DNA of 64,000 bases, taken from Candidatus Methanogranum gryphiswaldense (lineage in GTDB: Archaea; Thermoplasmatota; Thermoplasmata; Methanomassiliicoccales; Methanomethylophilaceae). The notes under the pieces are model-generated. The model was not told the origin of the DNA. It saw only the letters and a program-made list of their open reading frames with translations, and did not search any database. Positions 1-64,000 of this stretch are shown one piece after another; the stretch's first letter is position 1; each line of letters begins with the position of its first letter. Position numbers and translations under genes: made by a program. The stretch is taken from contig CP076745.1 of assembly GCA_019262145.1 (NCBI GenBank), forward strand, positions 1,237,093-1,301,092. Direction: 5' to 3'.

Positions 1-33
1 GTGCACAATACCTTTTAAAAGAAAGAAAGAATA

Positions 34-1146
34 ATGGGGACCATGAGTATATCGCTGAAGATCGATAAAAGTAAACTCGATCTAAATCCAAAAAGGACGG
101 CGGCCTTGGTAATAACCTTCATCTTGGCCCTTATCCTTACTTTGTATGGATGGACGGCTAACTGTTTTGGAATGTTCCTTATCGGTGTAATGCTTTACAT
201 GATCCCTCACCTATTAGGTGTCAATAACCTCAAACTCTTGACAGCTTACGGTGCCATCTTCATGATAACAGCATTGATAATTGGTGCCACGGTAATGGCG
301 CCAGGTGTGATCGATAAGAATTCGGAACCAGTAGAAGATTCTAACTTTACAGATATCACATGCACTTACGAAGACAATACCGTCACAATAGTTGCAACCT
401 ATTCCGGTGACACTTCAGGATATGACATAGTCCTCCGCACTTACACGGTCAGTGGCGTAGGTTTCACTACCGATCAGGTATACGGTTCTGACTTAGAAAA
501 ATTCGAATTAACGGTCGTATCCTATACCTCAGAAAGTACAACGGCTAGCGGTACTTTCGATCTAGATTCCTCTAAGCTATACATTGGTCAATTAGGTCTG
601 GTCAACGATAATGATGACTTTAGTGATGGATCATACACCTGGTTCCTGACAGATGCTTACGACGGAAGTCTCACATCGATTTGCATATATGGAACCTTCA
701 TGAGCACGGTCTACGTGATCATAATCTTCCTGATGATCCTCTTCCTCTCTGCATTCATGAGGTCAAGATTGGAAAAGACAAGGACCAAGATGGAAGAAGA
801 GGGCCGCCTGTACCCCAAGGGATACGGTAGATGCGAAAAATGCAACGCAGTTGTATTGCCTGGTGAGGTCAACTGTAGGAAGTGCGGTGCATATATCGAC
901 CGTCCAGAAGACATAAAACCGAATAAGGCAGACTTCTTTACCTGTTCAGACTGCGGAGCCGAAGTGCCAGCAGATGCCAAGGTATGTCCCAAATGCGGAT
1001 CCAAATTTGATGAGGAGATCGAAACAGAGGTCACACATGCCGACGGAACAGTAGAGGTCACTTTGAATAACATCATCTGTCCTGACTGTGGAGCCGAAGT
1101 ACCTTCGACCGCGTCCTTCTGCCCCAAATGCGGTAAGAAATTCTGA
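34..1146 (+). CDS. Membrane protein with three C-terminal zinc ribbons
   Basis: No specific function recognised. The 370-residue product has hydrophobic segments at about 22-40, 45-60 and 72-92, an outward-facing domain of roughly 130 residues rich in Ser, Thr and Asp, another membrane segment near 228-246, and a charged tail. The tail carries three CxxC...CxxC zinc ribbons (about 268-285, 304-322 and 350-367) of the form CxxCGAEVP...CPKCG. This layout is common in archaeal membrane proteins of unknown role, where ribbons usually bind protein or nucleic acid. An alternative ATG lies 9 bases downstream. It stands alone and is closed by a strong terminator. Confidence 0.8.
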   Translation: MGTMSISLKIDKSKLDLNPKRTAALVITFILALILTLYGWTANCFGMFLIGVMLYMIPHLLGVNNLKLLTAYGAIFMITALIIGATVMAPGVIDKNSEPVEDSNFTDITCTYEDNTVTIVATYSGDTSGYDIVLRTYTVSGVGFTTDQVYGSDLEKFELTVVSYTSESTTASGTFDLDSSKLYIGQLGLVNDNDDFSDGSYTWFLTDAYDGSLTSICIYGTFMSTVYVIIIFLMILFLSAFMRSRLEKTRTKMEEEGRLYPKGYGRCEKCNAVVLPGEVNCRKCGAYIDRPEDIKPNKADFFTCSDCGAEVPADAKVCPKCGSKFDEEIETEVTHADGTVEVTLNNIICPDCGAEVPSTASFCPKCGKKF

Positions 1147-1157
1147 TCAACATTTTA

Positions 1158-1186
1158 CAGGGCGGGAAACCGCCCTGACTTTTTTA
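1158..1186 (+). terminator. Intrinsic terminator
   Basis: An 8-bp stem (CAGGGCGG / CCGCCCTG) with a GAAA loop is followed by a short T-rich tract, 12 bases after the stop of the zinc-ribbon membrane protein. Confidence 0.75.
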
Positions 1187-1204
1187 CCCTGTTTTATATA
1201 TCGA

Positions 1205-2077
1205 TTATCCCAGTTCAAATGAGGTTATACCAAAAACATTGTTCCAACGAACATCAGGACATCCTCTGGTATACATCCTTAAAGTCGAAAATATCGGCCT
1301 CATTCCTATATTTTGGACCAATGTTCCAGCTTCATTATTGTTGTCCATTATGTCCAAATAGATCTTGTTCCCTTCCAGACCATTTACCAACCCGCTCAAA
1401 AGATCCTTTGCTATACTGGAATTGTCACTGAATAAGGGGCCGATCTTATAACCATCATTACACTCCCTTATGACACCAAGACCTCTGATATTATCTCCCT
1501 CCATGTATGTAAATGACCTATGGGAATTATGTATCCAGGATCTCAAGAATGCATCCCTTCTTGCAGGAAAATGCATCCTGTCATAAACACAGATATCCTC
1601 GAATTTTATTGCGTCTGCATCTACAAGACACCTGGTATCACCAGATGAACGGATGTCTTGACCGCAATAACGATGATTAACGTTGTTCGATTTGAAACCA
1701 CTCTTGATGTAATTATCTACTTGAGCTGGCACACCGTCCAGACCTACATTCCTATTAGGATTGCGTCCGAACACTTCCTTCCATAAAGAATGACCGTTAC
1801 CCTCATTTCTGTGTTCGGGGAAGGTCATGTAAAACCCAACGAATGAAAAATCTGAATCTGGGTAATTGACAAAACTCAGTGTGCTAACTATCCTTTCGTC
1901 ATCATCAAGACCGACCCAGAATCCATTGTTATCGCATGAATAAAAGCACTCTGCATCGTTCAGTCCAGGATTCCATCCCTCTGACTTGGCGGCCTCGATC
2001 AGCACATCCATTTCATTCCTTTTGACATTCCTGATCTCAGATAGCAAGTTTATATCTCCGATTTTATGACCGAACAA
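1205..2077 (-). CDS. GNAT-family N-acetyltransferase
   Basis: Predicted acetyl-CoA-dependent acetyltransferase of 290 residues; substrate unknown. The acetyl-CoA binding signature RNEGNGHSLW sits at about residues 90-99, following a beta-strand that reads VGFYMTFPEHR, the usual motif A arrangement. The C-terminal half looks like a second, degenerate GNAT-like lobe (a repeat of the strand-helix pattern ending near RMYTRGCP), as in two-domain GNAT proteins. It is convergent with the gene to the left and divergent from top6B; no operon partner. Confidence 0.7.
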   Translation of the reverse strand: MFGHKIGDINLLSEIRNVKRNEMDVLIEAAKSEGWNPGLNDAECFYSCDNNGFWVGLDDDERIVSTLSFVNYPDSDFSFVGFYMTFPEHRNEGNGHSLWKEVFGRNPNRNVGLDGVPAQVDNYIKSGFKSNNVNHRYCGQDIRSSGDTRCLVDADAIKFEDICVYDRMHFPARRDAFLRSWIHNSHRSFTYMEGDNIRGLGVIRECNDGYKIGPLFSDNSSIAKDLLSGLVNGLEGNKIYLDIMDNNNEAGTLVQNIGMRPIFSTLRMYTRGCPDVRWNNVFGITSFELG

Positions 2078-2257
2078 GACGGTCGTACAAGATTGAGTTG
2101 GTCTGTATTAAAATTAAGCATTAAGATATTGAAAATAAGGGATTAGCAATTCACTAATCAATCTTGAATTACACCGCCTGCAAACATAAGATAATAGCAT
2201 TTTTCAGTTTTTTATGAAACTAAATCATAAAATACGCTAATACAATACCTCGGCTGG

Positions 2258-4288
2258 ATGCCCTCTACTAGTAGTGATTCTAAAGCCGTCAAGGACAAGG
2301 CTCCGACGGCACTTCAGCTTGCAGCAAAACAACAGGAGATCTCAGTAACTGAATTCTTTGAGAAGAATAAACAGATCCTTGGTTTCGATTCGCGTCAAAA
2401 ATCGCTCATAATGGGTATAAAGGAAGCCGTGGACAATTCTTTGGATGCTTGCGAAGAAGCGGGATTCTTGCCAGATATAATTGTCAAGGTCAATCACGGT
2501 GAGGATGATGATGACTACATAGTGTACGAGGAAGACAACGGCCCAGGTATCATCCACAAAATGATCCCCAATGTTTTCGGCCGTCTACTCTATGGTTCAA
2601 GGTTCCACGCCCTCAGACAATCCAGGGGACAGCAAGGTATCGGTATATCGGCCACTATCATGTTCGGTAACATAAACACCGGAAAACCAGCCCATGTCAG
2701 ATCCAAGATAGAAGGTATTGATGAAGTTGCATGGCAGATGGACATCTCGGTGGATACCAAGACAAACCGCCCCATTGTCACCCACGACAAAGCATTCACC
2801 TGGGAAGGCAAAGAACACGGCGTAAGCGTTGAATACACTACAAAAGGAAGATATGTGACCGGAAAACAGTCCATATTCGAATATCTGAAAGAGACGGCCA
2901 TCGTCAATCCTCATGCGCGCATAGAGTTCCATGACCCAGACGGAAAAACATACACTTTCGAAAGAGCGACCGATCAGTTGCCTCCGAGATCCAAGGAGAT
3001 CAAACCCCATCCGGAAGGCATGGAGATCGGAGACCTCATGAAATATGCCAACAACACACAGCAGAAGACCATGAGACTTTTCCTGAAAAGTGATTTCTCC
3101 AGGATCACAGACAGAATAGCTGACGATATCTTAGAAAAAGCGAAGATAAATCCAGAATCAAAACCCGACAAAATGTCACGTGATGATTTCAAGAATCTAC
3201 TAAAGGCCATAGACAATGTAAAGATAATGGCCCCTCCTACCGATTGCTTATCCCCTATAGGAGACATACTTATCAAAAAGGGTCTCATGCATATCCTGGA
3301 CGGTATGCGTCCAGATTATTATGCGACGCCTGTCACCAGAGCTCCTAAGACAGTAAACGGCAATCCGTTCATAATCGAAGCTGGAATAGTCTACGGTGGA
3401 GAGATACCCAGCGATTCACCTGTACAGATCCTTAGATTTGCCAACCGTGTACCTCTGTTATATCAAGCAGGTGCATGCGCGATAACCAAAGCAGTCGCAG
3501 AGGTTGATTGGAGAAGATATGGTCTTGAACAGAGAGGAGGAAAGGGAGTCCCGTACGGACCAGCCATAATACTGGTACATATTGCCTCCACAAAAGTTCC
3601 ATTCACTTCCGAAGGAAAAGAGGCTGTAGCTACATTCGATGAGATACAATCTGAGATCAATCTTGCACTCAGACTATGTGCCAGAAACCTTAAGAGTCAT
3701 CTTAATAAAATGGAAAGGAAGATCAAGACACATGCCAAATTCGAGATCGTGCAAGTGATACTTCCGGATCTAGCACAGAAATCCGCAAAGATGCTGAACA
3801 AACCTGTTCCAGACCTCAGCATGACCATATCGAAGATCATGAATGTCGTGTGGATCGAACCCACCGTGACAAAGATCGGGAAGAACGCGCGCTCATTCAA
3901 ATATACGATATATAACTACACAACACACCCCAGAAGCATGCAGCTACATGCACAGTTGCCGAAGGAATGCGTAAATCTCACACTTTTCACCAATCCTCAC
4001 TTCATAGAGATGAACGAAGAAGGAAAGACCACATGGGAGATCAAGGATCTTGCACCTTCCACCAACTTAGAATTGAATTTCGAACTCAAAGGAGATATGT
4101 CAGATACTTTCGATGCAGATGATATCTACATCTCTGGAATAAATCCTGTGATCGTAATGGGTGCTGAAGCTTTGCCCGGAGATTGGGGAATAAAGGGATT
4201 GGAGATCGTTGAATCCGAGGATGATTACGTCCAAGATAGCACAGAGGAAGAAGAAACAACGGAGGATGAAGATCTTGGAGACGAATGA
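2258..4288 (+). CDS. top6B: DNA topoisomerase VI subunit B
   Basis: ATPase subunit of the type IIB topoisomerase that relaxes and decatenates DNA. The 676-residue protein has a GHKL (Bergerat) ATP fold: the N-box with Asn60 in [14 protein letters not shown], the G1 motif EDNGPGI at about 92-98, and the G2 loop [10 protein letters not shown] near 123-132. The transducer domain follows. The last 30 residues are strongly acidic, as in other archaeal homologues. Its 3' end overlaps the start of top6A, so the two subunits are probably translationally coupled. Confidence 0.97.
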
Positions 4289-5372
4289 GAGACAACGGAT
4301 AGCCCGTGAAAAGTTGACAACCGTCGTAGAAGGCCTCTACAACGAGATGTCCGCCGGAAACATACCTGAGATGAAATTAGCACTAAGGTCAAAGAAGAAC
4401 ATAGAGTTCGATTGCACACATAACGTTTGGAAATACGGCAGTCTCAGAACCTGTCGTACAGCAAAGACCGTCCAGGGGGCGCAAATGATGCTCAGGACAG
4501 CATACACAGCAGAGTTCATCAATGAAATGATCCGCGAAGGCCACTCTTCAACCTTAAGGGAGATGTATTACATCTCTGAAGGATGGCATAACGCAAAATT
4601 CCATACACAAGATGAAAGCAATCTTTTAGCGGAAGACCTGGAGGTCATATCCGGCTGCATGAGAGAGGATTTCAAACTGCGTCCGGAAGAAAGTGGTGCT
4701 CATATCTATGGAAATGTAGATTTCCAAACGATGACGAAAAAAGGTCTGAAGACCATCAATTGCATGGAAGATGTTGCCGAGACTGGATTCGCTGTACCTT
4801 ACAACGTAGATGATGGAACGTTCAATATCAAAGGCATCAGAGATTCCAAATTTGTGATGGCCATAGAAACTGGTGGTATGTACGCAAGACTGATCGAGAA
4901 CGGCTTTCCTGAAAAATACAACTGCGTATTGGTACACCTTAGCGGACAACCTGCAAGAAGTACCAGGCGCATTATAAAAAAGCTAAATGAGGAATACAAC
5001 ATGCCCATCACTGTCTTCACTGACGGTGACCCTTGGTCATTCAGGATATACGGTTCCGTCGCATATGGTGCGATCAAGACCGCACACATATCAGAATACC
5101 TTGCAACGCCCACAGCACAGTTCATCGGTATAACTCCGTCAGACATATTGAACTACGATCTGCCGACAGATAAACTGAATGACAAAGATATCGGGGCCCT
5201 CAACGCAGAACTTTCAGACCCCAGGTTCGCAGATGAATTCTGGGTCAATGAGATACAGGCCATGCTCAGTATGGGTAAAAAATCTGAACAGCAGGCATTG
5301 GCCAAATACGGTCTGGATTACGTCACGGACACGTACCTTCCCGAAAAACTCACCAATATGGGAATATTGTGA
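4266..5372 (+). CDS. top6A: DNA topoisomerase VI subunit A
   Basis: DNA-cleaving subunit, homologous to eukaryotic Spo11. In the 368-residue product the catalytic tyrosine lies in [10 protein letters not shown] (Tyr101/102). The Toprim metal site shows Glu201 (AIETGG) and the DGDPW motif (Asp253, Asp255). I chose ATG 4266, giving a 23-base overlap with top6B; an in-frame ATG at 4209 would add 19 residues rich in Lys and Arg that do not look like the family. The purine-rich GGAGG immediately before 4266 is too close for an ideal Shine-Dalgarno site, so coupling to top6B translation is likely. Confidence 0.96.
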
Positions 5373-5450
5373 TCTTACTAAGGGTCGAATTAAAGACGTA
5401 ATATATGCGCCTCTCGGATTCGACTCTTATGATCGGGTCAAATTAATTAA

Positions 5451-5483
5451 AAAAAGGTTTCAGGCCTCACATCGAGGCCTGAA
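5451..5483 (-). terminator. lysS terminator containing the lysS stop codon
   Basis: On the minus strand a perfect 10-bp stem TTCAGGCCTC / GAGGCCTGAA with a 5-base loop is followed by ACC and seven T residues. The lysS TGA (5467-5469) falls at the top of this stem, so the terminator is built partly from coding sequence. Confidence 0.8.
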
Positions 5484-7011
5484 TGAACCTATTTATTACA
5501 AATTGTTTATCCATGCTTGCAAGGAAGGGGCCCAACCTTGGACCTGCGGCCTTTCCGATAAGTACAGAATATATCGCCTTGAACGCACCTTTCGCACCAA
5601 GCGGAGAACTGTTTCCAGTATCGGATATTATATCGCTGATGGTCTTTGAATCCCAATTGCAATCATTCATCTTGTTGACAAGCTCCTTGAAGAATACCTT
5701 ATCATTCATTGTAAGCTCGACCCCCATGGGAACAGTTGGATAAACAGAGAACTTGACAATATCTGGAGCAAATCCCTTGAGCCAATATCTCACACAAGTG
5801 ACCCTGCGTTCGAGTCTCTTGAGGTCCTCCTCGTTTGCTTTGGACATGTCCTCTGTACGGCTCAATACTTCAATGACGCCTTCGAAGGAATCCGTCATCT
5901 GAACAACATTGACAAGGTGCCTGTATGGTATCTGCATAGGCATCTGTTTAGGTACATGATTGTGCTGTGCAATCTCGTAAGCACGAACAGAATTCTCTTC
6001 GGCCTCTGTAAATTCTCCCTGGAAGAAAAGACGTTCCATCCTGTCATATTCGTCTGCCATATCGAGGGTCCCGATACCGGAGTCATAATCAATAGCTCTG
6101 CTGGGATTCACTCTCAGGAACAGATAATTCAAAACTTCCGGAGGGGTCATACTGATCGCATCCAGTCCTGTAACGGAACATCCCAAGGACTTATGCATCT
6201 GTCCGACCCCTTTGAGCTGAACGAACTCATATGGGATCGGAACTGGAGGTTCTGCACCGAAGATCTCCCTTACGATCCTTACACCTGTGTCGTAAGAGCC
6301 TCCTGCCGCTGCATGGTCCTTACCAAAAGGCTCTGCGGATGTGCCGAATAGTGCCCACTTTGCAGGCCATTCACACCTCCATGTGAGCTTTCCATCTCCT
6401 TTCCTGATGTCGGCCTTTCCATGGTGCCCACATGTACATTGGTACTCCACGAAAGGGAATGAATATGTATCGAACAAGGGATTTGTGAAACGTCCACATT
6501 TCGCACATATTGGATTGTAAGGTGCATAATTTGGATTGGCCTCCTTGCCTGAGACCTCATTGAGTATCTGTATGACCTGATGCCTCTTCTTAAAGGTCAT
6601 ATCGATGGCCTCCGCGAACTTCCCGTTGTCATACAGTTCATGGGTCCAGATTATATCGCATTTTACTCCTAAAGAGTCCACTGCATCCAAGAATGGTTTA
6701 ACGAAATGATGTGCATAATTCTCATGCTTACCGCATGGACATGGGATCCTTGATATGGGCATCCCTACATAATTCTCATATTCCTTGGGAAGAAAATCGT
6801 AGCATTTCCTGAGAGGATCGAACGAATCTATCAGATAGATCAACCTGACCTCTTTACCGAGTCCTTCCACAGCGCTGCGTACAGACTCTCCTGTAATGGC
6901 CTCTCTCAAACTTCCCACATGAATGATTCCCGTGGGGCTGATACCTGTAGCTATGAGCGGGTGCTCACAGGTGTCGGCCACTTCTTTCGCAATAACGTCA
7001 GCCCAGTGCAT
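5467..7011 (-). CDS. lysS: Lysyl-tRNA synthetase, class I
   Basis: Charges tRNA-Lys. This is the archaeal class I enzyme (LysK type), unrelated to the bacterial class II form. The HIGH-equivalent is in SPTGIIHVGS (about 25-34) and the KMSKS-equivalent in GQMHKSLG (about 270-277). Two zinc-binding cysteine groups lie at about 91-102 (CPCGKHENYAHH) and 169-196 (CAKCG...CTCG). Length 514 residues is normal. The C-terminal helical anticodon-binding region is complete. Monocistronic, divergent from sec61-beta. Confidence 0.96.
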   Translation of the reverse strand: MHWADVIAKEVADTCEHPLIATGISPTGIIHVGSLREAITGESVRSAVEGLGKEVRLIYLIDSFDPLRKCYDFLPKEYENYVGMPISRIPCPCGKHENYAHHFVKPFLDAVDSLGVKCDIIWTHELYDNGKFAEAIDMTFKKRHQVIQILNEVSGKEANPNYAPYNPICAKCGRFTNPLFDTYSFPFVEYQCTCGHHGKADIRKGDGKLTWRCEWPAKWALFGTSAEPFGKDHAAAGGSYDTGVRIVREIFGAEPPVPIPYEFVQLKGVGQMHKSLGCSVTGLDAISMTPPEVLNYLFLRVNPSRAIDYDSGIGTLDMADEYDRMERLFFQGEFTEAEENSVRAYEIAQHNHVPKQMPMQIPYRHLVNVVQMTDSFEGVIEVLSRTEDMSKANEEDLKRLERRVTCVRYWLKGFAPDIVKFSVYPTVPMGVELTMNDKVFFKELVNKMNDCNWDSKTISDIISDTGNSSPLGAKGAFKAIYSVLIGKAAGPRLGPFLASMDKQFVINRFIQASM

Positions 7012-7113
7012 TTTGATCAGACTTGATATAGACCTGGAATAAAAGAGATTTTCGGTCTAAAAAATAGATCAACGATAAAGAAAAGATGTCTGTGCTCTAA
7101 ACCCACGGTAGGT

Positions 7114-7122
7114 TTTTATATG
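7114..7122 (+). promoter_or_regulatory. TATA box of sec61-beta
   Basis: TTTTTATATG lies about 25-30 bases before the ATG at 7145. That places the transcription start at or close to the start codon, so the message is probably leaderless; no Shine-Dalgarno site is visible. Confidence 0.5.
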
Positions 7123-7144
7123 CTGTCATTATTTAAGACAAGTA

Positions 7145-7312
7145 ATGGCCAAGAAAAACGACAGCTCGTTCGCATCATCTGCCGGATTGATGAGATACTT
7201 CGATACAGAGGACGACAAAGGTATTAGGATCGGCCCGAAGACCGTCATCGGAATAGCCATTGGATTCTCGATATTTATTCTTCTTTTGTCCGTATTCCTG
7301 CCAATGAACTGA
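7145..7312 (+). CDS. Preprotein translocase subunit Sec61-beta (SecG-like)
   Basis: Small tail-anchored subunit of the SecYE-beta protein-conducting channel. The 55-residue product begins MAKKNDSSFASSAGLMRYF, has a short polar linker (DTEDDKGIRIGPKTV) and one C-terminal membrane segment of about 20 residues (about 34-53). The SSAGLMRYFD and GPKTV motifs are typical of archaeal Sec61-beta, as is the length. It lies divergent from lysS. Confidence 0.93.
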   Translation: MAKKNDSSFASSAGLMRYFDTEDDKGIRIGPKTVIGIAIGFSIFILLLSVFLPMN

Positions 7313-7471
7313 TCCTGCTAGGTATCCCGCATTGCGGAACGAATCATTCATTTTCATTTCCATCTTCAGGCTTGGCCTTGTATCCACTATTATAAGTCAA
7401 ATAATATAGGAAAGAGATGTTCACAAATGGCCTGACCATTTTGATATCAAGAAATTCTTATCGATCTGATA

Positions 7472-8308
7472 TCATGAAGCCCTCGTAGGCTTCCATATTA
7501 GCATTCCCATCCTCATTTCCTGTTCTGTGTTTACATGCCCATTACTCTGATAAGACATGACCACATCTGTAACAATGTTTTCGATCTCAGGACATATTGA
7601 TCTATATTGAGATATCTTGGCCAATTCCGAAGATATTGCATTTTCCACGGTTTGCTCATTTTTCAATATCTCTGAATAAAATCTCAACTCAGGTTCACGA
7701 CCTTGTGATTTCAAAAACTCGTAAGGATACTTCGTATCATACCCTCTGAAAGAATATTTTTTCCCTAACCTATTCCAGATCTCAAGATTCATACCTTTAT
7801 CATCATTGGATGAGGATATGTACACACAATACTTGGATGCAAATTTTTCCAGCCTTAGTATTGATATCGGATCATTAAGGGGAGGACACAACGATGTAAA
7901 AGCCACATCCACATCATCAATGGGCTCCAAACTTTCCCATGTGGAGTGCCTGACCTCTATATTTTCGACACTTCTCTTACCCATATTGGATACTAGTCTG
8001 TCTATCATTGGTATACTGCTATCGACACAGTACACCTTCTTGACGCACTCTGCAAAAGGCAATGCGAAGAGACCGGGGCCGCAACCGATATCCAATACGA
8101 TGTGCTTATCGTTCAATATGCCCATTTTTAAAAGGTCTTCTATTATGGATGAACGGATGTTAGAATAATTATCGCCTGTATATTTCTCTGCAGAACGGTC
8201 CCAACAAGAAAGAACCCTATCCTCGGAAAATGATTCTCCAAAAAAAGGATGTTTTTCTCTCTCAAGTCTCCATTCCATGCACACTGGAACATCATCGTAA
8301 TCCATCAA
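7472..8308 (-). CDS. SAM-dependent methyltransferase (class I)
   Basis: 278 residues with a Rossmann-type SAM-binding domain: motif I VLDIGCGPGLFA at about 71-82, and the acidic residue ending strand beta2 in YCVDSS near 96. The substrate cannot be read from sequence. Its start overlaps the stop of the upstream permease gene by 4 bases, so it is the last gene of a transporter operon. The location suggests, but does not prove, modification of the imported ligand or a role in tetrapyrrole or corrinoid metabolism. Confidence 0.78.
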   Translation of the reverse strand: MMDYDDVPVCMEWRLEREKHPFFGESFSEDRVLSCWDRSAEKYTGDNYSNIRSSIIEDLLKMGILNDKHIVLDIGCGPGLFALPFAECVKKVYCVDSSIPMIDRLVSNMGKRSVENIEVRHSTWESLEPIDDVDVAFTSLCPPLNDPISILRLEKFASKYCVYISSSNDDKGMNLEIWNRLGKKYSFRGYDTKYPYEFLKSQGREPELRFYSEILKNEQTVENAISSELAKISQYRSICPEIENIVTDVVMSYQSNGHVNTEQEMRMGMLIWKPTRAS

Positions 8309-9399
8309 CTCACCACGGTGTTCTTGTTACGTAACAAGAGATATATTAGTATCGGTGCACCGATCAAAGCAGTAATCGCTCCGACAGGAAGTATTATTGG
8401 ATTTAGCAGGTCCTTGGCGATTATGTCCGCAATTACCAGTAGTAATGATCCAGTAACAAGAGATGCTGGAAGCAGATAACGAAGGTTACCTCCTACGAAT
8501 ATCCTTGATATCTGCGGTGCAAGAAGACAGATGAATCCTATTGCTCCAACAAAACTGACAGCGATCGCAGTCGAGAAACATGCCAGTACAATGGCTGCTG
8601 TACGCGTCCTTTTGACATTGACACCCAACGCTGTGGCCGTCTCATCTCCCATCCTCATTATGTCTATATCTTTAATCAACCATGCTGCCAACGCAACAGT
8701 TATGCACAATGTTACAGCCACATAAGGAACCTGACTCAATGTCGCATTGTTAAGATCGCCTACTGCCCAGAACATAGCCTGTTTTACTGCATCCGCACTA
8801 CCAAAGTACTGCATTATCGTATTTGCAGCACTGAAAAGATACGATATCGATATCCCAACAAGTATCATCGTCGTTGCCATCATGTTCCTGCGTGCAGAAG
8901 CAAGTAGTATTATGGCGGCCGGAATGAGTGAGAACAAGAATGCATTTAGCATCGTGCCAAATGTTCCAGCAACCGCAGTTATGCCAAATATTATGGCCAT
9001 TCCAGCACCGAATGCAGCACTTGAAGATACTCCCAACGTGTAAGGTGTGGCCAGTGGATTCTTCAATATCGTCTGCACGATACACCCCCCGACCGCTAGA
9101 ATTCCTCCCACGATGAGCGCCATCAAAACCCTAGGCGCATACACTTTCATTACTATCTGCTCGGTCTTCCAAGGTATATCAAAAAGACCTGGGAATATCT
9201 GATTTATAAGTGCCTCATAGACCTGAATAGGTGTTATCGTTGTAGAACTTATAGTGATTGAATATGCAGAAAGGACCAATACCAAAACAGTAATTATCAA
9301 AATATAACTGATACGTTTTGAACGTGATCTGCGTACAGTTTCTTTATCCAGATCGTTCTCTTTCGACCCGAACAATTTAGAACCGAACTTAAAATTCAT
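8305..9399 (-). CDS. ABC transporter permease, FecCD/BtuC family
   Basis: Membrane subunit of an importer for ferric-siderophore, heme or corrinoid-type ligands. The 364-residue protein has a short charged N-terminal tail and about ten membrane helices. It shows the family signatures PRVLMALIVGGILAVGG near residue 100 and GAIGFICLLAPQISR near 285, the latter contacting the ATPase. It is separated from the upstream binding-protein gene by a 47-base gap that contains a hairpin. Corrinoid uptake would fit a methylotrophic methanogen, but the ligand is not proven by sequence. Confidence 0.92.
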   Translation of the reverse strand: MNFKFGSKLFGSKENDLDKETVRRSRSKRISYILIITVLVLVLSAYSITISSTTITPIQVYEALINQIFPGLFDIPWKTEQIVMKVYAPRVLMALIVGGILAVGGCIVQTILKNPLATPYTLGVSSSAAFGAGMAIIFGITAVAGTFGTMLNAFLFSLIPAAIILLASARRNMMATTMILVGISISYLFSAANTIMQYFGSADAVKQAMFWAVGDLNNATLSQVPYVAVTLCITVALAAWLIKDIDIMRMGDETATALGVNVKRTRTAAIVLACFSTAIAVSFVGAIGFICLLAPQISRIFVGGNLRYLLPASLVTGSLLLVIADIIAKDLLNPIILPVGAITALIGAPILIYLLLRNKNTVVS

Positions 9400-9411
9400 T
9401 TAGATCTACCA

Positions 9412-9436
9412 TTAAATAAAAGGGGGGAAACCCCCC
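9412..9436 (-). terminator. Intra-operon hairpin between binding protein and permease
   Basis: A six-G / six-C stem with an AAA loop is followed on the minus strand by TTTTATTTA. It sits between the stop of the binding-protein gene and the start of the permease. It could partly terminate transcription and so make the binding protein more abundant than the permease. Confidence 0.6.
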
Positions 9437-9446
9437 ATGTTTTTAA

Positions 9447-10862
9447 TCATTCTGCGGTGTAAATGAATACTCCACTAGTAGCAACATCGTAATCTTCGAT
9501 GCCCATCCATTGGACATACTCGTTATGCATTGCAATCGGGTCTATGCTTGAGTAATATTCAGAATTGATTATGTTTCCCATATATGCTGCAAGCAATACT
9601 CCCCCGGTACATCCATTCCTGAAATCTCCTGCAATAAGAGATATGACCTCGTCTGTAAGCAATGAACGACTGCTAGCATCCTCGGTAGCTGCTTCAATCT
9701 CTGTATAATCGTCCGCCAAATACCCATGTTCAGGGGTTGTAGAATATGACAACGCACTGTATGTGTGTTTAACCATATGCAAAAAGAAATAGTCCACATA
9801 AACGTCAGGATCATCATTGAGAACCGCATCGATCTGTACCTTCACAGAATATGTCGAACTTGATAAGAATTCAGTCGTATCAATAAGCGACACTATGTTC
9901 TTTCCTCCTGCAAGAGCGATTGCCTGCCCCAAGGGATCATTATCCTTATACAGTACCATTGTTGTGTCTGTTTCAACCTGGAAGTATCCAGAATTTCCAC
10001 TGTAGTTGGATATGCCTACCACGGGCTTTTCATCTTCTGGTATAGAATTAGATATCTCTAAAAGTCTGTCTCTATAATCCAGTATCCAATCTACATATCC
10101 CTCTGCACGATCCACGGCTCCAAAGATATATCCTGCCTTTAAAACTCCCTGAACAAAACTAGAGTTGGCAGTGTTCGTGAGATCAGGATTATAAAGTCCC
10201 AGATAGAGAACATCACAGTCGATGATCTTATCTTGCTTTGCCTCATAACTCGCTGTACTGGAAAATATCAAAAGAACATCAAGATCCAAGGTGTTCACAA
10301 AATCATAATCGGGCGTGTTCATGTTAACCATATTAGTAATGTTACTCTGCTGCTCTGTTGTAAAATAAAAGTCCTTGTACATGTAAGGTGCGTTATCCAC
10401 AGCAACGATACTGTCCGCAAGACCCAGAATCAGACAAAGTTCTGTGCACTGATAATATTCACACCCTATCCTAGAAATATCAGTTTCAACACTGCGCACA
10501 TTTCCAACACCATCAAGGAACCAGATCTTTTCTTCTGTACCATTTGATATGGCTTTGATCTGTTCAACATCGATACTATCAACAAAACCGTCATTGTTTG
10601 CATCTGCAAATGAAAGGTTGATCTCAGATTCTAGCTCAATAATCTTAGTCTGATTGTTATTTTTGACCGCGGCAACATACTCCTCTACAAGAACTGCATC
10701 ATCCTCATCAATGTCCCAGTCCTTATCTGCGTTACCATAAACTTCCAAATCTACATCCAGATTGATACTATTGTTATCATCGTTTTTCAAGACAAGATAA
10801 ATTCCCGCTCCAGATACGACGAGGATAACGGCAATAATGACCACTATTATTTTTTTATCCAT
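9447..10862 (-). CDS. ABC substrate-binding protein with dockerin-like insert
   Basis: Membrane-anchored periplasmic-type binding protein (BtuF/FepB class) for the adjacent transporter. Of 471 residues, about 4-26 form an uncleaved anchor. Two Ca-binding dockerin-like segments follow, at about 43-60 (GNADKDWDIDEDDA) and 86-104 (ADANNDGFVDSIDVEQI), then the two-lobed helical-backbone binding domain. I use ATG 10862; a TTG four codons upstream also opens the frame. It shares a divergent promoter region with the ATPase gene. The dockerin-like part may attach the protein to a cohesin-bearing surface partner; no cohesin is in the window. Confidence 0.87.
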   Translation of the reverse strand: MDKKIIVVIIAVILVVSGAGIYLVLKNDDNNSINLDVDLEVYGNADKDWDIDEDDAVLVEEYVAAVKNNNQTKIIELESEINLSFADANNDGFVDSIDVEQIKAISNGTEEKIWFLDGVGNVRSVETDISRIGCEYYQCTELCLILGLADSIVAVDNAPYMYKDFYFTTEQQSNITNMVNMNTPDYDFVNTLDLDVLLIFSSTASYEAKQDKIIDCDVLYLGLYNPDLTNTANSSFVQGVLKAGYIFGAVDRAEGYVDWILDYRDRLLEISNSIPEDEKPVVGISNYSGNSGYFQVETDTTMVLYKDNDPLGQAIALAGGKNIVSLIDTTEFLSSSTYSVKVQIDAVLNDDPDVYVDYFFLHMVKHTYSALSYSTTPEHGYLADDYTEIEAATEDASSRSLLTDEVISLIAGDFRNGCTGGVLLAAYMGNIINSEYYSSIDPIAMHNEYVQWMGIEDYDVATSGVFIYTAE

Positions 10863-10957
10863 GGTTAACTGCAAAGAAATTATTCTATTTAATACATACC
10901 TTTTATTATATTCGTAACACCAAAAATTATTAAATTCATTTTTTGTATTACTCCAAT

Positions 10958-11719
10958 ATGCATCTGAAGATGGACGGCGTGGAATTCAGTTATGGTAGCG
11001 TGCCTATCTTACAGAATGTGAACATGGAACTTCATCCATCCGAGATATTGGGCATATTGGGACCTAACGGATCTGGAAAAACAACCATGCTTCGTTGCAT
11101 AAACGGAATTCTCACACCTCAACAGGGTTCAATTACATTGGATTCGGATGAGATCAAGAAGATGCCTCGCAAAGATGTGGCAAAAAATTTAGGGTATGTC
11201 CCTCAAAACGCCATATCAGAAAAGAATGGGCCTACTGTATTTGAGGTCGTCTTAATGGGTCGCAGACCCCACATAGTATGGGAATTCGGTGACAAAGATA
11301 AAGATATCGCATGGAACGCGATGAATGATATGGATGTAAAGAATCTCGCTGATGCTGATTTCGGAACACTTAGCAGCGGTCAGGCACAAAGGGTTCTTAT
11401 GGCAAGGGCCATAGCACAAGAGGCCAAAATACTGCTCCTTGACGAACCTACAAGTAACCTTGATGTGAAATATCAGATAGAGGTCATGAGAACCATACAT
11501 GATCTGGTACATCAAAAAAAGGTGGGCGCGTGCGCAATAATACATGACCTGGACCTTGCCATGAGATTCTGCGACAAAGTAGTACTGTTACATAACGGCA
11601 ATATTATGGCCGCAGGACCCACAAGACTGGTCCTCAACCCCAAGAATATTAAGACCGTTTACGAAGTAGATGCTATCATAGACGACAAATACGACCGCCC
11701 GCGCGTTCTTATAATGTAA
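10958..11719 (+). CDS. ABC transporter ATP-binding protein (FecE/BtuD type)
   Basis: ATPase that powers the neighbouring importer. The 253-residue protein shows the Walker A motif GPNGSGKTT (about 34-42), Q-loop VPQN, signature LSSGQAQR, Walker B ILLLDEPTSNLD and switch histidine IHDLD. ATG 10958 is preferred over an in-frame TTG at 10943. It is transcribed away from the binding-protein and permease genes, so the transporter is a divergent rather than a single operon. Confidence 0.94.
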   Translation: MHLKMDGVEFSYGSVPILQNVNMELHPSEILGILGPNGSGKTTMLRCINGILTPQQGSITLDSDEIKKMPRKDVAKNLGYVPQNAISEKNGPTVFEVVLMGRRPHIVWEFGDKDKDIAWNAMNDMDVKNLADADFGTLSSGQAQRVLMARAIAQEAKILLLDEPTSNLDVKYQIEVMRTIHDLVHQKKVGACAIIHDLDLAMRFCDKVVLLHNGNIMAAGPTRLVLNPKNIKTVYEVDAIIDDKYDRPRVLIM

Positions 11720-11736
11720 GAATGATCTAAAGTAGT

Positions 11737-13023
11737 TTACACATCGTCCAGTGTGATCTTGTATTCTTCTGGATACTTCTTCCTGAATGCCTTGGATAAC
11801 AGCGGAGGCGCTATTATTGTCGTCGCCACGGCCATTACTATCACGACAGCATACAGATCATTGCTTAACACACCATGTTGAAGACCATATGCTGCGACTA
11901 TGATACCAACCTCTCCTCTGGGGATCATTCCGACTCCTATGATATTAATAGAGGTCTTATCCAAGGTCTTATCACCCAATCTTGCTCCCAATCCACAACC
12001 AATGTACTTAGACACCACTGCGAGGAGTATGATCACTATCGCAAGACCTATGACCGTCCAACTTGCACACTCAGAAATGTCGATCTGCATACCGACATTC
12101 AAGAAGAAGAACGATAGGAAAAGTGTCATTATCGACTCCACCTTACTCTCAAGTTCCCATTCCCAGGCGTGATCTGCTAATAGCATGCCTCCCAAGAATG
12201 CACCAATTATTGCTGCAAGACCTATTGAATCCGCTATCCATGCAAAGAAAAGACATGTTACCAAGGCCAGGATCAATTTATTCACTGTAGAATGCGCTTC
12301 TCCAGTCTTCTTCAATCTATTTTCTGATCTGGCCTTGAAATAATCATAGACCTTGGGTACAATGAACTTGGCTGCAGCTATCGTGAGCAGAACGAACGCT
12401 ACTGCCATCGCGGACACGAGTATTACATTGCCTATGTCGATACCGCCGCCTGTACCGGACGACATGCCAATTACAACAGCCAATACGATCATGCCAAGAA
12501 TATCATCTATCACCGCGGCACCTATTATGATCCTAGCTTCCTTGGTATCTATGAGTTTCATGTCCTTGATGACACGAGCAGTTATACCTACACTCGTAGC
12601 GACCATCGCAGCCGCCATGAACAGTGCCGCGTTAAGACCATCACCTGTTACTTCGATGACGGCAAATCCCAGAATGAACGGGACTATGACTCCAAGTGTG
12701 GCCACCAACATGGCGGCCTTTCCAACGGACATCAGATCACTGACCCTTGTCTCCAATCCAACAGAGAAAAGTAGGAATATGACACCCAGCTCAGCAAAAA
12801 GCTCCAGCACCTCATAATTCTCATTCGCAGGATCCATCTGGATATCGAGCATGGACAAGAACGACCAATCACCGATCGTAAGATTCGCGATGACCACACC
12901 AATTATTATCTCACCGATAAGTCCGGGCGTCCCGAATCTCGCGAATATCCTAGAGCCGATACGTGCCAAAATCAATAGCACGACCAACATTATGAGGATT
13001 GGGCCTATGTCCATATTGGCCAA
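11737..13023 (-). CDS. Cation/proton antiporter, CPA2 (KefB/NapA) family
   Basis: 428-residue membrane protein with about 12 helices, predicted to exchange Na+ or K+ for protons. Features of the family include LILARIGSRIFARFGTPGLIGEIIIG at the N-terminus (quoted region 16-41), an AAVIDDILGMI segment near 168-178 where the paired Asp residues DD form the ion site, and GMIPRGEVG near 373-381. There is no C-terminal TrkA-N nucleotide-binding domain, so it is the short form. Monocistronic. Confidence 0.88.
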   Translation of the reverse strand: MANMDIGPILIMLVVLLILARIGSRIFARFGTPGLIGEIIIGVVIANLTIGDWSFLSMLDIQMDPANENYEVLELFAELGVIFLLFSVGLETRVSDLMSVGKAAMLVATLGVIVPFILGFAVIEVTGDGLNAALFMAAAMVATSVGITARVIKDMKLIDTKEARIIIGAAVIDDILGMIVLAVVIGMSSGTGGGIDIGNVILVSAMAVAFVLLTIAAAKFIVPKVYDYFKARSENRLKKTGEAHSTVNKLILALVTCLFFAWIADSIGLAAIIGAFLGGMLLADHAWEWELESKVESIMTLFLSFFFLNVGMQIDISECASWTVIGLAIVIILLAVVSKYIGCGLGARLGDKTLDKTSINIIGVGMIPRGEVGIIVAAYGLQHGVLSNDLYAVVIVMAVATTIIAPPLLSKAFRKKYPEEYKITLDDV

Positions 13024-13094
13024 TAATGTCGGCCTCTTATAAAAACTTCATTTTATTAAAAAAGAACAATAATTCTTAATAGGCCAGAGTAAAT

Positions 13095-13126
13095 AAAAAA
13101 ATAAAAACTGAGGGAAAATCCCTCAG
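13095..13126 (-). terminator. Terminator overlapping the stop of the acidic orphan
   Basis: Stem CTGAGGG / CCCTCAG (13108-13126) with a five-base loop, followed on the minus strand by TTTTTATTTTTTTATTT. The TGA stop at 13123-13125 lies inside the stem. Confidence 0.75.
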
Positions 13127-14295
13127 AAAGTGAAATTAAGTGAAGATCCAATGGTCTGGATCTTCTTCCTTCCGAAATCCATCGCAACGGAACTTACCGG
13201 TGCAACCTTAACCATACGAAGGTTGAACTTTGCATCGAAGCTCTCGAGTCCATCCTCTGGGATGTTCCTCTCGATATCGGCAGGAAGATCGGAAACGATC
13301 ATCTCGTCCTCGTTCAATTCGGGAAGTGTGAGCTTCAGGACATCAGCGACGATATCCTTGACATCATATACCTCCACGATCTTGGACCTGGACTCGACTG
13401 TGGGGATCTCGACCGTAATATCAGCTACTGGGTCCGCAGGGACCTCTGAATAAAGCTGTGTTGCAGGCCTCTCCTGTGCCTCCGATGTGACCGCAAGGTC
13501 CTTGAATATCTCTCCTGAGAAAGATGTGCTGTACTCGACCTTGTCCTCGGACTCGGCGGAATTGATATTCTTGGCTCCCTCGATGTGAAGGCCCTGAGTA
13601 TCCATTCTGAAGTCTCCCTTGTCGGTTGACTCCTCGACCTCCTCCACGATGTCAGCCTCGTCTGTGAAATTAATTGTGTGCATGCATATCGGCTCGGCGA
13701 CCGCACCATCGCAGGTCATTGCCTTCTGCTCTTCAGGCTTCGAGACATTGGTCATACCAGTGTCCACGAATTCTTCCTTTGCACCCAAATCTGCAAGAGG
13801 TGCTTCCGCTTCCTCTTCATTGTGCTGCTTGACGATGACCTCATTGAAATCTATATCGTCGAAGGCCTGTCTTGGCATTGCGTGAACGAAGAACTGCTCT
13901 GGTCTGAGACCTACATTGACAGTCTCTTCGAAAACCTCGGGCTGCTTGACAGCCCTATTAACATCGATATCGGAGATTCCAAAGTCCTCTGTACTGACCT
14001 TGATCAGTATGGGCTCATCCTCTTCGAAAAATGCCTTGTCTCCGGGGCGCGATACAAAAATATCGTTATCTTCCGGAAGATTATAGATCACGAAGCCTTC
14101 CTTATTGAGTTCCATGATCCCAGGGTCCGCTGCGTTATGCATCGGTATTGCCCTAAATCCATCATCGTCGTTCGTACTGTCAAAAACGGCCTGCTTCTCA
14201 GCCGCTGCCCTGTCGGTACTGCGATCTGCACCGAGTACCTTCCTGAATATGCCCCTCCCGAGGCCAACTCCATTCTTGCCTGAGCTACCACTCAT
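13123..14295 (-). CDS. Acidic protein of unknown function
   Basis: Not recognised. The 390-residue product is soluble and very acidic, with no membrane segment. The first 35 residues are basic and glycine-rich (MSGSSGKNGVGLGRGIFRKV). A long, low-complexity middle part (about 60-290) is rich in Glu, Asp, Val and Ala and looks disordered. A more conserved-looking C-terminal part (about 300-390) includes KLTLPELNEDEMIVSDLPAD and ends with FGRKKIQTIGSSLNFTF. The architecture suggests a scaffold or partner-binding protein. It is monocistronic with its own terminator. Confidence 0.7.
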   Translation of the reverse strand: MSGSSGKNGVGLGRGIFRKVLGADRSTDRAAAEKQAVFDSTNDDDGFRAIPMHNAADPGIMELNKEGFVIYNLPEDNDIFVSRPGDKAFFEEDEPILIKVSTEDFGISDIDVNRAVKQPEVFEETVNVGLRPEQFFVHAMPRQAFDDIDFNEVIVKQHNEEEAEAPLADLGAKEEFVDTGMTNVSKPEEQKAMTCDGAVAEPICMHTINFTDEADIVEEVEESTDKGDFRMDTQGLHIEGAKNINSAESEDKVEYSTSFSGEIFKDLAVTSEAQERPATQLYSEVPADPVADITVEIPTVESRSKIVEVYDVKDIVADVLKLTLPELNEDEMIVSDLPADIERNIPEDGLESFDAKFNLRMVKVAPVSSVAMDFGRKKIQTIGSSLNFTF

Positions 14296-14431
14296 GCTAT
14301 CCCATCCAAAAGATACATAGGCATTACCTATTATTAAAAGTCACGGTTTGAGCTTAACTAATAAATGTAAAAATGTGTCTGTTGTAATATCATAATCACA
14401 CAAAGTGTCTATAAAAAAACATTTACTAAAA

Positions 14432-14447
14432 TGATATGTATCTAAAG
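14432..14447 (-). terminator. Hairpin after the nikR-like gene
   Basis: TGTATCT AA AGATACA is a perfect 7-bp inverted repeat 11 bases beyond the nikR-like stop on the minus strand. The following bases (TATCATTTTAG) are only moderately T-rich, so it is a weak terminator or an operator-like site. Confidence 0.35.
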
Positions 14448-14457
14448 ATACAATTTT

Positions 14458-14847
14458 TCAACTGCGAACGAATTTTACATAATCCGCTTTACCTTGAGCG
14501 TGTATCTCTGTAATCATTGCAGACAATCTTCCGGAATCACTTGATATCACCATGACCTCAAGACACTTGCTATCCCTCAAATGAGAATGCAACTGCGTCT
14601 TGATATCCGATACATATCTGGATTGGATGACGTTCATCCAAGGATCGGCATGATCCCTTCTCACGATTATCAATACCCCTTCCACGACCCCGGACATACC
14701 TTTGAGATCCTGCATCTCGATCTTGGCAGCATTGATGGCAGTACGGACAGCTTCACTTCTTCCTGCCAATCCAAAAACCTTCTGAATATCATCCAATGCC
14801 TGGATGTTCTCATCGTTCAAAGAAATACTTACAACTGCCAAAAACAT
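14458..14847 (-). CDS. NikR-like metal-responsive regulator (RHH + ACT-like domain)
   Basis: 129-residue repressor-type protein. An N-terminal ribbon-helix-helix (SISLNDENIQALDDI, about 6-40) binds DNA; the rest matches the NikR C-terminal ligand-binding domain. Against E. coli NikR, His87, His89 and Cys95 are kept (QLHSHL and SKCLEV), but the His76 position is Ser, so metal coordination may differ. ATG 14847 is preferred to the GTG three bases before. It is divergent from a ZIP metal transporter, the likely target, with a long dyad between them. Confidence 0.82.
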   Translation of the reverse strand: MFLAVVSISLNDENIQALDDIQKVFGLAGRSEAVRTAINAAKIEMQDLKGMSGVVEGVLIIVRRDHADPWMNVIQSRYVSDIKTQLHSHLRDSKCLEVMVISSDSGRLSAMITEIHAQGKADYVKFVRS

Positions 14848-14870
14848 CACCTTATTAACAGGAAAGGTTA

Positions 14871-14923
14871 AACATTCAAGATATTAATAATTTTACAGTA
14901 AAATTTATTAACTTCTTAATGTT
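14871..14923. promoter_or_regulatory. 53-bp imperfect dyad between nikR-like and ZIP genes
   Basis: The left arm AACATTCAAGATATTAATAA and the right arm (ending CTTCTTAATGTT) are inverted copies with a few mismatches, centred on TTTTACAGTAAAA near 14897. It fills most of the divergent intergenic region and covers the AT-rich TATA positions of both promoters. It is a good candidate operator for the adjacent regulator. It may also partly reflect two mirrored core promoters. Confidence 0.5.
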
Positions 14924-14932
14924 GGGACCGCT

Positions 14933-15718
14933 ATGGAGCAAACGGTCACATTCGCCATATTCATTGTAGCGATACTCATCGTATCTCTCGTGGCAGCTTT
15001 GCTGCCCCTGATGATCAAGATCAGCGATAAGCAGGCACACTTGCTGATCGCATTCAGCGCAGGTATTTTCACAGGTGTTCTCTTCCTCATACTAATGCCT
15101 GAAGCGATAGAGGAAAGCCTCGACTCAGGTTATTCTGCCCAGACCATAATGTACTCTTTGATGGCTGGATTCGTAGCGGTATTCATCTCAGATATAATCC
15201 TGAAACACTACTACAAGACCGAATGTGCATGCGAAACCTGCATGGACCTACATTCACATGATATAACATCCATGTCCGCATTCATTGGACTGTCGATACA
15301 CGCCTGCTTCGACGGTCTGGCCATCGCCTCGGCATTCGTCATAGGGACCGAGATCGGAGGCATGGTGATCATTGCGATGTGCATCCACAAGGTCGTGGAA
15401 GTGTTCTCACTTTCATCAACCTTCCTCATGTCCAACAAGAAGAAACAGGCAAAGAAATACCTCACCACATTCTGTTTCATAACTCCTTTGGCAGCAGTGG
15501 CATCATACATATTCCTTGACGGGATCAGCCTAGAATGGACCGGTATCGCCCTGGCAATATCCGCAGGTATATTCATGTTCGTCACTGTGTGCGACATAAT
15601 ACCCGAGGCATTCCACAGGAAGAAATACGACCTCGAGTCGCTAGGACTAATGATGATCGGTATCGCCGTGGTAATTGCTGTGGTCATATTCGCAACGATG
15701 GCGGGCGTAGACTTCTAA
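14933..15718 (+). CDS. ZIP-family divalent metal transporter
   Basis: 261-residue membrane protein with about eight helices, related to GufA/ZupT. The family metal-site helices are visible: HACFDGLAIASAF (helix 4, near 122-134) and CIHKVVEVFSL (helix 5, near 148-158), supplying His, Asp, His and Glu ligands. The cytoplasmic loop between helices 3 and 4 has CACETCMDLHSHD, a possible metal-binding loop. It probably imports Zn, Fe, Ni or Mn. The divergent NikR-like gene suggests metal-dependent control. Confidence 0.88.
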   Translation: MEQTVTFAIFIVAILIVSLVAALLPLMIKISDKQAHLLIAFSAGIFTGVLFLILMPEAIEESLDSGYSAQTIMYSLMAGFVAVFISDIILKHYYKTECACETCMDLHSHDITSMSAFIGLSIHACFDGLAIASAFVIGTEIGGMVIIAMCIHKVVEVFSLSSTFLMSNKKKQAKKYLTTFCFITPLAAVASYIFLDGISLEWTGIALAISAGIFMFVTVCDIIPEAFHRKKYDLESLGLMMIGIAVVIAVVIFATMAGVDF

Positions 15719-15728
15719 AAAAATCAAC

Positions 15729-15755
15729 GGGGCGATGCCCCATTTTCCTTATTTT
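15729..15755 (+). terminator. Terminator after the ZIP gene
   Basis: GGGGC GAT GCCCC followed by ATTTTCCTTATTTT, 11 bases after the transporter stop. Confidence 0.7.
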
Positions 15756-15793
15756 AATTGAAGATAATGTTCTATAAGATGCCAATTTGTATC

Positions 15794-16354
15794 TTACCAT
15801 TTTTCAAAATGCATTATTTCCTTTGTGTCGATCCTTGTTCTTTGACGTCCATCTTTGGTCGGTAATCCTATCGGAAGCATCGCAACTGGTCTGATGTGTG
15901 AAGGTATATCCAATATCTTTGAGACCGCTACTTCATCGAATCCACCGATCCAGCATGAAGCATACCCTGAATTTACGATGCAAAGTAGCATGTTCTCTAC
16001 AGCGGCAGCCACATCCTGGATGCAATATAGCTCGATCCCTCTTTTTTGATATTTGGTTATCTTTTCAAAATTTGCACAACAAACAATGATGACAGGAGCA
16101 TTTCTTATGAACTCTTGATGATTACCGGCCATTTCCCTGGTAAACTCGACCGAAGCTTCAGTGATCTTTGATATGGAATCCTTATTCTTCACAATGATGA
16201 AATCCCTTGCCTGAAAATTACCGGCCGATGGCGCTAGATTCCCGAGACGAACAAGTTCGATGATGAAATCGTTCGGTACATCTTCATCGGTAAATCCCCT
16301 TACACTCTTCCGAGCCTCGATGCATTCAACTAGGTCCAAGTTTTTGTCTCCCAT
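15794..16354 (-). CDS. Nitroreductase-family flavoprotein
   Basis: 186-residue FMN-dependent oxidoreductase. It opens ECIEARKSVRGFTDEDVPND, the usual substrate-helix and FMN-binding start (Arg-Lys-Ser-Val-Arg). It has APSAGNFQARDF near 38-49 and the second FMN loop SGYASCWIGGF near 128-138. ATG 16354 is chosen because translation from the upstream ATG (16390) adds 12 residues unlike the family. A rubredoxin gene lies 122 bases upstream on the same strand and is a plausible electron donor. Confidence 0.85.
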   Translation of the reverse strand: MGDKNLDLVECIEARKSVRGFTDEDVPNDFIIELVRLGNLAPSAGNFQARDFIIVKNKDSISKITEASVEFTREMAGNHQEFIRNAPVIIVCCANFEKITKYQKRGIELYCIQDVAAAVENMLLCIVNSGYASCWIGGFDEVAVSKILDIPSHIRPVAMLPIGLPTKDGRQRTRIDTKEIMHFEKW

Positions 16355-16476
16355 ATGAACATGATATTCAAAGATATTACAACTACCCAAATTTCAATGG
16401 ACCAATTCCAATACGCGCCACTCTGATTGTTAAAAATAATTTTTCAAATAGGAAACTCCCTTTCCTTACTTTTTGT

Positions 16477-16620
16477 TTAACACAATGTACGATATGGTAA
16501 GAATGCCGACTTGGGTACTCCACACATCGGGCAGGTCCAATCATCAGGAAGTTGATCGAAAGAAACCTCTTCCTTATCGTCATCGTAAATGTGGCCACAG
16601 AATGAACAGATATACTTCAT
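16477..16620 (-). CDS. Rubredoxin
   Basis: Small single-iron electron carrier of 47 residues. The two Fe-binding pairs are CSFCG (5-9) and CPMCG (30-34), with the typical following residues VPKSAF. The spacing, the YDDD acidic turn and the FDQLPDDWTCP stretch match classical rubredoxins. It was too short for a default ORF cutoff. It precedes a nitroreductase gene on the same strand; in anaerobes rubredoxins often feed such flavoproteins or oxidative-stress enzymes. Confidence 0.93.
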   Translation of the reverse strand: MKYICSFCGHIYDDDKEEVSFDQLPDDWTCPMCGVPKSAFLPYRTLC

Positions 16621-17062
16621 GGACAGGATATTAAGAACAGAGAATATATTTTTAATGAGATGAGTGTAAAAAAATAAATTTCATCTCAAACAGATCCGTA
16701 TTCCATATCATTAAACAAATATAAATTGATCAGATCTCTCCAAATTTACAAATTTTGAGATCGCATCGAATACAATAGATTCAATACTTTTTCTCAATTT
16801 TATACGATTGTTCGGGTATGGTTTAAAAACCTTTCGTACAAATATGACATTATTTAAAAAATATTATATAAAAAATGTGGTCATACCAGCAAAATTCTGT
16901 TGTTAAATTCACCTAGATCCAAAATACTGGTCTTTAACTTAAATTTTACATTCATTTGTTCACAATAACTCCTACTTGTTATATCAATTGATACAAAGAT
17001 AAATATAATACTAGACATTTGTCTAATTAGTATTACATCTTTAATACAAATGGGGGAAGAAA
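16621..17062. other. Intergenic region upstream of amtB
   Basis: About 440 AT-rich bases without a credible ORF. It contains an inverted pair TATGAC ... GTCATA (about 16844-16886), a short GGTTTAAAAACC palindrome near 16820, the AAATATAATA TATA-like element at 17001-17010 and the TAGACA-type operator immediately after it. Confidence 0.5.
17010..17027. promoter_or_regulatory. Palindromic operator TAGACA-TT-TGTCTA at the amtB promoter
   Basis: ACTAGACATTTGTCTAAT contains the 14-base near-perfect palindrome TAGACATTTGTCTA (17012-17025). It directly follows a TATA-like AAATATAATA and lies about 40 bases before the amtB ATG, where a bound repressor would block initiation. The identical 18-mer recurs at 38210-38227. 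Confidence 0.6.
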
Positions 17063-18430
17063 ATGAAAACGAGTATAAAGATCGCTATAGTGGCATTCAT
17101 AGTCCTTGCGATCGCGACAATTCTAGTGCCTTCGGTAGCGGCAGAATCGTTGGAAGACTATGGTATGGATACCATGGACACTATATGGATCCTTATCGCC
17201 AGTCTACTTGTGCTGATAATGGCGCCAGCTTTGGCATTGTTCTACGGAGGAATGCTAAGGAAGCAGAGCATGACGTCGATCATCACACAATGTACTTTCG
17301 CAATGGCCATCGTATTTCTGTTTTGGGTAATGTTCGGATTCTCATTCGCATTCGATGGCTCATGGAACAACGGTGATTTCTTTGGTATAATAGGAGGTAC
17401 CGCGTACTTCTTCATGGATGGCGTCAGTGCATTTACTCCGTGGGGAACAATACCCGGAGCATTATTCCTTATTTTCCAAGGTTTATTCGCACTTGTGACT
17501 GCCATCATCGTTCTGGGTGCAGTCGCTGAGAGGGTCAAGTTCATACCTCTCATGATATACCTCGCCCTTTGGTGCGTCTTCATATACGCACCGATGACGC
17601 ACATGGTCTGGGGAGGAGGCCTGCTTTCGACAGGAATAGAGGATATCTTCGGATGGCCTGTCCTCGATTACGCCGGAGGTACAGTGGTTCACATATGCTC
17701 AGGAGTATCTGGCCTTGCTATCGCCATTGTCGTCGGCAGACGCAGTAAGAGGATCGTGAAGGACAGACCTCACAACATTCCGTTCATGTATATCGGAGCG
17801 GCCTTGGTCCTTCTCGGATGGCTTGGATTCAACGGCGGATCCGGCCTTGCGTTCAACCTCACCCTGATAAATGTCGTTCTGGTAACATTGATCAGCGGCT
17901 TCGTCGGTATGATTACATGGGCGGTCATCCAGGTTCTCCACACAGGACGCGTCAATGCGACCGGACTGTGTACTGGTATGCTAGCGGGATTGGTTGGAAT
18001 AACACCTGCCTGTGGATTCGTCGATACCACCGGAGCGATCGCCATCGGAATAATCACACCTATAATCTGCTATTTCGCAATACTCTTCATGAGAAAGAGA
18101 TCTGGTGTGGACGATGCGCTCGATGTCTTCGGACTTCACGGAGTAGGAGGTATCGTCGGAGCGGTACTTACAGGATTTTTGGCTGTCCACGGATGGGGCG
18201 GAGTGGGTGACGGTGTTGCCGGTCTGCTCTATGGCGGAGGTTTCGCCCTCATCGGAGGTCAGCTCCTTGCGGTAGGTGGAACGTTCATCTATTGTTTCAT
18301 AGTATCATACATCCTGATGACCGTGATATCGAAGGTCTTCAAGTCCGCTGGTAAGAGCGCGACCCTGTCTGACGAGGAACAGCAGGTCGGAGCAGATATC
18401 GTGGAACACGGAGAGTCCGCATACAACTGA
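17063..18430 (+). CDS. amtB: Ammonium transporter Amt
   Basis: Trimeric membrane channel for ammonium uptake. The 455-residue precursor has a signal-like N-terminus (about 5-29, cleavage after a VAA motif) and 11 membrane helices. The paired pore histidines are in THMVWGGG and DVFGLHGVGG, and ALALFYGGMLRKQS is the family's early signature. GGGGGAAG six bases before the ATG is a good ribosome site. It is followed 10 bases later by a PII gene, the classic amtB-glnK pair, and is presumably induced under nitrogen limitation. Confidence 0.97.
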   Translation: MKTSIKIAIVAFIVLAIATILVPSVAAESLEDYGMDTMDTIWILIASLLVLIMAPALALFYGGMLRKQSMTSIITQCTFAMAIVFLFWVMFGFSFAFDGSWNNGDFFGIIGGTAYFFMDGVSAFTPWGTIPGALFLIFQGLFALVTAIIVLGAVAERVKFIPLMIYLALWCVFIYAPMTHMVWGGGLLSTGIEDIFGWPVLDYAGGTVVHICSGVSGLAIAIVVGRRSKRIVKDRPHNIPFMYIGAALVLLGWLGFNGGSGLAFNLTLINVVLVTLISGFVGMITWAVIQVLHTGRVNATGLCTGMLAGLVGITPACGFVDTTGAIAIGIITPIICYFAILFMRKRSGVDDALDVFGLHGVGGIVGAVLTGFLAVHGWGGVGDGVAGLLYGGGFALIGGQLLAVGGTFIYCFIVSYILMTVISKVFKSAGKSATLSDEEQQVGADIVEHGESAYN

Positions 18431-18440
18431 GGTGACAAAG

Positions 18441-18761
18441 ATGAAAATGATAATCGCCATAGTACGTCCGGAAAAGGTGCAGGATATCAAGGATGCTCTT
18501 AAGGAGGCGGGCGTTAACGGCCTGACCATGACCTCGGTCCGCGGTAGAGGGTCCCAGGGCGGTCTTTATTTCACCAACAGGGTCGAGAGGGTATGCGTAG
18601 ATGAGATCGAGAAGATCAAGCTGGAGATCGTTGTTGAGGACGATCAGAAACAGACGGTGATCGATACGATCAAAAGCTCCGCTGCCACAGGCAATATCGG
18701 TGACGGGAGGATATTCATCGTCAATGTCGAAGAATCCTACAAGGTGCATGACGTGAATTGA
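18441..18761 (+). CDS. glnK: Nitrogen regulatory protein PII (GlnK)
   Basis: 106-residue trimeric signalling protein that plugs AmtB when nitrogen is sufficient and senses 2-oxoglutarate and ADP/ATP. It has MKMIIAIVRPEKVQDIK, the VRGRGSQGG entry to the T-loop and the TGNIGDGRIFI motif of the nucleotide site. ATG 18441 is supported by GAGGTGA five bases upstream; a GTG at 18432 is less likely. The T-loop has normal length, but the position of the modifiable Tyr51 appears to be Asn, so control is probably by ligand only. Confidence 0.95.
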   Translation: MKMIIAIVRPEKVQDIKDALKEAGVNGLTMTSVRGRGSQGGLYFTNRVERVCVDEIEKIKLEIVVEDDQKQTVIDTIKSSAATGNIGDGRIFIVNVEESYKVHDVN

Positions 18762-18860
18762 TCTGGATCTCAAACTTTTTAATAAACTTCTTACCCGTAA
18801 GATATATTTACCACACAATAACACGCTTTCTTATCAATAATCATACAGAAAGATGAGAAA

Positions 18861-19058
18861 ATGAAAGAAGTAGATGGAAAAAGATCATTGGAAATTTATA
18901 TCATATGCGGGATTTTATTTATTTTGATATGTATCTGGCAATTATTAGAACATGGTCTGGATCCTACACTAGGTGTAATAATAGGTTCTGGTACAGTTTA
19001 TCTGATACTCGGTATCTATTACTGGAGAAAAGGACAAATGCATTGGTCTAAAAATTGA
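18861..19058 (+). CDS. Small two-TM membrane protein
   Basis: Unrecognised 65-residue protein with two hydrophobic segments (about 10-29 and 36-53) and charged ends (MKEVDGKRS, RKGQMHWSKN). The reading frame has an upstream purine-rich stretch AGAAAGATGAGAAA. It lies at the left edge of the AT-rich accessory region. Confidence 0.5.
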   Translation: MKEVDGKRSLEIYIICGILFILICIWQLLEHGLDPTLGVIIGSGTVYLILGIYYWRKGQMHWSKN

Positions 19059-19133
19059 TTTCAAATGTTAAATATTTTAATTAATTCAAAGATTATATAT
19101 AATATGTAAATTGTATTTGCAATTGGTAATGAA

Positions 19134-19649
19134 ATGGTTAAAAATAGCACAATGGTCGTAGCTATTACATTGATTGCAGTTACAATAACAGCGGCATTCT
19201 CTGTTATCATGATGACATCAGATTCTGATGAACAGTATGTATCTCCCTATGAGTCCATGGGATGCTATGAAGATGAAATCACCACTGTAAATAATGCAAG
19301 TGATTTTGATAATGTGAAAGAGGGTGGAATAATTCTCCTAGGAGAAAATGTATCGGCAGATGCTGAGTTTTATGCAAAATTGAAAATTGCAATAGACAAT
19401 GGTTCACCCATAATCTCATTTAACGGACCAGATGTGTTCAAGTCTCCGTATCTAGGTAGATCCGTATCGTACTGTGAAGATACTGATTTTATGGGATACT
19501 ATCAAAATCCTGTTACAGGAACAATAAAATGTTATGGCATCGAAGGAGTGGACAACGGTGAATCAACATTCCGTCTTTGTGAATGGGCAGACCTATGTTC
19601 AGAAATAACAGAAAGCGTAAATCTTTCTAAGGAAACCTCTGAGACCTAA
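19134..19649 (+). CDS. Predicted secreted or anchored protein, unknown function
   Basis: 171 residues. The N-terminal segment (about 6-28, VVAITLIAVTITAAFSVIMM) is a signal peptide or anchor. The rest is an acidic extracellular domain with four cysteines that could form disulfides (two near 40 and 120, two close to the C-terminus) and no match I recognise. A TATA element TTATATATAAT lies about 40 bases before the start. A GGGC-AGTC-GCCC terminator follows. Confidence 0.6.
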   Translation: MVKNSTMVVAITLIAVTITAAFSVIMMTSDSDEQYVSPYESMGCYEDEITTVNNASDFDNVKEGGIILLGENVSADAEFYAKLKIAIDNGSPIISFNGPDVFKSPYLGRSVSYCEDTDFMGYYQNPVTGTIKCYGIEGVDNGESTFRLCEWADLCSEITESVNLSKETSET

Positions 19650-19659
19650 AACAAACAAC

Positions 19660-19680
19660 GGGGCAGTCGCCCTTGTATTT
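19660..19680 (+). terminator. Terminator after the secreted-protein gene
   Basis: GGGC AGTC GCCC followed by TTGTATTTC, then a longer T-rich stretch. Confidence 0.55.
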
Positions 19681-19710
19681 CATTTTTATTCTATATTATT
19701 CCGATTTTTT

Positions 19711-19887
19711 CTAACTATATATGCTGTACCGAACATGGCAAGCCAATATGACTAATACGATTATTATTGAGTAAATGTCAGCATCTTCTATTACTCCGAA
19801 AAATAACATTGCTGCGATCCATACAATTGACATTATTGTAACAAAGAAAGCAAGTTCTCTAATACTCATATGCTCAAGCGACTTCAT
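19711..19887 (-). CDS. Small two-TM membrane protein (amber stop)
   Basis: 58-residue protein MKSLEHMSIRELAFF..., with hydrophobic segments at about 13-32 and 40-53. The first segment, IVWIAAMLFFGVI, resembles VVWMVIMLVFGII in the small protein at 55222-55428, so both may belong to one lineage-specific family. Its stop codon is TAG, the only amber stop among the genes called here; read-through would add five codons before TAA. It was too short for the default cutoff. Function unknown. Confidence 0.5.
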   Translation of the reverse strand: MKSLEHMSIRELAFFVTIMSIVWIAAMLFFGVIEDADIYSIIIVLVILACHVRYSIYS

Positions 19888-20077
19888 AATATTCTGATCC
19901 CTATATTCTTTATTATTATCTAATTTTGTTGTTAATATTTTTTTTAAATTTTATTGAAAGGTTTGGATCTTTTACGATTGTATGATTGCAGATATTACTA
20001 TCCAATTTCCGTCCAATAATCCCAAAATTATCATATTTTTATGAATGTAATTTGACTTAAGGGATTTATTGAATGCT

Positions 20078-20150
20078 TATCTACGACGGAGGCCCGAGTA
20101 TCAATTCAACAGTTAAAAACGAATAAAAACAAAGGAAGTTTGTAAAAATG
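20078..20150. repeat. Dispersed repeat, copy A
   Basis: A segment beginning TTATCTACGACGGAGG and continuing through TATCAATTCAAC and AAAACAAAG to GTAAAAAT matches copy B (25420-25492) along its whole length with scattered mismatches and small indels. Its first 35 bases also match copy C (22916-22950). It lies immediately before the ATG at 20148. Confidence 0.55.
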
Positions 20151-20581
20151 AAATTTATTGATAAAGAAAAATCAAAGGGAAATATCAAGAAGAATTTGAA
20201 TGAAGTCAGACTAAATGAATCAGTGCTTTTTATGATAATGTGCTGTCAAATTCTATTATTGATTGTGACAGTTTGTAGATCGTATTGTTATGAAGATCTG
20301 ATAAATGCAACATTATATTCTATAATATCAGCAACTTTGAGTTTTATAGTCATATTGTATATTTGGATATTATACAAAAAAAAGGTCACGAATACAAATT
20401 TTTGTTTCTGTTTTCTATTATGATTGTTGGAATTATTATGTATTTAGGAAATGAATTCATCTTTTCCGTTTACACTGCTTTTGTAGCATTTTGTTATATA
20501 ACATACATGATTTGTGTATTATCGATACTATATGTATACCTCATATACGTTCTACACAGAATTTTATTACGATGGATATGA
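20148..20581 (+). pseudogene. Four-TM membrane protein split by a -1/+2 frameshift at a run of eight A
   Basis: The first frame (20148-20423) gives two membrane helices and ends soon after WILYKKK. The second frame continues from the same A8 run (near 20376-20383) with KGHEYKFLFLFSIMIVGIIMY and about two to three more helices, stopping at 20581. Joined, they give a coherent membrane protein of about 145 residues with a basic N-terminus. Options are a sequencing error, a real inactivating mutation or programmed slippage at the homopolymer. Its last 41 bases overlap the convergent gene at 20541. Confidence 0.5.
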
Positions 20582-20894
20582 TCACGACTGCGAATGATAA
20601 CAATATTATCGGCAATACAACCTCATTGAAAACCCTTAAATTTATTCCAGGTTCCTTGATCTCCGCAAATACAGCGGAGATTACTAAACCTGATACTATG
20701 GTTCCAATTATCATCATTGGAATCGATTTGCCGTTAAGAATAAGATAAAGGAAAGGCGCAGCAAAGAAAAGTGCCATTGCCAGCCCTAGACCAAAAAAGT
20801 CCAACATATATCCTGCTATTCCGAAGGCCAATATCGCCGCAGGTAAAGTGAACTCGATTGTAATACTATTGACATTGATTCCTGGAATGCTCAT
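20541..20894 (-). CDS. Small membrane protein, unknown function
   Basis: 117 residues with four hydrophobic segments (about 15-33, 36-52, 59-75 and 90-112). Glycine and alanine rich, ending KFCVERI. No family recognised. The start is preceded by a long AT-rich stretch. It converges on the frameshifted membrane gene and lies 27 bases beyond the TIR-like gene's stop. Confidence 0.5.
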   Translation of the reverse strand: MSIPGINVNSITIEFTLPAAILAFGIAGYMLDFFGLGLAMALFFAAPFLYLILNGKSIPMMIIGTIVSGLVISAVFAEIKEPGINLRVFNEVVLPIILLSFAVVIISIVIKFCVERI

Positions 20895-20921
20895 TTTATC
20901 TCTCGGTTCATATAAAGGAGG

Positions 20922-21803
20922 TCAGATTTGATTTTTAATTTCATTTCTTTTTAATATTTCTTTATAGTGTCTAATATTCAGATCCATATTATTAATCCAT
21001 TCATTTAGTAATTGAATTCTTGTTTTATCTTCTTCTTTATTTTTAATTAAAATTAACTGATCTTTTTCCAATTCTAAGATATTAATCATATATTTTAATT
21101 CAGATGATTTTTCAAAACATTCTAATTCAATTAAATTACGATTACGATTATCCCTAGAAATCTTATTTTTAATCATTTCTTCACGTTGTTTTTCAACATA
21201 ATTAACAGACCTTTCTAACTCATCCATTTTATTCAATAGTTCATACAGGATATCTTTAGTGATAGAGTCTGAAGAACTAGTAGTTTTTTCAAAATCTTTA
21301 TTCAAGTCTATTTTTAATCTATTCAATCCACTTATTATCGGATTACTATAATCATCATTTTTTATTTTTTCAAATAGTATATCTTTTGTTTTCTCTATAC
21401 TACCAAATTCAAAATTATGATCGTAATGTGTGGTTATCATATTCATATTGTCAAAAGGAATTGGCGTATTATCTGACTTGAACAATATGGTATTTTTTCT
21501 TAAAGCGTGTGCAAAAGCTAGCTCATAATACACATTTGGATTATTATATGTTAAATCTGCAATAATGATGTCTGCTTCATAAATGGATTTTACAATTAAA
21601 TCAGTTATTTGTCCTGAATGTTCAATGGTATCGGATCTATTTACTTCATAGCCTTTCGATTCTATTGATTTCGCTATGTAATTAAAAAATTTATCTGCAT
21701 GTATTCTTACTTCTGAGTCTGCTTTTTCTATTGGCGAAATCACAAAACATTTTTTATCTTTACTTTGACTATCATATGGAACTATTGTTTTTTCATTTTT
21801 CAT
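20922..21803 (-). CDS. TIR-like / nucleoside deoxyribosyltransferase-like protein, paralogue 1
   Basis: 293 residues. The N-terminal domain (about 17-125) begins KKCFVISPIEKADS and contains ADIIIADLTYNNPNVYYEL (77-95). That pattern is typical of TIR-like and nucleoside 2-deoxyribosyltransferase-like folds, in which the Glu of the YEL motif is the catalytic position (Glu94 here). The C-terminal half is helical and charged, probably coiled coil. TIR-like proteins often degrade NAD or signal in antiviral systems. A paralogue lies directly upstream, with about 45% similarity in the N-domain by eye. Function here is inferred. Confidence 0.65.
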   Translation of the reverse strand: MKNEKTIVPYDSQSKDKKCFVISPIEKADSEVRIHADKFFNYIAKSIESKGYEVNRSDTIEHSGQITDLIVKSIYEADIIIADLTYNNPNVYYELAFAHALRKNTILFKSDNTPIPFDNMNMITTHYDHNFEFGSIEKTKDILFEKIKNDDYSNPIISGLNRLKIDLNKDFEKTTSSSDSITKDILYELLNKMDELERSVNYVEKQREEMIKNKISRDNRNRNLIELECFEKSSELKYMINILELEKDQLILIKNKEEDKTRIQLLNEWINNMDLNIRHYKEILKRNEIKNQI

Positions 21804-21842
21804 AATTTCACTAATGGAAATTTGAATGTTTTCTATTTAATA

Positions 21843-21884
21843 AATTGGTCAGGTATGGGTCATTTCTGACCAATTGCTTTTTTT
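21843..21884. promoter_or_regulatory. 10-bp inverted repeat with T7 tract upstream of paralogue 1
   Basis: AATTGGTCAG (21843-21852) and CTGACCAATT (21866-21875) are perfect inverted repeats 13 bases apart. Read on the plus strand, the second arm is followed by GC and seven T residues, like a terminator. On the minus strand it lies just upstream of the AT-rich promoter of the 293-residue gene, so it may instead be an operator. Confidence 0.45.
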
Positions 21885-21950
21885 GGGTAACTGCCTCCTT
21901 CGATTATTGATCTGGGATATACTCGGTGTTCTTCGTCAGAAGAGCCTATT

Positions 21951-21969
21951 GGAAAAGGGCAAAGCCCTT
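21951..21969 (-). terminator. Terminator overlapping the stop of paralogue 2
   Basis: AAGGGC TTT GCCCTT on the minus strand followed by TTCC. The TAA stop (21968-21970) shares two bases with the stem. Confidence 0.5.
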
Positions 21970-22840
21970 ATTTTCTATAAACATAATTTTTTAATTTATC
22001 ATAATCAGATTTTTTTATCTTGTTTATATCTAATTTATCCATCAATTCAACAAACATATATATGCTCATTCCAGCATCTAACGCATCTAAAATTTTTAAT
22101 ACTTTATCAATACCATCTGATTCTTCGTATATCATTTCTATTAAACTATCTATCATCATATTGTCAGTGTCAACTAATTTAGATTGCTTTAATTTTATAT
22201 TCATATCATATAAATCAGAATCCAATTTTTTTGATTTTTTATCACCTATTACATCATCCATACTTTCTATTTTATCATTCATTGTTTTTAACATTTCTAA
22301 AACCATAGAAAGTTCAGATCCTTTATTCTGTTCAATACTTTTATTTACAATCTTATCTAATTCTATAAGACCTAGTGAATTTTTTATTGGATTGTCATAT
22401 TTGTTAGTTTTTATTATTTCAATTAATTCTGTTCTAATTTCATCTATGTTTCCATAATCGAAAGTATCATCATATGAAATAATTTTCATGTCTTTAGTAT
22501 CAAAATACATTTCTGTCTTCTTTGTTTTAAAAACAATAGTTGGCTTATTTATTGTATGCGCGAATGCCAATTCATAATATACATTCGGATTATCAAAAGT
22601 TAAATCAGCTATTATTAGATCAGATTCATAAATCTCACGTATTATTTTTTCTTTTATTTCTCCTGAAAAAGAGTACTCATCTGCCCTTTTAACAGCATAT
22701 TCCTCTTCTATTGACTTTGCAATATATTTCAAAAATTTATCTGCATGCATCCTTTCTTTTGAATCTTCTTTACCTATTGTAGAGATAACGAAACATTTTT
22801 TCTTTTTGATTTTTTGATCGCTATTTTTTATTGAACTCAT
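21968..22840 (-). CDS. TIR-like / nucleoside deoxyribosyltransferase-like protein, paralogue 2
   Basis: 290 residues with the same plan as the downstream paralogue: KKCFVISTIGKEDSKER, HADKFLKYIAKSIE and LIIADLTFDNPNVYYELAF (75-93, Glu90 the likely catalytic position). The remaining residues (about 130-290) form charged helices unlike those of the neighbour. The N-domain is therefore conserved while the C-terminal part, probably sensing or oligomerising, has diverged. That arrangement is seen in defence genes under diversifying selection. AT-rich coding and tandem duplication fit recent acquisition. Confidence 0.65.
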   Translation of the reverse strand: MSSIKNSDQKIKKKKCFVISTIGKEDSKERMHADKFLKYIAKSIEEEYAVKRADEYSFSGEIKEKIIREIYESDLIIADLTFDNPNVYYELAFAHTINKPTIVFKTKKTEMYFDTKDMKIISYDDTFDYGNIDEIRTELIEIIKTNKYDNPIKNSLGLIELDKIVNKSIEQNKGSELSMVLEMLKTMNDKIESMDDVIGDKKSKKLDSDLYDMNIKLKQSKLVDTDNMMIDSLIEMIYEESDGIDKVLKILDALDAGMSIYMFVELMDKLDINKIKKSDYDKLKNYVYRK

Positions 22841-22915
22841 TTTAACACTGTGCGAAAATCATTATTCCATTATATTAAAGAAATATATGAAAATTAAAAC
22901 TAAAAATTATTTATT

Positions 22916-22950
22916 AATTTGTCCACAACGGAGACCTGCATATTGACAGA
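22916..22950. repeat. Dispersed repeat, copy C (short)
   Basis: TTGTCCACAACGGAGACCTG followed by CATATTGACAG matches the first 35 bases of copy A (20078-20112), including the CGGAG core. The rest of the 240-base gap (22841-23082) is AT-rich with no ORF I can support. Confidence 0.4.
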
Positions 22951-23082
22951 CCTATCAAAAAGAATGAGAATCTGTTGAAATATTTTATACACAAAGTCAG
23001 GTGGATGAGATGACGTTATAATAATTTTGGAAAGATAATAAAACGAATAGAATTTATATATCGATAAATTGTTATTTTTGAT

Positions 23083-23616
23083 ATGGGTCTGTTTAAAAAA
23101 GAAAAAAAGTATTCTAATGATGCGTTAGCTAGAATCGAATCGAAAAAAAAGATTGAATGTATGAATGATCAAAAAATAAAAGAAGATCAAAAACAAAAAG
23201 ATACTGAACAGCGTATAATCGAAATAGAAACGAAGAAACTTGAATCTGCTCTCCCAGAATTATTTTCAAAGAAATATGGTGATGATTGGAAAAATGATAT
23301 TGATCTATGGGGATTAATATTAGAAGATTATCCTGGTTCATATTTCATTGCATGCTATAATTGTAAAATAGCGCACACATATAAAGATGATTGGGGAGAC
23401 ATGGAAACAATTGAAATTTATGAATCTGGACAATTAAGTGAACCTTTGTATACCGTTGAACAATTGAAACGTAATTTATCTAGAGAGTTCAGACCCAATT
23501 GTCCTCATTTAGATGAATCACGCCGCATAACAAAATATATGCCAACAAAAAGAATTGGATTACACATATCAATAAATGGAAAAACTCCTATACTTGAATT
23601 GAAATATAAAAAATAA
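23083..23616 (+). CDS. Unknown protein with coiled-coil start and CxxC pair
   Basis: 177 residues. Residues 1-60 are highly charged (KKEKKYSNDALARIESKKK onward) and predict as coiled coil. A globular part (about 60-177) contains YNCKIAH and FRPNCPHLDESRR, which could form a Cys/His metal site (CYNC...H and C-P-H). I recognise no family. It follows repeat copy C and precedes the Abi-type gene on the same strand, 243 bases before its start. Confidence 0.5.
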   Translation: MGLFKKEKKYSNDALARIESKKKIECMNDQKIKEDQKQKDTEQRIIEIETKKLESALPELFSKKYGDDWKNDIDLWGLILEDYPGSYFIACYNCKIAHTYKDDWGDMETIEIYESGQLSEPLYTVEQLKRNLSREFRPNCPHLDESRRITKYMPTKRIGLHISINGKTPILELKYKK

Positions 23617-23859
23617 ATTCACAATACGAAATTCATAAACATTAAGCTATCAATTCGGTCTGTATATTGCTTCCGTTATACAATATAATAGTTTTGAAAT
23701 CGGAATTATCTTCCGCTCGTTGTATTAAATGTTGTGATGACTTGTTTAAAATCACCTTCTCAAAATAACAAATAATTTAATTTTTATCTATAACAATGCT
23801 CGGATATAAATTAGAAATCAAATGAATAGGTTTAATTGTTTGTTTGTGATTTTTACATT

Positions 23860-24723
23860 ATGTTGGAGTTACTTTCTTTGAGAAAAAAACCCATAGAAGA
23901 TCCAGATCAATTTGAATATTCTAAAACTAGTCAAAAATTTAAAAACCAATCTTCTAATGTTATACTTGATCTTTTAAATAATGCGCCATTTTGTTATGAT
24001 ATTAATGATATTATCAAAGAATACTGTAAATTTAAAGGTATTTTTTGTTATCCAGATAAAATACATGATCTTAGGAATCTTACAAATTTATTAAATGATA
24101 ATAATGATGAAGATTATTTAGATTTAATTGATTGTTGTTGTATTGTTGCATATTATCGTGGAAATTGTACTGAAATATATAAAAATTCAATTGATGACTT
24201 AAATATCATATTTAGAATGAATGGTATCGGCTATGAAGTAAATGAAGGCAAACTTATTTTAATATTTAATCCAAAAATTCATGAAGAAATAATACGGCCT
24301 TCATTAAAAATCATACATAATTCTTTATTTAAAGTTGCTAACGAAGAATTAATCTTGTCTTTTGATAAATTTAAACAAAAAGATAATTCTGGTGCAATAT
24401 TATCTGCATCCAACGCAGTTGAAAGTACAATAAAGGTAATTGCCAAAGAATTAAAAATCAAAATAGACGATTCAAAACCCATTTCTGTACTCATAAAAAA
24501 ACTTTGTGAAGGTGGATTTTTTGATACATTTTTAGATAGCCAAATCAATTCACTTACAAATTTATTGCAATCTACATCTAACGCTCGTAATGCGACGAGT
24601 TCCGCACATGGATCGGAGGGTAAAACAGTTAATACTGATGATGAGCTTGTAAAATATGCAATTGATTCTGCTGCATCTAATATTCTGTACCTTATACGCA
24701 GATTTGAAAGAATAAAAAAATAA
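23860..24723 (+). CDS. Abortive-infection-type protein with HEPN-like C-terminus
   Basis: 287 residues from ATG 23860 (a TTG at 23836 is in frame but weak). The C-terminal 110 residues resemble the Abi_C family: GAILSASNAVESTIKVIAKE, then SNARNATSSAHG, then a closing helix. RNATSSAH (Arg243-x6-His250) matches the R-x4-6-H ribonuclease motif of HEPN toxins, including the polar residue after Arg. The N-terminal half is helical with several cysteines and is probably the sensing part. Predicted role: RNA cleavage that stops a phage-infected cell. Not experimentally supported here. Confidence 0.65.
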   Translation: MLELLSLRKKPIEDPDQFEYSKTSQKFKNQSSNVILDLLNNAPFCYDINDIIKEYCKFKGIFCYPDKIHDLRNLTNLLNDNNDEDYLDLIDCCCIVAYYRGNCTEIYKNSIDDLNIIFRMNGIGYEVNEGKLILIFNPKIHEEIIRPSLKIIHNSLFKVANEELILSFDKFKQKDNSGAILSASNAVESTIKVIAKELKIKIDDSKPISVLIKKLCEGGFFDTFLDSQINSLTNLLQSTSNARNATSSAHGSEGKTVNTDDELVKYAIDSAASNILYLIRRFERIKK

Positions 24724-24752
24724 TTTTTACTTTCATTATATGAAATCTTTTA

Positions 24753-25376
24753 TTACTTTTTAATTTCTAATCCTTCATTACAAAGTTTTTCTTTTTCTAT
24801 ATTCACCTGTTTTGTAAATTCATTTATTCTTTTACTTATATCAAAAATTTCCTTATTTCCTATTTTTTTACCAATTGCATAATTTTCAGTTATTATTTTT
24901 ATTACTCCAAAAATTTCAAGATATTTGTAACTCATATTTTGATCCAAATTAATCATTGCTCTTTCACTACTTCTTACTGCATTACAAGCATGAATATTAC
25001 ATTCTTCTATTTTTTCAATTTTTACATTAAATTCATTATCTTGCTGTGTAAAATATATGAGATCAATTTGTAATGCAAACAAATCTTCAAGCATTTCATC
25101 AATTGCATTAATTTTTGATTCGAAAATATACTTCTTTTTTTCAATAATAAATTGTTGTTCCAATTCTAATTTTTTATTTATGTTTTCTAATTGTGTCTGC
25201 ATTTTTACTATTTCTTTATCTTTTTCATCTTGTTTAATCAATAATTCTTTTTCGAAGATTATCCGTTCATTTTGCAATTTTTTATTACTATTTGATGTGT
25301 ATGCTACAATAATAATTGGAATAATCGCTGCACTAATTAGTGAGATGCAAATTGTAACAATTTCAAGTAACGTCAT
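24753..25376 (-). CDS. Membrane-anchored coiled-coil protein
   Basis: 207 residues. One N-terminal membrane segment (about 4-27, EIVTICISLISAAIIPIIIVA) is followed by a long charged coiled coil (about 32-95, rich in Lys, Glu and Gln) and a helical C-terminal domain. No family recognised. Such one-TM coiled-coil proteins occur as partners or sensors in defence loci. It converges on the Abi-type gene with a 29-base gap. Confidence 0.5.
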   Translation of the reverse strand: MTLLEIVTICISLISAAIIPIIIVAYTSNSNKKLQNERIIFEKELLIKQDEKDKEIVKMQTQLENINKKLELEQQFIIEKKKYIFESKINAIDEMLEDLFALQIDLIYFTQQDNEFNVKIEKIEECNIHACNAVRSSERAMINLDQNMSYKYLEIFGVIKIITENYAIGKKIGNKEIFDISKRINEFTKQVNIEKEKLCNEGLEIKK

Positions 25377-25419
25377 AATATCAATAATAGTAGTATTGTT
25401 CTTAACTTATTTTTAAAAT

Positions 25420-25492
25420 TTGTCTACGAAGATTTCCCCGAATATCAATTCAACAAATAAATGAATGAAAACAAAGATTATAGTAAAAATCA
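25420..25492. repeat. Dispersed repeat, copy B
   Basis: TTGTCTACGAAGATTTCCCC, then ATATCAATTCAACAA, then AAAACAAAG and GTAAAAAT, co-linear with copy A at 20078-20150. It lies between the coiled-coil gene and the 302-residue membrane protein. Confidence 0.55.
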
Positions 25493-25524
25493 TAGATAAT
25501 ATAAAATTTAAATTGAATCTTCTT

Positions 25525-26433
25525 TTAGTAAAGATAAAACATACACAACACATAAGATAATAAGAAAGTAAATGAAAACAATATTAATTCTAATGGCATA
25601 TTAAACGTTATAATCAAATAAATACAACATATAAATAGAATCAAGAAGATAATAATTGATTCTCTACCATTGATTTGTCCGAATTTATTTGCTACAATTA
25701 TTATTAAAAGTACAAATGTAAATAATATAATGACATATATCGATATACCTGTTTTATCAATAATTTCAGGACAAAGTGTCATTAAACTAACAAATATTAG
25801 TAAGTAAGAACAAATAATAATTGGATAAGAAGTATAATTTAAATAAAATCTATATCTTCTTGTATATTTTAATTCATAATTAATTTCTCCACACTGTTCT
25901 AACCACTTTTTTGATACCCAATTATATGTAGGCGATACTGTTGTCCATTTTTTTGATATGAATACATCATAATCGGAATAAATCAAAAATTTGAATCTAA
26001 AATAATCCAATGAATATTTATTGTATCTTAATATTTGCAATATAACTGAATTATTTACATTTTTTGTCCATTTTTCTTTAATAAGCTCGTATAATACGGA
26101 TTCATCATAAAATATTATTTTAATAGAATCATTGATCTCAATTTTTTTATTTAATAATTCAAAATTTTCAATTTCATTATCTCTTATTTCTAAAACATCT
26201 CCTCGAAAATAGATACGAATACTGTTTATATTTACAGGTCTGTTGCCATCATTAAATATAGTCAAGACTGATTTATTATTGTAATTATCTCTTGAATATC
26301 TTAAAGCAATACGTTTTGCACGATTCATATAGATTGTTTTGTAAATTGTAATTATCATTACTATTCCTGTGAACCAGGTACCTATTGCAGCAACTGCTTC
26401 CCAAGGTATAGATGACCAATCCAAATGAATCAC
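25525..26433 (-). CDS. Membrane protein with N-terminal anchor and C-terminal helices
   Basis: 302 residues. One membrane segment at about 13-33 (AIGTWFTGIVMIITIYKTIY), a soluble beta-rich domain of about 170 residues (for example LTIFNDGNRPVNINSIRIYF), then four hydrophobic segments in the last 95 residues. No known family is evident. Gene is very AT-rich, like its neighbours. An effector that acts on the membrane would fit the defence-like surroundings, but this is a guess. Confidence 0.5.
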   Translation of the reverse strand: MIHLDWSSIPWEAVAAIGTWFTGIVMIITIYKTIYMNRAKRIALRYSRDNYNNKSVLTIFNDGNRPVNINSIRIYFRGDVLEIRDNEIENFELLNKKIEINDSIKIIFYDESVLYELIKEKWTKNVNNSVILQILRYNKYSLDYFRFKFLIYSDYDVFISKKWTTVSPTYNWVSKKWLEQCGEINYELKYTRRYRFYLNYTSYPIIICSYLLIFVSLMTLCPEIIDKTGISIYVIILFTFVLLIIIVANKFGQINGRESIIIFLILFICCIYLIITFNMPLELILFSFTFLLSYVLCMFYLY

Positions 26434-26506
26434 TTTGATTTATTCAAAACCTCATGTGGATGTTTTTGAATGTCTTTATTTGTTTCGTGTAAAATACTCT
26501 GTGAAT

Positions 26507-26601
26507 TCTATCTTGACCTCATAGTAGATATCGTCTATCTACGCGTAGCGGTCGTGCCGTGCAGGCACGAAACAGCCGGAGACTCCCTATGTATCTTGAC
26601 C
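26507..26601. other. Cluster of short palindromes flanked by TATCTTGACC
   Basis: Between two copies of TATCTTGACC (26510-26519 and 26592-26601) lie three adjacent inverted repeats: TAGATA-TCGTC-TATCTA, CTACGCGTAG and CGTGCC-GTGCA-GGCACG. The stretch is clearly more GC-rich than its surroundings. It may be a small structured RNA, a regulatory site or the scar of a mobile element. The CGGAGAC at 26574-26580 resembles the core of the dispersed repeats. Confidence 0.35.
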
Positions 26602-26622
26602 GTCCTCCAATCAATGATTTTC

Positions 26623-26832
26623 TTATTTTAACAGTTCGGATCTCCTGTTCACGTTATTCATTATCTCCCTCAGTTCCTCTTCTCTTCTCTCAGGATCCTA
26701 TATTCTGTTGACATAACGCGGATCACATTCCATGAAATCCACGATATCAGCCATGACATTGTGTTCTGTCGCATCATAAATCGTGTCCATTATTTCTTCG
26801 TTCAATTCAGATATCATCCTTGTTATCATCAT
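26623..26832 (-). CDS. Small protein interrupted by an in-frame TAG (possible Pyl or nonsense)
   Basis: The frame opens at 26832 with MMITRMISELNEEI and reads 44 codons, then TAG (26698-26700), then 24 codons (DPERREEELREIMNNVNRRS...) to TAA. Both halves look like genuine charged, helical protein and codon phase is maintained. In an amber-recoding methanogen the TAG could be read as pyrrolysine, giving 69 residues. Otherwise it is a 44-residue product or a damaged antitoxin-like gene. A second ATG and an ATG after ACAAGG are alternative starts. Confidence 0.4.
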
Positions 26833-26946
26833 TCTCAACTTTCAATAACAATCAACAATGTTTTATTCAGATTAATTACAGTTAGTATAACTGACCAAAC
26901 TATTTTCTAAAATAGTATTATATAGTGTAAAAATCAGTTGAATTCG

Positions 26947-27798
26947 ATGGTCGATGTATATAATAACTTCTTAAAAACAATCAGCGATAAATTCAAAGCC
27001 TCCTTTAATGAAATACAGTCGGATTATAATTTCGATCTAGGCGATGAATTCGAAATAGCTGTTTGTAAAACACTAAATCGGATATTACCGAAAAAATATG
27101 GTGTTTGTCGTGGAACAGTTTTCACAATAGATGGAAGAACTTGCGGAGACGATATAATCATTTATGATCAACAAACATTTCCAACTCTCAGATTGTTAGA
27201 AGATGATCAATGCGCTCAGAAACAGCGTATTCCGATTGAGGCAGTAGTTGCTTATATCGAGGCGAAAAATACCATTGTTCTTGAAGATGGGTGCGGTAAT
27301 AGCCTTATGCACGCTGTTGAGCAAGCAGTAAAAATTAAAACTCTTGGTCGTAAAGAACATCCATTAGATGTACTCAATGGACAAATTGATCCAATTCCCG
27401 AATGTCTTAAAATTGAAAGAGATAAAAGATATCCGCAAATCAATAATCCCATATATACTTGCATATTTTCAAATGGAATACGTAAAAAACCAAAAACCAA
27501 AATACTCAATAATGTGGATGCGATTAAATTAATGGATGGTATGAGTTTAAAATTTGAAGAGTTTCATCCAGATCTACTTATCCTTAGTAATGATATTTTT
27601 TTACTTCCTGCAATAAATGGTTCATTTTGTTCTCCATTTTTTATGGAGGGACAATCTAAATTACATATTACTTTAGAAGAAAAAATGGCTTGGGGTATAG
27701 GAATATCTCTAATGTTTCATGCATTTGAAGATATTAGACTTAAATCTGAATGGAAGTGGACGGTTATAAAAAGTCTTGAACTACTAGAAGAACAATAA
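26947..27798 (+). CDS. DUF6602-like protein, predicted nuclease-fold
   Basis: 283 residues from ATG 26947 (a TTG three codons upstream is possible). It has the pattern GDEFEIAVCKTLNRILPKKY (about 34-53), CRGTVFTIDGRTCGDDIIIYD and then PIEAVVAYIEAKNT (about 97-110). The order E...GDDIIIYD...EAVxAxIEAK resembles the E-D-ExK core of restriction-endonuclease-like folds, seen in proteins annotated DUF6602. Known members occur near defence and restriction genes. Cleavage activity is inferred only. Confidence 0.6.
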   Translation: MVDVYNNFLKTISDKFKASFNEIQSDYNFDLGDEFEIAVCKTLNRILPKKYGVCRGTVFTIDGRTCGDDIIIYDQQTFPTLRLLEDDQCAQKQRIPIEAVVAYIEAKNTIVLEDGCGNSLMHAVEQAVKIKTLGRKEHPLDVLNGQIDPIPECLKIERDKRYPQINNPIYTCIFSNGIRKKPKTKILNNVDAIKLMDGMSLKFEEFHPDLLILSNDIFLLPAINGSFCSPFFMEGQSKLHITLEEKMAWGIGISLMFHAFEDIRLKSEWKWTVIKSLELLEEQ

Positions 27799-27801
27799 TA
27801 A

Positions 27802-28800
27802 TTATTTTTTCGATTTTATTGCGTAAATCTGTTCAAATTTATATTTTCCATATGGTGTATATTTCCATAATAATGAATTTCCAGCAATCTCATATTCTAT
27901 AATACCTAATGCTTTGAATTGCATTTTTATTATTTTTGTTATTTGATCTATATTTGTTATGCGATAACCATTCCATGGTTCAACTTCATAATATCCATTA
28001 AAATCATTTTCTAATAATCTATCTAATTGATTATCGTACAAATCAGATATTAATTCGAATCCAAAAATCTTCAACAATTCATTCCAAGATAGGGATATTT
28101 TTATTATATCCTCGTTTATTATCATGTCACCCTGAAATATTTCTAAAAAACAATTTATTTCATGTATTTCATCGTCCTTTGCAAGATCTTCAGTTCCTTC
28201 AGGAGCTTTTGTATTTATGTCGAGCAAATTTTCTTTTAGTTCTTTATTTTCATCTATTAATCCAATGTATTTCTTAGAAATTTCTGGAGGAATCGTATCT
28301 CCTCTTATCCAACCAACTGCTGGTTTTTCATCTTTGGTTTCGTCTATTGCTTTAAGAACCTCTAAGCAAAGATGGTATTTATTTTTCCAATGCCTTAGAT
28401 GATGACTGTCTGTTAATCTTTTTATAAATTGCGAATACTTTATTTTGCCTTCTTCTGTTTCTTCCTTTTTTTCAGATGGCATATCTTCGATATTTTCTGG
28501 TATAAAAACTAAAACTGGAATCTTTTTTTCTAATGCATACTCATATTCTTTTTCAGTATAGGATTTTCCATCCTTACAGGATCCATATCTACCGCCTACG
28601 ATTAAAACATAATAATCGCATTGATCCATTACTTTTTTGATATAACTGAATTGATCATCAGGCGATGCAGCAAATAATTCCATTCCCGATGGTATACAGT
28701 TTGCATCCAATAATGTTTGAAAAACGCCCATCCTTTCTTCTACTAAGTCTGTAAATGTTGAACTGACAAAAACCTGATATTTTACGGTATTATCAGCCAT
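27802..28800 (-). CDS. DUF4062 domain protein (TIR-like fold)
   Basis: 332 residues. The N-terminal domain matches DUF4062: YQVFVSSTFTDLVEERMGV (about 8-26), MELFAASPDDQFSYIKKVMD and CDYYVLIVGGRYGS (about 60-73). DUF4062 commonly serves as the N-terminal module of NTPase or effector proteins in bacterial and archaeal defence. The rest is helical and ends in a winged-helix-looking segment (about 270-332). It converges on the DUF6602-like gene with a 3-base gap and is preceded by an RHH gene on the same strand. Confidence 0.75.
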   Translation of the reverse strand: MADNTVKYQVFVSSTFTDLVEERMGVFQTLLDANCIPSGMELFAASPDDQFSYIKKVMDQCDYYVLIVGGRYGSCKDGKSYTEKEYEYALEKKIPVLVFIPENIEDMPSEKKEETEEGKIKYSQFIKRLTDSHHLRHWKNKYHLCLEVLKAIDETKDEKPAVGWIRGDTIPPEISKKYIGLIDENKELKENLLDINTKAPEGTEDLAKDDEIHEINCFLEIFQGDMIINEDIIKISLSWNELLKIFGFELISDLYDNQLDRLLENDFNGYYEVEPWNGYRITNIDQITKIIKMQFKALGIIEYEIAGNSLLWKYTPYGKYKFEQIYAIKSKK

Positions 28801-28839
28801 ATTATCAGTCCTTATTCAAATTTCTGCTCACCGACATCT

Positions 28840-29064
28840 TTATTTTGCCGTATCTAAACTGATTTCGCCGTTTTCAGAAAATTTGATGCCTTTTCTTTCA
28901 GCTAAAAGTTTTATCCTATACGCTTCGTATTGTCTTAACGCAGCGATAATGTAATCATTTCTACTTGAAAAATCTCCGGAAGATATTATATCTTCTTCGA
29001 TTCTGGATAGTAAACCTTCTGGTATCTTTACTGAGGTTGCTTTTGTTCTTTCTTCTCTATCCAT
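28840..29064 (-). CDS. Ribbon-helix-helix DNA-binding protein
   Basis: 74 residues. KATSVKIPEGLLSRIEED then the helix and NDYIIAALRQYEAYRI form a ribbon-helix-helix fold (about 8-55) like CopG and ParD antitoxins. It lies 39 bases upstream of the DUF4062 gene on the same strand, so it probably represses the pair; a toxin-antitoxin-like arrangement is possible. The intervening region carries no terminator. Confidence 0.75.
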   Translation of the reverse strand: MDREERTKATSVKIPEGLLSRIEEDIISSGDFSSRNDYIIAALRQYEAYRIKLLAERKGIKFSENGEISLDTAK

Positions 29065-29298
29065 TGTATTTCAATTGAGTTTTCCTTTTAACTAGTTTGG
29101 TATTTCTTATGTGTTTTAAATGTAATATTTATATAATCTATATTTTATTTGAAATACTGAGGTTGCAACCGACACCCGATGCAAATGATATGGAATCAGA
29201 GTATCTGGCAAGATAATATTTACAATTTTTACGTAAAAAAATCTAATAATAAAAAATAACCCAAATGAAAAATCTACCAACAGAATGAATCAGAATAG
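29065..29298. other. Intergenic, AT-rich
   Basis: No ORF or clear structure. It holds the RHH gene's upstream region and ends at the 3' end of tRNA-Glu. I found no duplicated tRNA 3' end that would mark an attachment site. Confidence 0.4.
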
Positions 29299-29371
29299 TG
29301 CTCCCGCCGGGATTTGAACCCGAGTCGAAGCCTCGAGAGGGCTTCATGATTGGCCGCTACACTACAGGAGC
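29299..29371 (-). tRNA. tRNA-Glu (CTC)
   Basis: 73 bases with a complete cloverleaf. Acceptor GCTCCTG pairs with CGGGAGC, anticodon stem AAGCC/GGCTT with loop CTCTCGA (anticodon CTC), and T-loop TTCAAAT. The 3' CCA is not encoded. It marks the right boundary of the AT-rich accessory region. Confidence 0.95.
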
Positions 29372-29497
29372 TGTAACTCCACCCATACGAAGGTCATTAA
29401 TAAAGATTTCGAAAAGCGTTCATGTCACTGGATTACCCACTACAAACGGTGTGGATGATACTAAGCTTTAAATTCATGGCAATACAATCCTTACATC

Positions 29498-30046
29498 ATG
29501 TCTGAACAATTCTGCACCCAATGTGGTACTATAATCGCAGATGATGCCCAGTTCTGTCCCAAATGCGGGAAAGCGGTCGAAGGCCGTGATGCCGCAACAA
29601 AGGAAAAACAACAGATCGCGCAATTCCAGAATGCAATCAACGAGTCTAGAATAGGCTGGCTCGTGTTCCTTCTGGCGATATACTCGATACCTGCCATCAT
29701 CATAGGACTCTATTACGCTATTGACCCATCAGCTATGGCCAACGCGGCATGGAACAACGAATCGATCAAACAATGGCTTATTGATAACAATATAACCTAC
29801 GACCAGTTGGTTAATTATTTCCGTTACTTCGGATACATAATCATCGCAAGCGGTGCAATGGTCCTCGTCAGCCTGATATGCACATGGAAGCGCACAGCCT
29901 GGAAGATCGCATTCATCGCATGCATGATCGGATCGTTCCTTTGCTTTTTCTCCATATTCGGTATCATCATCGGCCTTCTGGTCTCTTGGATGATCTATGG
30001 CACAAAGGATCTTTACGTCAACGACAAATCAATCTCCAAAACGTGA
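29498..30046 (+). CDS. Zinc-ribbon membrane protein
   Basis: 182 residues. An N-terminal zinc ribbon (FCTQCGTIIADDAQFCPKCG, about 4-23) is followed by a polar linker and three membrane segments (about 52-73, 110-130 and 135-165). This zinc_ribbon_2-plus-helices layout is common in archaea, with no assigned role. It reads toward nadE (convergent). Confidence 0.75.
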   Translation: MSEQFCTQCGTIIADDAQFCPKCGKAVEGRDAATKEKQQIAQFQNAINESRIGWLVFLLAIYSIPAIIIGLYYAIDPSAMANAAWNNESIKQWLIDNNITYDQLVNYFRYFGYIIIASGAMVLVSLICTWKRTAWKIAFIACMIGSFLCFFSIFGIIIGLLVSWMIYGTKDLYVNDKSISKT

Positions 30047-30085
30047 ACATCTGAAAGTTAAACCTTTTAAACCCTTTCCATTTTT

Positions 30086-30880
30086 TCAAGCATTGAATCT
30101 TTTATCTGGACAATAAGCGGACACTCTCTTATGCTCCATCGCTGAGATCCTGTCCCTTGTTTCCCTGACCTTGAACACCGATACGCCTGTATCTTTGGAT
30201 ATGTCCTCATCGGTCATCGAAAGTGCTATGCCGTTGAGAACAAGATCGAGATCATGATAGGTTATGCCCATCTCACCCTCATCCGTCTGGCCTTCCCACA
30301 ACCCTGCAGTAGGTATCTTGTCAATGAACACCTGAGGCACGGCCAATAACTTGGCCAACTGCCAGACCTGCGTCTTATAAAGGTCTATCATAGGCGCCAC
30401 ATCCGCTGCACCGTCACCGAACTTGGTGAAATATCCCATCATCAGCTCGCTCCTATTGGAAGTTCCCACCACAAGATAGTTCTTCTTCCTGGCAATGTTA
30501 TAGAGAACGATCATCCTGCATCTGGCGGAGATGTTGCCTCTCTCCAGCTGAGAACCCTGATCGGTGAAAAGGGCCGCCGTGAAAGCATCAACTGCTGGCT
30601 GTATGTCCACCACCTTGTATGTTGTGCCCCATCTGTTGCTGAGGACCTTGGTGGACTTGTAATCATCCAGGGGCGTAACTGATGTCGGCATGAAGATATT
30701 GATGACATTCTTTGCACCTAAGGCTTCGATACACAATTTCGTGATCGTTGCAGAATCAATGCCTCCGCTGAGACCTACCACTGCTCCCTTGCATCCTGCC
30801 CTCTTAACAGTGTCCCTGATGAAATCGACCAGCGCCCTGGCGTCATCCTCGTTCATTTCGCGCAACTCGGTGCCTGCCAT
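30086..30880 (-). CDS. nadE: NH3-dependent NAD+ synthase
   Basis: Final step of NAD synthesis: amidation of deamido-NAD. The 264-residue protein has the PP-loop VGLSGGIDSATI (about 35-46) and later SNRSELMMGYFTKFGDGA. There is no N-terminal glutaminase domain, so free ammonia is the nitrogen source. ATG 30880 is preferred; a TTG five codons upstream also opens the frame. Divergent from a nitrilase-family gene. Confidence 0.95.
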   Translation of the reverse strand: MAGTELREMNEDDARALVDFIRDTVKRAGCKGAVVGLSGGIDSATITKLCIEALGAKNVINIFMPTSVTPLDDYKSTKVLSNRWGTTYKVVDIQPAVDAFTAALFTDQGSQLERGNISARCRMIVLYNIARKKNYLVVGTSNRSELMMGYFTKFGDGAADVAPMIDLYKTQVWQLAKLLAVPQVFIDKIPTAGLWEGQTDEGEMGITYHDLDLVLNGIALSMTDEDISKDTGVSVFKVRETRDRISAMEHKRVSAYCPDKRFNA

Positions 30881-31001
30881 AGGAAGCGTATCCAATTATT
30901 GATAGAAAAACATGTCTGGTGACCTATATCTTAACTGTACATGGGAACAACATTCCGTTAGACCCGAAACACATAATAAAGAAGATTCCATCAGGTTATA
31001 C

Positions 31002-31772
31002 ATGGGAGTAAGAATCGCCTTGTGTCAGATACCTGCGAACACTGGCAGTGTCGGGACCAACTTAGACCGTATAATGAGCACAATAACACAGACCAAGGCG
31101 GACATCTATGTATTTCCAGAGCTTTTTTTGACAGGATATGGCACCGATTATGTGCCATTGAAGAACGATGTCGAATACGCCCTCGACAAGATCTCCCTGT
31201 GGTGTTCTGAGAACGATATCGCCATAGCTGTCGGTTCCCCCGCGTTCGTGGAAGGGGCCATCAAGAATTCACTCTATTTCATTACTCAGAACAAGGTCGT
31301 ACGTTACGATAAGATATACCTCGCAAAATTCGGGATATATTGCGAATCCATGTTCGTCCAAGGTAACAAACCAGCCATGGCAGAATTCAAAGGCATGAAA
31401 TTCGGTCTTTCCATATGCTATGACCTATTCTTCCCCGAGATCTCCAGATTCTATGCTATGAACGGCGCCGACGTCAACATATGTGTTGCGGCATCGGCAG
31501 AACCTTCCAAAGAATATTACGAGAAGATAGCGCCAGCGAGATCGTTGGAGAATGTCATGTACACCATATTCGTGAACAACATCGGTAAATACGGTACAAC
31601 GAAGATGTTCGGCCATTCCCGCCTAATAGGCCCACTCGGGAACACGATAAGCGAGGCCGATGACCGTGAGGACATCAGATGCGTCTATGTTGACAAAGAA
31701 GTGATCAAGAATTCACGCAAGATAAGAAGACACATGACCGATCTGAGAAAGGACATCGACTGGAAGATATGA
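31002..31772 (+). CDS. Carbon-nitrogen hydrolase (nitrilase superfamily)
   Basis: 256 residues from ATG 31002; the in-frame ATG at 30912 would add 30 residues without family resemblance. The catalytic Glu-Lys-Cys triad is visible: VFPELFLTGY (Glu43), KIYLAKFG (Lys about 107-112) and GLSICYDLFFPE (Cys about 142). Substrate unknown; family members hydrolyse amides or nitriles or form part of glutamine-dependent synthases. Being divergent from an NAD synthase that lacks a glutaminase domain is suggestive, since nitrilase domains serve as glutaminases in fused NadE, but this is inference. Confidence 0.85.
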   Translation: MGVRIALCQIPANTGSVGTNLDRIMSTITQTKADIYVFPELFLTGYGTDYVPLKNDVEYALDKISLWCSENDIAIAVGSPAFVEGAIKNSLYFITQNKVVRYDKIYLAKFGIYCESMFVQGNKPAMAEFKGMKFGLSICYDLFFPEISRFYAMNGADVNICVAASAEPSKEYYEKIAPARSLENVMYTIFVNNIGKYGTTKMFGHSRLIGPLGNTISEADDREDIRCVYVDKEVIKNSRKIRRHMTDLRKDIDWKI

Positions 31773-33605
31773 TCAATATTCTACCAGATCGCCCAACTTT
31801 ATGTACCTCGCGTTCAACCATTTGGCCAATTTCAACGCGTCCTTCTTCCACAGGCCGTCACTCGAATCGATGACCGTCCATTCAGTATTGGGAAGGTTCA
31901 TGATCGGTGCGATCTTCTTCAGTTCCGAGATCGGTTCCATCCCAGGAACTGCAGACACGTTACCTTGGCCATCCGTGATTATTATCACATAACATCTCTC
32001 ATCCGGATGCTTCCTCAGATAATTCATCAGATAATCCCTTGCTGTCAAAAGAGCAAGATTCAACGGAGTAGAATCTCCGGTGGGTGTATTTGCCAAGGTC
32101 TCGCATATGGTCTCCACAGAACGGGTGAACGGTACTATCAGATCCGCCCTGTCTGATCTGAATGTCATCAGTGCCACCTTGTCCCTCTTGACATAACTAT
32201 CCGTCAACATGGACCTTATAGCTCCCTGGACCACTGCCATCATGTTGCCTACTACAAGCGACCCGCTGACGTCCACCATGAATAAGAAGGAACACGAATC
32301 ACGTTTGATCCTGACCTTCTCACGTATATCCTGGGACTCGATAACGAGACTCAGACCGTTGGATTCCCTTGCTTTCTGATGTGGTGCCGCCGCCCTGACT
32401 GTGGCATCGAAGGCCGGGTCACCGGTCTTTCCATTGGGTATCCTGAATCCCTGATACCTGCCAGAATTCTTTTTGCTGGATCTGTCGACCCTTTTGGTCT
32501 TTATACCGACCATCTCATGAAGGCGTATCGCTTCGAACTCAACTATCTGGTCTATGGTCTTCTTAATATCATCACATAGGTCTGTGCTGTTTCCAATGGG
32601 CACCGTTGTTTTTGGTTCGAGATCCCTTACAACTATACTGCTCTCATCTATGTCTTCAACATTCACATCGGTCTCGACGAGCTCCATCACATCCACATCA
32701 TCGAGTTCCAGAACATTCTCTGCCTCCACCTGATCCTCGACCTCTCTGTCCGTTCTCCTATGGGAAAGACACATTATCGATGCTTCACGTATATCATTGT
32801 CAGAAACAGAGGCCCTGGCATCCAAAGCGGCCAATACCTTCGAGACCCTTGCAACGGCGATATCGCCGCGATGTCCCTTTACGCCTAGTTCCTCGCATAT
32901 GCGTGCGATGGTTGTAAGGTCCCCATGTGTGAGAACAATGCCCGAGATCGTTGATCTGGCCGTCTTTATCCTGTTTGCCTCTGCCACATCATGTTCATCA
33001 TAATCAGATGAGAAAACAGAGGGGTCCTCGCGGAATCCCAATTCCACCGAGGTTATGTCGGCTCTGACCCCTATCTCCTTTTCAGGAAAGACACTCACAC
33101 ATATGTCGAATCTGTCCGATATAGCACCAGATATCTCTTTCTCTGCTGGGTCCATCGTAGCCATGACAGTGGTACTTAGAGGATATTCTGCTGAGACGCC
33201 CTCCCTCTCGACTATGACCTCACCAGACAGTACGCACTCCATCAGAGCGCTTACCGTCCTCTGATCGAAAAGATTGATATTGTCCACATACAGCATGTTG
33301 CCGTCAGCGCGCTTTAGAAGACCGCCTAGAACTACAGTACGCCCCTCTTTTATGGCCTTTTCCAGATCCAATCCTCCGAACAGCTGTTCGTCGGATATGT
33401 TCTGTGGGACCTCCACCATCTTTTTGCCCTGTACAAGATTCGAGAACGATCTCACAAGAACGCTTTTTGCAGTGCCAGAGGGCCCCCTTATAAGAACCCC
33501 TTTTATGCGATCGTCCACTGCAGCGCACATCAAGGCTTTCTTGGCAAGGTCCATACCGACAACGGCCGAGAAAGGAAGACCCTCTCTCAAAGATTGCTTA
33601 GACAT
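31773..33605 (-). CDS. Mg-chelatase subunit D-like AAA+/VWA protein
   Basis: 610 residues: an AAA+ domain (about 10-290) with Walker A GPSGTAKSVL, an acidic linker (about 295-350), and a C-terminal VWA domain (about 430-605) with the MIDAS motif MVDVSGSL. The Walker B region LYVDNINLFD has Asn in place of the usual Glu, as in inactive D-type subunits. It overlaps the upstream I-like gene by 19 bases. The pair resembles ChlD/ChlI or the small subunits of CobN cobaltochelatase. No large chelatase subunit is in the window. Confidence 0.85.
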   Translation of the reverse strand: MSKQSLREGLPFSAVVGMDLAKKALMCAAVDDRIKGVLIRGPSGTAKSVLVRSFSNLVQGKKMVEVPQNISDEQLFGGLDLEKAIKEGRTVVLGGLLKRADGNMLYVDNINLFDQRTVSALMECVLSGEVIVEREGVSAEYPLSTTVMATMDPAEKEISGAISDRFDICVSVFPEKEIGVRADITSVELGFREDPSVFSSDYDEHDVAEANRIKTARSTISGIVLTHGDLTTIARICEELGVKGHRGDIAVARVSKVLAALDARASVSDNDIREASIMCLSHRRTDREVEDQVEAENVLELDDVDVMELVETDVNVEDIDESSIVVRDLEPKTTVPIGNSTDLCDDIKKTIDQIVEFEAIRLHEMVGIKTKRVDRSSKKNSGRYQGFRIPNGKTGDPAFDATVRAAAPHQKARESNGLSLVIESQDIREKVRIKRDSCSFLFMVDVSGSLVVGNMMAVVQGAIRSMLTDSYVKRDKVALMTFRSDRADLIVPFTRSVETICETLANTPTGDSTPLNLALLTARDYLMNYLRKHPDERCYVIIITDGQGNVSAVPGMEPISELKKIAPIMNLPNTEWTVIDSSDGLWKKDALKLAKWLNARYIKLGDLVEY

Positions 33606-34618
33606 TCCTCTAACTCTCTCCTGTCGAACTTTGTATCCTCGAAAGGTTTCCTCTTGATACGATGACTCAGCACCATGGGTGCGACGATAGCGAGGTCCTC
33701 TTTGGTTACACTGTCCCTGCCTTCGAAAGCTGCGTTCGCCCTTGCCGCCCTCACTAACGTTATATCGGCCCTGTGACCTTCCATGTCGAAATGCATTGCA
33801 ATCTCGGATGCCATTACGACGGTGCTCCTGTCCACCTTGATACCCAGCACTCTTTCTCTTGCATCCTTTATCTTATTACGGAGCTCGACGGTTTCTTTTT
33901 TGTATTTCTCCGTGAAGGCCACTGGGTCTGAATCGAATTCCAATCTGCGCATGACCACTTCAGCCCTATATTCGATGGTCCTCTCCCCGATTATCTCCAC
34001 ACAGAGTCCAAATCTGTCCAATAATTGAGGTCTCAGATCTCCTTCCTCCGGATTCATTGAACCTACCAGTATGAACTTCGAAGGATGGGAGAATGAAACT
34101 CCTTCTCTTTCGACGTAATTGACGCCCATCGCCGCGGAATCTAAGAGCAGATCTACAATATGGTCATCTAAAAGATTGACCTCATCCACGTACAGAAGAT
34201 TTCTGTTCGCCTGTGCCAGTACACCCGGTTCGAACTTTTTTTGACCAGTCTGCAGAACATGTTCCAGATCCAATGTGCCTGCCACACGGTCCTCTGTCGC
34301 ACTCAACGGAAGTTCGACAACACGCATTGGCATTACCTCGATATCGTATTTTTTGGAATGATATCTCTCTGAACATTCTGCACACATGTTATTCTTATTT
34401 TTTGGGTCACAATGAAAAGGACACCCTTTGATGTACTCCACTTCTGGAAGCACCTGCACCAAAGACCTGATCGTGGTTGATTTGGCGGTTCCTTTTTCGC
34501 CTTTCACAAGAACGCCGCCTATTCCTGGATCCACGATATTCAACAACAAAGCCCTTTTCATATCTTCCTGTCCCACTATAGCGGCGAATGGAAACAGATT
34601 CTGACCTATGGACGACAT
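33587..34618 (-). CDS. Mg-chelatase subunit I-like AAA+ ATPase
   Basis: 343 residues. Walker A VKGEKGTAKSTT (about 36-47), a four-cysteine insert CPFHCDPKNKNNMCAEC (about 61-77, Fe-S or Zn) absent from plant ChlI, Walker B LLYVDEVNLLDD (about 142-153) and sensor/arginine-finger motifs SMNPEEGDLRPQLLDRFGL. Active ATPase partner of the D-like protein. Likely substrates are metal-tetrapyrrole chelation (corrinoid or F430-type pathways) or remodelling by a MoxR-like mechanism. Confidence 0.87.
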   Translation of the reverse strand: MSSIGQNLFPFAAIVGQEDMKRALLLNIVDPGIGGVLVKGEKGTAKSTTIRSLVQVLPEVEYIKGCPFHCDPKNKNNMCAECSERYHSKKYDIEVMPMRVVELPLSATEDRVAGTLDLEHVLQTGQKKFEPGVLAQANRNLLYVDEVNLLDDHIVDLLLDSAAMGVNYVEREGVSFSHPSKFILVGSMNPEEGDLRPQLLDRFGLCVEIIGERTIEYRAEVVMRRLEFDSDPVAFTEKYKKETVELRNKIKDARERVLGIKVDRSTVVMASEIAMHFDMEGHRADITLVRAARANAAFEGRDSVTKEDLAIVAPMVLSHRIKRKPFEDTKFDRRELEECLSNL

Positions 34619-34837
34619 CTTATCAAAATCAAAATTACATCATCGGGACTTAAACATGATGTGCTGGATGTAAACAACGTTACAACCAATGTTTGCTAAT
34701 GTCTATGATAAAACAATTAAAAACGATGTATATCTGCGCGCATTGCTATAATTCCAAAGTTATTCTCCATTATTTCTAATCTATTTTTCTGGCTTCCACA
34801 AAAACTTATAAATGTGAAGCATTTAACGGTGACCTAG
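34619..34837. other. Upstream region of the chelatase pair and tRNA-Ser
   Basis: No ORF. The tRNA-Ser TATA box TTATAAAT (34806-34813) lies 25-32 bases before the mature 5' end, the expected archaeal spacing. Confidence 0.5.
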
Positions 34838-34922
34838 GCCGAGATAGCCCAGCCCGGTAAGGCGCGAGCCTGGAAAGCTCGTGGGAGTCTTTCCCTCGGG
34901 AGTTCGAATCTCCCTCTCGGCG
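34838..34922 (+). tRNA. tRNA-Ser (GGA)
   Basis: Class II tRNA of 85 bases: acceptor GCCGAGA/TCTCGGC, anticodon stem CGAGC/GCTCG with loop CTGGAAA (anticodon GGA), long variable arm and T-loop TTCGAAT. CCA is encoded at 34923-34925. Confidence 0.95.
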
Positions 34923-35006
34923 CCATTCCCTTAAAAAAATAAAAGTATTTTTCCTTTATATCATTAAAAAACCGTATTCATGAAAATTCTTTGAATAAAA
35001 CTGGAT

Positions 35007-36344
35007 TCATGTTTCGCACTTCATCAGATCTTCCATGGATTCCCCTGCACCTTCCTTAACGTCAGGATTCTTTTTCACATAATCATCGAGAAGAACATCG
35101 TATATCGGTTGCGTACCTACGCGTCCAGATATCACGTATGCAATGAAAACACATATAGCCACAGGAAGAAGATGCGTTAATGTTCCAGTCATTTCGGTCA
35201 CCAGCATTATTGAGGTCACAGGTGCTCTTAAGGATGAGGCGAGTGTTCCAGCCATGCAATAAATTGCACAATTGCATATCAACTCATTTGGCATGCCGAC
35301 CTTTGTCATCACTATGCCGACCGCAGCACCTCCTAACGCACCGACTGCCAGTATTGGCATGAATATGCCACCGGGAGCACCACAACCAAAACTACTGGTG
35401 CTGAAAAATAACTTGACTATTAAGAGCGTCAATATCATCGCGATCCCGATCTCTGCCTTTTCTGCGATACCTACTAATCCCTCCCCACTACCCAAGGTCT
35501 CTGGAAAATATATCCCGATCGGAAGGGCGACCAGAATTACCACTCCAGGAGCCAACCATCCAGGCAACCTGCCATACAATGCCCTCATCTTGATGTAAGA
35601 GTAGTTCATAGTCCAACCCAGTACTCCGGCCACTATTCCACATGGTATCAACCACCAATACTCATTGATGGCCAGATCTGGAACATCTACGAAATCAAGA
35701 ATTGGTGTCAGACCGAAGATATACATGGCGATCAAACTCGCTGCCAGTGATCCGGCAATACCTGCCAAAAAAACATACTTCGAAAAACTATGTTGTATCT
35801 CTTCCATGGCAAATACCATACCAGAAATGGGTGCACTAAATGCCGCCGCGAGTCCCGCTGCAGCACCACTGGTCATAAGTAATCTTTTTTCTAACTCATC
35901 TCCACTCATCCGGTCAGATGTTACTTTTGCCGTTGCCGCACCGATATAAACAGAGGGTCCTTCTCTTCCGACTGAAAGCCCGAATATGCCGCCTAGAAAC
36001 CCACCAGAGAAACGTGCCATCAATACTTTTGGTGCATTGAGTTTGAATCCGAACATCACATTTCCTTTAACTTGAGGAACACCGCTGCCTGATGATGAGG
36101 GTTCCCACTTTATTATACGATATATTAGAAATCCCGAAAAAAGGGCCAAAGCGATCCATGGGAATATGTATATCGGATTTTCTTCCAAAAAAGCATACAT
36201 AAAAACGGCAAAATCCGTACCGTAATCGATACCCAAACGGAAAAGACAAGCCATAAAACCAGCTAAAAGACCGATTATTATGCATTTCCATGCAAGGTCC
36301 CATCTTGCATGTTTCTCTCTCGACCTGGATGCTTTTCTTTCCAT
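35007..36344 (-). CDS. ClC-family chloride channel or H+/Cl- antiporter
   Basis: 445-residue membrane protein with about 10-12 helices. It has the selectivity motifs SSGSGVPQVK (about 82-91), GREGPSV (about 124-130) and FGCGAPGGIFMP (about 318-329), and the EEIQHSF segment. The gating Glu is present in GREGP. It lacks the C-terminal CBS domains. Monocistronic; divergent from a nitroreductase. Confidence 0.92.
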   Translation of the reverse strand: MERKASRSREKHARWDLAWKCIIIGLLAGFMACLFRLGIDYGTDFAVFMYAFLEENPIYIFPWIALALFSGFLIYRIIKWEPSSSGSGVPQVKGNVMFGFKLNAPKVLMARFSGGFLGGIFGLSVGREGPSVYIGAATAKVTSDRMSGDELEKRLLMTSGAAAGLAAAFSAPISGMVFAMEEIQHSFSKYVFLAGIAGSLAASLIAMYIFGLTPILDFVDVPDLAINEYWWLIPCGIVAGVLGWTMNYSYIKMRALYGRLPGWLAPGVVILVALPIGIYFPETLGSGEGLVGIAEKAEIGIAMILTLLIVKLFFSTSSFGCGAPGGIFMPILAVGALGGAAVGIVMTKVGMPNELICNCAIYCMAGTLASSLRAPVTSIMLVTEMTGTLTHLLPVAICVFIAYVISGRVGTQPIYDVLLDDYVKKNPDVKEGAGESMEDLMKCET

Positions 36345-36466
36345 TCAAATATGCATGCTGTTTGAATCCTATTAACATTTGGCCAAATAAAATTCATTAT
36401 TCATGCCCTAATAATTATTTAAACCAGAAAGGCCATAGAAAAAGAAAGTCGAAAGGAAACGATTTC

Positions 36467-37138
36467 ATGGACCTTAACGAAGCCATCATGTCAAGGCACT
36501 CTGTCCGCAATTACATGGACAAAGAAATAGAAGAAGAAAAACTCGCAGAACTATATTCTGAGATATATCTCTGCAATACAGAGGGCAAACTCAATATACA
36601 AATGATCACAAATGAACCGAATGCATTTGATGGGTTCATAGCACATTACAGTAACTTCAGCGGAGTTGCCAACTATATGGTGCTAATAGGCCCAAAAAAT
36701 AAGGACCTTGACGAAAAGATCGGATATTACGGGGAGCGCTTGGTGCTGAAAGCACAACAACTTGGACTTAACACCTGTTGGGTAGCATTGACCTTCAATA
36801 AGGGAAAAACAGAATGCAGAATGGACAAAGACGATAAACTGGTGTGCGTCATAACCCTTGGATACGGAAAGACACAAGGTGTCCCCCATAAGAACAGACA
36901 ACCATTGAAGTTTTTCTACAGAGCGAAAGAAGAACCACCAGAGTGGTTCATGAATGGTGTGAGAGCTGCTGTTTTGGCCCCTACCGCGATGAATCAACAG
37001 AAATTTGTAATCAGCCTCGTCGACGACAAGACCGTTGATGTGAAATCAAAATTCGGCCCCTATACAAAAGTGGACCTTGGTATTGTAAAATATCATTTTG
37101 AGATCGGAGCAGGCGAAGACATCTTCAAATGGAAATAA
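36467..37138 (+). CDS. Nitroreductase-like protein (TM-nitroreductase type)
   Basis: 223 residues. Start at ATG 36467 because AGGAAAC precedes it and it begins MDLNEAIMSRHSVRNYMDKE, the standard FMN-binding opening. The open frame extends 59 residues upstream without family character. It has the pseudo-duplicated layout of the TM1586-like nitroreductases, with a second half RAAVLAPTAMNQQKF (about 161-175) resembling the usual APSAxNxQ motif. Substrate unknown. Confidence 0.8.
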   Translation: MDLNEAIMSRHSVRNYMDKEIEEEKLAELYSEIYLCNTEGKLNIQMITNEPNAFDGFIAHYSNFSGVANYMVLIGPKNKDLDEKIGYYGERLVLKAQQLGLNTCWVALTFNKGKTECRMDKDDKLVCVITLGYGKTQGVPHKNRQPLKFFYRAKEEPPEWFMNGVRAAVLAPTAMNQQKFVISLVDDKTVDVKSKFGPYTKVDLGIVKYHFEIGAGEDIFKWK

Positions 37139-37254
37139 GACTGAAGTGTTTAAAACATCAAACCCACAAAAACAGATTATAAAACATCTTACCGTTTAGA
37201 ATCAAAACCTGTTCTACAACGGATTCAAATCTTTAAAAGGATAAAAATCAGGAA

Positions 37255-37668
37255 TTATAAACATTCCTTGAGAAATTTTGAAGGCGTGGTCACCCTGACG
37301 GGCGACCCGTAGAACGACTCTACATTACTGGTCAATATGACGTCTATCCCATTTCTCAATGCAGCATATGCGTATATCGCCTTGTCCGTTTCCGTCATTT
37401 CGGAATCCATGGCGCATACTACATCCTCCATCTGAGAATCCAGAGGAATCACCAACCGCATCAGTCTTACAGCAACTGCTCTTGCCAACTCATCAGAGCC
37501 GAGAATGCCCCTGGCAGTACAGATGATCTCCTCGATGCAAGACACCGTGCAGAACCTTTCCATGGTCTTATCGGCCATTATTTCTGAAAAGGAATCGACT
37601 TCGATCCTATCTTCAGCACAATCGAACATAAGATCCAGGATTATATCGGTGTCAACTAACAACTTCAT
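37255..37668 (-). CDS. PIN-domain ribonuclease toxin (VapC-like)
   Basis: 137 residues. Acidic metal-binding residues of the PIN fold: Asp7 in LLVDTDIILD, Glu at EEIICTA (about 45-46), and Asp residues in TDKAIYAYA and DVILTSN (about 94-111). It overlaps the upstream small gene by 4 bases, the typical toxin-antitoxin arrangement. Predicted to cleave RNA when the antitoxin is lost. Confidence 0.8.
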   Translation of the reverse strand: MKLLVDTDIILDLMFDCAEDRIEVDSFSEIMADKTMERFCTVSCIEEIICTARGILGSDELARAVAVRLMRLVIPLDSQMEDVVCAMDSEMTETDKAIYAYAALRNGIDVILTSNVESFYGSPVRVTTPSKFLKECL

Positions 37669-37868
37669 CTGCTCATCCTCAACCTCTCTGGATCGCTTCC
37701 TATCGGGAATATACCGCGCAATGAATTGACCGCCGTCTTAAGTGAATCTTCGGTATTGGTCACTGTCGCAACGATCTTGTTATGCCTGGTGACCATTACA
37801 TCCTCTCTAGAAGATAACTCCAGATAATACAACATATTTGACCTGAAATCGGACACAGATACGAACAC
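37665..37868 (-). CDS. Antitoxin, Phd/YefM-like
   Basis: 67 residues: VSVSDFRSNMLYYLELSSRE, then VMVTRHNKIVATVTN matches the Phd/YefM N-terminal DNA-binding pattern (short strand, helix, 'VTRxxKxVAxV'). The C-terminal tail (IFPIGSDPERLRMSR) would bind the PIN toxin. It is the first gene of the pair and likely autoregulates it. Confidence 0.75.
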   Translation of the reverse strand: MFVSVSDFRSNMLYYLELSSREDVMVTRHNKIVATVTNTEDSLKTAVNSLRGIFPIGSDPERLRMSR

Positions 37869-38210
37869 TCTATCACACTTCCTTTGTTATTTAACAGGTT
37901 TAAAAAAAGTTTACAAATGGTTTGAAAGTGTTTGATATGGATTTGCTGACCCATTGGGTTTTTCTGGAAAGTGCCAATCTCGCTGGTTCCTTACGGACAC
38001 ACATTGTTGCAAGACTGCGATAGGAAACAACGAACATTTGAGCCCGTAAGCATCCTTCATTCCTTCCGTATCTCATTCTCATGACCAAAGACCATGAAGA
38101 TACGCCACAATTTGTCTATCGACCTTGACTATGGACGTGCACATGACACGAACGCCCTCGGATCGCCAAATGTTATCAGGCATTTTTTGTATATAATATT
38201 TTTCTTTAAC
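37869..38210. other. Non-coding or decayed region
   Basis: No ORF I can defend. A plus-strand frame from 37936 (MDLLTHWVFLESANLAG...) runs 28 codons to a TAG. Base composition is coding-like (mixed GC) to about 38160, then becomes AT-rich, so a decayed gene remnant is possible. Confidence 0.3.
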
Positions 38211-38227
38211 TAGACATTTGTCTAATC
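38189..38227 (+). promoter_or_regulatory. Promoter with amtB-type operator
   Basis: TATATAATATT (38189-38199) is followed by ACTAGACATTTGTCTAAT (38210-38227), identical over 18 bases to the site at the amtB promoter. No obvious protein gene follows; the first ATG (38286) opens only 21 codons (MNELEIKKNNNVQFRNNATC...). Confidence 0.5.
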
Positions 38228-38632
38228 AAATTATATTTAAACATACAAAAGTTCCAAATACAAATGTTGATTTGAACAATATCATATGAATGAATTAGAA
38301 ATCAAAAAAAATAATAACGTGCAGTTTCGAAATAATGCCACATGTTTTTAAAAACCGTTATACGACCAAATTGTTCTATGACATTGAATCAAATTACATC
38401 TCGATTCCAGCAAGGCAAATTTCCAGACGATTAATGATACCTAGAAGGAACAATCGAAAAACATATTGAACGCACAAATTTCTAAGCGGACAAAAATTCC
38501 AGACACCGAACAACCAGTCGAATCGAACATACGTGTACTAACCAAAATATCTATTAAACGACCTACTAATTATTCAATTATGGGATATTAATATACATAA
38601 CGATACGTAACACTATTAAAATATTTTTATAT
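38228..38632. other. AT-rich non-coding region between two operator copies
   Basis: About 400 bases with no credible ORF. It could encode a small RNA controlled by the flanking palindromes. Fragments GTTTTTAAAAACCG and ATACGAC near 38345-38365 resemble sequence upstream of amtB. Confidence 0.35.
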
Positions 38633-38702
38633 TAGATATTTGTCTAAAATGTAAATTAGTTTGTATTAAAAAGTACATAATTAAATGTGTCTAGTCTAGA
38701 CA
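38633..38702. promoter_or_regulatory. Second and third TAGACA/TGTCTA palindromes
   Basis: TAGATATTTGTCTA (38633-38646) differs from the amtB-type site at one base. TGTCTAGTCTAGACA (38688-38702) is built from the same half-sites in opposite order and is a perfect palindrome. Confidence 0.5.
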
Positions 38703-38705
38703 AAA

Positions 38706-38732
38706 ATAGAAAAAATAAGAATGAATCTTATT
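38706..38732 (-). terminator. Terminator of a small minus-strand transcript
   Basis: On the minus strand AATAAGA-loop-TCTTATT (38714-38732) runs into TTTTTCTATTTTTG. It closes the unit that starts near 38918. Confidence 0.55.
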
Positions 38733-38810
38733 AAAAAGTGAAAGGAAAAATGGTTTTACGGTTCGATCGCATCATCGTCGGGCACCCATGCCCCCGCTGA
38801 TGAGAACGGA

Positions 38811-38918
38811 TCAATTCTTTTTCTGGGTCTGCGATGATTCTGCGGCCTTGGGTGCGTCGTTTTGGGCGGCCTTTGACTGAGCATTGTCGTTACAGCGCTC
38901 TTTTGGGTGCTTTCCCAT
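38811..38918 (-). CDS. Candidate 35-residue leaderless protein
   Basis: MGKHPKERCNDNAQSKAAQN... is a very hydrophilic product rich in Ala, Lys, Gln and Asn. A TATA element TATATATA at 38938-38946 lies about 25 bases before the ATG, and a terminator lies at 38706-38732, which together define a transcript of about 200 bases. A different frame (38756-38965) is open for 69 codons but is rich in Pro and His. The transcript could alternatively be a non-coding RNA. Confidence 0.35.
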   Translation of the reverse strand: MGKHPKERCNDNAQSKAAQNDAPKAAESSQTQKKN

Positions 38919-39025
38919 GTAAAATGAATTGGCATTTCTATATATACGTATCCACAATCAACCAAAATCTAAGTAATAAATCTTAAAAAAGAAAGAAAAT
39001 TAAAAGGCCATGGAGCCTTGTTTGA

Positions 39026-40252
39026 TCATGCTGAATTCGGCTGATCGTTCTTCTCCCTCTTCAAAAGAAGTACGAGTATCAAAGAAACAACACAGGTTGC
39101 TGCCGCGATCAAGAACGATGCTGTATAATCCCCTGATCCAGATAGCGCATTGTTGATGCATGTGAAGACCAAAGAAGATGCACCCAGCGCCAAACACACG
39201 ATACCATAGTTAACACCCATGTTCTGTGTTCCGAAATGATCTGCTGTAACAGTGGCATAAACACCGGACACGCCTCCGAAGGCGTATCCTATTATGCTGA
39301 TACATACAAGGAACATTACACCCTGTGCAACAATGGCCGCAATGATGCCGACCGCTGTGAGAACAATAATGAACAATAATGCTTGAAGACGACCTATCCT
39401 ATCGGAAAGCCAAGTAATTGAAAGACGACCGGCAGCACTACTGGCACCCACGATCATGACTCCGAGTGTCGCCAAAGATTCCACTAATCCACGGTCCATT
39501 CCCAGTGGCTTGAGAAGAGGATTCAAAATGAAGAATGCTGGAACTACGAAGAACAATGAGAGGAATATCAAATAGAATGACTTTCTACGAAGCATCTCTT
39601 TGGTCGTATATTGCTTCTGTGACATCTGGACGTTTATCTGCACACCATCTTTTGAAACAGTGTAGTCCTTGGGAGGGCTGACCAAGAAAAAAGAACTTGT
39701 CACACATATCAACAAGAAAGCGATTCCAAAGATCTCGAAGGTCGTTGGAACTCCAAATTCCTTAAGAAGATATGATGCGACAGGAGCAAAGATGACCATC
39801 GAAAATCCGAAGGCACCTACCATCATTCCTGTTGCAAATCCACGTTTATCAAAGAACCATTTCTGAACGTTAGCGACCGTACAGGTATAGATTATTCCTA
39901 CACCCAGGCCACCAATTATCGCATATGTGAGAAAGATGAGGGACGGACATCCTGAATTGACGAACGCTGTGATCAATATACCGAACGACATCACAATACT
40001 TCCAAAAATGGCCGTCTTTTTTGACCCGAATATGGACATGATCTTACCACCAATGACCATTCCGATCACAAACGCCACCATCATTATCGAAGTGACCAAT
40101 GCAGCCGAACTCGAATTCCAAGAAAGATACTGTGTTACCGGCTGCTTAAAAACGCTCCACATGTAGATGATACCAGCACAAAGTTGGACCACCATACCAG
40201 CTGCCAGGACCAGATATCTGTTCATGACCTTTTGACTGCAATTTTCACTCAT
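39026..40252 (-). CDS. MFS transporter, oxalate/formate antiporter-like
   Basis: 408 residues with 12 membrane helices. GMVVQLCAGIIYMWSVFKQP (about 19-38) and AYAFGGVSGVYATVTADHFG (about 320-340) are typical of the OFA (OxlT) family of monocarboxylate transporters. Substrate could be formate, oxalate or another organic acid. The upstream region holds an 18-base palindrome at the promoter. An alternative start nine codons in is possible. Confidence 0.85.
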   Translation of the reverse strand: MSENCSQKVMNRYLVLAAGMVVQLCAGIIYMWSVFKQPVTQYLSWNSSSAALVTSIMMVAFVIGMVIGGKIMSIFGSKKTAIFGSIVMSFGILITAFVNSGCPSLIFLTYAIIGGLGVGIIYTCTVANVQKWFFDKRGFATGMMVGAFGFSMVIFAPVASYLLKEFGVPTTFEIFGIAFLLICVTSSFFLVSPPKDYTVSKDGVQINVQMSQKQYTTKEMLRRKSFYLIFLSLFFVVPAFFILNPLLKPLGMDRGLVESLATLGVMIVGASSAAGRLSITWLSDRIGRLQALLFIIVLTAVGIIAAIVAQGVMFLVCISIIGYAFGGVSGVYATVTADHFGTQNMGVNYGIVCLALGASSLVFTCINNALSGSGDYTASFLIAAATCVVSLILVLLLKREKNDQPNSA

Positions 40253-40307
40253 GATTGCACCTATCGGGCTCCTGATGCAAGATGAGTATTTTAATATGTG
40301 TTCATTG

Positions 40308-40325
40308 ATGTATATTTTTATACAT
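40308..40325. promoter_or_regulatory. Palindrome at the MFS promoter
   Basis: ATGTATA TTTT TATACAT is a perfect 7-bp dyad about 55 bases upstream of the MFS start. It can read as a TATA box in both directions and so may also drive the plus-strand small ORF at 40427. Confidence 0.45.
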
Positions 40326-40426
40326 TAATTCTAACAAAAACAGTGACGCATTCAGAGTAAAAACGAAAAAGAAGAGGTTTGGAAAGAGTTTCCCAGAACT
40401 ACCGACCCGTAAAGGAGGAAACCGTC

Positions 40427-40507
40427 ATGAAGACGTGGATCGGTTTTTTGTTCGAACCTAATGTTGAGGATTAGGGTCCAAACAGTTTTGGAGGTTGTCC
40501 CAAGTAA
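40427..40507 (+). other. Small ORF with strong ribosome site and in-frame TAG
   Basis: AAAGGAGG lies 8 bases before ATG 40427. The frame reads MKTWIGFLFEPNVED, TAG (40472-40474), then GPNSFGGCPK and TAA. The start overlaps the hairpin AAACCG...CGGTTTTTT (40419-40449), a terminator-like structure. It may be a leader peptide, an amber-containing micro-protein or a chance match. The surrounding 514-base gap (40253-40766) has no other ORF I can support. Confidence 0.3.
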
Positions 40508-40766
40508 GTATCCATCCGTCATCGAACCGAAATAAAGTCTCGAAGACACGAGATGTCCAATCATCCCGCCCTTCCCTTTGTTCCAAACGTCGATTCAGGC
40601 ATACAAAGGACTTACGTCCCACAAAAAGAACACCGATAGTGCCCTACTTTGTATGAACTAAACGAACGAATTCCTACTAATATAAAAATAATTCTATGCC
40701 GTATATATAAGAAGGTCACAATCGTACAAAATAGGCCTTAAATGGAGTAAGAAGTTTACGAATGAA

Positions 40767-41192
40767 TCATTGCTTGCGACATATAAGAACGGGACAATAT
40801 GCCATCCTTGCGATCTTCTCAGCAACACTACCCAAAAGTGTATGGGATAGACCAGTACGCCCAAGTGTTCCACAAACAACAAGATCGTGATTCTTGGATT
40901 CTTCTATTATTACTTCGGCCGGCCGTCCGGTAATGATCTTGGGTTGAACCTCGACTCCCATCTCGGCCGATCTTTCAGTCACATATTTCAACGAGGCCTT
41001 TGAAGCATTCAAGATGAAATCCCTCTCATCTCCAAGGCCATACCCTTGAGCTACCGCTGCATAACTGCCGATGTCGAAAACGCATATTGCAGTCACCTTG
41101 GAATTCAATGCCTTCGCAAGTTCAAGACCGTCATCTATCGCAAACTTGTTACTGTCGCTACCGTCAACAGCGATCAATATTTTTTGATACAT
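40767..41192 (-). CDS. Universal stress protein, ATP-binding type
   Basis: 141 residues from ATG 41192 (a start seven codons upstream is also open). It begins YQKILIAVDGSDSNKFAIDD and has the ATP-binding signature G-x2-G-x9-G-S in CGTLGRTGLSHTLLGSVAEK (about 116-134). Cytosolic homodimer that binds ATP; role in stress survival in the family is general. Monocistronic. Confidence 0.88.
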   Translation of the reverse strand: MYQKILIAVDGSDSNKFAIDDGLELAKALNSKVTAICVFDIGSYAAVAQGYGLGDERDFILNASKASLKYVTERSAEMGVEVQPKIITGRPAEVIIEESKNHDLVVCGTLGRTGLSHTLLGSVAEKIARMAYCPVLICRKQ

Positions 41193-41357
41193 ATTATGAA
41201 TATCGTGAGGCAAGAATAAAAAACTACGCCAAAATACAAACGGCCAGATTTTTTATTCATGATCGAAAGGAAGTCACCTACCGCACGCGTACACGCACAC
41301 AAACAGCCATTTAAATAAGATAATATATTAGGTCTTAGGAACATCGAGGTTGAATTA

Positions 41358-41849
41358 ATGTTAGTAAACGCAGAACTCTACGTAAAGGACCTCCCGGGAC
41401 AACTGGTGGGATCTTTGGAACCTATCTCCATGGTAAATGGCAATATTGTCGGAGTGGTCCATAACCGCGATATAATTGTCAACCAGAGGATCTGCGTTAA
41501 CGTCACCTTCGAAGTTGGAAGCAATGACGATCTGGAAAAGCTGAAAAAGACCTGGAAGGCCAAGGATATCCTGATAGCATCCATAGGCTCGGTATACAAA
41601 ACGGCCACGATGGAATATCTCCTCTTAGGTTCATTCAATGCTTCACATGTAGAGAGGCTCATAGATGAGGCCTCCAATATCGTATCGTTCGAATCCGTGG
41701 ACGTGAACTATTCTACAGCCAACGCCACCAAGACCCGTACCGCGATGATAACCGTAGAGGTACTCAATGACGAGGACCTTGACAAATTGGACAGATTCCT
41801 TGATGCCGCCTGCAGAGAAAGTGGCATTGTATACATCAGGGGGCTCTAA
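41358..41849 (+). CDS. ACT-domain protein, putative regulator of homoserine dehydrogenase
   Basis: 163 residues with two ACT-like halves: [20 protein letters not shown] (about 4-23) and [20 protein letters not shown] (about 130-149). The gene lies one base before the homoserine dehydrogenase start. In archaea such separate ACT proteins pair with ACT-less homoserine dehydrogenase and probably mediate threonine or other amino-acid feedback. GAGGTTG precedes the start. Confidence 0.75.
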
Positions 41850-41850
41850 G

Positions 41851-42846
41851 ATGAGAATACTGATATCAGGTTTCGGAACTGTGGGACAAGGATTTGCGGA
41901 AGTCGTTGCAGCCAGACAGGACTTTTTCCAAAAAAGATACGGCAAAGACGTTAAGATAGTCTGTGCCATGGATTCCAAATCATATGCATCGAATCCAGAA
42001 GGACTCGATCCATTAGCACTAGTATCCATAAAAAAATCCACAGGCAGAGTCGGAAACCGTGAATATACGAATTCCACAGAGGTCATGGATTCGGTCGATT
42101 ATGATCTTCTGGTAGAGGTCAGCCCGACCGATGTACAGACCGGCGGGGTCGGATTGGTGAATATAAGACATGCCCTTGAGAACAAGAAAGATGTCATCAC
42201 GGTCAACAAAGGTCCGCTCGCCCTCAAATTCTCCGAATTGATCGGTATAGCAAAGAAGAACAAATGCAAGTTCCGCTTCGAAGGATCTGTAGGGGGGGCT
42301 ATGCCCATCATAAATCTCTGCCATGAGAACCTTGTGGGGGAGAATATCAAATCGATACGCGGTATCCTTAACGGTACCTGCAATTACATCTTGAGCAAGA
42401 TGGACAACGGACAGCCATTCGAACAGGCCCTCAAAGAGGCCCAACAGATGGGATATGCAGAAACAGATCCCACGAATGACATAGAAGGTTACGATGCAGC
42501 ATGCAAGATCGTTATCCTTGCCAATTCCATTTTCGGAAAGGATGTGACCTTTTCCGATGTTAGGATCACAGGTATAAAATCCATAACTGCAGAGGCGGTT
42601 GCTCTGGCTGCTTCCCACAACATGGTAATAAGACTCATAGGTGAGGTCTCAGAGAATAAACTCGAGGTTGCTCCGCGCCTTGTACCCAAAGGACACCCGC
42701 TTAGCATCTCTGGTACACTTAACGCCGCCCAGATCGTATCGGACCTTGCGGGGCCCGTGACCGTTACTGGACGTGGAGCAGGGCGCATTGAAACCGCTTC
42801 TGCCATATTGAGCGATCTGATAGCCATAATGGATGTAAGGAAATGA
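41851..42846 (+). CDS. hom: Homoserine dehydrogenase
   Basis: Reduces aspartate semialdehyde to homoserine for threonine, methionine and isoleucine synthesis. The 331-residue enzyme opens [19 protein letters not shown] (NAD(P) binding GFGTVGQG), and contains [15 protein letters not shown] (about 170-184) and [19 protein letters not shown], standard active-site motifs with the catalytic Lys. I use ATG 41851; the frame is open 28 codons further upstream but overlaps the ACT gene. No C-terminal ACT domain. Overlaps the next gene by ATGA. Confidence 0.95.
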
Positions 42847-44417
42847 ACATGTCCGAAAAGCCAATAGTGATGTATGATACCACTCTGCGCGACGGAGCAC
42901 AGACCGAAGGGATAACCTTCTCGGTAGAGGACAAACTGGAGATACTCAAGGAACTTGACGAATTCGGGGTCGGATTCGTAGAAGGGGGATGGCCGGGTTC
43001 CAACCCCAAAGATGATGAGTTCTTCGAAAAAGCTGGAAAATTAAAATTGAAAAACACCGTTCTGACAGCCTTCGGGAGCACATGCAGACATGGCATCGAA
43101 GCCAAGGACGATAAGAACATGAACGCCTTGGCAAAATGTTCTGCTGGATGGTGCTGCATATTCGGAAAATCATGGGACTTCCAAGTAACAAATGCACTAT
43201 GCATACCGTTGGAAGAGAACCTAAGGATGATCGAGGACAGCGTCAGATACCTAAAAACCTCAGGGAAACGTGTGATGTTCGACGCCGAACATTTCTTCGA
43301 TGGCTACTATTCCAACCATGATTACGCACTGAAATGCCTGGGAGCTGCCGAAAAGGGAGGGGCTGAATGGTTAGTGCTTTGTGACACCAACGGCGGTTCC
43401 ATGCCTGATGAGATCAGAACGGCGGTCGAGGACGTGATGCTCACATTCGATATCCCGATAGGCATTCATTGCCATAACGATACGGACCTTGCAGTTGCGA
43501 ATTCGATGATGGCCGTAGAAAGCGGTGCTATCATGGTCCAAGGGACCATAAACGGAATTGGAGAAAGATGCGGTAATGCGAACCTTTGTTCGGTCATTGC
43601 CAATCTCGCGATCAAGATGGAGTATGATGTGCAGATTAAGGACATCTCAAAATTGACAGAGGTCTCCAAGTTCGTCGGTGAGATCAGCAATACCTTACCG
43701 TCTTCCGGACTGCCTTACGTAGGAGAGAAGGCATTCGCCCATAAAGGCGGCATGCATGTATCGGCACTCGCGAAAGATCCCCGTACTTACGAACACATAC
43801 CGCCGGAGACCGTCGGTAACAAACGCAGAGTACTGATCTCGGACATGGCAGGAAAAGCCAGCATAAATGAGAAACTGAAAGAATTCGGCATTGAAATCAC
43901 CGACAACGAAAGCAAAGAGATCATAGAAAAGATCAAGAAGCTTGAGGCCAAAGGATATGAGTTCGAAGGGGCAGATGCAAGTTTCGAACTTCTCGTAAGA
44001 AGACTCAAAGGAGATCTGGAACCCCCTTTCAAAGTGGTAGGGTTCAGACTATTCATTGATGAGATCGGAGATAACAAACTAATATCCGAGGCCAGCATCA
44101 AGGTCCAGGACGCAAACGGCAACATAGAGCATACGGCGGCCGACGGAGAAGGTCCGGTTAATGCATTGGACAACGCATTGAGAAAAGCATTGTCCAAATT
44201 CTTCCCAATAATGAAGGATATAAGATTAACGGATTACAAGGTCCGTGTGCTCGATGAGAAATCCGCCACAGCAGCAAGCGTCAGAGTACTCATCAGATCA
44301 TCCAACGGCAAGACAAGTTGGACAACAGTAGGTGTTTCGGAGAACGTGATCGAGGCATCCCTCAATGCCTTGGTCGATTCGATAGAATACGCCATCTTAA
44401 AATATCACGAAAATTGA
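42843..44417 (+). CDS. cimA: Citramalate synthase (CimA type)
   Basis: Condenses pyruvate and acetyl-CoA to citramalate, the first step of threonine-independent isoleucine synthesis. The 524-residue protein has the DRE-TIM barrel: [20 protein letters not shown] (about 8-27), the metal-binding [13 protein letters not shown] (about 207-219), and a LeuA-type allosteric C-terminal domain (about 400-524). Its length and the [13 protein letters not shown] motif fit the long CimA subfamily rather than 2-isopropylmalate synthase. Co-transcribed with hom. Confidence 0.9.
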
Positions 44418-44432
44418 ACAGGAGCAATAGAG

Positions 44433-44705
44433 ATGAATAGAACAATCATCACGCTGGTCGGAAAGGATCATACAGGGATCATAGCTGCGGTCTGCAACTA
44501 TTTCGCTGATAATGACATCAATATCCTTGACATCAGTCAAACAACAGTCCAGGAATACATCAACATGATGATGATCGTGGACCTCAGCAAATACAAAAAG
44601 AGTTTCAAAGAGCTCGCTGAGGACCTTGACAAAGTCGGAGAGAAAGTTGGTGTCAAGATCAAGGCACAGCATGAAGAGATCTTCGACATGATGCACAGGA
44701 TCTGA
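44433..44705 (+). CDS. ACT-domain protein, UPF0237 family
   Basis: 90 residues, a single ACT domain: [20 protein letters not shown] (about 4-23) is the ligand-binding loop and MMIVDLS is the second strand. GGAGCAATAGAG precedes the start. This family is nearly always next to a DUF711 gene, as here (5-base gap). Probably amino-acid sensing. Confidence 0.9.
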
Positions 44706-44710
44706 GTAAA

Positions 44711-46075
44711 ATGTTGGAAATGAACGAGGTTTTCGAGACCAACAGCATGATCTCCAATGAGAATTTGGATGTCAGAACCATCACGATGGGCATCAGTCTC
44801 CTTGACTGCATAGATTCAGATCTGGATGCTATGTGCGAGAGGATCTATAATAAGATCACGACCTGCGCCAAGGACCTCGTCAGAGTAGGTGACGAGATCG
44901 GTCTAGAATTTGGTATTCCCGTCATAAACAAAAGGGTCTCGGTCACACCGATCGCTTTGATCGGAGCATCCGCGTGTAAGACCTCGGACGATTTCGTAAA
45001 GATAGCAGAGACCTTGGAAAGGGCCGCTGGAAAGATAGGTGTCAATTTCATCGGTGGATATTCAGCGCTGGTCCAGAAAGGCATGACCCGTGCCGATGAG
45101 CTCCTGATAAGATCGATACCAAAGGCATTGAAGGTCACAGACCACATATGCAGTTCCATAAGCCTTGCATCTACAAAGACCGGGATCGATATGGATGCCG
45201 TCAGGCTTATGGGGACCATCGTCAAACAGACAGCGATGGAGACCAAAGACCAGGACTCATTGGGATGTGCAAAGCTGGTGGTATTCTGCAACCCTGCGGA
45301 TGACAATCCATTCATGGCCGGAGCATTCCATGGAGTGACAGAAGGGGACACCGTCATCAATGTAGGTGTCAGCGGACCCGGTGTCATCAAGACCGCGATA
45401 TCCAAAGTAAAGGGAGAGAACTTCGAGGTACTGTGCGAGACAATTAAGAAAACATCTTTCAAGGTCACGAGGGTCGGACAGCTGGTAGCCAAAGAAGCAT
45501 CGAAAAGACTGAACGTACCGTTCGGGATCATTGATCTCTCGCTTGCTCCCACCCCTGCGGTCGGAGATAGTATCGCCGAGATCATCCAAGCAATGGGAAT
45601 AGAGGTCGTTGGTGCCCCAGGTACCACTGCGGCATTGGCCATCCTTAATGACCAGGTAAAGAAAGGAGGCATAATGGCCTCATCTTATGTCGGAGGACTC
45701 AGCGGAGCATTCATACCTGTATCGGAAGACAGCGCGATGGCGTACGCCGCCGAGATAGGCGCACTTACATTAGAGAAACTGGAAGCCATGACGTGTGTAT
45801 GCTCAGTAGGTCTGGACATGATCGCCATACCCGGCGATACACCGGATACCACCATAGCCGGTATAATCGCTGATGAGATGGCCATCGGTATGGTCAATCA
45901 AAAGACGACGGCCGTTAGAGTGATACCTGTCATCGGGAAGAAGGCCGGAGAGCACGCCGAATTCGGTGGACTCCTAGGAAGAGCGGTCATAATGCCAGTG
46001 AACAAATACGGTTGCGCTGAATTTGTAGATCGCGGAGGAAGGATCCCCGCTCCGATTCACAGTTTCAAGAACTGA
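44711..46075 (+). CDS. DUF711 (UPF0210) family protein
   Basis: 454 residues. It has the long conserved alternation of the family: [17 protein letters not shown] (about 21-37), PSKNxFGSA-like glycine-rich stretches and [12 protein letters not shown] (about 220-231). Biochemical role unknown; the fold is related to the pyruvate-formate-lyase barrel. It follows the ACT gene and probably forms a complex with it. Confidence 0.9.
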
Positions 46076-46231
46076 AACCATTCAACATTTTTCTTTTTTA
46101 TATTTATTCAAAATCTTACGGCACAAAGCCGACGCTGTATTAGAAAATTTAACCGCAATTTTTGACGAAAAGAGATAAGAAAGTATTTAGTCCCCTTTCG
46201 GGGCAAAGTCACAACTAAGATGTGCAAGAGG

Positions 46232-46401
46232 TGGGAGCAGAGGGATTTGAACCCCCGTCAGCGGGTTTCCACCACGGGGGGAGCTACCCCCCGCGAAATT
46301 AACGAGTCATCGCTCCAGTTAATCATCAACTGTCAGCAAACTCATTTTAATCACGCTCAATAACTGGAGCCCGCCAGTCTGCCAGGTTAGCCTATACTCC
46401 C
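46232..46401 (-). tRNA. tRNA-Trp (CCA) with a 97-nt intron
   Basis: Exon 1 is 46401-46364 and exon 2 is 46266-46232 (73 bases total). Acceptor GGGAGTA/TGCTCCC; anticodon stem GCGGG/CCCGC; loop CTCCAGA with anticodon CCA. The intron lies between 37 and 38. It has box C/D-like elements (GTGATTA, CTGA, TGATGA, ATGA) and a guide AACTGGAGC complementary to the anticodon region, plus a six-pair G/C hairpin at its 3' side. Confidence 0.93.
46267..46363 (-). ncRNA. Box C/D-like guide within the tRNA-Trp intron
   Basis: The guide AACTGGAGC before the D-box-like ATGA pairs with GCTCCAGTT of the precursor. Counting five bases upstream of the box selects C34, the known target of euryarchaeal tRNA-Trp introns. 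A second box CTGA follows GAGTTTG, whose target I cannot find. Confidence 0.6.
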
Positions 46402-46418
46402 ATGGTAGCCCGTCAGGG

Positions 46419-46526
46419 TTACTTCTTGCGCATCTTTGCCGCTCTCTTTCTTCTTCTCATTTTCTTCTTGCGCCATTTCCAACGCTGGTTACCGCGTTTC
46501 TTCCAGGCGCGTGAACTTCTCTTCAT
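46419..46526 (-). CDS. Ribosomal protein eL41
   Basis: 35-residue extremely basic peptide (MKRSSRAWKKRGNQRWKWRK...). The pattern of Arg/Lys and Trp (RWKWRKK) matches archaeal eL41, which lies between the ribosomal subunits. It is far below usual gene-finder cutoffs. It sits between two intron-bearing tRNA genes on the same strand. Confidence 0.9.
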   Translation of the reverse strand: MKRSSRAWKKRGNQRWKWRKKKMRRRKRAAKMRKK

Positions 46527-46574
46527 GATATTTCCTCTCGATAGATCCTCATCACACAGGTGACGACCCTCTGG

Positions 46575-46673
46575 CGGGCCCGTCGGGAATTTCGGTCCCT
46601 TTAAGGGAGACTTTCGAACCCGAGGCGTCTGGCTTAGAAGGCCAGCGCTATATCCTGGCTAAGCCACGGGCCC
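46575..46673 (-). tRNA. tRNA-Arg (TCT) with a 24-nt T-loop intron
   Basis: Acceptor GGGCCCG/CGGGCCC, anticodon stem CTGGC/GCCAG with loop CTTCTAA (anticodon TCT). The T-arm is TCGGG...CCCGA, but 31 bases separate its strands instead of 7. A canonical bulge-helix-bulge is visible: TTCG pairs with CGAA (4 bp), flanked by 3-nt bulges AAA and ATT. Cutting after the second base of each bulge removes 46589-46612 and leaves the normal loop TTCGAAT. CCA is encoded at 46572-46574. Confidence 0.93.
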
Positions 46674-46815
46674 CGCAGACCTCCATTCACATCTATCATT
46701 TAAAGGTTTAGTTTAAATGACACATGAAAGATGGAAATCTCCGACGTTCACAGGTAGATATAGCGGACAATTTGACTGATTATTAAAGATTTGCTATATA
46801 ACTTGATTAATTCGG

Positions 46816-47415
46816 TTACCAGTACTTACTGTTGGCGATCACGTCTGAGTCCACGAAATATTGATAGATCGAATTTCCAGTGATCAATAAACAAAGCGCC
46901 TCGGCCATGCAGATTATTGCAAGCAGTACCATAAATGGCCACCAGTTGAACAGTTTACCGAACAACATCACGATCTTTTCTGCAAAACTTGCGATCATAT
47001 ACACAACTGCACCGGCCACGAAAGCGATTATTACTCTGGGCCATCCGCTCCCCAGCAATTCGAGACCCTCTATATCCGCACAACGACCCAACAGTAGATA
47101 TGCAATGAAAATAACAACAAGGCCCAGTATAACTGCAAAATGAACTTCGCGGAATGGTCTTATGACCATTGTAAATCCCATCAATACTATGACAAGAGAT
47201 GTAAATATCCCCCAAGAAGCATATTTTGAAAGGGTCAGGCCTATCATGACCACCCCGAATATCACACCTAGTGCCATAAGGACATTGTACTTCCAAGATG
47301 GCTGATCCTTCTTGTAAAAATATACAATAACAAGAGCCAATGCTCCACCGATAAGCAATATTACCTCTGGAATGTGACTCGCGTAAAAGTCCTGTATGGT
47401 CATCGTGTAGTCCAT
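46816..47415 (-). CDS. Membrane protein of unknown function, about six TM
   Basis: 199 residues with hydrophobic segments at about 14-33, 43-59, 66-82, 92-108, 126-145 and 157-177. No domain recognised. A start four codons in (MTIQDF) is also possible. Monocistronic. Confidence 0.65.
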   Translation of the reverse strand: MDYTMTIQDFYASHIPEVILLIGGALALVIVYFYKKDQPSWKYNVLMALGVIFGVVMIGLTLSKYASWGIFTSLVIVLMGFTMVIRPFREVHFAVILGLVVIFIAYLLLGRCADIEGLELLGSGWPRVIIAFVAGAVVYMIASFAEKIVMLFGKLFNWWPFMVLLAIICMAEALCLLITGNSIYQYFVDSDVIANSKYW

Positions 47416-47572
47416 ATCTGGTGATTGCGTATTTTGATTATAATACTTGACGATGAAACGTACCCCTTATGATGCTTTGTTGTAGATGCTACAACCATTA
47501 TTCTCATTTTCAAGAAGTCGTATGCATCTTTCGAACAAGATTAAAATACTATCTTGAAACGATACCTCTCTA

Positions 47573-48040
47573 ATGTCAGAAATAATCTACAAAGAATCCC
47601 AAAGACAACTGCCGTGGATAATATCGGCCCTGATAATATTGATGGCTGCCATTGTTGAGGCCGTATTATTCTACAGCTACTTCTATCAAGATCGTAACTC
47701 TGTTCCTTGGTATCTATTAGCAGTAGTAACGGTTCTGATGGTTTCCCTCGTGTATCTTGCTCTGTTCCTGAGAACCACTGTGACCGTAACAGAAGATGAG
47801 GTCATCATAAAGACAATCCCTGTACGGAGGATCTTAAAAAAGAAGATAAAGAACGTCGAGATCCAAGATATCAAAGCCCTGCGTCAATACGGAGGATGGG
47901 GAATAAGATACACTGGCAAAAAGATTGGATACATCAGCTACGGTGACAAACGCGGAGTCATGCTCCACTTCGAAAAAGGAAACGATATAATGATATCTTC
48001 AAAGGATCCAGAAGCCCTTATGGAAGCTATCACTTCGTGA
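47573..48040 (+). CDS. Membrane protein with PH-like domain
   Basis: 155 residues: two membrane helices (about 12-33 and 43-64) then a beta-rich PH-like domain (about 70-155) with TVTVTEDEVIIKTIPVRR and GGWGIRYTGKKIGYISYG, resembling small bacterial PH-domain membrane proteins. Its last 11 bases overlap the 3' end of the convergent regulator gene. Confidence 0.65.
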   Translation: MSEIIYKESQRQLPWIISALIILMAAIVEAVLFYSYFYQDRNSVPWYLLAVVTVLMVSLVYLALFLRTTVTVTEDEVIIKTIPVRRILKKKIKNVEIQDIKALRQYGGWGIRYTGKKIGYISYGDKRGVMLHFEKGNDIMISSKDPEALMEAITS

Positions 48041-48566
48041 CCTTCGGCGGAGTGATTATCAGACCTATCGAATGCATTTTCCTCTCGGGGGTGGCTGGAT
48101 TTTCCGCCAACCTCGAGATGGTCCTTCCGATGATCTGCACCGCATTATCCAACTCATATTCGGTGGCATATATTGGAGCTGTTGTGAATCCCATTATGTC
48201 TTTCTTGAGATCGAAACCTTCTCTTCTGAGTCCATTTTGAAACTCCTGAATGAATGCCATACAATATTGTGTGAACAATGCTAATAAGAATTCAGGAGAT
48301 GGGTCCACTTGATCCTCAGAAGGCATGAATGCTTCTTCGGCCAAAGAATACGTCTTTTCCACAGTTCCGCGTTTTCTTGTTGTATCAACTACTGTCACAA
48401 GACCCGCTTTCTCAAGTTTTGCAAGATGCCTATACATCGTAGAGCGCGGTATGTCCTGACATCTTGTACATAATCCTTTGACTGATATCTTCTCTGCATA
48501 TCTGATCTCCAGCAATATCTTTCCTCTGACAGGATCAATTAGATTTTCCAAGATCTTACTATCCAT
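48030..48566 (-). CDS. Winged-helix transcriptional regulator (ArsR/HTH_20 type)
   Basis: 178 residues. Winged helix at about 1-75: ENLIDPVRGKILLEIRYAEK, KGLCTRCQDIPRSTMYRHLA (recognition helix) and KAGLVTVVDTTRKRGTVEKTY (wing). The C-terminal half is helical with no recognised ligand domain. It is divergent from the MarC gene; a target there is possible. Confidence 0.8.
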   Translation of the reverse strand: MDSKILENLIDPVRGKILLEIRYAEKISVKGLCTRCQDIPRSTMYRHLAKLEKAGLVTVVDTTRKRGTVEKTYSLAEEAFMPSEDQVDPSPEFLLALFTQYCMAFIQEFQNGLRREGFDLKKDIMGFTTAPIYATEYELDNAVQIIGRTISRLAENPATPERKMHSIGLIITPPKVTK

Positions 48567-48679
48567 AATCTCAATATGAGAATGATTTCAAGGTAATAAT
48601 AAATCTCCACTGCTAAAAATAAGAATGATGATACTGTCAAAAGAAAGGTATTATATCTCAGATGTCTTGATTTGCTACC

Positions 48680-49303
48680 ATGGACGTCGGAGTATTGATC
48701 ACACTAACAGTAGCTTTGTTCTTCATACTAGACCCATTCGCTAGTCTACCGGTGTTCATATCAGTAACAAAAAATCTGGACCAAAAGGAGATTAAGGCCT
48801 ATGCGAACAAAGCCGTACTAGTTGCGGCCATCCTTCTTTTCGTATTCGTATTCGTAGGTTCTGACCTCATGGGGATCTTTGGGGTCACCATGGACAGTTT
48901 CCGTGTAGCCGGTGGTGCAGTGCTTTTCATGATGTCTATCGAATTGATATTCGGACTGAAACTTGCCAAGATGGATGATGAAAAGGGAGCTGCTTGGGTC
49001 ATCATCGCTACTCCTATACTTACCGGCCCCGGAGTCATAACGACAGCGGTTCTATTCTCAGCGCAATATGGAGCGGCCATAGTGCTCATTGCAGGCGTCA
49101 TCGCGCTTCTGCTTACATGGATAATCCTAAGAAGCGCAACGGTCATTATGAAATTCGTCGGAGAACAGGTGATCGGCATACTCTCCAAGATAATCGGTCT
49201 TCTAATCGCTGCGATGGCCGTAGAATACATATTCGGAGGGGCATTGGCGTGGTTCAATAACAATTCTGTAGAACTAATCTCCCTGGCACTTTCCTTCATA
49301 TAA
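48680..49303 (+). CDS. MarC-family membrane protein
   Basis: 207 residues with six membrane helices. The signature DPFASLPVFISVTKN (about 18-32), then GGAVLFMMSIELIFG and ATPILTGPGVITTAVLFSAQ (about 109-128), is characteristic of MarC/UPF0056. Function of the family is unresolved; members were once thought to export drugs. Confidence 0.9.
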   Translation: MDVGVLITLTVALFFILDPFASLPVFISVTKNLDQKEIKAYANKAVLVAAILLFVFVFVGSDLMGIFGVTMDSFRVAGGAVLFMMSIELIFGLKLAKMDDEKGAAWVIIATPILTGPGVITTAVLFSAQYGAAIVLIAGVIALLLTWIILRSATVIMKFVGEQVIGILSKIIGLLIAAMAVEYIFGGALAWFNNNSVELISLALSFI

Positions 49304-49393
49304 GATCAATAAGTAAATTCAGCTTCAAACAATCATGGGAAAAGAATAACTCCTTTGATATCGATGTTACATGAATTACTGGAGGATGATGAA

Positions 49394-50014
49394 ATGGATG
49401 AGAACTCGCTCTATATCCGTGAAAGAAAGATAGAACATACCATAGATGCCCTTCAAAAGAACGGCATCAATGGATATTTTGCACATTCGAGAGGAGAACT
49501 TTACTCACTGATAGAGAAGATAGTTCCCGCAGGATCATCTGTTGCTTCAGGAGGATCGATGACACTCTCTGAGACCAATGTGTTCAGTTTCCTGAAAACA
49601 GAATACAATTACTTAGAATACGACCATGGAGATCCAAAAGCATCACGTATAATCTTCTCATCCGATGCATTCCTTTGCAGCGCGAACGCCATCACAGAGG
49701 AAGGAGAGATATACAATGTGGATGGGAACGGCAACAGGGTAGCTGCCATGATATGGGGGCCGGAGAAGGTCATAATCGTAGCAGGGGCCAACAAGATCGT
49801 GCCTGATCTCGATTCCGCGAAAAAACGCTGTAAAGACATATCCGGACCAATGAACGCAAAAAGACTCAACAAAGTCACCCCGTGTGTAAAGACTGGACGT
49901 TGTATGGACTGTAATTCACCGGACAGGATATGCAACGAATACGTACTTATCAAAAAACAGCGCATAAAGGAAAGAATGCATGTGATATTCCTGAACGAGG
50001 ACCTTGGATACTGA
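49394..50014 (+). CDS. LUD-domain protein (LutC/DUF162-like)
   Basis: 206 residues from ATG 49394, which has GGAGG eight bases upstream; upstream TTG/ATG codons extend the frame to 49355. The LUD pattern VASGGSMTLSETNVF, SSDAFLCSANAITEEGEIYN and VIIVAGANKIVPDLDSA is clear. C-terminal cysteines CVKTGRCMDCNSPDRIC may hold Zn or Fe-S. Relatives act in lactate oxidation or redox; exact role unknown. Confidence 0.85.
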   Translation: MDENSLYIRERKIEHTIDALQKNGINGYFAHSRGELYSLIEKIVPAGSSVASGGSMTLSETNVFSFLKTEYNYLEYDHGDPKASRIIFSSDAFLCSANAITEEGEIYNVDGNGNRVAAMIWGPEKVIIVAGANKIVPDLDSAKKRCKDISGPMNAKRLNKVTPCVKTGRCMDCNSPDRICNEYVLIKKQRIKERMHVIFLNEDLGY

Positions 50015-50079
50015 CCGTACACTCTTTTACTGAGTGGATAATCATAAGGATAAGGATCTTGGGAATCACCCAATAGTCT

Positions 50080-50445
50080 TTACTCTTCTTTCTTTGCTTT
50101 CTCCGGGATCTTCACCGTATCTATGACCTTCTTGGCGTTCGGTGAAGTGTACTCGTTCTTCATGACAAGACATTGCTTGGGGCAGGATTCGACACAACTC
50201 CTACATTGAACACATGACATCCTATCTATCGTCCAGATACGTGCAGCTTTATCCACCGTCAACGCGTCCGCTGGACACTTCTTAGCACATATCCCACACA
50301 GTATGCATTGTTCAGCATCGATCTCCACGTGCCCCCTTGTGCTCTCCTGCCACTTCCTAGGAACCGTCGGATATAATCTGGTGGACGGTCTCTTGAAAGC
50401 ACTTGATAATACTGTCCTGCCTATCTTGAAAGAGCCCATATTCAT
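50080..50445 (-). CDS. echF: Ech hydrogenase ferredoxin-like subunit
   Basis: 121 residues with two 4Fe-4S binding motifs, CILCGICAKKCP and CVQCRSCVESCP, matching EchF/NuoI/HycF. It carries electrons between ferredoxin and the small subunit. ATG 50445 overlaps the echE stop (ATGA); ATG 50439 is also possible and has better spacing to GGAG. Last gene of the ech operon. Confidence 0.9.
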   Translation of the reverse strand: MNMGSFKIGRTVLSSAFKRPSTRLYPTVPRKWQESTRGHVEIDAEQCILCGICAKKCPADALTVDKAARIWTIDRMSCVQCRSCVESCPKQCLVMKNEYTSPNAKKVIDTVKIPEKAKKEE

Positions 50446-51524
50446 CTCTCCGTACAGCTGATGCATGGATCTATCGTCATCACCATCATTGTCACATCAT
50501 TAAGGTCGCATCCCTGAAGGACCTTCACCAGTATCGGTATGTTCGCATTAGTAGGTGTTCTAACGCGTGCCCTGTCGAGATACTTGGTTCCATTGCCTTT
50601 GACATAATAGAACGCCTCCCCCCTGGGCTGTTCTATCCTGACGATGAACTCGCCCACGGGAGGCATCCCTTTGACGGGGATGTTCACTGGACCTTCCGGT
50701 ATGTTCTCTATATCTTTGATTATCAGATCTATGGATTGGAATACCTCCCGCACCCTGACCTTGCATCTCGCATAACAGTCGCCGTCGGTCTCGAGTATCG
50801 GCTTGAATCCGAGTTCCTTGTATTTTCCCAGATCCAAACATCTGACGTCGTTGTTGACTCCCGATCCTCTTGCAGTCGGACCGGTAGCACCGAGTTTCAT
50901 GATGTCCTCTTTGGATAGCTTTCCAACTCCGCACATCCTGTTCTTCACTGAAGCATCCTCGAGGAAAACATTTGTTATCACCGATAGTTCCTTCCTCATG
51001 TTCTCCAGGATCGCGACTATCTCTGCGAGCGACTCCTTGGAAATGTCTTTGAACTGTCCTCCGATCCTAGTAAAAGAAAGGATGACCCTGCCTCCTGTCG
51101 ACTTCTCGAATATATCGAGTATTGCCTCACGTAAACGCCAGCAATTCATGAAAAGGCTCTCAAATCCCATAGCATCCGCCAAAAGACCCAGCCATAAAAG
51201 ATGACTGTGTATCCTTGAGAGTTCATGGAAGATCGTGCGCAGATGTTCCGCCCTCTCCGGAACTTTGATATCCATCAATCCTTCCACAGCGGCAGCGTAT
51301 CCCCAACTGTGTCCAAAACTGCAGATACCGCACACCCTCTCCATTACAAAGCACATTAGCTGGTAGTCGTTATGTTCTACCAATTTCTCCAGACCTCTGT
51401 GCACATACCCTATGGATGGTATGGCCCTTATCACCTTTTCATCCTCTAGTTCGAGGTCCAAGTGTATCGGCTCCGGTAACGCTGGATGCTGCGGACCGAA
51501 TGGAATTATGGTTCTCTTGCCCAT
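50442..51524 (-). CDS. echE: Ech hydrogenase large [NiFe] subunit
   Basis: 360 residues. All four Ni ligands are present: CGIC in MERVCGICSFGHS (Cys65, Cys68) and CISC in the C-terminal DPCISCTER (Cys354, Cys357), so this is a true hydrogenase rather than an Fpo/Nuo subunit. Unlike many [NiFe] enzymes it has only three residues after the last cysteine, so no maturation-protease tail of normal length; the EchE-type lineage often lacks one. Start at 51524 follows GGGGGTGG by five bases and overlaps echD's TGA. Confidence 0.95.
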   Translation of the reverse strand: MGKRTIIPFGPQHPALPEPIHLDLELEDEKVIRAIPSIGYVHRGLEKLVEHNDYQLMCFVMERVCGICSFGHSWGYAAAVEGLMDIKVPERAEHLRTIFHELSRIHSHLLWLGLLADAMGFESLFMNCWRLREAILDIFEKSTGGRVILSFTRIGGQFKDISKESLAEIVAILENMRKELSVITNVFLEDASVKNRMCGVGKLSKEDIMKLGATGPTARGSGVNNDVRCLDLGKYKELGFKPILETDGDCYARCKVRVREVFQSIDLIIKDIENIPEGPVNIPVKGMPPVGEFIVRIEQPRGEAFYYVKGNGTKYLDRARVRTPTNANIPILVKVLQGCDLNDVTMMVMTIDPCISCTER

Positions 51525-51895
51525 CATTCCACCCCCTTTTTGACTTCTGTCTTCCATGGTGTTTTAGATGAAAGCTTAAAGAAATTGCCCTTATAATCCA
51601 AAACAAGGTCCGTAAACTCAATCCCGAAAAGATCGTGCATCTCGTTCTCAAATATGAAAGCAGGCCAGAAAGAACCGCTTATACTAGGGACCGTCATATC
51701 ATCTGGCACATATACTTTGTAATTGATCATTTGGAAGTCTTTGTCAAAAGAATACAGGATCTCTGTTTTTCCATCCTTTGAAGTTGCACATATCTGTACC
51801 ACTCTGTATCCGTTATCCGCAAGCTCCTTCGCTTTTGCTGGAAGGTCCGAATAAGATGTCTCTGTTATCTCCTGCGCCTTCTGTGATTCGGTCAT
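51524..51895 (-). CDS. echD: Ech hydrogenase subunit D (NuoC-like)
   Basis: 123-residue soluble subunit homologous to NuoC; YSDLPAKAKELADNGYRVVQ and IFENEMHDLFGIEFTDL (about 84-100) match the 30-kDa subunit family. It joins the peripheral arm and contacts the large subunit. It overlaps echC by 4 bases. Confidence 0.92.
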   Translation of the reverse strand: MTESQKAQEITETSYSDLPAKAKELADNGYRVVQICATSKDGKTEILYSFDKDFQMINYKVYVPDDMTVPSISGSFWPAFIFENEMHDLFGIEFTDLVLDYKGNFFKLSSKTPWKTEVKKGVE

Positions 51896-52338
51896 TGATC
51901 CTTCCTCCCCTTATCCTGAAGGGCTTTGCTCTTTTCTTCGAGTATTCCCAACGCCTTTACCACTCCGTCTATTATCGCTTCGGGTCTGGCGGCACATCCT
52001 GGAACATATATGTCCACGGGTATCGCCTTGTCAGTACCTCCTAGGATGTTGTAACATTTTTTGAATACACCGCCGCTATTCGCACATATGCCTATGGCCA
52101 CAACCACTTTGGGATCTGGCATTTGTTCATAGATCTGTTTTACAACATCACGGTTCTGTTCATTGATAGAACCTGTGACCAACAAGATGTCTGCGTGTTT
52201 AGGATTGCCAGTATTGACAATACCGAATCTTTCAAGGTCGTACATTGGAGTGAGACAGGCCAATACCTCGATGTCACATCCATTGCAACTTGAGCCGTCG
52301 TAATGAATTACCCATGGTGATTTTGTTAAGTATGACAT
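51892..52338 (-). CDS. echC: Ech hydrogenase small subunit (NuoB-like)
   Basis: 148 residues. Proximal 4Fe-4S ligands Cys18, Cys21 (SSCNGCD), Cys85 (AIGICANSGG) and Cys115 (VPGCAARP), the usual C-x2-C...C...C pattern. It passes electrons from the ferredoxin subunit to the Ni-Fe centre. TTGCACCTCC on the plus strand gives GGAGGTGCAA, a strong ribosome site just before the start. Confidence 0.95.
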   Translation of the reverse strand: MSYLTKSPWVIHYDGSSCNGCDIEVLACLTPMYDLERFGIVNTGNPKHADILLVTGSINEQNRDVVKQIYEQMPDPKVVVAIGICANSGGVFKKCYNILGGTDKAIPVDIYVPGCAARPEAIIDGVVKALGILEEKSKALQDKGRKDQ

Positions 52339-52350
52339 ATTTGCACCTCC

Positions 52351-53220
52351 TTAGAACACCCATATCAATAGTGCCACATTGATCAATCCCAAAAGTATGG
52401 CAACTACCCAAGAACTCTTTAGTGCCATCTGCCATTTCATCCTTGCAAAACTGTTGTCTACAAATGTTTCCAAGAAGAATGAGACAACAGCGATCACTAT
52501 ACCTATCGCATATCCCCACCAGGTCCCATTACAGAAGAAGAGGAATACAATACCCAGAAGCATGATGTTCTCATACCAGTGAGCTATCTCCACATATGCT
52601 AAGGTCCTTCCCGAAAATTCAGTTGTGACTCCTTTTACTATATCTTGATGGGCATGATGTGACATGCTGAGGTCAAATGGCGACTTCCTGAACTTGATCG
52701 TCAATATGAATAGGAATCCGACGAATATGCCGATCATCGTGACAAATGGCATCTTGTCGCCGTTTAGAATATCCGAGACATTGAAACTTCCACATGCCAG
52801 ATAGAAACCTATCATCGTAAGCAATACCATTGGCTCATAGGCCATCATCTGATAGAGCTCCCTTTCGGCACCTACCTGCGAGTAGGGAGAATTGGATGAA
52901 TACGCAGCCAGAACAAGGAATATGTTCGCCAGTGTCAATGTGAACACTACAAGTAAAAGGTCACCTCCCGCGAAGAAGATGCAACCTGTTATAACCACGA
53001 ACAACAAGAAACAAAGTACATAGAAATCCTGCACTTTGTTGACCGTGACCTGATCCTTCCCCATCAGTTTCCTTACATCGTAATATGGTTGGATCACCGG
53101 AGGGCCTACTCTGCGTTGCATTCTTGCACTAACTTTCCTGTCCAATCCAGCCAAGATACATCCAAAGATGGGTGCCAGGACCAGATAACCTATCATCAAT
53201 ACCAGATATAGCGTATTCAT
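52351..53220 (-). CDS. echB: Ech hydrogenase membrane subunit B (NuoH-like)
   Basis: 289 residues, about eight helices. PIFGCILAGLDRKVSARMQRR (quoted region 18-38) and SPYSQVGAERELYQMMAYEP (about 112-131) are NuoH/EchB signatures of the quinone-like cavity and proton path. It links the peripheral arm to the antiporter-like EchA. It overlaps echA's stop by 4 bases. Confidence 0.95.
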   Translation of the reverse strand: MNTLYLVLMIGYLVLAPIFGCILAGLDRKVSARMQRRVGPPVIQPYYDVRKLMGKDQVTVNKVQDFYVLCFLLFVVITGCIFFAGGDLLLVVFTLTLANIFLVLAAYSSNSPYSQVGAERELYQMMAYEPMVLLTMIGFYLACGSFNVSDILNGDKMPFVTMIGIFVGFLFILTIKFRKSPFDLSMSHHAHQDIVKGVTTEFSGRTLAYVEIAHWYENIMLLGIVFLFFCNGTWWGYAIGIVIAVVSFFLETFVDNSFARMKWQMALKSSWVVAILLGLINVALLIWVF

Positions 53221-55136
53221 GATGTCACGCCCCCTATTATCAGTGCGAAAGCGACAACGATTATTGCTATCGTTATGACCAGACCGATCTTATTTATCCT
53301 GTTCTCACCGAACCACTCCTCCATGTACCAGTTCCTCATCGACACATTGACGCTGGTTCCCATGGAGCCTGAATACGATAGATTGTCACCGTTGTTCACA
53401 CCGCACATATAATTTTCCTTGACCTTCTTCTTCGTCTTGTTGAAGAACGGAATTGGAACGACCACGAGAAGTGCCAGCATCCCCAATAATACAGATACGT
53501 ATGCTATTCCGAATGTCGCAAAGATCGGGTCTACCGGCTGCCCGAAAACTGATAACAGATAGGGAGACAGCACTTCAGATGATATCAACGGGAAAGAGAA
53601 GCAGACCGCAACGACCAATACGGCCAGTAAGCCCAATACAGACCATTCTTCCTTATGTACGGTCTCCTCGACGTCCTTGCTGTTCGCGACCACTGCAACC
53701 ATCTTTCCAAGCCATTTCCCCCAATAGAATATGGTGACCGCGCTTCCAAAACATATGCATGCGATCAAGACCAGATTCTCTGAATTCACGAATGATATCA
53801 TGGCGGCCCACTTCGATATCAACATACCGAAAGGTGCCAAGAACATGCCTGCTATACCTATGATCATCAAAGCAGACAGCTTGGGCATCCTTGAGAACAA
53901 TCCGTCCATATCCTCTATGTCCCTGCTACCGATATGATGTTCAGCGGTACCGACGCATAGGAACAGCATGGACTTCGTAACAGCATGGAAGATCAATATC
54001 ATTATTCCAGCCCAGAGGGCTTCATATGTACCTACCGCACCACACGCAGCGATCAATCCAAGATTAGCTATAGTGGAATAAGCCAGTACCCTCTTTGCAT
54101 TGCTTTGTGATATTGCGGCCATGGACGCGAGAAGGAATGTTAACCCTCCGATGCACATCACCATGTATCCTACGGTATTATCGCCGTACATCGGCGATAA
54201 TCTCAGAATGAGGAATACACCTGCCTTTACCATTGTAGAAGAATGCAGTAATGCGGATGTCGGGGTTGGAGCCACCATCGCACCGAGAAGCCAACTGTGG
54301 AAAGGCATCAGTGCCGCCTTGGCTATTCCTGCGATCGAAAGCAATCCAACGGCCAACATCACATACATAGCACCAGAATCCAATTCCAAGAGCGCATCGA
54401 ATTCCATGACGCCGTACTGTGTACCCAACACTATTATGGCCAGTATGAATGCTATGCCTCCAACCAGATTCATGATTATCTGCCTGAAGGAATTGTTCAC
54501 TGCTTCCTCTGTCTTTGTAAAACCTATGAGGGCAAACGAACATAGCGTTGTTACCTCCCAGAAGAAGAACATCCACATGAGATTGTTGGATGTGACTATG
54601 CCGAACATGGCAGATAGGAATATGAACATCAGGAAAAAGAACCAGGGCCTCCTGTCCTTCTCACCTGCATGATGTTCCTGAAAATCGCGCATGTATCCGA
54701 GAGAATAGATGCATATCACACTTCCAATTACACCGATTATTAGTATCATTATTATAGAGAATTGATCGATGTAAAGATTGTTCGACACGTCAATCTCGTG
54801 TGCATGTGTGAACTCGAACCATACCAAAAATACCGCTTGAGCCAAAGAAAGGATCGATGCGAGGTATTTCTTATGTTTTATACCGAGATAGACAACTATG
54901 GCGCACAATATGATCTCGATTGCCAACATCAACCAATTGAGCATCTCGCTTTCAAAATCGAAATATGTTGTACCGCCTTTCAAGAATTCCACTGCTACAT
55001 ACACCGAAACAGCCATTATCGCAATGGCCCCTGGAATTACGATCGCCCCTCTTATCTTATCGTTCTTGACCAATAACAGTAAAACCGCTATCAATGCTGG
55101 AAACAAGAGCAAAAAGAATATCGAGTACATGACCAT
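53217..55136 (-). CDS. echA: Ech hydrogenase membrane subunit A (NuoL-like)
   Basis: 639 residues, about 14-16 helices, homologous to NuoL/MrpA antiporters. WMFFFWEVTTLCSFALIGF (about 189-207), the Lys-containing MPFHSWLLGAMVAPTPTSAL (about 277-296) and LHSSTMVKAGVFLILR are proton-pumping motifs. First gene of the operon; a TATA-like TTTATATT lies about 20 bases before the start, so the message is probably leaderless. Confidence 0.95.
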   Translation of the reverse strand: MVMYSIFFLLLFPALIAVLLLLVKNDKIRGAIVIPGAIAIMAVSVYVAVEFLKGGTTYFDFESEMLNWLMLAIEIILCAIVVYLGIKHKKYLASILSLAQAVFLVWFEFTHAHEIDVSNNLYIDQFSIIMILIIGVIGSVICIYSLGYMRDFQEHHAGEKDRRPWFFFLMFIFLSAMFGIVTSNNLMWMFFFWEVTTLCSFALIGFTKTEEAVNNSFRQIIMNLVGGIAFILAIIVLGTQYGVMEFDALLELDSGAMYVMLAVGLLSIAGIAKAALMPFHSWLLGAMVAPTPTSALLHSSTMVKAGVFLILRLSPMYGDNTVGYMVMCIGGLTFLLASMAAISQSNAKRVLAYSTIANLGLIAACGAVGTYEALWAGIMILIFHAVTKSMLFLCVGTAEHHIGSRDIEDMDGLFSRMPKLSALMIIGIAGMFLAPFGMLISKWAAMISFVNSENLVLIACICFGSAVTIFYWGKWLGKMVAVVANSKDVEETVHKEEWSVLGLLAVLVVAVCFSFPLISSEVLSPYLLSVFGQPVDPIFATFGIAYVSVLLGMLALLVVVPIPFFNKTKKKVKENYMCGVNNGDNLSYSGSMGTSVNVSMRNWYMEEWFGENRINKIGLVITIAIIVVAFALIIGGVTS

Positions 55137-55221
55137 GATATTCAGTTTGTCAATATAAATACGGTCGCATTTTTTTTAATACAGATCTATCAAATAAAGA
55201 ATTCTTAGAAAAAATACTTGA

Positions 55222-55428
55222 TTAATGTTTGAGATTCTTCCAAGAAAAAACACATGTCAAGCAAAAGAATATTGCAAAAAAAACAACCCCGGTGATCAAC
55301 ACTACACCTATATTGATCGAACCTTCCTTAATGATACCAAAAACTAGCATAATGACCATCCAAACGACGGAAACGATAACAGAAAATATCGATATGTTCT
55401 TAATACTCGTAAGTTCGAATGATACCAT
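55222..55428 (-). CDS. Small two-TM membrane protein
   Basis: 68 residues with helices at about 13-32 and 40-62. VVWMVIMLVFGII resembles IVWIAAMLFFGVI of the small protein at 19711-19887, suggesting a lineage-specific family. Function unknown. Confidence 0.5.
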   Translation of the reverse strand: MVSFELTSIKNISIFSVIVSVVWMVIMLVFGIIKEGSINIGVVLITGVVFFAIFFCLTCVFSWKNLKH

Positions 55429-55523
55429 GGTCAGTCATATAGAACTGATAATTAAAGGTCTACTAAAATGATAATCGATTGATTGCGCATTTTCATTTTA
55501 TCACAACCGAATGGCAGGAAGTT

Positions 55524-55550
55524 GCAGGCACCCGGCAATCGGGTACCTGC
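55524..55550. other. Imperfect hairpin between two small membrane-protein genes
   Basis: GCAGG-CA-CCCG-GCAAT-CGGG-TA-CCTGC: a 9-bp stem with a symmetric internal loop. There is no T tract on either side, so it is more likely an RNA structure or protein site than a terminator. Confidence 0.35.
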
Positions 55551-55582
55551 TAATTCAAATGACTAGCTGCATGATGATCGAG

Positions 55583-55804
55583 TCAGGATATATTTCCGTC
55601 ATTTTTGGTCTCGTCACCTAGAAAACCGTGTTTATACAATATCCAAAGGATGGCGATACAGATAATAATACAGATTGTCGTGGTGACGATCATCTGAAAA
55701 ACATTCAGATTCAGCATGATGATTGCCATATTGTTCACATAACCGATTGAGAAAATTAATACAAATAGTATCAAGAATCTCTTTTTATTCCAAATGACTT
55801 TCAT
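55583..55804 (-). CDS. Small two-TM membrane protein
   Basis: 73 residues. Basic start MKVIWNKKRF, hydrophobic segments at about 10-31 and 35-58 and an acidic tail GDETKNDGN. No family recognised. Confidence 0.45.
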   Translation of the reverse strand: MKVIWNKKRFLILFVLIFSIGYVNNMAIIMLNLNVFQMIVTTTICIIICIAILWILYKHGFLGDETKNDGNIS

Positions 55805-56165
55805 GTCTTGTTACCTCTAATTTAATTGTATATCAAACAAAATTGAGACTACAAATATCCCTATTCATAACCGATTTCTTATCCGATTGTATAATATTTA
55901 TATATATTCAAAAATTAAGATTACACTTAAACATTTAATGTGTTATTTTTACAAAATGTAAATAATATTGGAACAATAACCACAAAATTCACACAAACTG
56001 GTCTGTTCAACAAACAACAATACCAATGAACACAATTAAAGTATGAGCCCCCGCCAATCTACAATCGACAGTTCAGAGCTCCGTCCTCCGCGCCTGGAAA
56101 ACCTGGTGAACAATCAGTGAATCAGGAAATGACTCACTTTTCAAAAATCTGAATGTTAAAATGAG
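55805..56165. other. Intergenic, AT-rich with a GC-rich core
   Basis: No ORF. Bases about 56046-56110 (starting GAGCCCCCGCCAATC) are much more GC-rich than their surroundings, which in AT-rich intergenic DNA can mark a structured RNA. I could not assign a family or a clear fold. Confidence 0.3.
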
Positions 56166-56238
56166 TGGACAGGGCGAGATTTGAACTCGCGGCCTCTACA
56201 ATGCCAATGTAGCGATCTTCCAACTGATCTACCTGCCC
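56166..56238 (-). tRNA. tRNA-Ala (GGC)
   Basis: 73 bases; acceptor GGGCAGG/CCTGTCC with the G3-U70 pair that identifies alanine; anticodon stem CTACA/TGTAG with loop TTGGCAT (anticodon GGC); T-loop TTCAAAT. CCA is not encoded. Confidence 0.95.
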
Positions 56239-56269
56239 AGTTGATAATCGGTGCATTAAGTGTTTGTTC

Positions 56270-57700
56270 TTAAATCTTTCCGATGACTGGTTCATACTTC
56301 ACATTGAGGGTCGACTGGAATCTTTCCTTCTCGCCCGGAATGCGTGTGGGGTACTCAGCGTTTATACAGGCCAGGCAAAGCTCGTTCTTCGACTTGCCTA
56401 TGGCCTCTATGAGCCCTTTTATACTGATATAACCCAATGAATCCGCACCGATGATCTGTCTTATCTCATCAACACTGTGATTGTTGGCTATGAATTGCTC
56501 TCTGGACTTCATGTCCACACCATAATAGCAAGGTGCTATGACCGGCGGACTTCCGACGCGGACATGCACCTCCTTGGCACCTGCCTCCCTGAGCATGGAT
56601 ATCAATTTCTTAAGGGTCGTCCCCCTTACTATACTGTCATCGACAATGAGAAGACGCTTTCCCTCTACGGTGCTCTTGATAGGATTCATCTTCATCGATA
56701 CCGCCACCTCTCTGTCCTTCTGGTCTGGAAGTATGAATGTCCTCTCGGCAAAACGGTTCTTCATGAACCCTTCCTCGTAAGGTATGCCTGAGGCAATGGA
56801 GAATCCGATGGCATGAGCGCGCCCCGAATCGGGAACAGGCATGATTATGTCCACATCAGCAGGACATTCCCTGGCCAATATCTCCCCTATGTTCTTCCTG
56901 ACCGCGTAGACCTCTCTTCCGTCAATGACCGAATCGGGTCTTGCGAAATACACCCATTCGAACATGCAATAAGCTTTCTGTTTAGAATCGATCAAACCGC
57001 CATGGGAGATCACACCGTCCTTGGTGATCTCCACGATCTCGCCCGGAATCACATCTCTCACGAATTTTCCCCTTAGTGCATCGATGGCAGCACTCTCCGA
57101 GACGAGCATGTATCCGTCGTCGATCTGTCCGATGCAAAGGGGCCTGAGGCCATATGGGTCCCTGATACCGAATAATCTTCCGTTCAAAAGTATCGTCATC
57201 GCATATGACGCCTCGACCTCCGTCATCATGACCTTCAAAGCCCTGATCGGATCCTTGAATTCTGCCAGATGTATGACGAGGATGTTCGTCGCCAATTCGG
57301 TATCCGAATCTGTGAAAAGCGACATCCCTTCCGCCAAATAACGCACCCTGAGGTCCTTGTAATTTGTAATGTCACCATTGTGGGCCACTGCAACGGTACC
57401 GAAACTGGAAGTTACCGTAAAAGGCTGGGCGTTCATGATGCCCTTGGACCCTGTCGTAGAATATCTGACGTGACCGATCCCAACTTTACCATCAAGACCA
57501 GTCAATTTATCTTTACTTAAAGCGACTTGGACCAGACCCGTGTTCTTCACGGTCTGGATCCCGTTATCACCAAAAATGGAGATTCCCGCGCTTTCCTGTC
57601 CGCGGTGCTGAATTATCATGAGGGACTTCTGCAAAGCAGGAACAACGTTGTAGGGGGCTGCTATGCCCACAACACCGCATTTGTGTTCAGGTCCCGTCAT
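56270..57700 (-). CDS. purF: Amidophosphoribosyltransferase
   Basis: First committed step of purine synthesis: PRPP plus glutamine to phosphoribosylamine. The 476-residue protein starts MTGPEHKCGVVGIA; Cys8 becomes the N-terminal nucleophile of the glutaminase after propeptide removal. The PRPP-binding loop is LLIVDDSIVRGTT (about 352-364). C-terminal cysteines CLACINAEYPT resemble the Fe-S ligands of Bacillus-type enzymes. It follows the eL37 gene by 10 bases. Confidence 0.96.
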   Translation of the reverse strand: MTGPEHKCGVVGIAAPYNVVPALQKSLMIIQHRGQESAGISIFGDNGIQTVKNTGLVQVALSKDKLTGLDGKVGIGHVRYSTTGSKGIMNAQPFTVTSSFGTVAVAHNGDITNYKDLRVRYLAEGMSLFTDSDTELATNILVIHLAEFKDPIRALKVMMTEVEASYAMTILLNGRLFGIRDPYGLRPLCIGQIDDGYMLVSESAAIDALRGKFVRDVIPGEIVEITKDGVISHGGLIDSKQKAYCMFEWVYFARPDSVIDGREVYAVRKNIGEILARECPADVDIIMPVPDSGRAHAIGFSIASGIPYEEGFMKNRFAERTFILPDQKDREVAVSMKMNPIKSTVEGKRLLIVDDSIVRGTTLKKLISMLREAGAKEVHVRVGSPPVIAPCYYGVDMKSREQFIANNHSVDEIRQIIGADSLGYISIKGLIEAIGKSKNELCLACINAEYPTRIPGEKERFQSTLNVKYEPVIGKI

Positions 57701-57710
57701 TTATATCAGC

Positions 57711-57881
57711 TTATTCACGAAGCTTTGCCCAAGCGTAAGTTCTCATTTTTGCAGTCTTACCGTATCCGCAAGAGGCACATACCCCTTTCCTTGCATGGTA
57801 AGAGCGTTTTCCGCACCTGCGGCAGGGGATATGCGTCTTGTTCGTGTTGTGTCTTCCCTTTGCTGATGTTCCCGTTCCCAT
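57711..57881 (-). CDS. Ribosomal protein eL37
   Basis: 56 residues. [20 protein letters not shown], then zinc-binding pairs CRRCG (20-24) and CASCG (35-39), ending [10 protein letters not shown]. Both the motifs and length match archaeal eL37. It lies 13 bases after the Lsm gene, the conserved archaeal lsm-eL37 pairing. Confidence 0.96.
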
Positions 57882-57894
57882 TATAATCGTCTCC

Positions 57895-58119
57895 TTATGG
57901 TGAAATGTAAATTACGTTGTCCCCGCGGACAATGACCAAGCTGATCTTCCTTACGGAATTCCCATCATAGAACTCCTCAGCGTTTTTGAGTACTACGTTC
58001 ATGTGAGGATCGTATCCGTCAAGGACCCCTCTGTACTCTCTTTTGCCTTTAAGCTCGACGATAACATTCTTGTTAGACGCCTGACTGAGGACTGTCAATG
58101 GTTTCATCATGTTAGCCAC
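57895..58119 (-). CDS. Sm-like RNA-binding protein (Lsm)
   Basis: 74 residues. Sm1 motif [20 protein letters not shown] (about 18-37) with PHMNVVL, and Sm2 motif [14 protein letters not shown] (about 61-74). Archaeal Lsm proteins form heptameric rings that bind U-rich RNA. Upstream of eL37, as in many archaea. Confidence 0.95.
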
Positions 58120-58190
58120 TTACGTTCTTCATATTAGATTTAGTATTTGAAGGTTCGTCTGTTTTCATGCTATCCTTTATAGGTGGGGAT

Positions 58191-59339
58191 TCACACAAAG
58201 GCGCCTATGGTCGGAGCGTCTAGACGATCCATATCGTAGAAGATTATCGCTTCCTTCATTCCTTTGGCACCCATACCGCATCCTGTGAAATGGTCCAGCA
58301 TCGATGCTCTCCACATTAGGTCAAGTATTGTGGTCGACAAACATCCGTAATATGCATTGGCCATGTCGTCCTCATAATCGTTATAGTCCATCAATGAGAA
58401 CACACTGCCCATGAAACTATCCCTTCCATTCAGTATCTCTATGTAATCGGCCAAGACCTTTGCGCCCTCCTCGTCCAGAGGTTTCAATGGTATGTCGCTG
58501 ACATATACCGACCCCTTCTCCTCCAATTCACCAGAATCCGTAAGGACATTCCATGTCATCTTCTCATCCTGCGCCATGAATATGTTCCAGTTCCAATTCT
58601 CATCACAATATACCGGTGCATTGAGAGGGTCCTTTGTCGCCATGGACTCTAGAGCAGATTCCCTAGCTGCTAACTCGAGCTCTAACATGTCGGGCCTTGT
58701 CTCCCGCTGAATGTTATCAAGGGTCATCACAGGTTCGATCTCTGATAATTCCATTACTTTACTGATATAACCCAGATCTGTGAAGTTATTTAGATTTTCA
58801 GATACTGTCATCCTGAGTATGGACTGGTCTGAAAGAACCCCCGCCTCCTTACAGTTCGCATAAAATTGGTCGTAAACTGATCTTGACTCTGAGAGAGCGA
58901 CCCTTATTCTTCTATCGGCCCTTGCAACTATATCCTTCGCCTCTACGATAGCATCATTACCGTTCCCAGTCCAGACCCCCCTACATGAGAGGTCCAACTC
59001 GACCTTCACCCTGTCGCTGACATATATGTGATAGGGGTATTGTCTACAGTACGCCGTCCTGTGATCGTATATCTGGCACTTCCTCGTGCCATTGGAAAGG
59101 AATGCACATGAACCGCATCCTCTCTTCATCGCCAAGGCAAGATAGGGTTCAGGACCTTTGCTCATGACCAGTTTGTCAGGATGCTTCTCCCTGAAGAATG
59201 ACCTCTCTTCCGGAAGGACCTCCGGCTGACACAGACAGCATAGCCCACAGCCCTCTGGACACTCGACCTTTCTTCCAACGATGTCCGAATAATCTACCTC
59301 ATAATCAGCCAAATATATCCTCTCCGATGCGATCCCCAC
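58191..59339 (-). CDS. YkgJ-type cysteine-cluster protein
   Basis: 382 residues. The N-terminal part has VECPEGCGLCCLCQPEV (about 28-44), CGSCAFLSNGTRKCQIY (about 75-91) and YCRQYPYH, the cysteine pattern of the YkgJ/PF03692 zinc- or iron-binding family. The last 250 residues are helical and conserved-looking but unassigned. Its start overlaps the end of pyrC by 35 bases. Confidence 0.8.
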   Translation of the reverse strand: MGIASERIYLADYEVDYSDIVGRKVECPEGCGLCCLCQPEVLPEERSFFREKHPDKLVMSKGPEPYLALAMKRGCGSCAFLSNGTRKCQIYDHRTAYCRQYPYHIYVSDRVKVELDLSCRGVWTGNGNDAIVEAKDIVARADRRIRVALSESRSVYDQFYANCKEAGVLSDQSILRMTVSENLNNFTDLGYISKVMELSEIEPVMTLDNIQRETRPDMLELELAARESALESMATKDPLNAPVYCDENWNWNIFMAQDEKMTWNVLTDSGELEEKGSVYVSDIPLKPLDEEGAKVLADYIEILNGRDSFMGSVFSLMDYNDYEDDMANAYYGCLSTTILDLMWRASMLDHFTGCGMGAKGMKEAIIFYDMDRLDAPTIGAFV

Positions 59340-60567
59340 AGAACTCGCCGTCTTGCACCTGTATCTCTCCCCTGATTATGACTGTATCGGGGAATATTGC
59401 CTCCATCCCATCGTATGGGGAGTGCCCTGCCTTGCTGTGGAGTTTCCTAACTTCTATCTTGGTTGTCTTACGAAGGTCGAATATCGCGAAATCTGCATCG
59501 TACCCGACAGCTATCGTTCCTTTTCTCACTCCGAATGCCTTTGCGGGATTCTCTGCCCCCATAGAGACGACCTGGTTCAACGGAACCATTTCTTTCTTAA
59601 CCATGTTCATTAGTATTGGCATCGTCGTCTCCACTCCTGGGATACCGCCTGGAGCGGAATCAAAATCCTGGGACTTCTCCGAAGTTGTATGTGGAGCGTG
59701 GTCGGTACCTATCATCGTCGCTTTTCCGTCCAAGAAGGCCCTCCAAAGCTTGTCTCTTGTGCCTGGGTCCCTTATCGGAGGATTCACCTTGTACTCGGCG
59801 GTAGTATGACGTTCCACATCGAACAGAAGATGGTGCAAAGTGACCTCGGTCGTGAATCCGTATGAGGATGCCAACTGAAGGCTCTCAGCATTCGTATTAT
59901 GGCATATATTGACCTTACATCCCTTGTAACGCCCCAATCTGTTGATGGCGTTGTGCTCTGCTTGGACCGGACGATTCCTGAGATGGTCCTTGGTGCACTT
60001 CTCAGGTTCCCTGAGGATCATCCTATCATCCTCGGCATGAACGCTAAGTCTCTTTCCGGTTATGCGTATGTCTTCCATTATCGAAGCGATCTCCGCATCA
60101 TCATTGAGAAGTATCTCCCCTGTGGTCGAACCCATGAACAATTTGAATCCTGGCACCAGCGGGGCCATCGCTCCGACCCTGCAACCGGGCGTTACAGCGG
60201 CGAAGAGCCCGTAATCCGTGTATGCTCTTTTCCTTACCGTCGACTTCTTGGACATCAATGCGTCTAAATTCGATACAGGAGGTTTTGTGTTCGGCATATC
60301 GAGTACGGCCGTCACCCCCCCGCAAACAGCAGACAGGGATCCAGTGGAAAAATCCTCCTTCTGCGTCATACCTGGATCTCTAAAATGGACGTGCGGATCC
60401 ATGAATCCGGGAAGGACCATCTTACTGGTCCCGATATCGATCCTCTCATCCCCTCCGCGGACCATCTTGCCAACGGCCACTATCTTCCCTCCGCTTATGC
60501 CTATCTCGGTATAGCTCAGTTCCCCGTTGACGAATGCCCTTCCCTCAATCACGGTCTCTATGTCCAT
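59305..60567 (-). CDS. pyrC: Dihydroorotase
   Basis: Cyclises carbamoyl aspartate in pyrimidine synthesis. 420 residues from ATG 60567, which overlaps the AMMECR1 stop (TAATG). Metal ligands: GFMDPHVHFRDPG (about 53-65), SVHAED (about 173) and ICHNTNAE (about 220-227); GTDHAPHT (about 290-297) gives the catalytic Asp. An upstream GTG/ATG frame is open but belongs to AMMECR1. Class I dihydroorotase. Confidence 0.93.
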   Translation of the reverse strand: MDIETVIEGRAFVNGELSYTEIGISGGKIVAVGKMVRGGDERIDIGTSKMVLPGFMDPHVHFRDPGMTQKEDFSTGSLSAVCGGVTAVLDMPNTKPPVSNLDALMSKKSTVRKRAYTDYGLFAAVTPGCRVGAMAPLVPGFKLFMGSTTGEILLNDDAEIASIMEDIRITGKRLSVHAEDDRMILREPEKCTKDHLRNRPVQAEHNAINRLGRYKGCKVNICHNTNAESLQLASSYGFTTEVTLHHLLFDVERHTTAEYKVNPPIRDPGTRDKLWRAFLDGKATMIGTDHAPHTTSEKSQDFDSAPGGIPGVETTMPILMNMVKKEMVPLNQVVSMGAENPAKAFGVRKGTIAVGYDADFAIFDLRKTTKIEVRKLHSKAGHSPYDGMEAIFPDTVIIRGEIQVQDGEFCGDRIGEDIFG

Positions 60568-61154
60568 TATTTTCTCACCACTTCGCCATAAGGCATTATC
60601 TCGGAGAATACCTCTCCTCTGAATGTCCAGACACGCACACCTTTGCCCTTCCATGCGTTCCTGTTAAGGCCCGCCTTGAAAGAGAGCGCACCGAACATCT
60701 GTTCCTTGTTCCAACCCTGCTCGGGCGCGACCTGGGGCAAGAACAACGCCCGCTGACCGGTGGACTCCATGATCACGCCGTCCCTTCCGATCTCTATTTG
60801 GGACAACATCTCCGATGTTCCGCTGAACTCAAGTTCCACGGGAGTCGTCAATATGGTCACCTCTACGGTACATTCCTTGGCCTCTCTGAGCGTGAGCGGC
60901 ATGAATCTTGGATCGTGACATGCGAATGAAGCTGCCTTTACCAATGCCTCGCTCAGGGAGAATACAGGTTCCGGAAACCCTATGCAGCCTCTCAATTCGC
61001 CTGAGGGATACCAGGATATCGTGACAAAGACGCCACTCTTTTGGGAGAACGAATCCGGAAGGACTGGATCGATCTTCCTTCCAGCACTCTCCGCATCGAC
61101 GACACTACGTGCCGTCTTGACAGCGATCCTACCGTCCTCATCTGTGAAGATCAT
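60567..61154 (-). CDS. AMMECR1-family protein
   Basis: 195 residues. The family signature LRGCIGFPEPVFSLSEALVK (about 54-73), with GVFVTISWYPSGELRGCIG, is intact. Function unknown in all domains of life; it is often next to MEMO or radical-SAM genes, which are not present here. It overlaps the upstream gene by 4 bases. Confidence 0.92.
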   Translation of the reverse strand: MIFTDEDGRIAVKTARSVVDAESAGRKIDPVLPDSFSQKSGVFVTISWYPSGELRGCIGFPEPVFSLSEALVKAASFACHDPRFMPLTLREAKECTVEVTILTTPVELEFSGTSEMLSQIEIGRDGVIMESTGQRALFLPQVAPEQGWNKEQMFGALSFKAGLNRNAWKGKGVRVWTFRGEVFSEIMPYGEVVRK

Positions 61155-61672
61155 TCTTTGTCGACCTTTACCGATCCTTTTATCGGGACCTTCTGTGCCT
61201 GTCTCGGAGCTTTCTTGTTGACACAGTCTGGATTCTTTTGACAGTATGCTTTCGTGGCATTATCCCTTGTCTCTTGGGCCTTTTCCGCAGCATCTCTGGC
61301 AAAATCCGGAAGGGGTGCTGCCTTTACCAATGCCTCGAGGGCCATCATCATTTCCATACCTGCGGAGACCATATGCTTCTGGAATTCTGGGTCCATGAAC
61401 ATTACTATGACGGATTGCGCTGCGTGTTCCATCTTGTCCTTCTGACAGTCAGCAAACTCCTCGAATGGTTCCTTGCTTTTAGATAGGATCTCTTTCATCT
61501 TCTCCTCTTGGAATTCTGCAAAATCCTTTGCATTGACGCTTTCCTCCTCGATGACCTTCTTTATGTTTGCACGCTCCTGCTGAAGCAGCTTCTCGATCAT
61601 TTCCTTGTTCTCACGAACAAATTTCTCTATTTCGGGATCCGTGTACTTAGGATCAGTCTTCTTTGACGGCAT
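61151..61672 (-). CDS. Helical charged protein, unknown function
   Basis: 173 residues, helical and highly charged (long Glu/Lys runs from about 15-80), with a short hydrophobic segment SAGMEMMMALEALVKAAPLP (about 102-121) and a basic tail with CQKNPDCVNKK. Overlaps arsA by 20 bases and AMMECR1 by 4, so it is part of this operon. Possibly a partner or substrate of the Get3-like ATPase. Confidence 0.65.
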   Translation of the reverse strand: MPSKKTDPKYTDPEIEKFVRENKEMIEKLLQQERANIKKVIEEESVNAKDFAEFQEEKMKEILSKSKEPFEEFADCQKDKMEHAAQSVIVMFMDPEFQKHMVSAGMEMMMALEALVKAAPLPDFARDAAEKAQETRDNATKAYCQKNPDCVNKKAPRQAQKVPIKGSVKVDKE

Positions 61673-62843
61673 TTGATTTCCTCCTGAACTTTACTACGAG
61701 ACTTCCGTCCCTGAACTCGGCTCCGAGCATTTCCGCGCTCTTGAGCGTCAGAGGCAGAGTGACGGTCCTTCTCTGACCGCTTGTCTGAATTATAATAGAG
61801 TTATCATTGGTCTTAAAGAGTTCCACCGTACTCTCGTCGATAAAAGGCATTTTGATGTAAAGATAGTCTATGTCTTTCTTGGTCTCAAAATGCATCGGGC
61901 TTTCGGTCGCATAGACCTCGATGGGATCTGATTCGCCATAGATCATTGTCGCCATATTGTCGAGCATATCGGGTCCATGCAACTCTGTGGGCATCATATA
62001 TGCGGACATGATCTTTAATGGATCGAACGATTGATGTATCTCTGCAATGTGCTTTTCCTGCTCGATCAATTTATCCTTGAAGAAGGGGCCTTCGGCCTCT
62101 TTGGGATATATCTTGTTTATCACAAGACACTCGACGGTCTTGTTGTAGAGGCAAAGATAAGTGTATGAGCGCCTGGTCTCCACTATGGCCATCTTTTCGG
62201 GATTGAGAACGAGACGTATTGTCGTGTGCTCGTGATCCTCCAGGATCTCCTTGACACGTTCCATATTGACCTTTATATCCTCGATGGATTGCATGACCTC
62301 CTTGGAAGGCAAAGGAATGTCCATGACCTTTCCGACGGTGTATCTGGCGATCGATATCAATCTCTTGAACATGCCGTACATCTTCTCGATGTACCAATTC
62401 GAAACATCCGGAAAACTAAGCAGTCTGAGGGTCTCTCCTGTAGGTGCTGTATCGATGACGACGACATCATACTGACCGCTGTCCTTGAACTGAAGTACGT
62501 AGAACAATGCCGCTACCATTTCCATTCCGGGAAGTATGGCCATTTCCTCTGCAGAAATGTCATTGACACCCTGAGAAAGCATGAAAGCCGCAATGTATTC
62601 ACTTATGGCATTCCATTTGGTACTCATCTCGTGGACAATGTCCAGTTCAAGGGCGTCGAGATTCGGAGCGATGTTCTTGATCTCTGCTCCTAACTGCACC
62701 TCGTAGGAATCTCCTAAGGAATGAGCAGTATCGACACTCATTATGATCGTACGATGGCCGTTCTGAGCAATCCTGCGGGCCGTAGCTGCTGCAACGGAGG
62801 TTTTGCCCACTCCACCCTTACCGTTGAATATGATCGTCCTCAT
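61653..62843 (-). CDS. ArsA/Get3-type ATPase
   Basis: 396 residues. P-loop FNGKGGVGKTSVAAATARR (about 6-24) with the deviant Walker A signature Lys, then VDTAHSLGD (about 37-45) and VVVIDTAPTGETLRLLSFP (switch II, near 130). A C-terminal extension (about 315-396) with SGQRRTVTLPLTLKS resembles an alpha-crystallin-like domain seen in many archaeal Get3 proteins. Likely role in tail-anchored protein targeting rather than arsenic efflux; no ArsB is nearby. Confidence 0.88.
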   Translation of the reverse strand: MRTIIFNGKGGVGKTSVAAATARRIAQNGHRTIIMSVDTAHSLGDSYEVQLGAEIKNIAPNLDALELDIVHEMSTKWNAISEYIAAFMLSQGVNDISAEEMAILPGMEMVAALFYVLQFKDSGQYDVVVIDTAPTGETLRLLSFPDVSNWYIEKMYGMFKRLISIARYTVGKVMDIPLPSKEVMQSIEDIKVNMERVKEILEDHEHTTIRLVLNPEKMAIVETRRSYTYLCLYNKTVECLVINKIYPKEAEGPFFKDKLIEQEKHIAEIHQSFDPLKIMSAYMMPTELHGPDMLDNMATMIYGESDPIEVYATESPMHFETKKDIDYLYIKMPFIDESTVELFKTNDNSIIIQTSGQRRTVTLPLTLKSAEMLGAEFRDGSLVVKFRRKSNAVKED

Positions 62844-63036
62844 TGAAACTCAAATATCGTAAAGGGTATAAAACAATAGATACACCCAATAAAAATTGGT
62901 TATGGAATTGATCCAAAAATACGGATCACAGACAACGAATACATATCAAAAATATTCTGTCCAAAATCCAATCAAACGTACATCCAACAAAGAAAAATGA
63001 TCACAGCAACAATATAGCGCATTGTAAATCAATTGG

Positions 63037-63142
63037 TGCCGAGGATGGGGTTCGAACCCATGACCTTCGGATTTCCCTGGAAGAGGTCTGTTAGACCAGA
63101 ACCCTATGAGTCCGACGCTCCACCAGGCTGAGCCACCTCGGC
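63037..63142 (-). tRNA. tRNA-Met (CAT) with a 32-nt intron
   Basis: Exon 1 63142-63105, intron 63104-63073, exon 2 63072-63037. Acceptor GCCGAGG/CCTCGGC; anticodon stem TCGGA/TCCGA with loop CTCATAA (anticodon CAT); T-loop TTCGAAC. The intron lies at 37/38 and has CTGG...CCAG pairing. An elongator tRNA-Met is most likely, since initiator features are absent. Confidence 0.92.
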
Positions 63143-63207
63143 ACGTGTGTTTTTTGGGGGGAATTGGTTTGGGTTTAAAGAGTTTGGGGAGGAGGATCCG
63201 GGCAGGA

Positions 63208-63954
63208 TCACTCTTTGACGGTCTCTTCTGATTCCTCAGTCTCTGCCTCTACTTCTTCGGTCTCTTCTGATTCCTCGGAAGTTTCTTTAGGCTGAGCCTC
63301 GGACACAGGACGGACCTCAATTATACACTCAGGCTCTCCGTCTCCGACCTTGAGAACCTCGGTCTTCCTTATCTCTATCCTCTTCATGGGGATGACGACA
63401 CGGCATGCTCTTGCGAGATCCTTTGCCAGATCACCGGATATGATGGATTTGATAAGTTCTGCTACAGTCATCTTGGATCCCATCTCGAGAAGGGTCACAC
63501 CTATGACATGCCTCATTCCGATCTCTTGAGAGGACTGGATCCTTCTCTCGGCGATAGACATCGTCTTGACCCTTATGAGGAAGTTATCTGATGTTGTGAC
63601 ATCGACGACGTGGTCGGTCTTTGTCTTCTTTCTGCGGGTAAGCCTTCTGACGTAATCGCTTGTGAGATCGTGTCCGATGAAAGTTGTCTTTGCATCGTGC
63701 CCATCTACCGCATTGATCTTGAATTTTAGCTTTATGTGCATCTTGGAGAAGTCACCAGTGAGGTCCTGAACTGTGACCTCGGACGTCCTTCCGATAAGAT
63801 ACTCGGGGTCTGCTGAGGGGGTCTCTCCGATGACGACCTCATTGAACATATGAGGTGCGTGAACAGAGTACCACTCCTTCGCTTTCCACTTGTCTTTGAC
63901 CTTACGGCCTGCATTTCCTTTAGCTTTCTTTGATGCTGCGCTTGCTCCTGCCAT
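63208..63954 (-). CDS. Ribosomal protein eS1 (S3Ae)
   Basis: 248-residue small-subunit protein. KDKWKAKEWYSVHAPHMFNE (about 21-40) and the LTRRKKTKTDHVVDVTTSDN stretch (about 129-148) are typical of archaeal S3Ae. The C-terminal 30 residues are acidic Glu-rich repeats. It is the last gene at the window edge and begins 46 bases before it. Confidence 0.96.
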   Translation of the reverse strand: MAGASAASKKAKGNAGRKVKDKWKAKEWYSVHAPHMFNEVVIGETPSADPEYLIGRTSEVTVQDLTGDFSKMHIKLKFKINAVDGHDAKTTFIGHDLTSDYVRRLTRRKKTKTDHVVDVTTSDNFLIRVKTMSIAERRIQSSQEIGMRHVIGVTLLEMGSKMTVAELIKSIISGDLAKDLARACRVVIPMKRIEIRKTEVLKVGDGEPECIIEVRPVSEAQPKETSEESEETEEVEAETEESEETVKE

Positions 63955-64000
63955 TTGAATCCTCCTTTAGATTCTAATAAGTGGAACATCGAGTATTCAT

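Follow-up and report, generated by a model that had tools for sequence, protein, structure and literature searches.

Position 59/60 of the tRNA is already listed among the insertion sites of archaeal introns, with Crenarchaeota and Nanoarchaeota as the rich sources (Yoshihisa, 2014, PMC4090602, citing Sugahara et al., 2008), and the noncanonical-intron model of tRNAscan-SE 2.0 was trained on Crenarchaeota and Euryarchaeota (PMC8450103). The part of a Methanomassiliicoccales genome comparison considered here makes no mention of tRNA introns (PMC4153887). A search of the open literature, which left GtRNAdb and subscription papers outside its scope, found no report of T-loop introns in Methanomassiliicoccales or in Thermoplasmatota. 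The kind of intron described below is already known, and its lineage and distribution, which we did not find reported, are new as far as the open literature goes. By the usual rule, introns located away from position 37/38 accompany a loop-bearing heteromeric splicing endonuclease (EndA). The intron found in Candidatus Methanogranum gryphiswaldense and its relatives resembles the archaeal 59/60 introns reviewed earlier (PMC4090602) in its insertion point, its bulge-helix-bulge (BHB) splice sites and its short length, and likewise co-occurs with a 37/38 intron in one gene. It differs from them in its hosts, which are Methanomassiliicoccales and other Thermoplasmata, in the type of EndA and in its strict 3-4-3 motif. 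Relative to canonical 37/38 archaeal introns, the strict hBHBh' motif and the expected enzymes are the same, whereas the motif is located in the T-loop rather than the anticodon loop and the exons contribute the pairs of the T-stem and TTCG.

The window, which is the whole stretch of 64,000 nucleotides analyzed here, belongs to a single-contig genome of 1.52 Mb and carries a tRNA-Arg(UCU) gene on its minus strand (46572-46673). Because the gene encodes its own CCA (46574-46572), it ends at 46572; the preliminary description had given its span as 46575-46673, of which the start holds and the end does not. The gene consists of a 5' exon with tRNA positions 1-59 (46613-46673), a 24-nt intron between positions 59 and 60 (46589-46612) and a 3' exon that runs from position 60 to the CCA end (46572-46588). 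A TTTAAAT sequence located 25-31 nt upstream of the mature 5' end (46698-46704, minus strand) is a possible archaeal TATA box. On the minus strand, the T-stem strands TCGGG (46623-46619) and CCCGA (46587-46583) are separated by 31 bases. Within this interval the exon-derived TTCG (46618-46615, T-loop positions 54-57) pairs with the intron-derived CGAA (46594-46591) to form the 4-bp central helix, flanked on opposite strands by the 3-nt bulges AAA (46612-46614) and ATT (46588-46590). The BHB rule places the cut after the second base of each bulge, so that cleavage would be expected at 46613/46612 and at 46589/46588; excision at these sites takes out the 24 nt from 46612 to 46589 and restores the T-loop TTCGAAT.

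The minimum-energy fold of the precursor computed with RNAfold (-45.7 kcal/mol, z -3.1) is a strict hBHBh' (3-4-3) structure built on the T-stem, with GUCUC/GGGAC as the intron stem. Given the 102-nt precursor, ARAGORN reports no tRNA, whereas it recognizes the spliced 78-mer as a regular tRNA-Arg(UCU). With the Rfam tRNA model the unspliced gene reaches no more than 31.1 bits, and its 3' part is placed wrongly. The two opposed 3-nt bulges around a 4-bp helix, together with the standard tRNA left after removal, are the hallmarks of a BHB tRNA intron. The preliminary description had placed the T-arm strands, the TTCG/CGAA helix and the AAA/ATT bulges correctly to the base; the 24-nt cut that it proposed is borne out by the RNAfold structure and by ARAGORN on the spliced form, and its claim of a noncanonical T-loop intron in tRNA-Arg(UCU) stands, with the BHB at 59/60. 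Chance or a sequencing error is ruled out because the same intron site is found in 47 genomes of the family. Judged from its sequence and predicted fold, the insert is a BHB intron at noncanonical position 59/60. It is also the only convincing match when the whole genome is searched with a looser T-loop intron pattern.

The splice-site structure was then evaluated for covariation using 44 distinct variants, each comprising the T-stem, TTCG, the bulge, the first and last five bases of the intron stem, CGRA, the second bulge and the T-stem. Pairing is kept in 98.1% of cells. The extraction pattern fixed the bulge sizes, CGRA and the paired T-stem, so these three features are not independent evidence; the intron stem lay outside the selection and shows two-sided changes at all five of its pairs. 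The covariation score is 0.371, compared with 0.135 for shuffled variants and at most 0.125 in slid registers. The central helix, whose motif was part of the extraction pattern, is 100% paired, and its sole change is U-A to U-G in four variants. The covariation of the intron stem indicates that the splice-site pairing is maintained by selection.

The distribution of the intron was first determined in the family Methanomethylophilaceae (order Methanomassiliicoccales), where 102 genomes were searched, 82 matched and the gene was read in 80, two having been set aside because they matched only via tRNA-Arg(CCU). Of the 80 genomes, 47 from 10 genera (g1, g2, g3, g4, g6, g7, g8, g10, g11 and g14) have a T-loop intron of 19-27 nt at the same site, and all intron-bearing genes read in the family fit the BHB motif. 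The T-loop is uninterrupted in 30 genomes (g9, g12 and one g5), and the remaining three genes were ended by contig ends or unreadable. The T-loop intron also extends to each of the five further families sampled in the order (f2-f6), mostly alongside a 37/38 intron in the same gene: in f2-f5, 14 genomes (L148-L154, L156 and L158-L163) carry both introns in tRNA-Arg(UCU), and in f6 the T-loop intron occurs by itself. Two genomes of g15 have the 37/38 intron only, and g17 has neither. Outside the order, tRNA-Arg(UCU) also bears a T-loop intron in families f7, f8, f14 and f21 of the class, and lacks one in the members read of f9, f11, f16, f17, f18, f26 and f29. In two f16 loci, L169 and L170, the 3' end of tRNA-Arg(UCU) recurs some 100 nt downstream of the gene as a second copy (CCCGACAGGTCCGCT or CCCGACGGGTCCGCT) that resembles the far end of a small insertion beside the tRNA gene.

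The history of the intron was traced on a 55-row gene tree of EndA in which several forks are open. The intron-bearing g10 and g7 are deepest in the family, the intron-bearing f6 is its sister and f2-f5 are adjacent; the intron-free g9, g12, g5, g15 and g17 are nested within intron-bearing groups. For g5 the intron-free state comes from one genome (G007), whereas the genus is represented in the tree by a different one, G005, where the tRNA was not found. Intron state requires 8 changes over the whole tree, at least 4 of them forced by strong branches. Within the order, one ancestral intron followed by several precise losses is the simplest reading of these data, since almost all deep branches have it in the same tRNA; beyond the order, it may have been gained independently. 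The repeated precise loss would mean that the intron has no indispensable function of its own.

Several independent gains of a genuine 59/60 intron form the best-surviving alternative, in which the T-loop is a favored insertion target because one half of the central helix is already contained in its palindromic TTCGAA, so that CGAA and a bulge are all an insert has to bring. The unrelated intron interiors of different families, the 8 state changes and the T-loop BHB introns found in tRNA-Lys, tRNA-Gly and another tRNA-Arg of other families all fit such a history. The intron-bearing state of one and the same tRNA in nearly all deep branches is more simply explained by one origin, and we regard repeated gain as improbable. 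The preferred reading, which we hold to be very probable, is that this is an old archaeal BHB tRNA intron, ancestral to Methanomassiliicoccales, precisely lost several times and spliced by EndA and RtcB.

EndA is encoded by a single open reading frame in this genome (about 350 aa), in which PF02778 and PF01974 each match two stretches, and no separate EndA partner subunit was found in the genome. The C-terminal half has an intact Tyr-His-Lys triad (FRVY / CHARYLV / VKKEI); in the N-terminal half, which reads SVF and has no His, the triad is absent. EndA is thus predicted to be alpha'2-like, with two fused units and one triad encoded by one gene, and it probably forms a homodimer. The enzyme shares the two-unit fusion, the C-terminal catalytic unit and the lack of a loop with the alpha'2 EndAs of Archaeoglobus fulgidus (1R0V/2GJW) and Thermoplasma acidophilum (2OHC). 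It is longer than either of them (305 and 289 aa), and its N-terminal unit is still recognized by PF02778 and PF01974. The A. fulgidus enzyme, which has narrow specificity, is among the nearest solved sequences. The best PDB match is the (alpha-beta)2 EndA of Methanopyrus kandleri (5X89), an enzyme of constrained specificity that likewise has a full-length structural unit and no loop, but is made of two separate subunits (179 and 166 aa) rather than encoded by one gene. No insertion corresponding to the Crenarchaea-specific loop (CSL) or ARMAN-specific loop (ASL) was found in this EndA or in 58 other aligned EndAs of the class, and FYGKLLEGMLQLSLIES has none at the Aeropyrum pernix loop site, i.e. 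the lysine-bearing loop before the LSLIE helix of the catalytic unit.

Euryarchaeal homomeric EndA enzymes are known to cut the canonical BHB (PMC4033280; PMC6379350). This is the motif of the tRNA-Arg(UCU) intron, and the unusual feature therefore lies in where the motif is placed rather than in the motif. A broad-specificity EndA, either (alpha-beta)2 with CSL or epsilon2 with ASL, is rejected by the missing loop insertion, and the predicted architecture and motif indicate that such an endonuclease is neither required nor seen. The preliminary description had raised a heteromeric or two-unit EndA; two units are found, fused in a single gene and with one triad between them. It had also taken the short intron and perfect motif as signs of a recent gain, in this genome or genus, served by a broad-specificity endonuclease. 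The intron-free g9 and g12 of the same family could be read that way as well, but the same site and motif recur in 10 genera and five other families, with intron stems that have diverged and yet been compensated. The presence of the intron in 47 genomes of the family contradicts recency. The distribution already refutes this account, its enzymatic part is at odds with the strict motif and the sole, loop-free alpha'2-like EndA, and we give it almost no credence.

With RtcB also present in the genome, a complete route can be proposed for the old intron. In the precursor, the T-stem, the TTCG of the T-loop and the CGAA of the intron would stack into a single rod that carries two opposed 3-nt bulges. 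EndA, acting as a homodimer of its one gene product, would cleave both bulges behind their second base, and the exons would be ligated by RtcB to give the normal T-loop TTCGAAT in the sole AGA-reading tRNA. Splicing would precede formation of the T-loop/D-loop elbow because the BHB holds the T-loop bases. The intron would have been present already in the ancestor of the order Methanomassiliicoccales, with several precise losses thereafter.

The tRNA-Arg(UCU) gene is single-copy, a search of the genome found no second AGA-reading tRNA and AGA accounts for 34 of the 76 Arg codons in six genes of the window. That the insert is retained, in a pseudogene or a tRNA with an enlarged T-loop, agrees with ARAGORN's failure to recognize the gene and is nevertheless extremely improbable given the regular tRNA of the spliced form, the BHB kept by compensatory change and the heavy use of AGA by a genome with this one reader; single copy and codon use together reject the pseudogene. 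An eL41-like open reading frame of 35 codons that encodes a very basic product (MKRSSRAWKKRGNQRWKWRKKKMRRRKRAAKMRKK) lies 45 nt downstream on the same strand (46419-46526, minus). Twelve loci, drawn from seven families, have tRNA-Arg(UCU) followed by this frame in the same order, an arrangement that points to a common transcript. Elsewhere in the window, a tRNA with anticodon CAU (63142-63037, minus strand) is an elongator tRNA-Met by sequence and carries a 37/38 intron; ARAGORN miscalls it as an intron-containing tRNA-Ser(CGA). The Rfam tRNA model found no tRNA-Tyr, tRNA-Trp or tRNA-Pyl in this near-complete genome, where introns or an unusual structure may conceal them.

At the level of the class, 300 of 400 genomes contain a match to the T-loop BHB pattern, a raw count that is too high because palindromic TTCGAA sequences also match the pattern. 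The window holds one such artefact (about 63049, plus strand), which is due to the palindrome in the opposite-strand tRNA-Met gene. Among 30 fetched examples, 22 have a full T-stem, 18 of these 22 have an intron stem (9% expected by shuffling) and 9 of the 30 yield ARAGORN tRNAs (Lys, Arg and Gly) only after excision. Most of the fetched examples look real, and introns in the T-loop seem to be frequent in a large part of Thermoplasmata, with a narrow-type EndA to process them. The view that such introns are rare in Thermoplasmatota-type archaea, put forward in the preliminary description, does not survive these matches: the majority of the families sampled in the class have them, and a fair proportion are in confirmed tRNAs. 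T-loop intron matches are nearly absent from families f18, f22, f30 and f33, and in most of their genomes a single PF01974 unit is recognizable in EndA; in the other families of the class EndA has two such units and T-loop introns are common. This association is a lead rather than a test, because the four families may be one or two clades. It is conceivable, if on balance doubtful, that many tRNAs across Thermoplasmata have 59/60 BHB introns as a standing feature, tied to the full-length two-unit fused EndA, with freedom of position decoupled from the specificity loop. If true, intron-position freedom would be tied to another property of EndA, contrary to the usual rule.

One practical consequence is that tRNA finders miss such genes: by ARAGORN alone, the genome seems to be without an AGA-reading tRNA. 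The findings suggest that T-loop introns need neither a two-gene EndA nor a specificity loop. They also suggest that a sole essential tRNA has kept one T-loop intron through an archaeal order, and that this intron can be lost precisely time after time.
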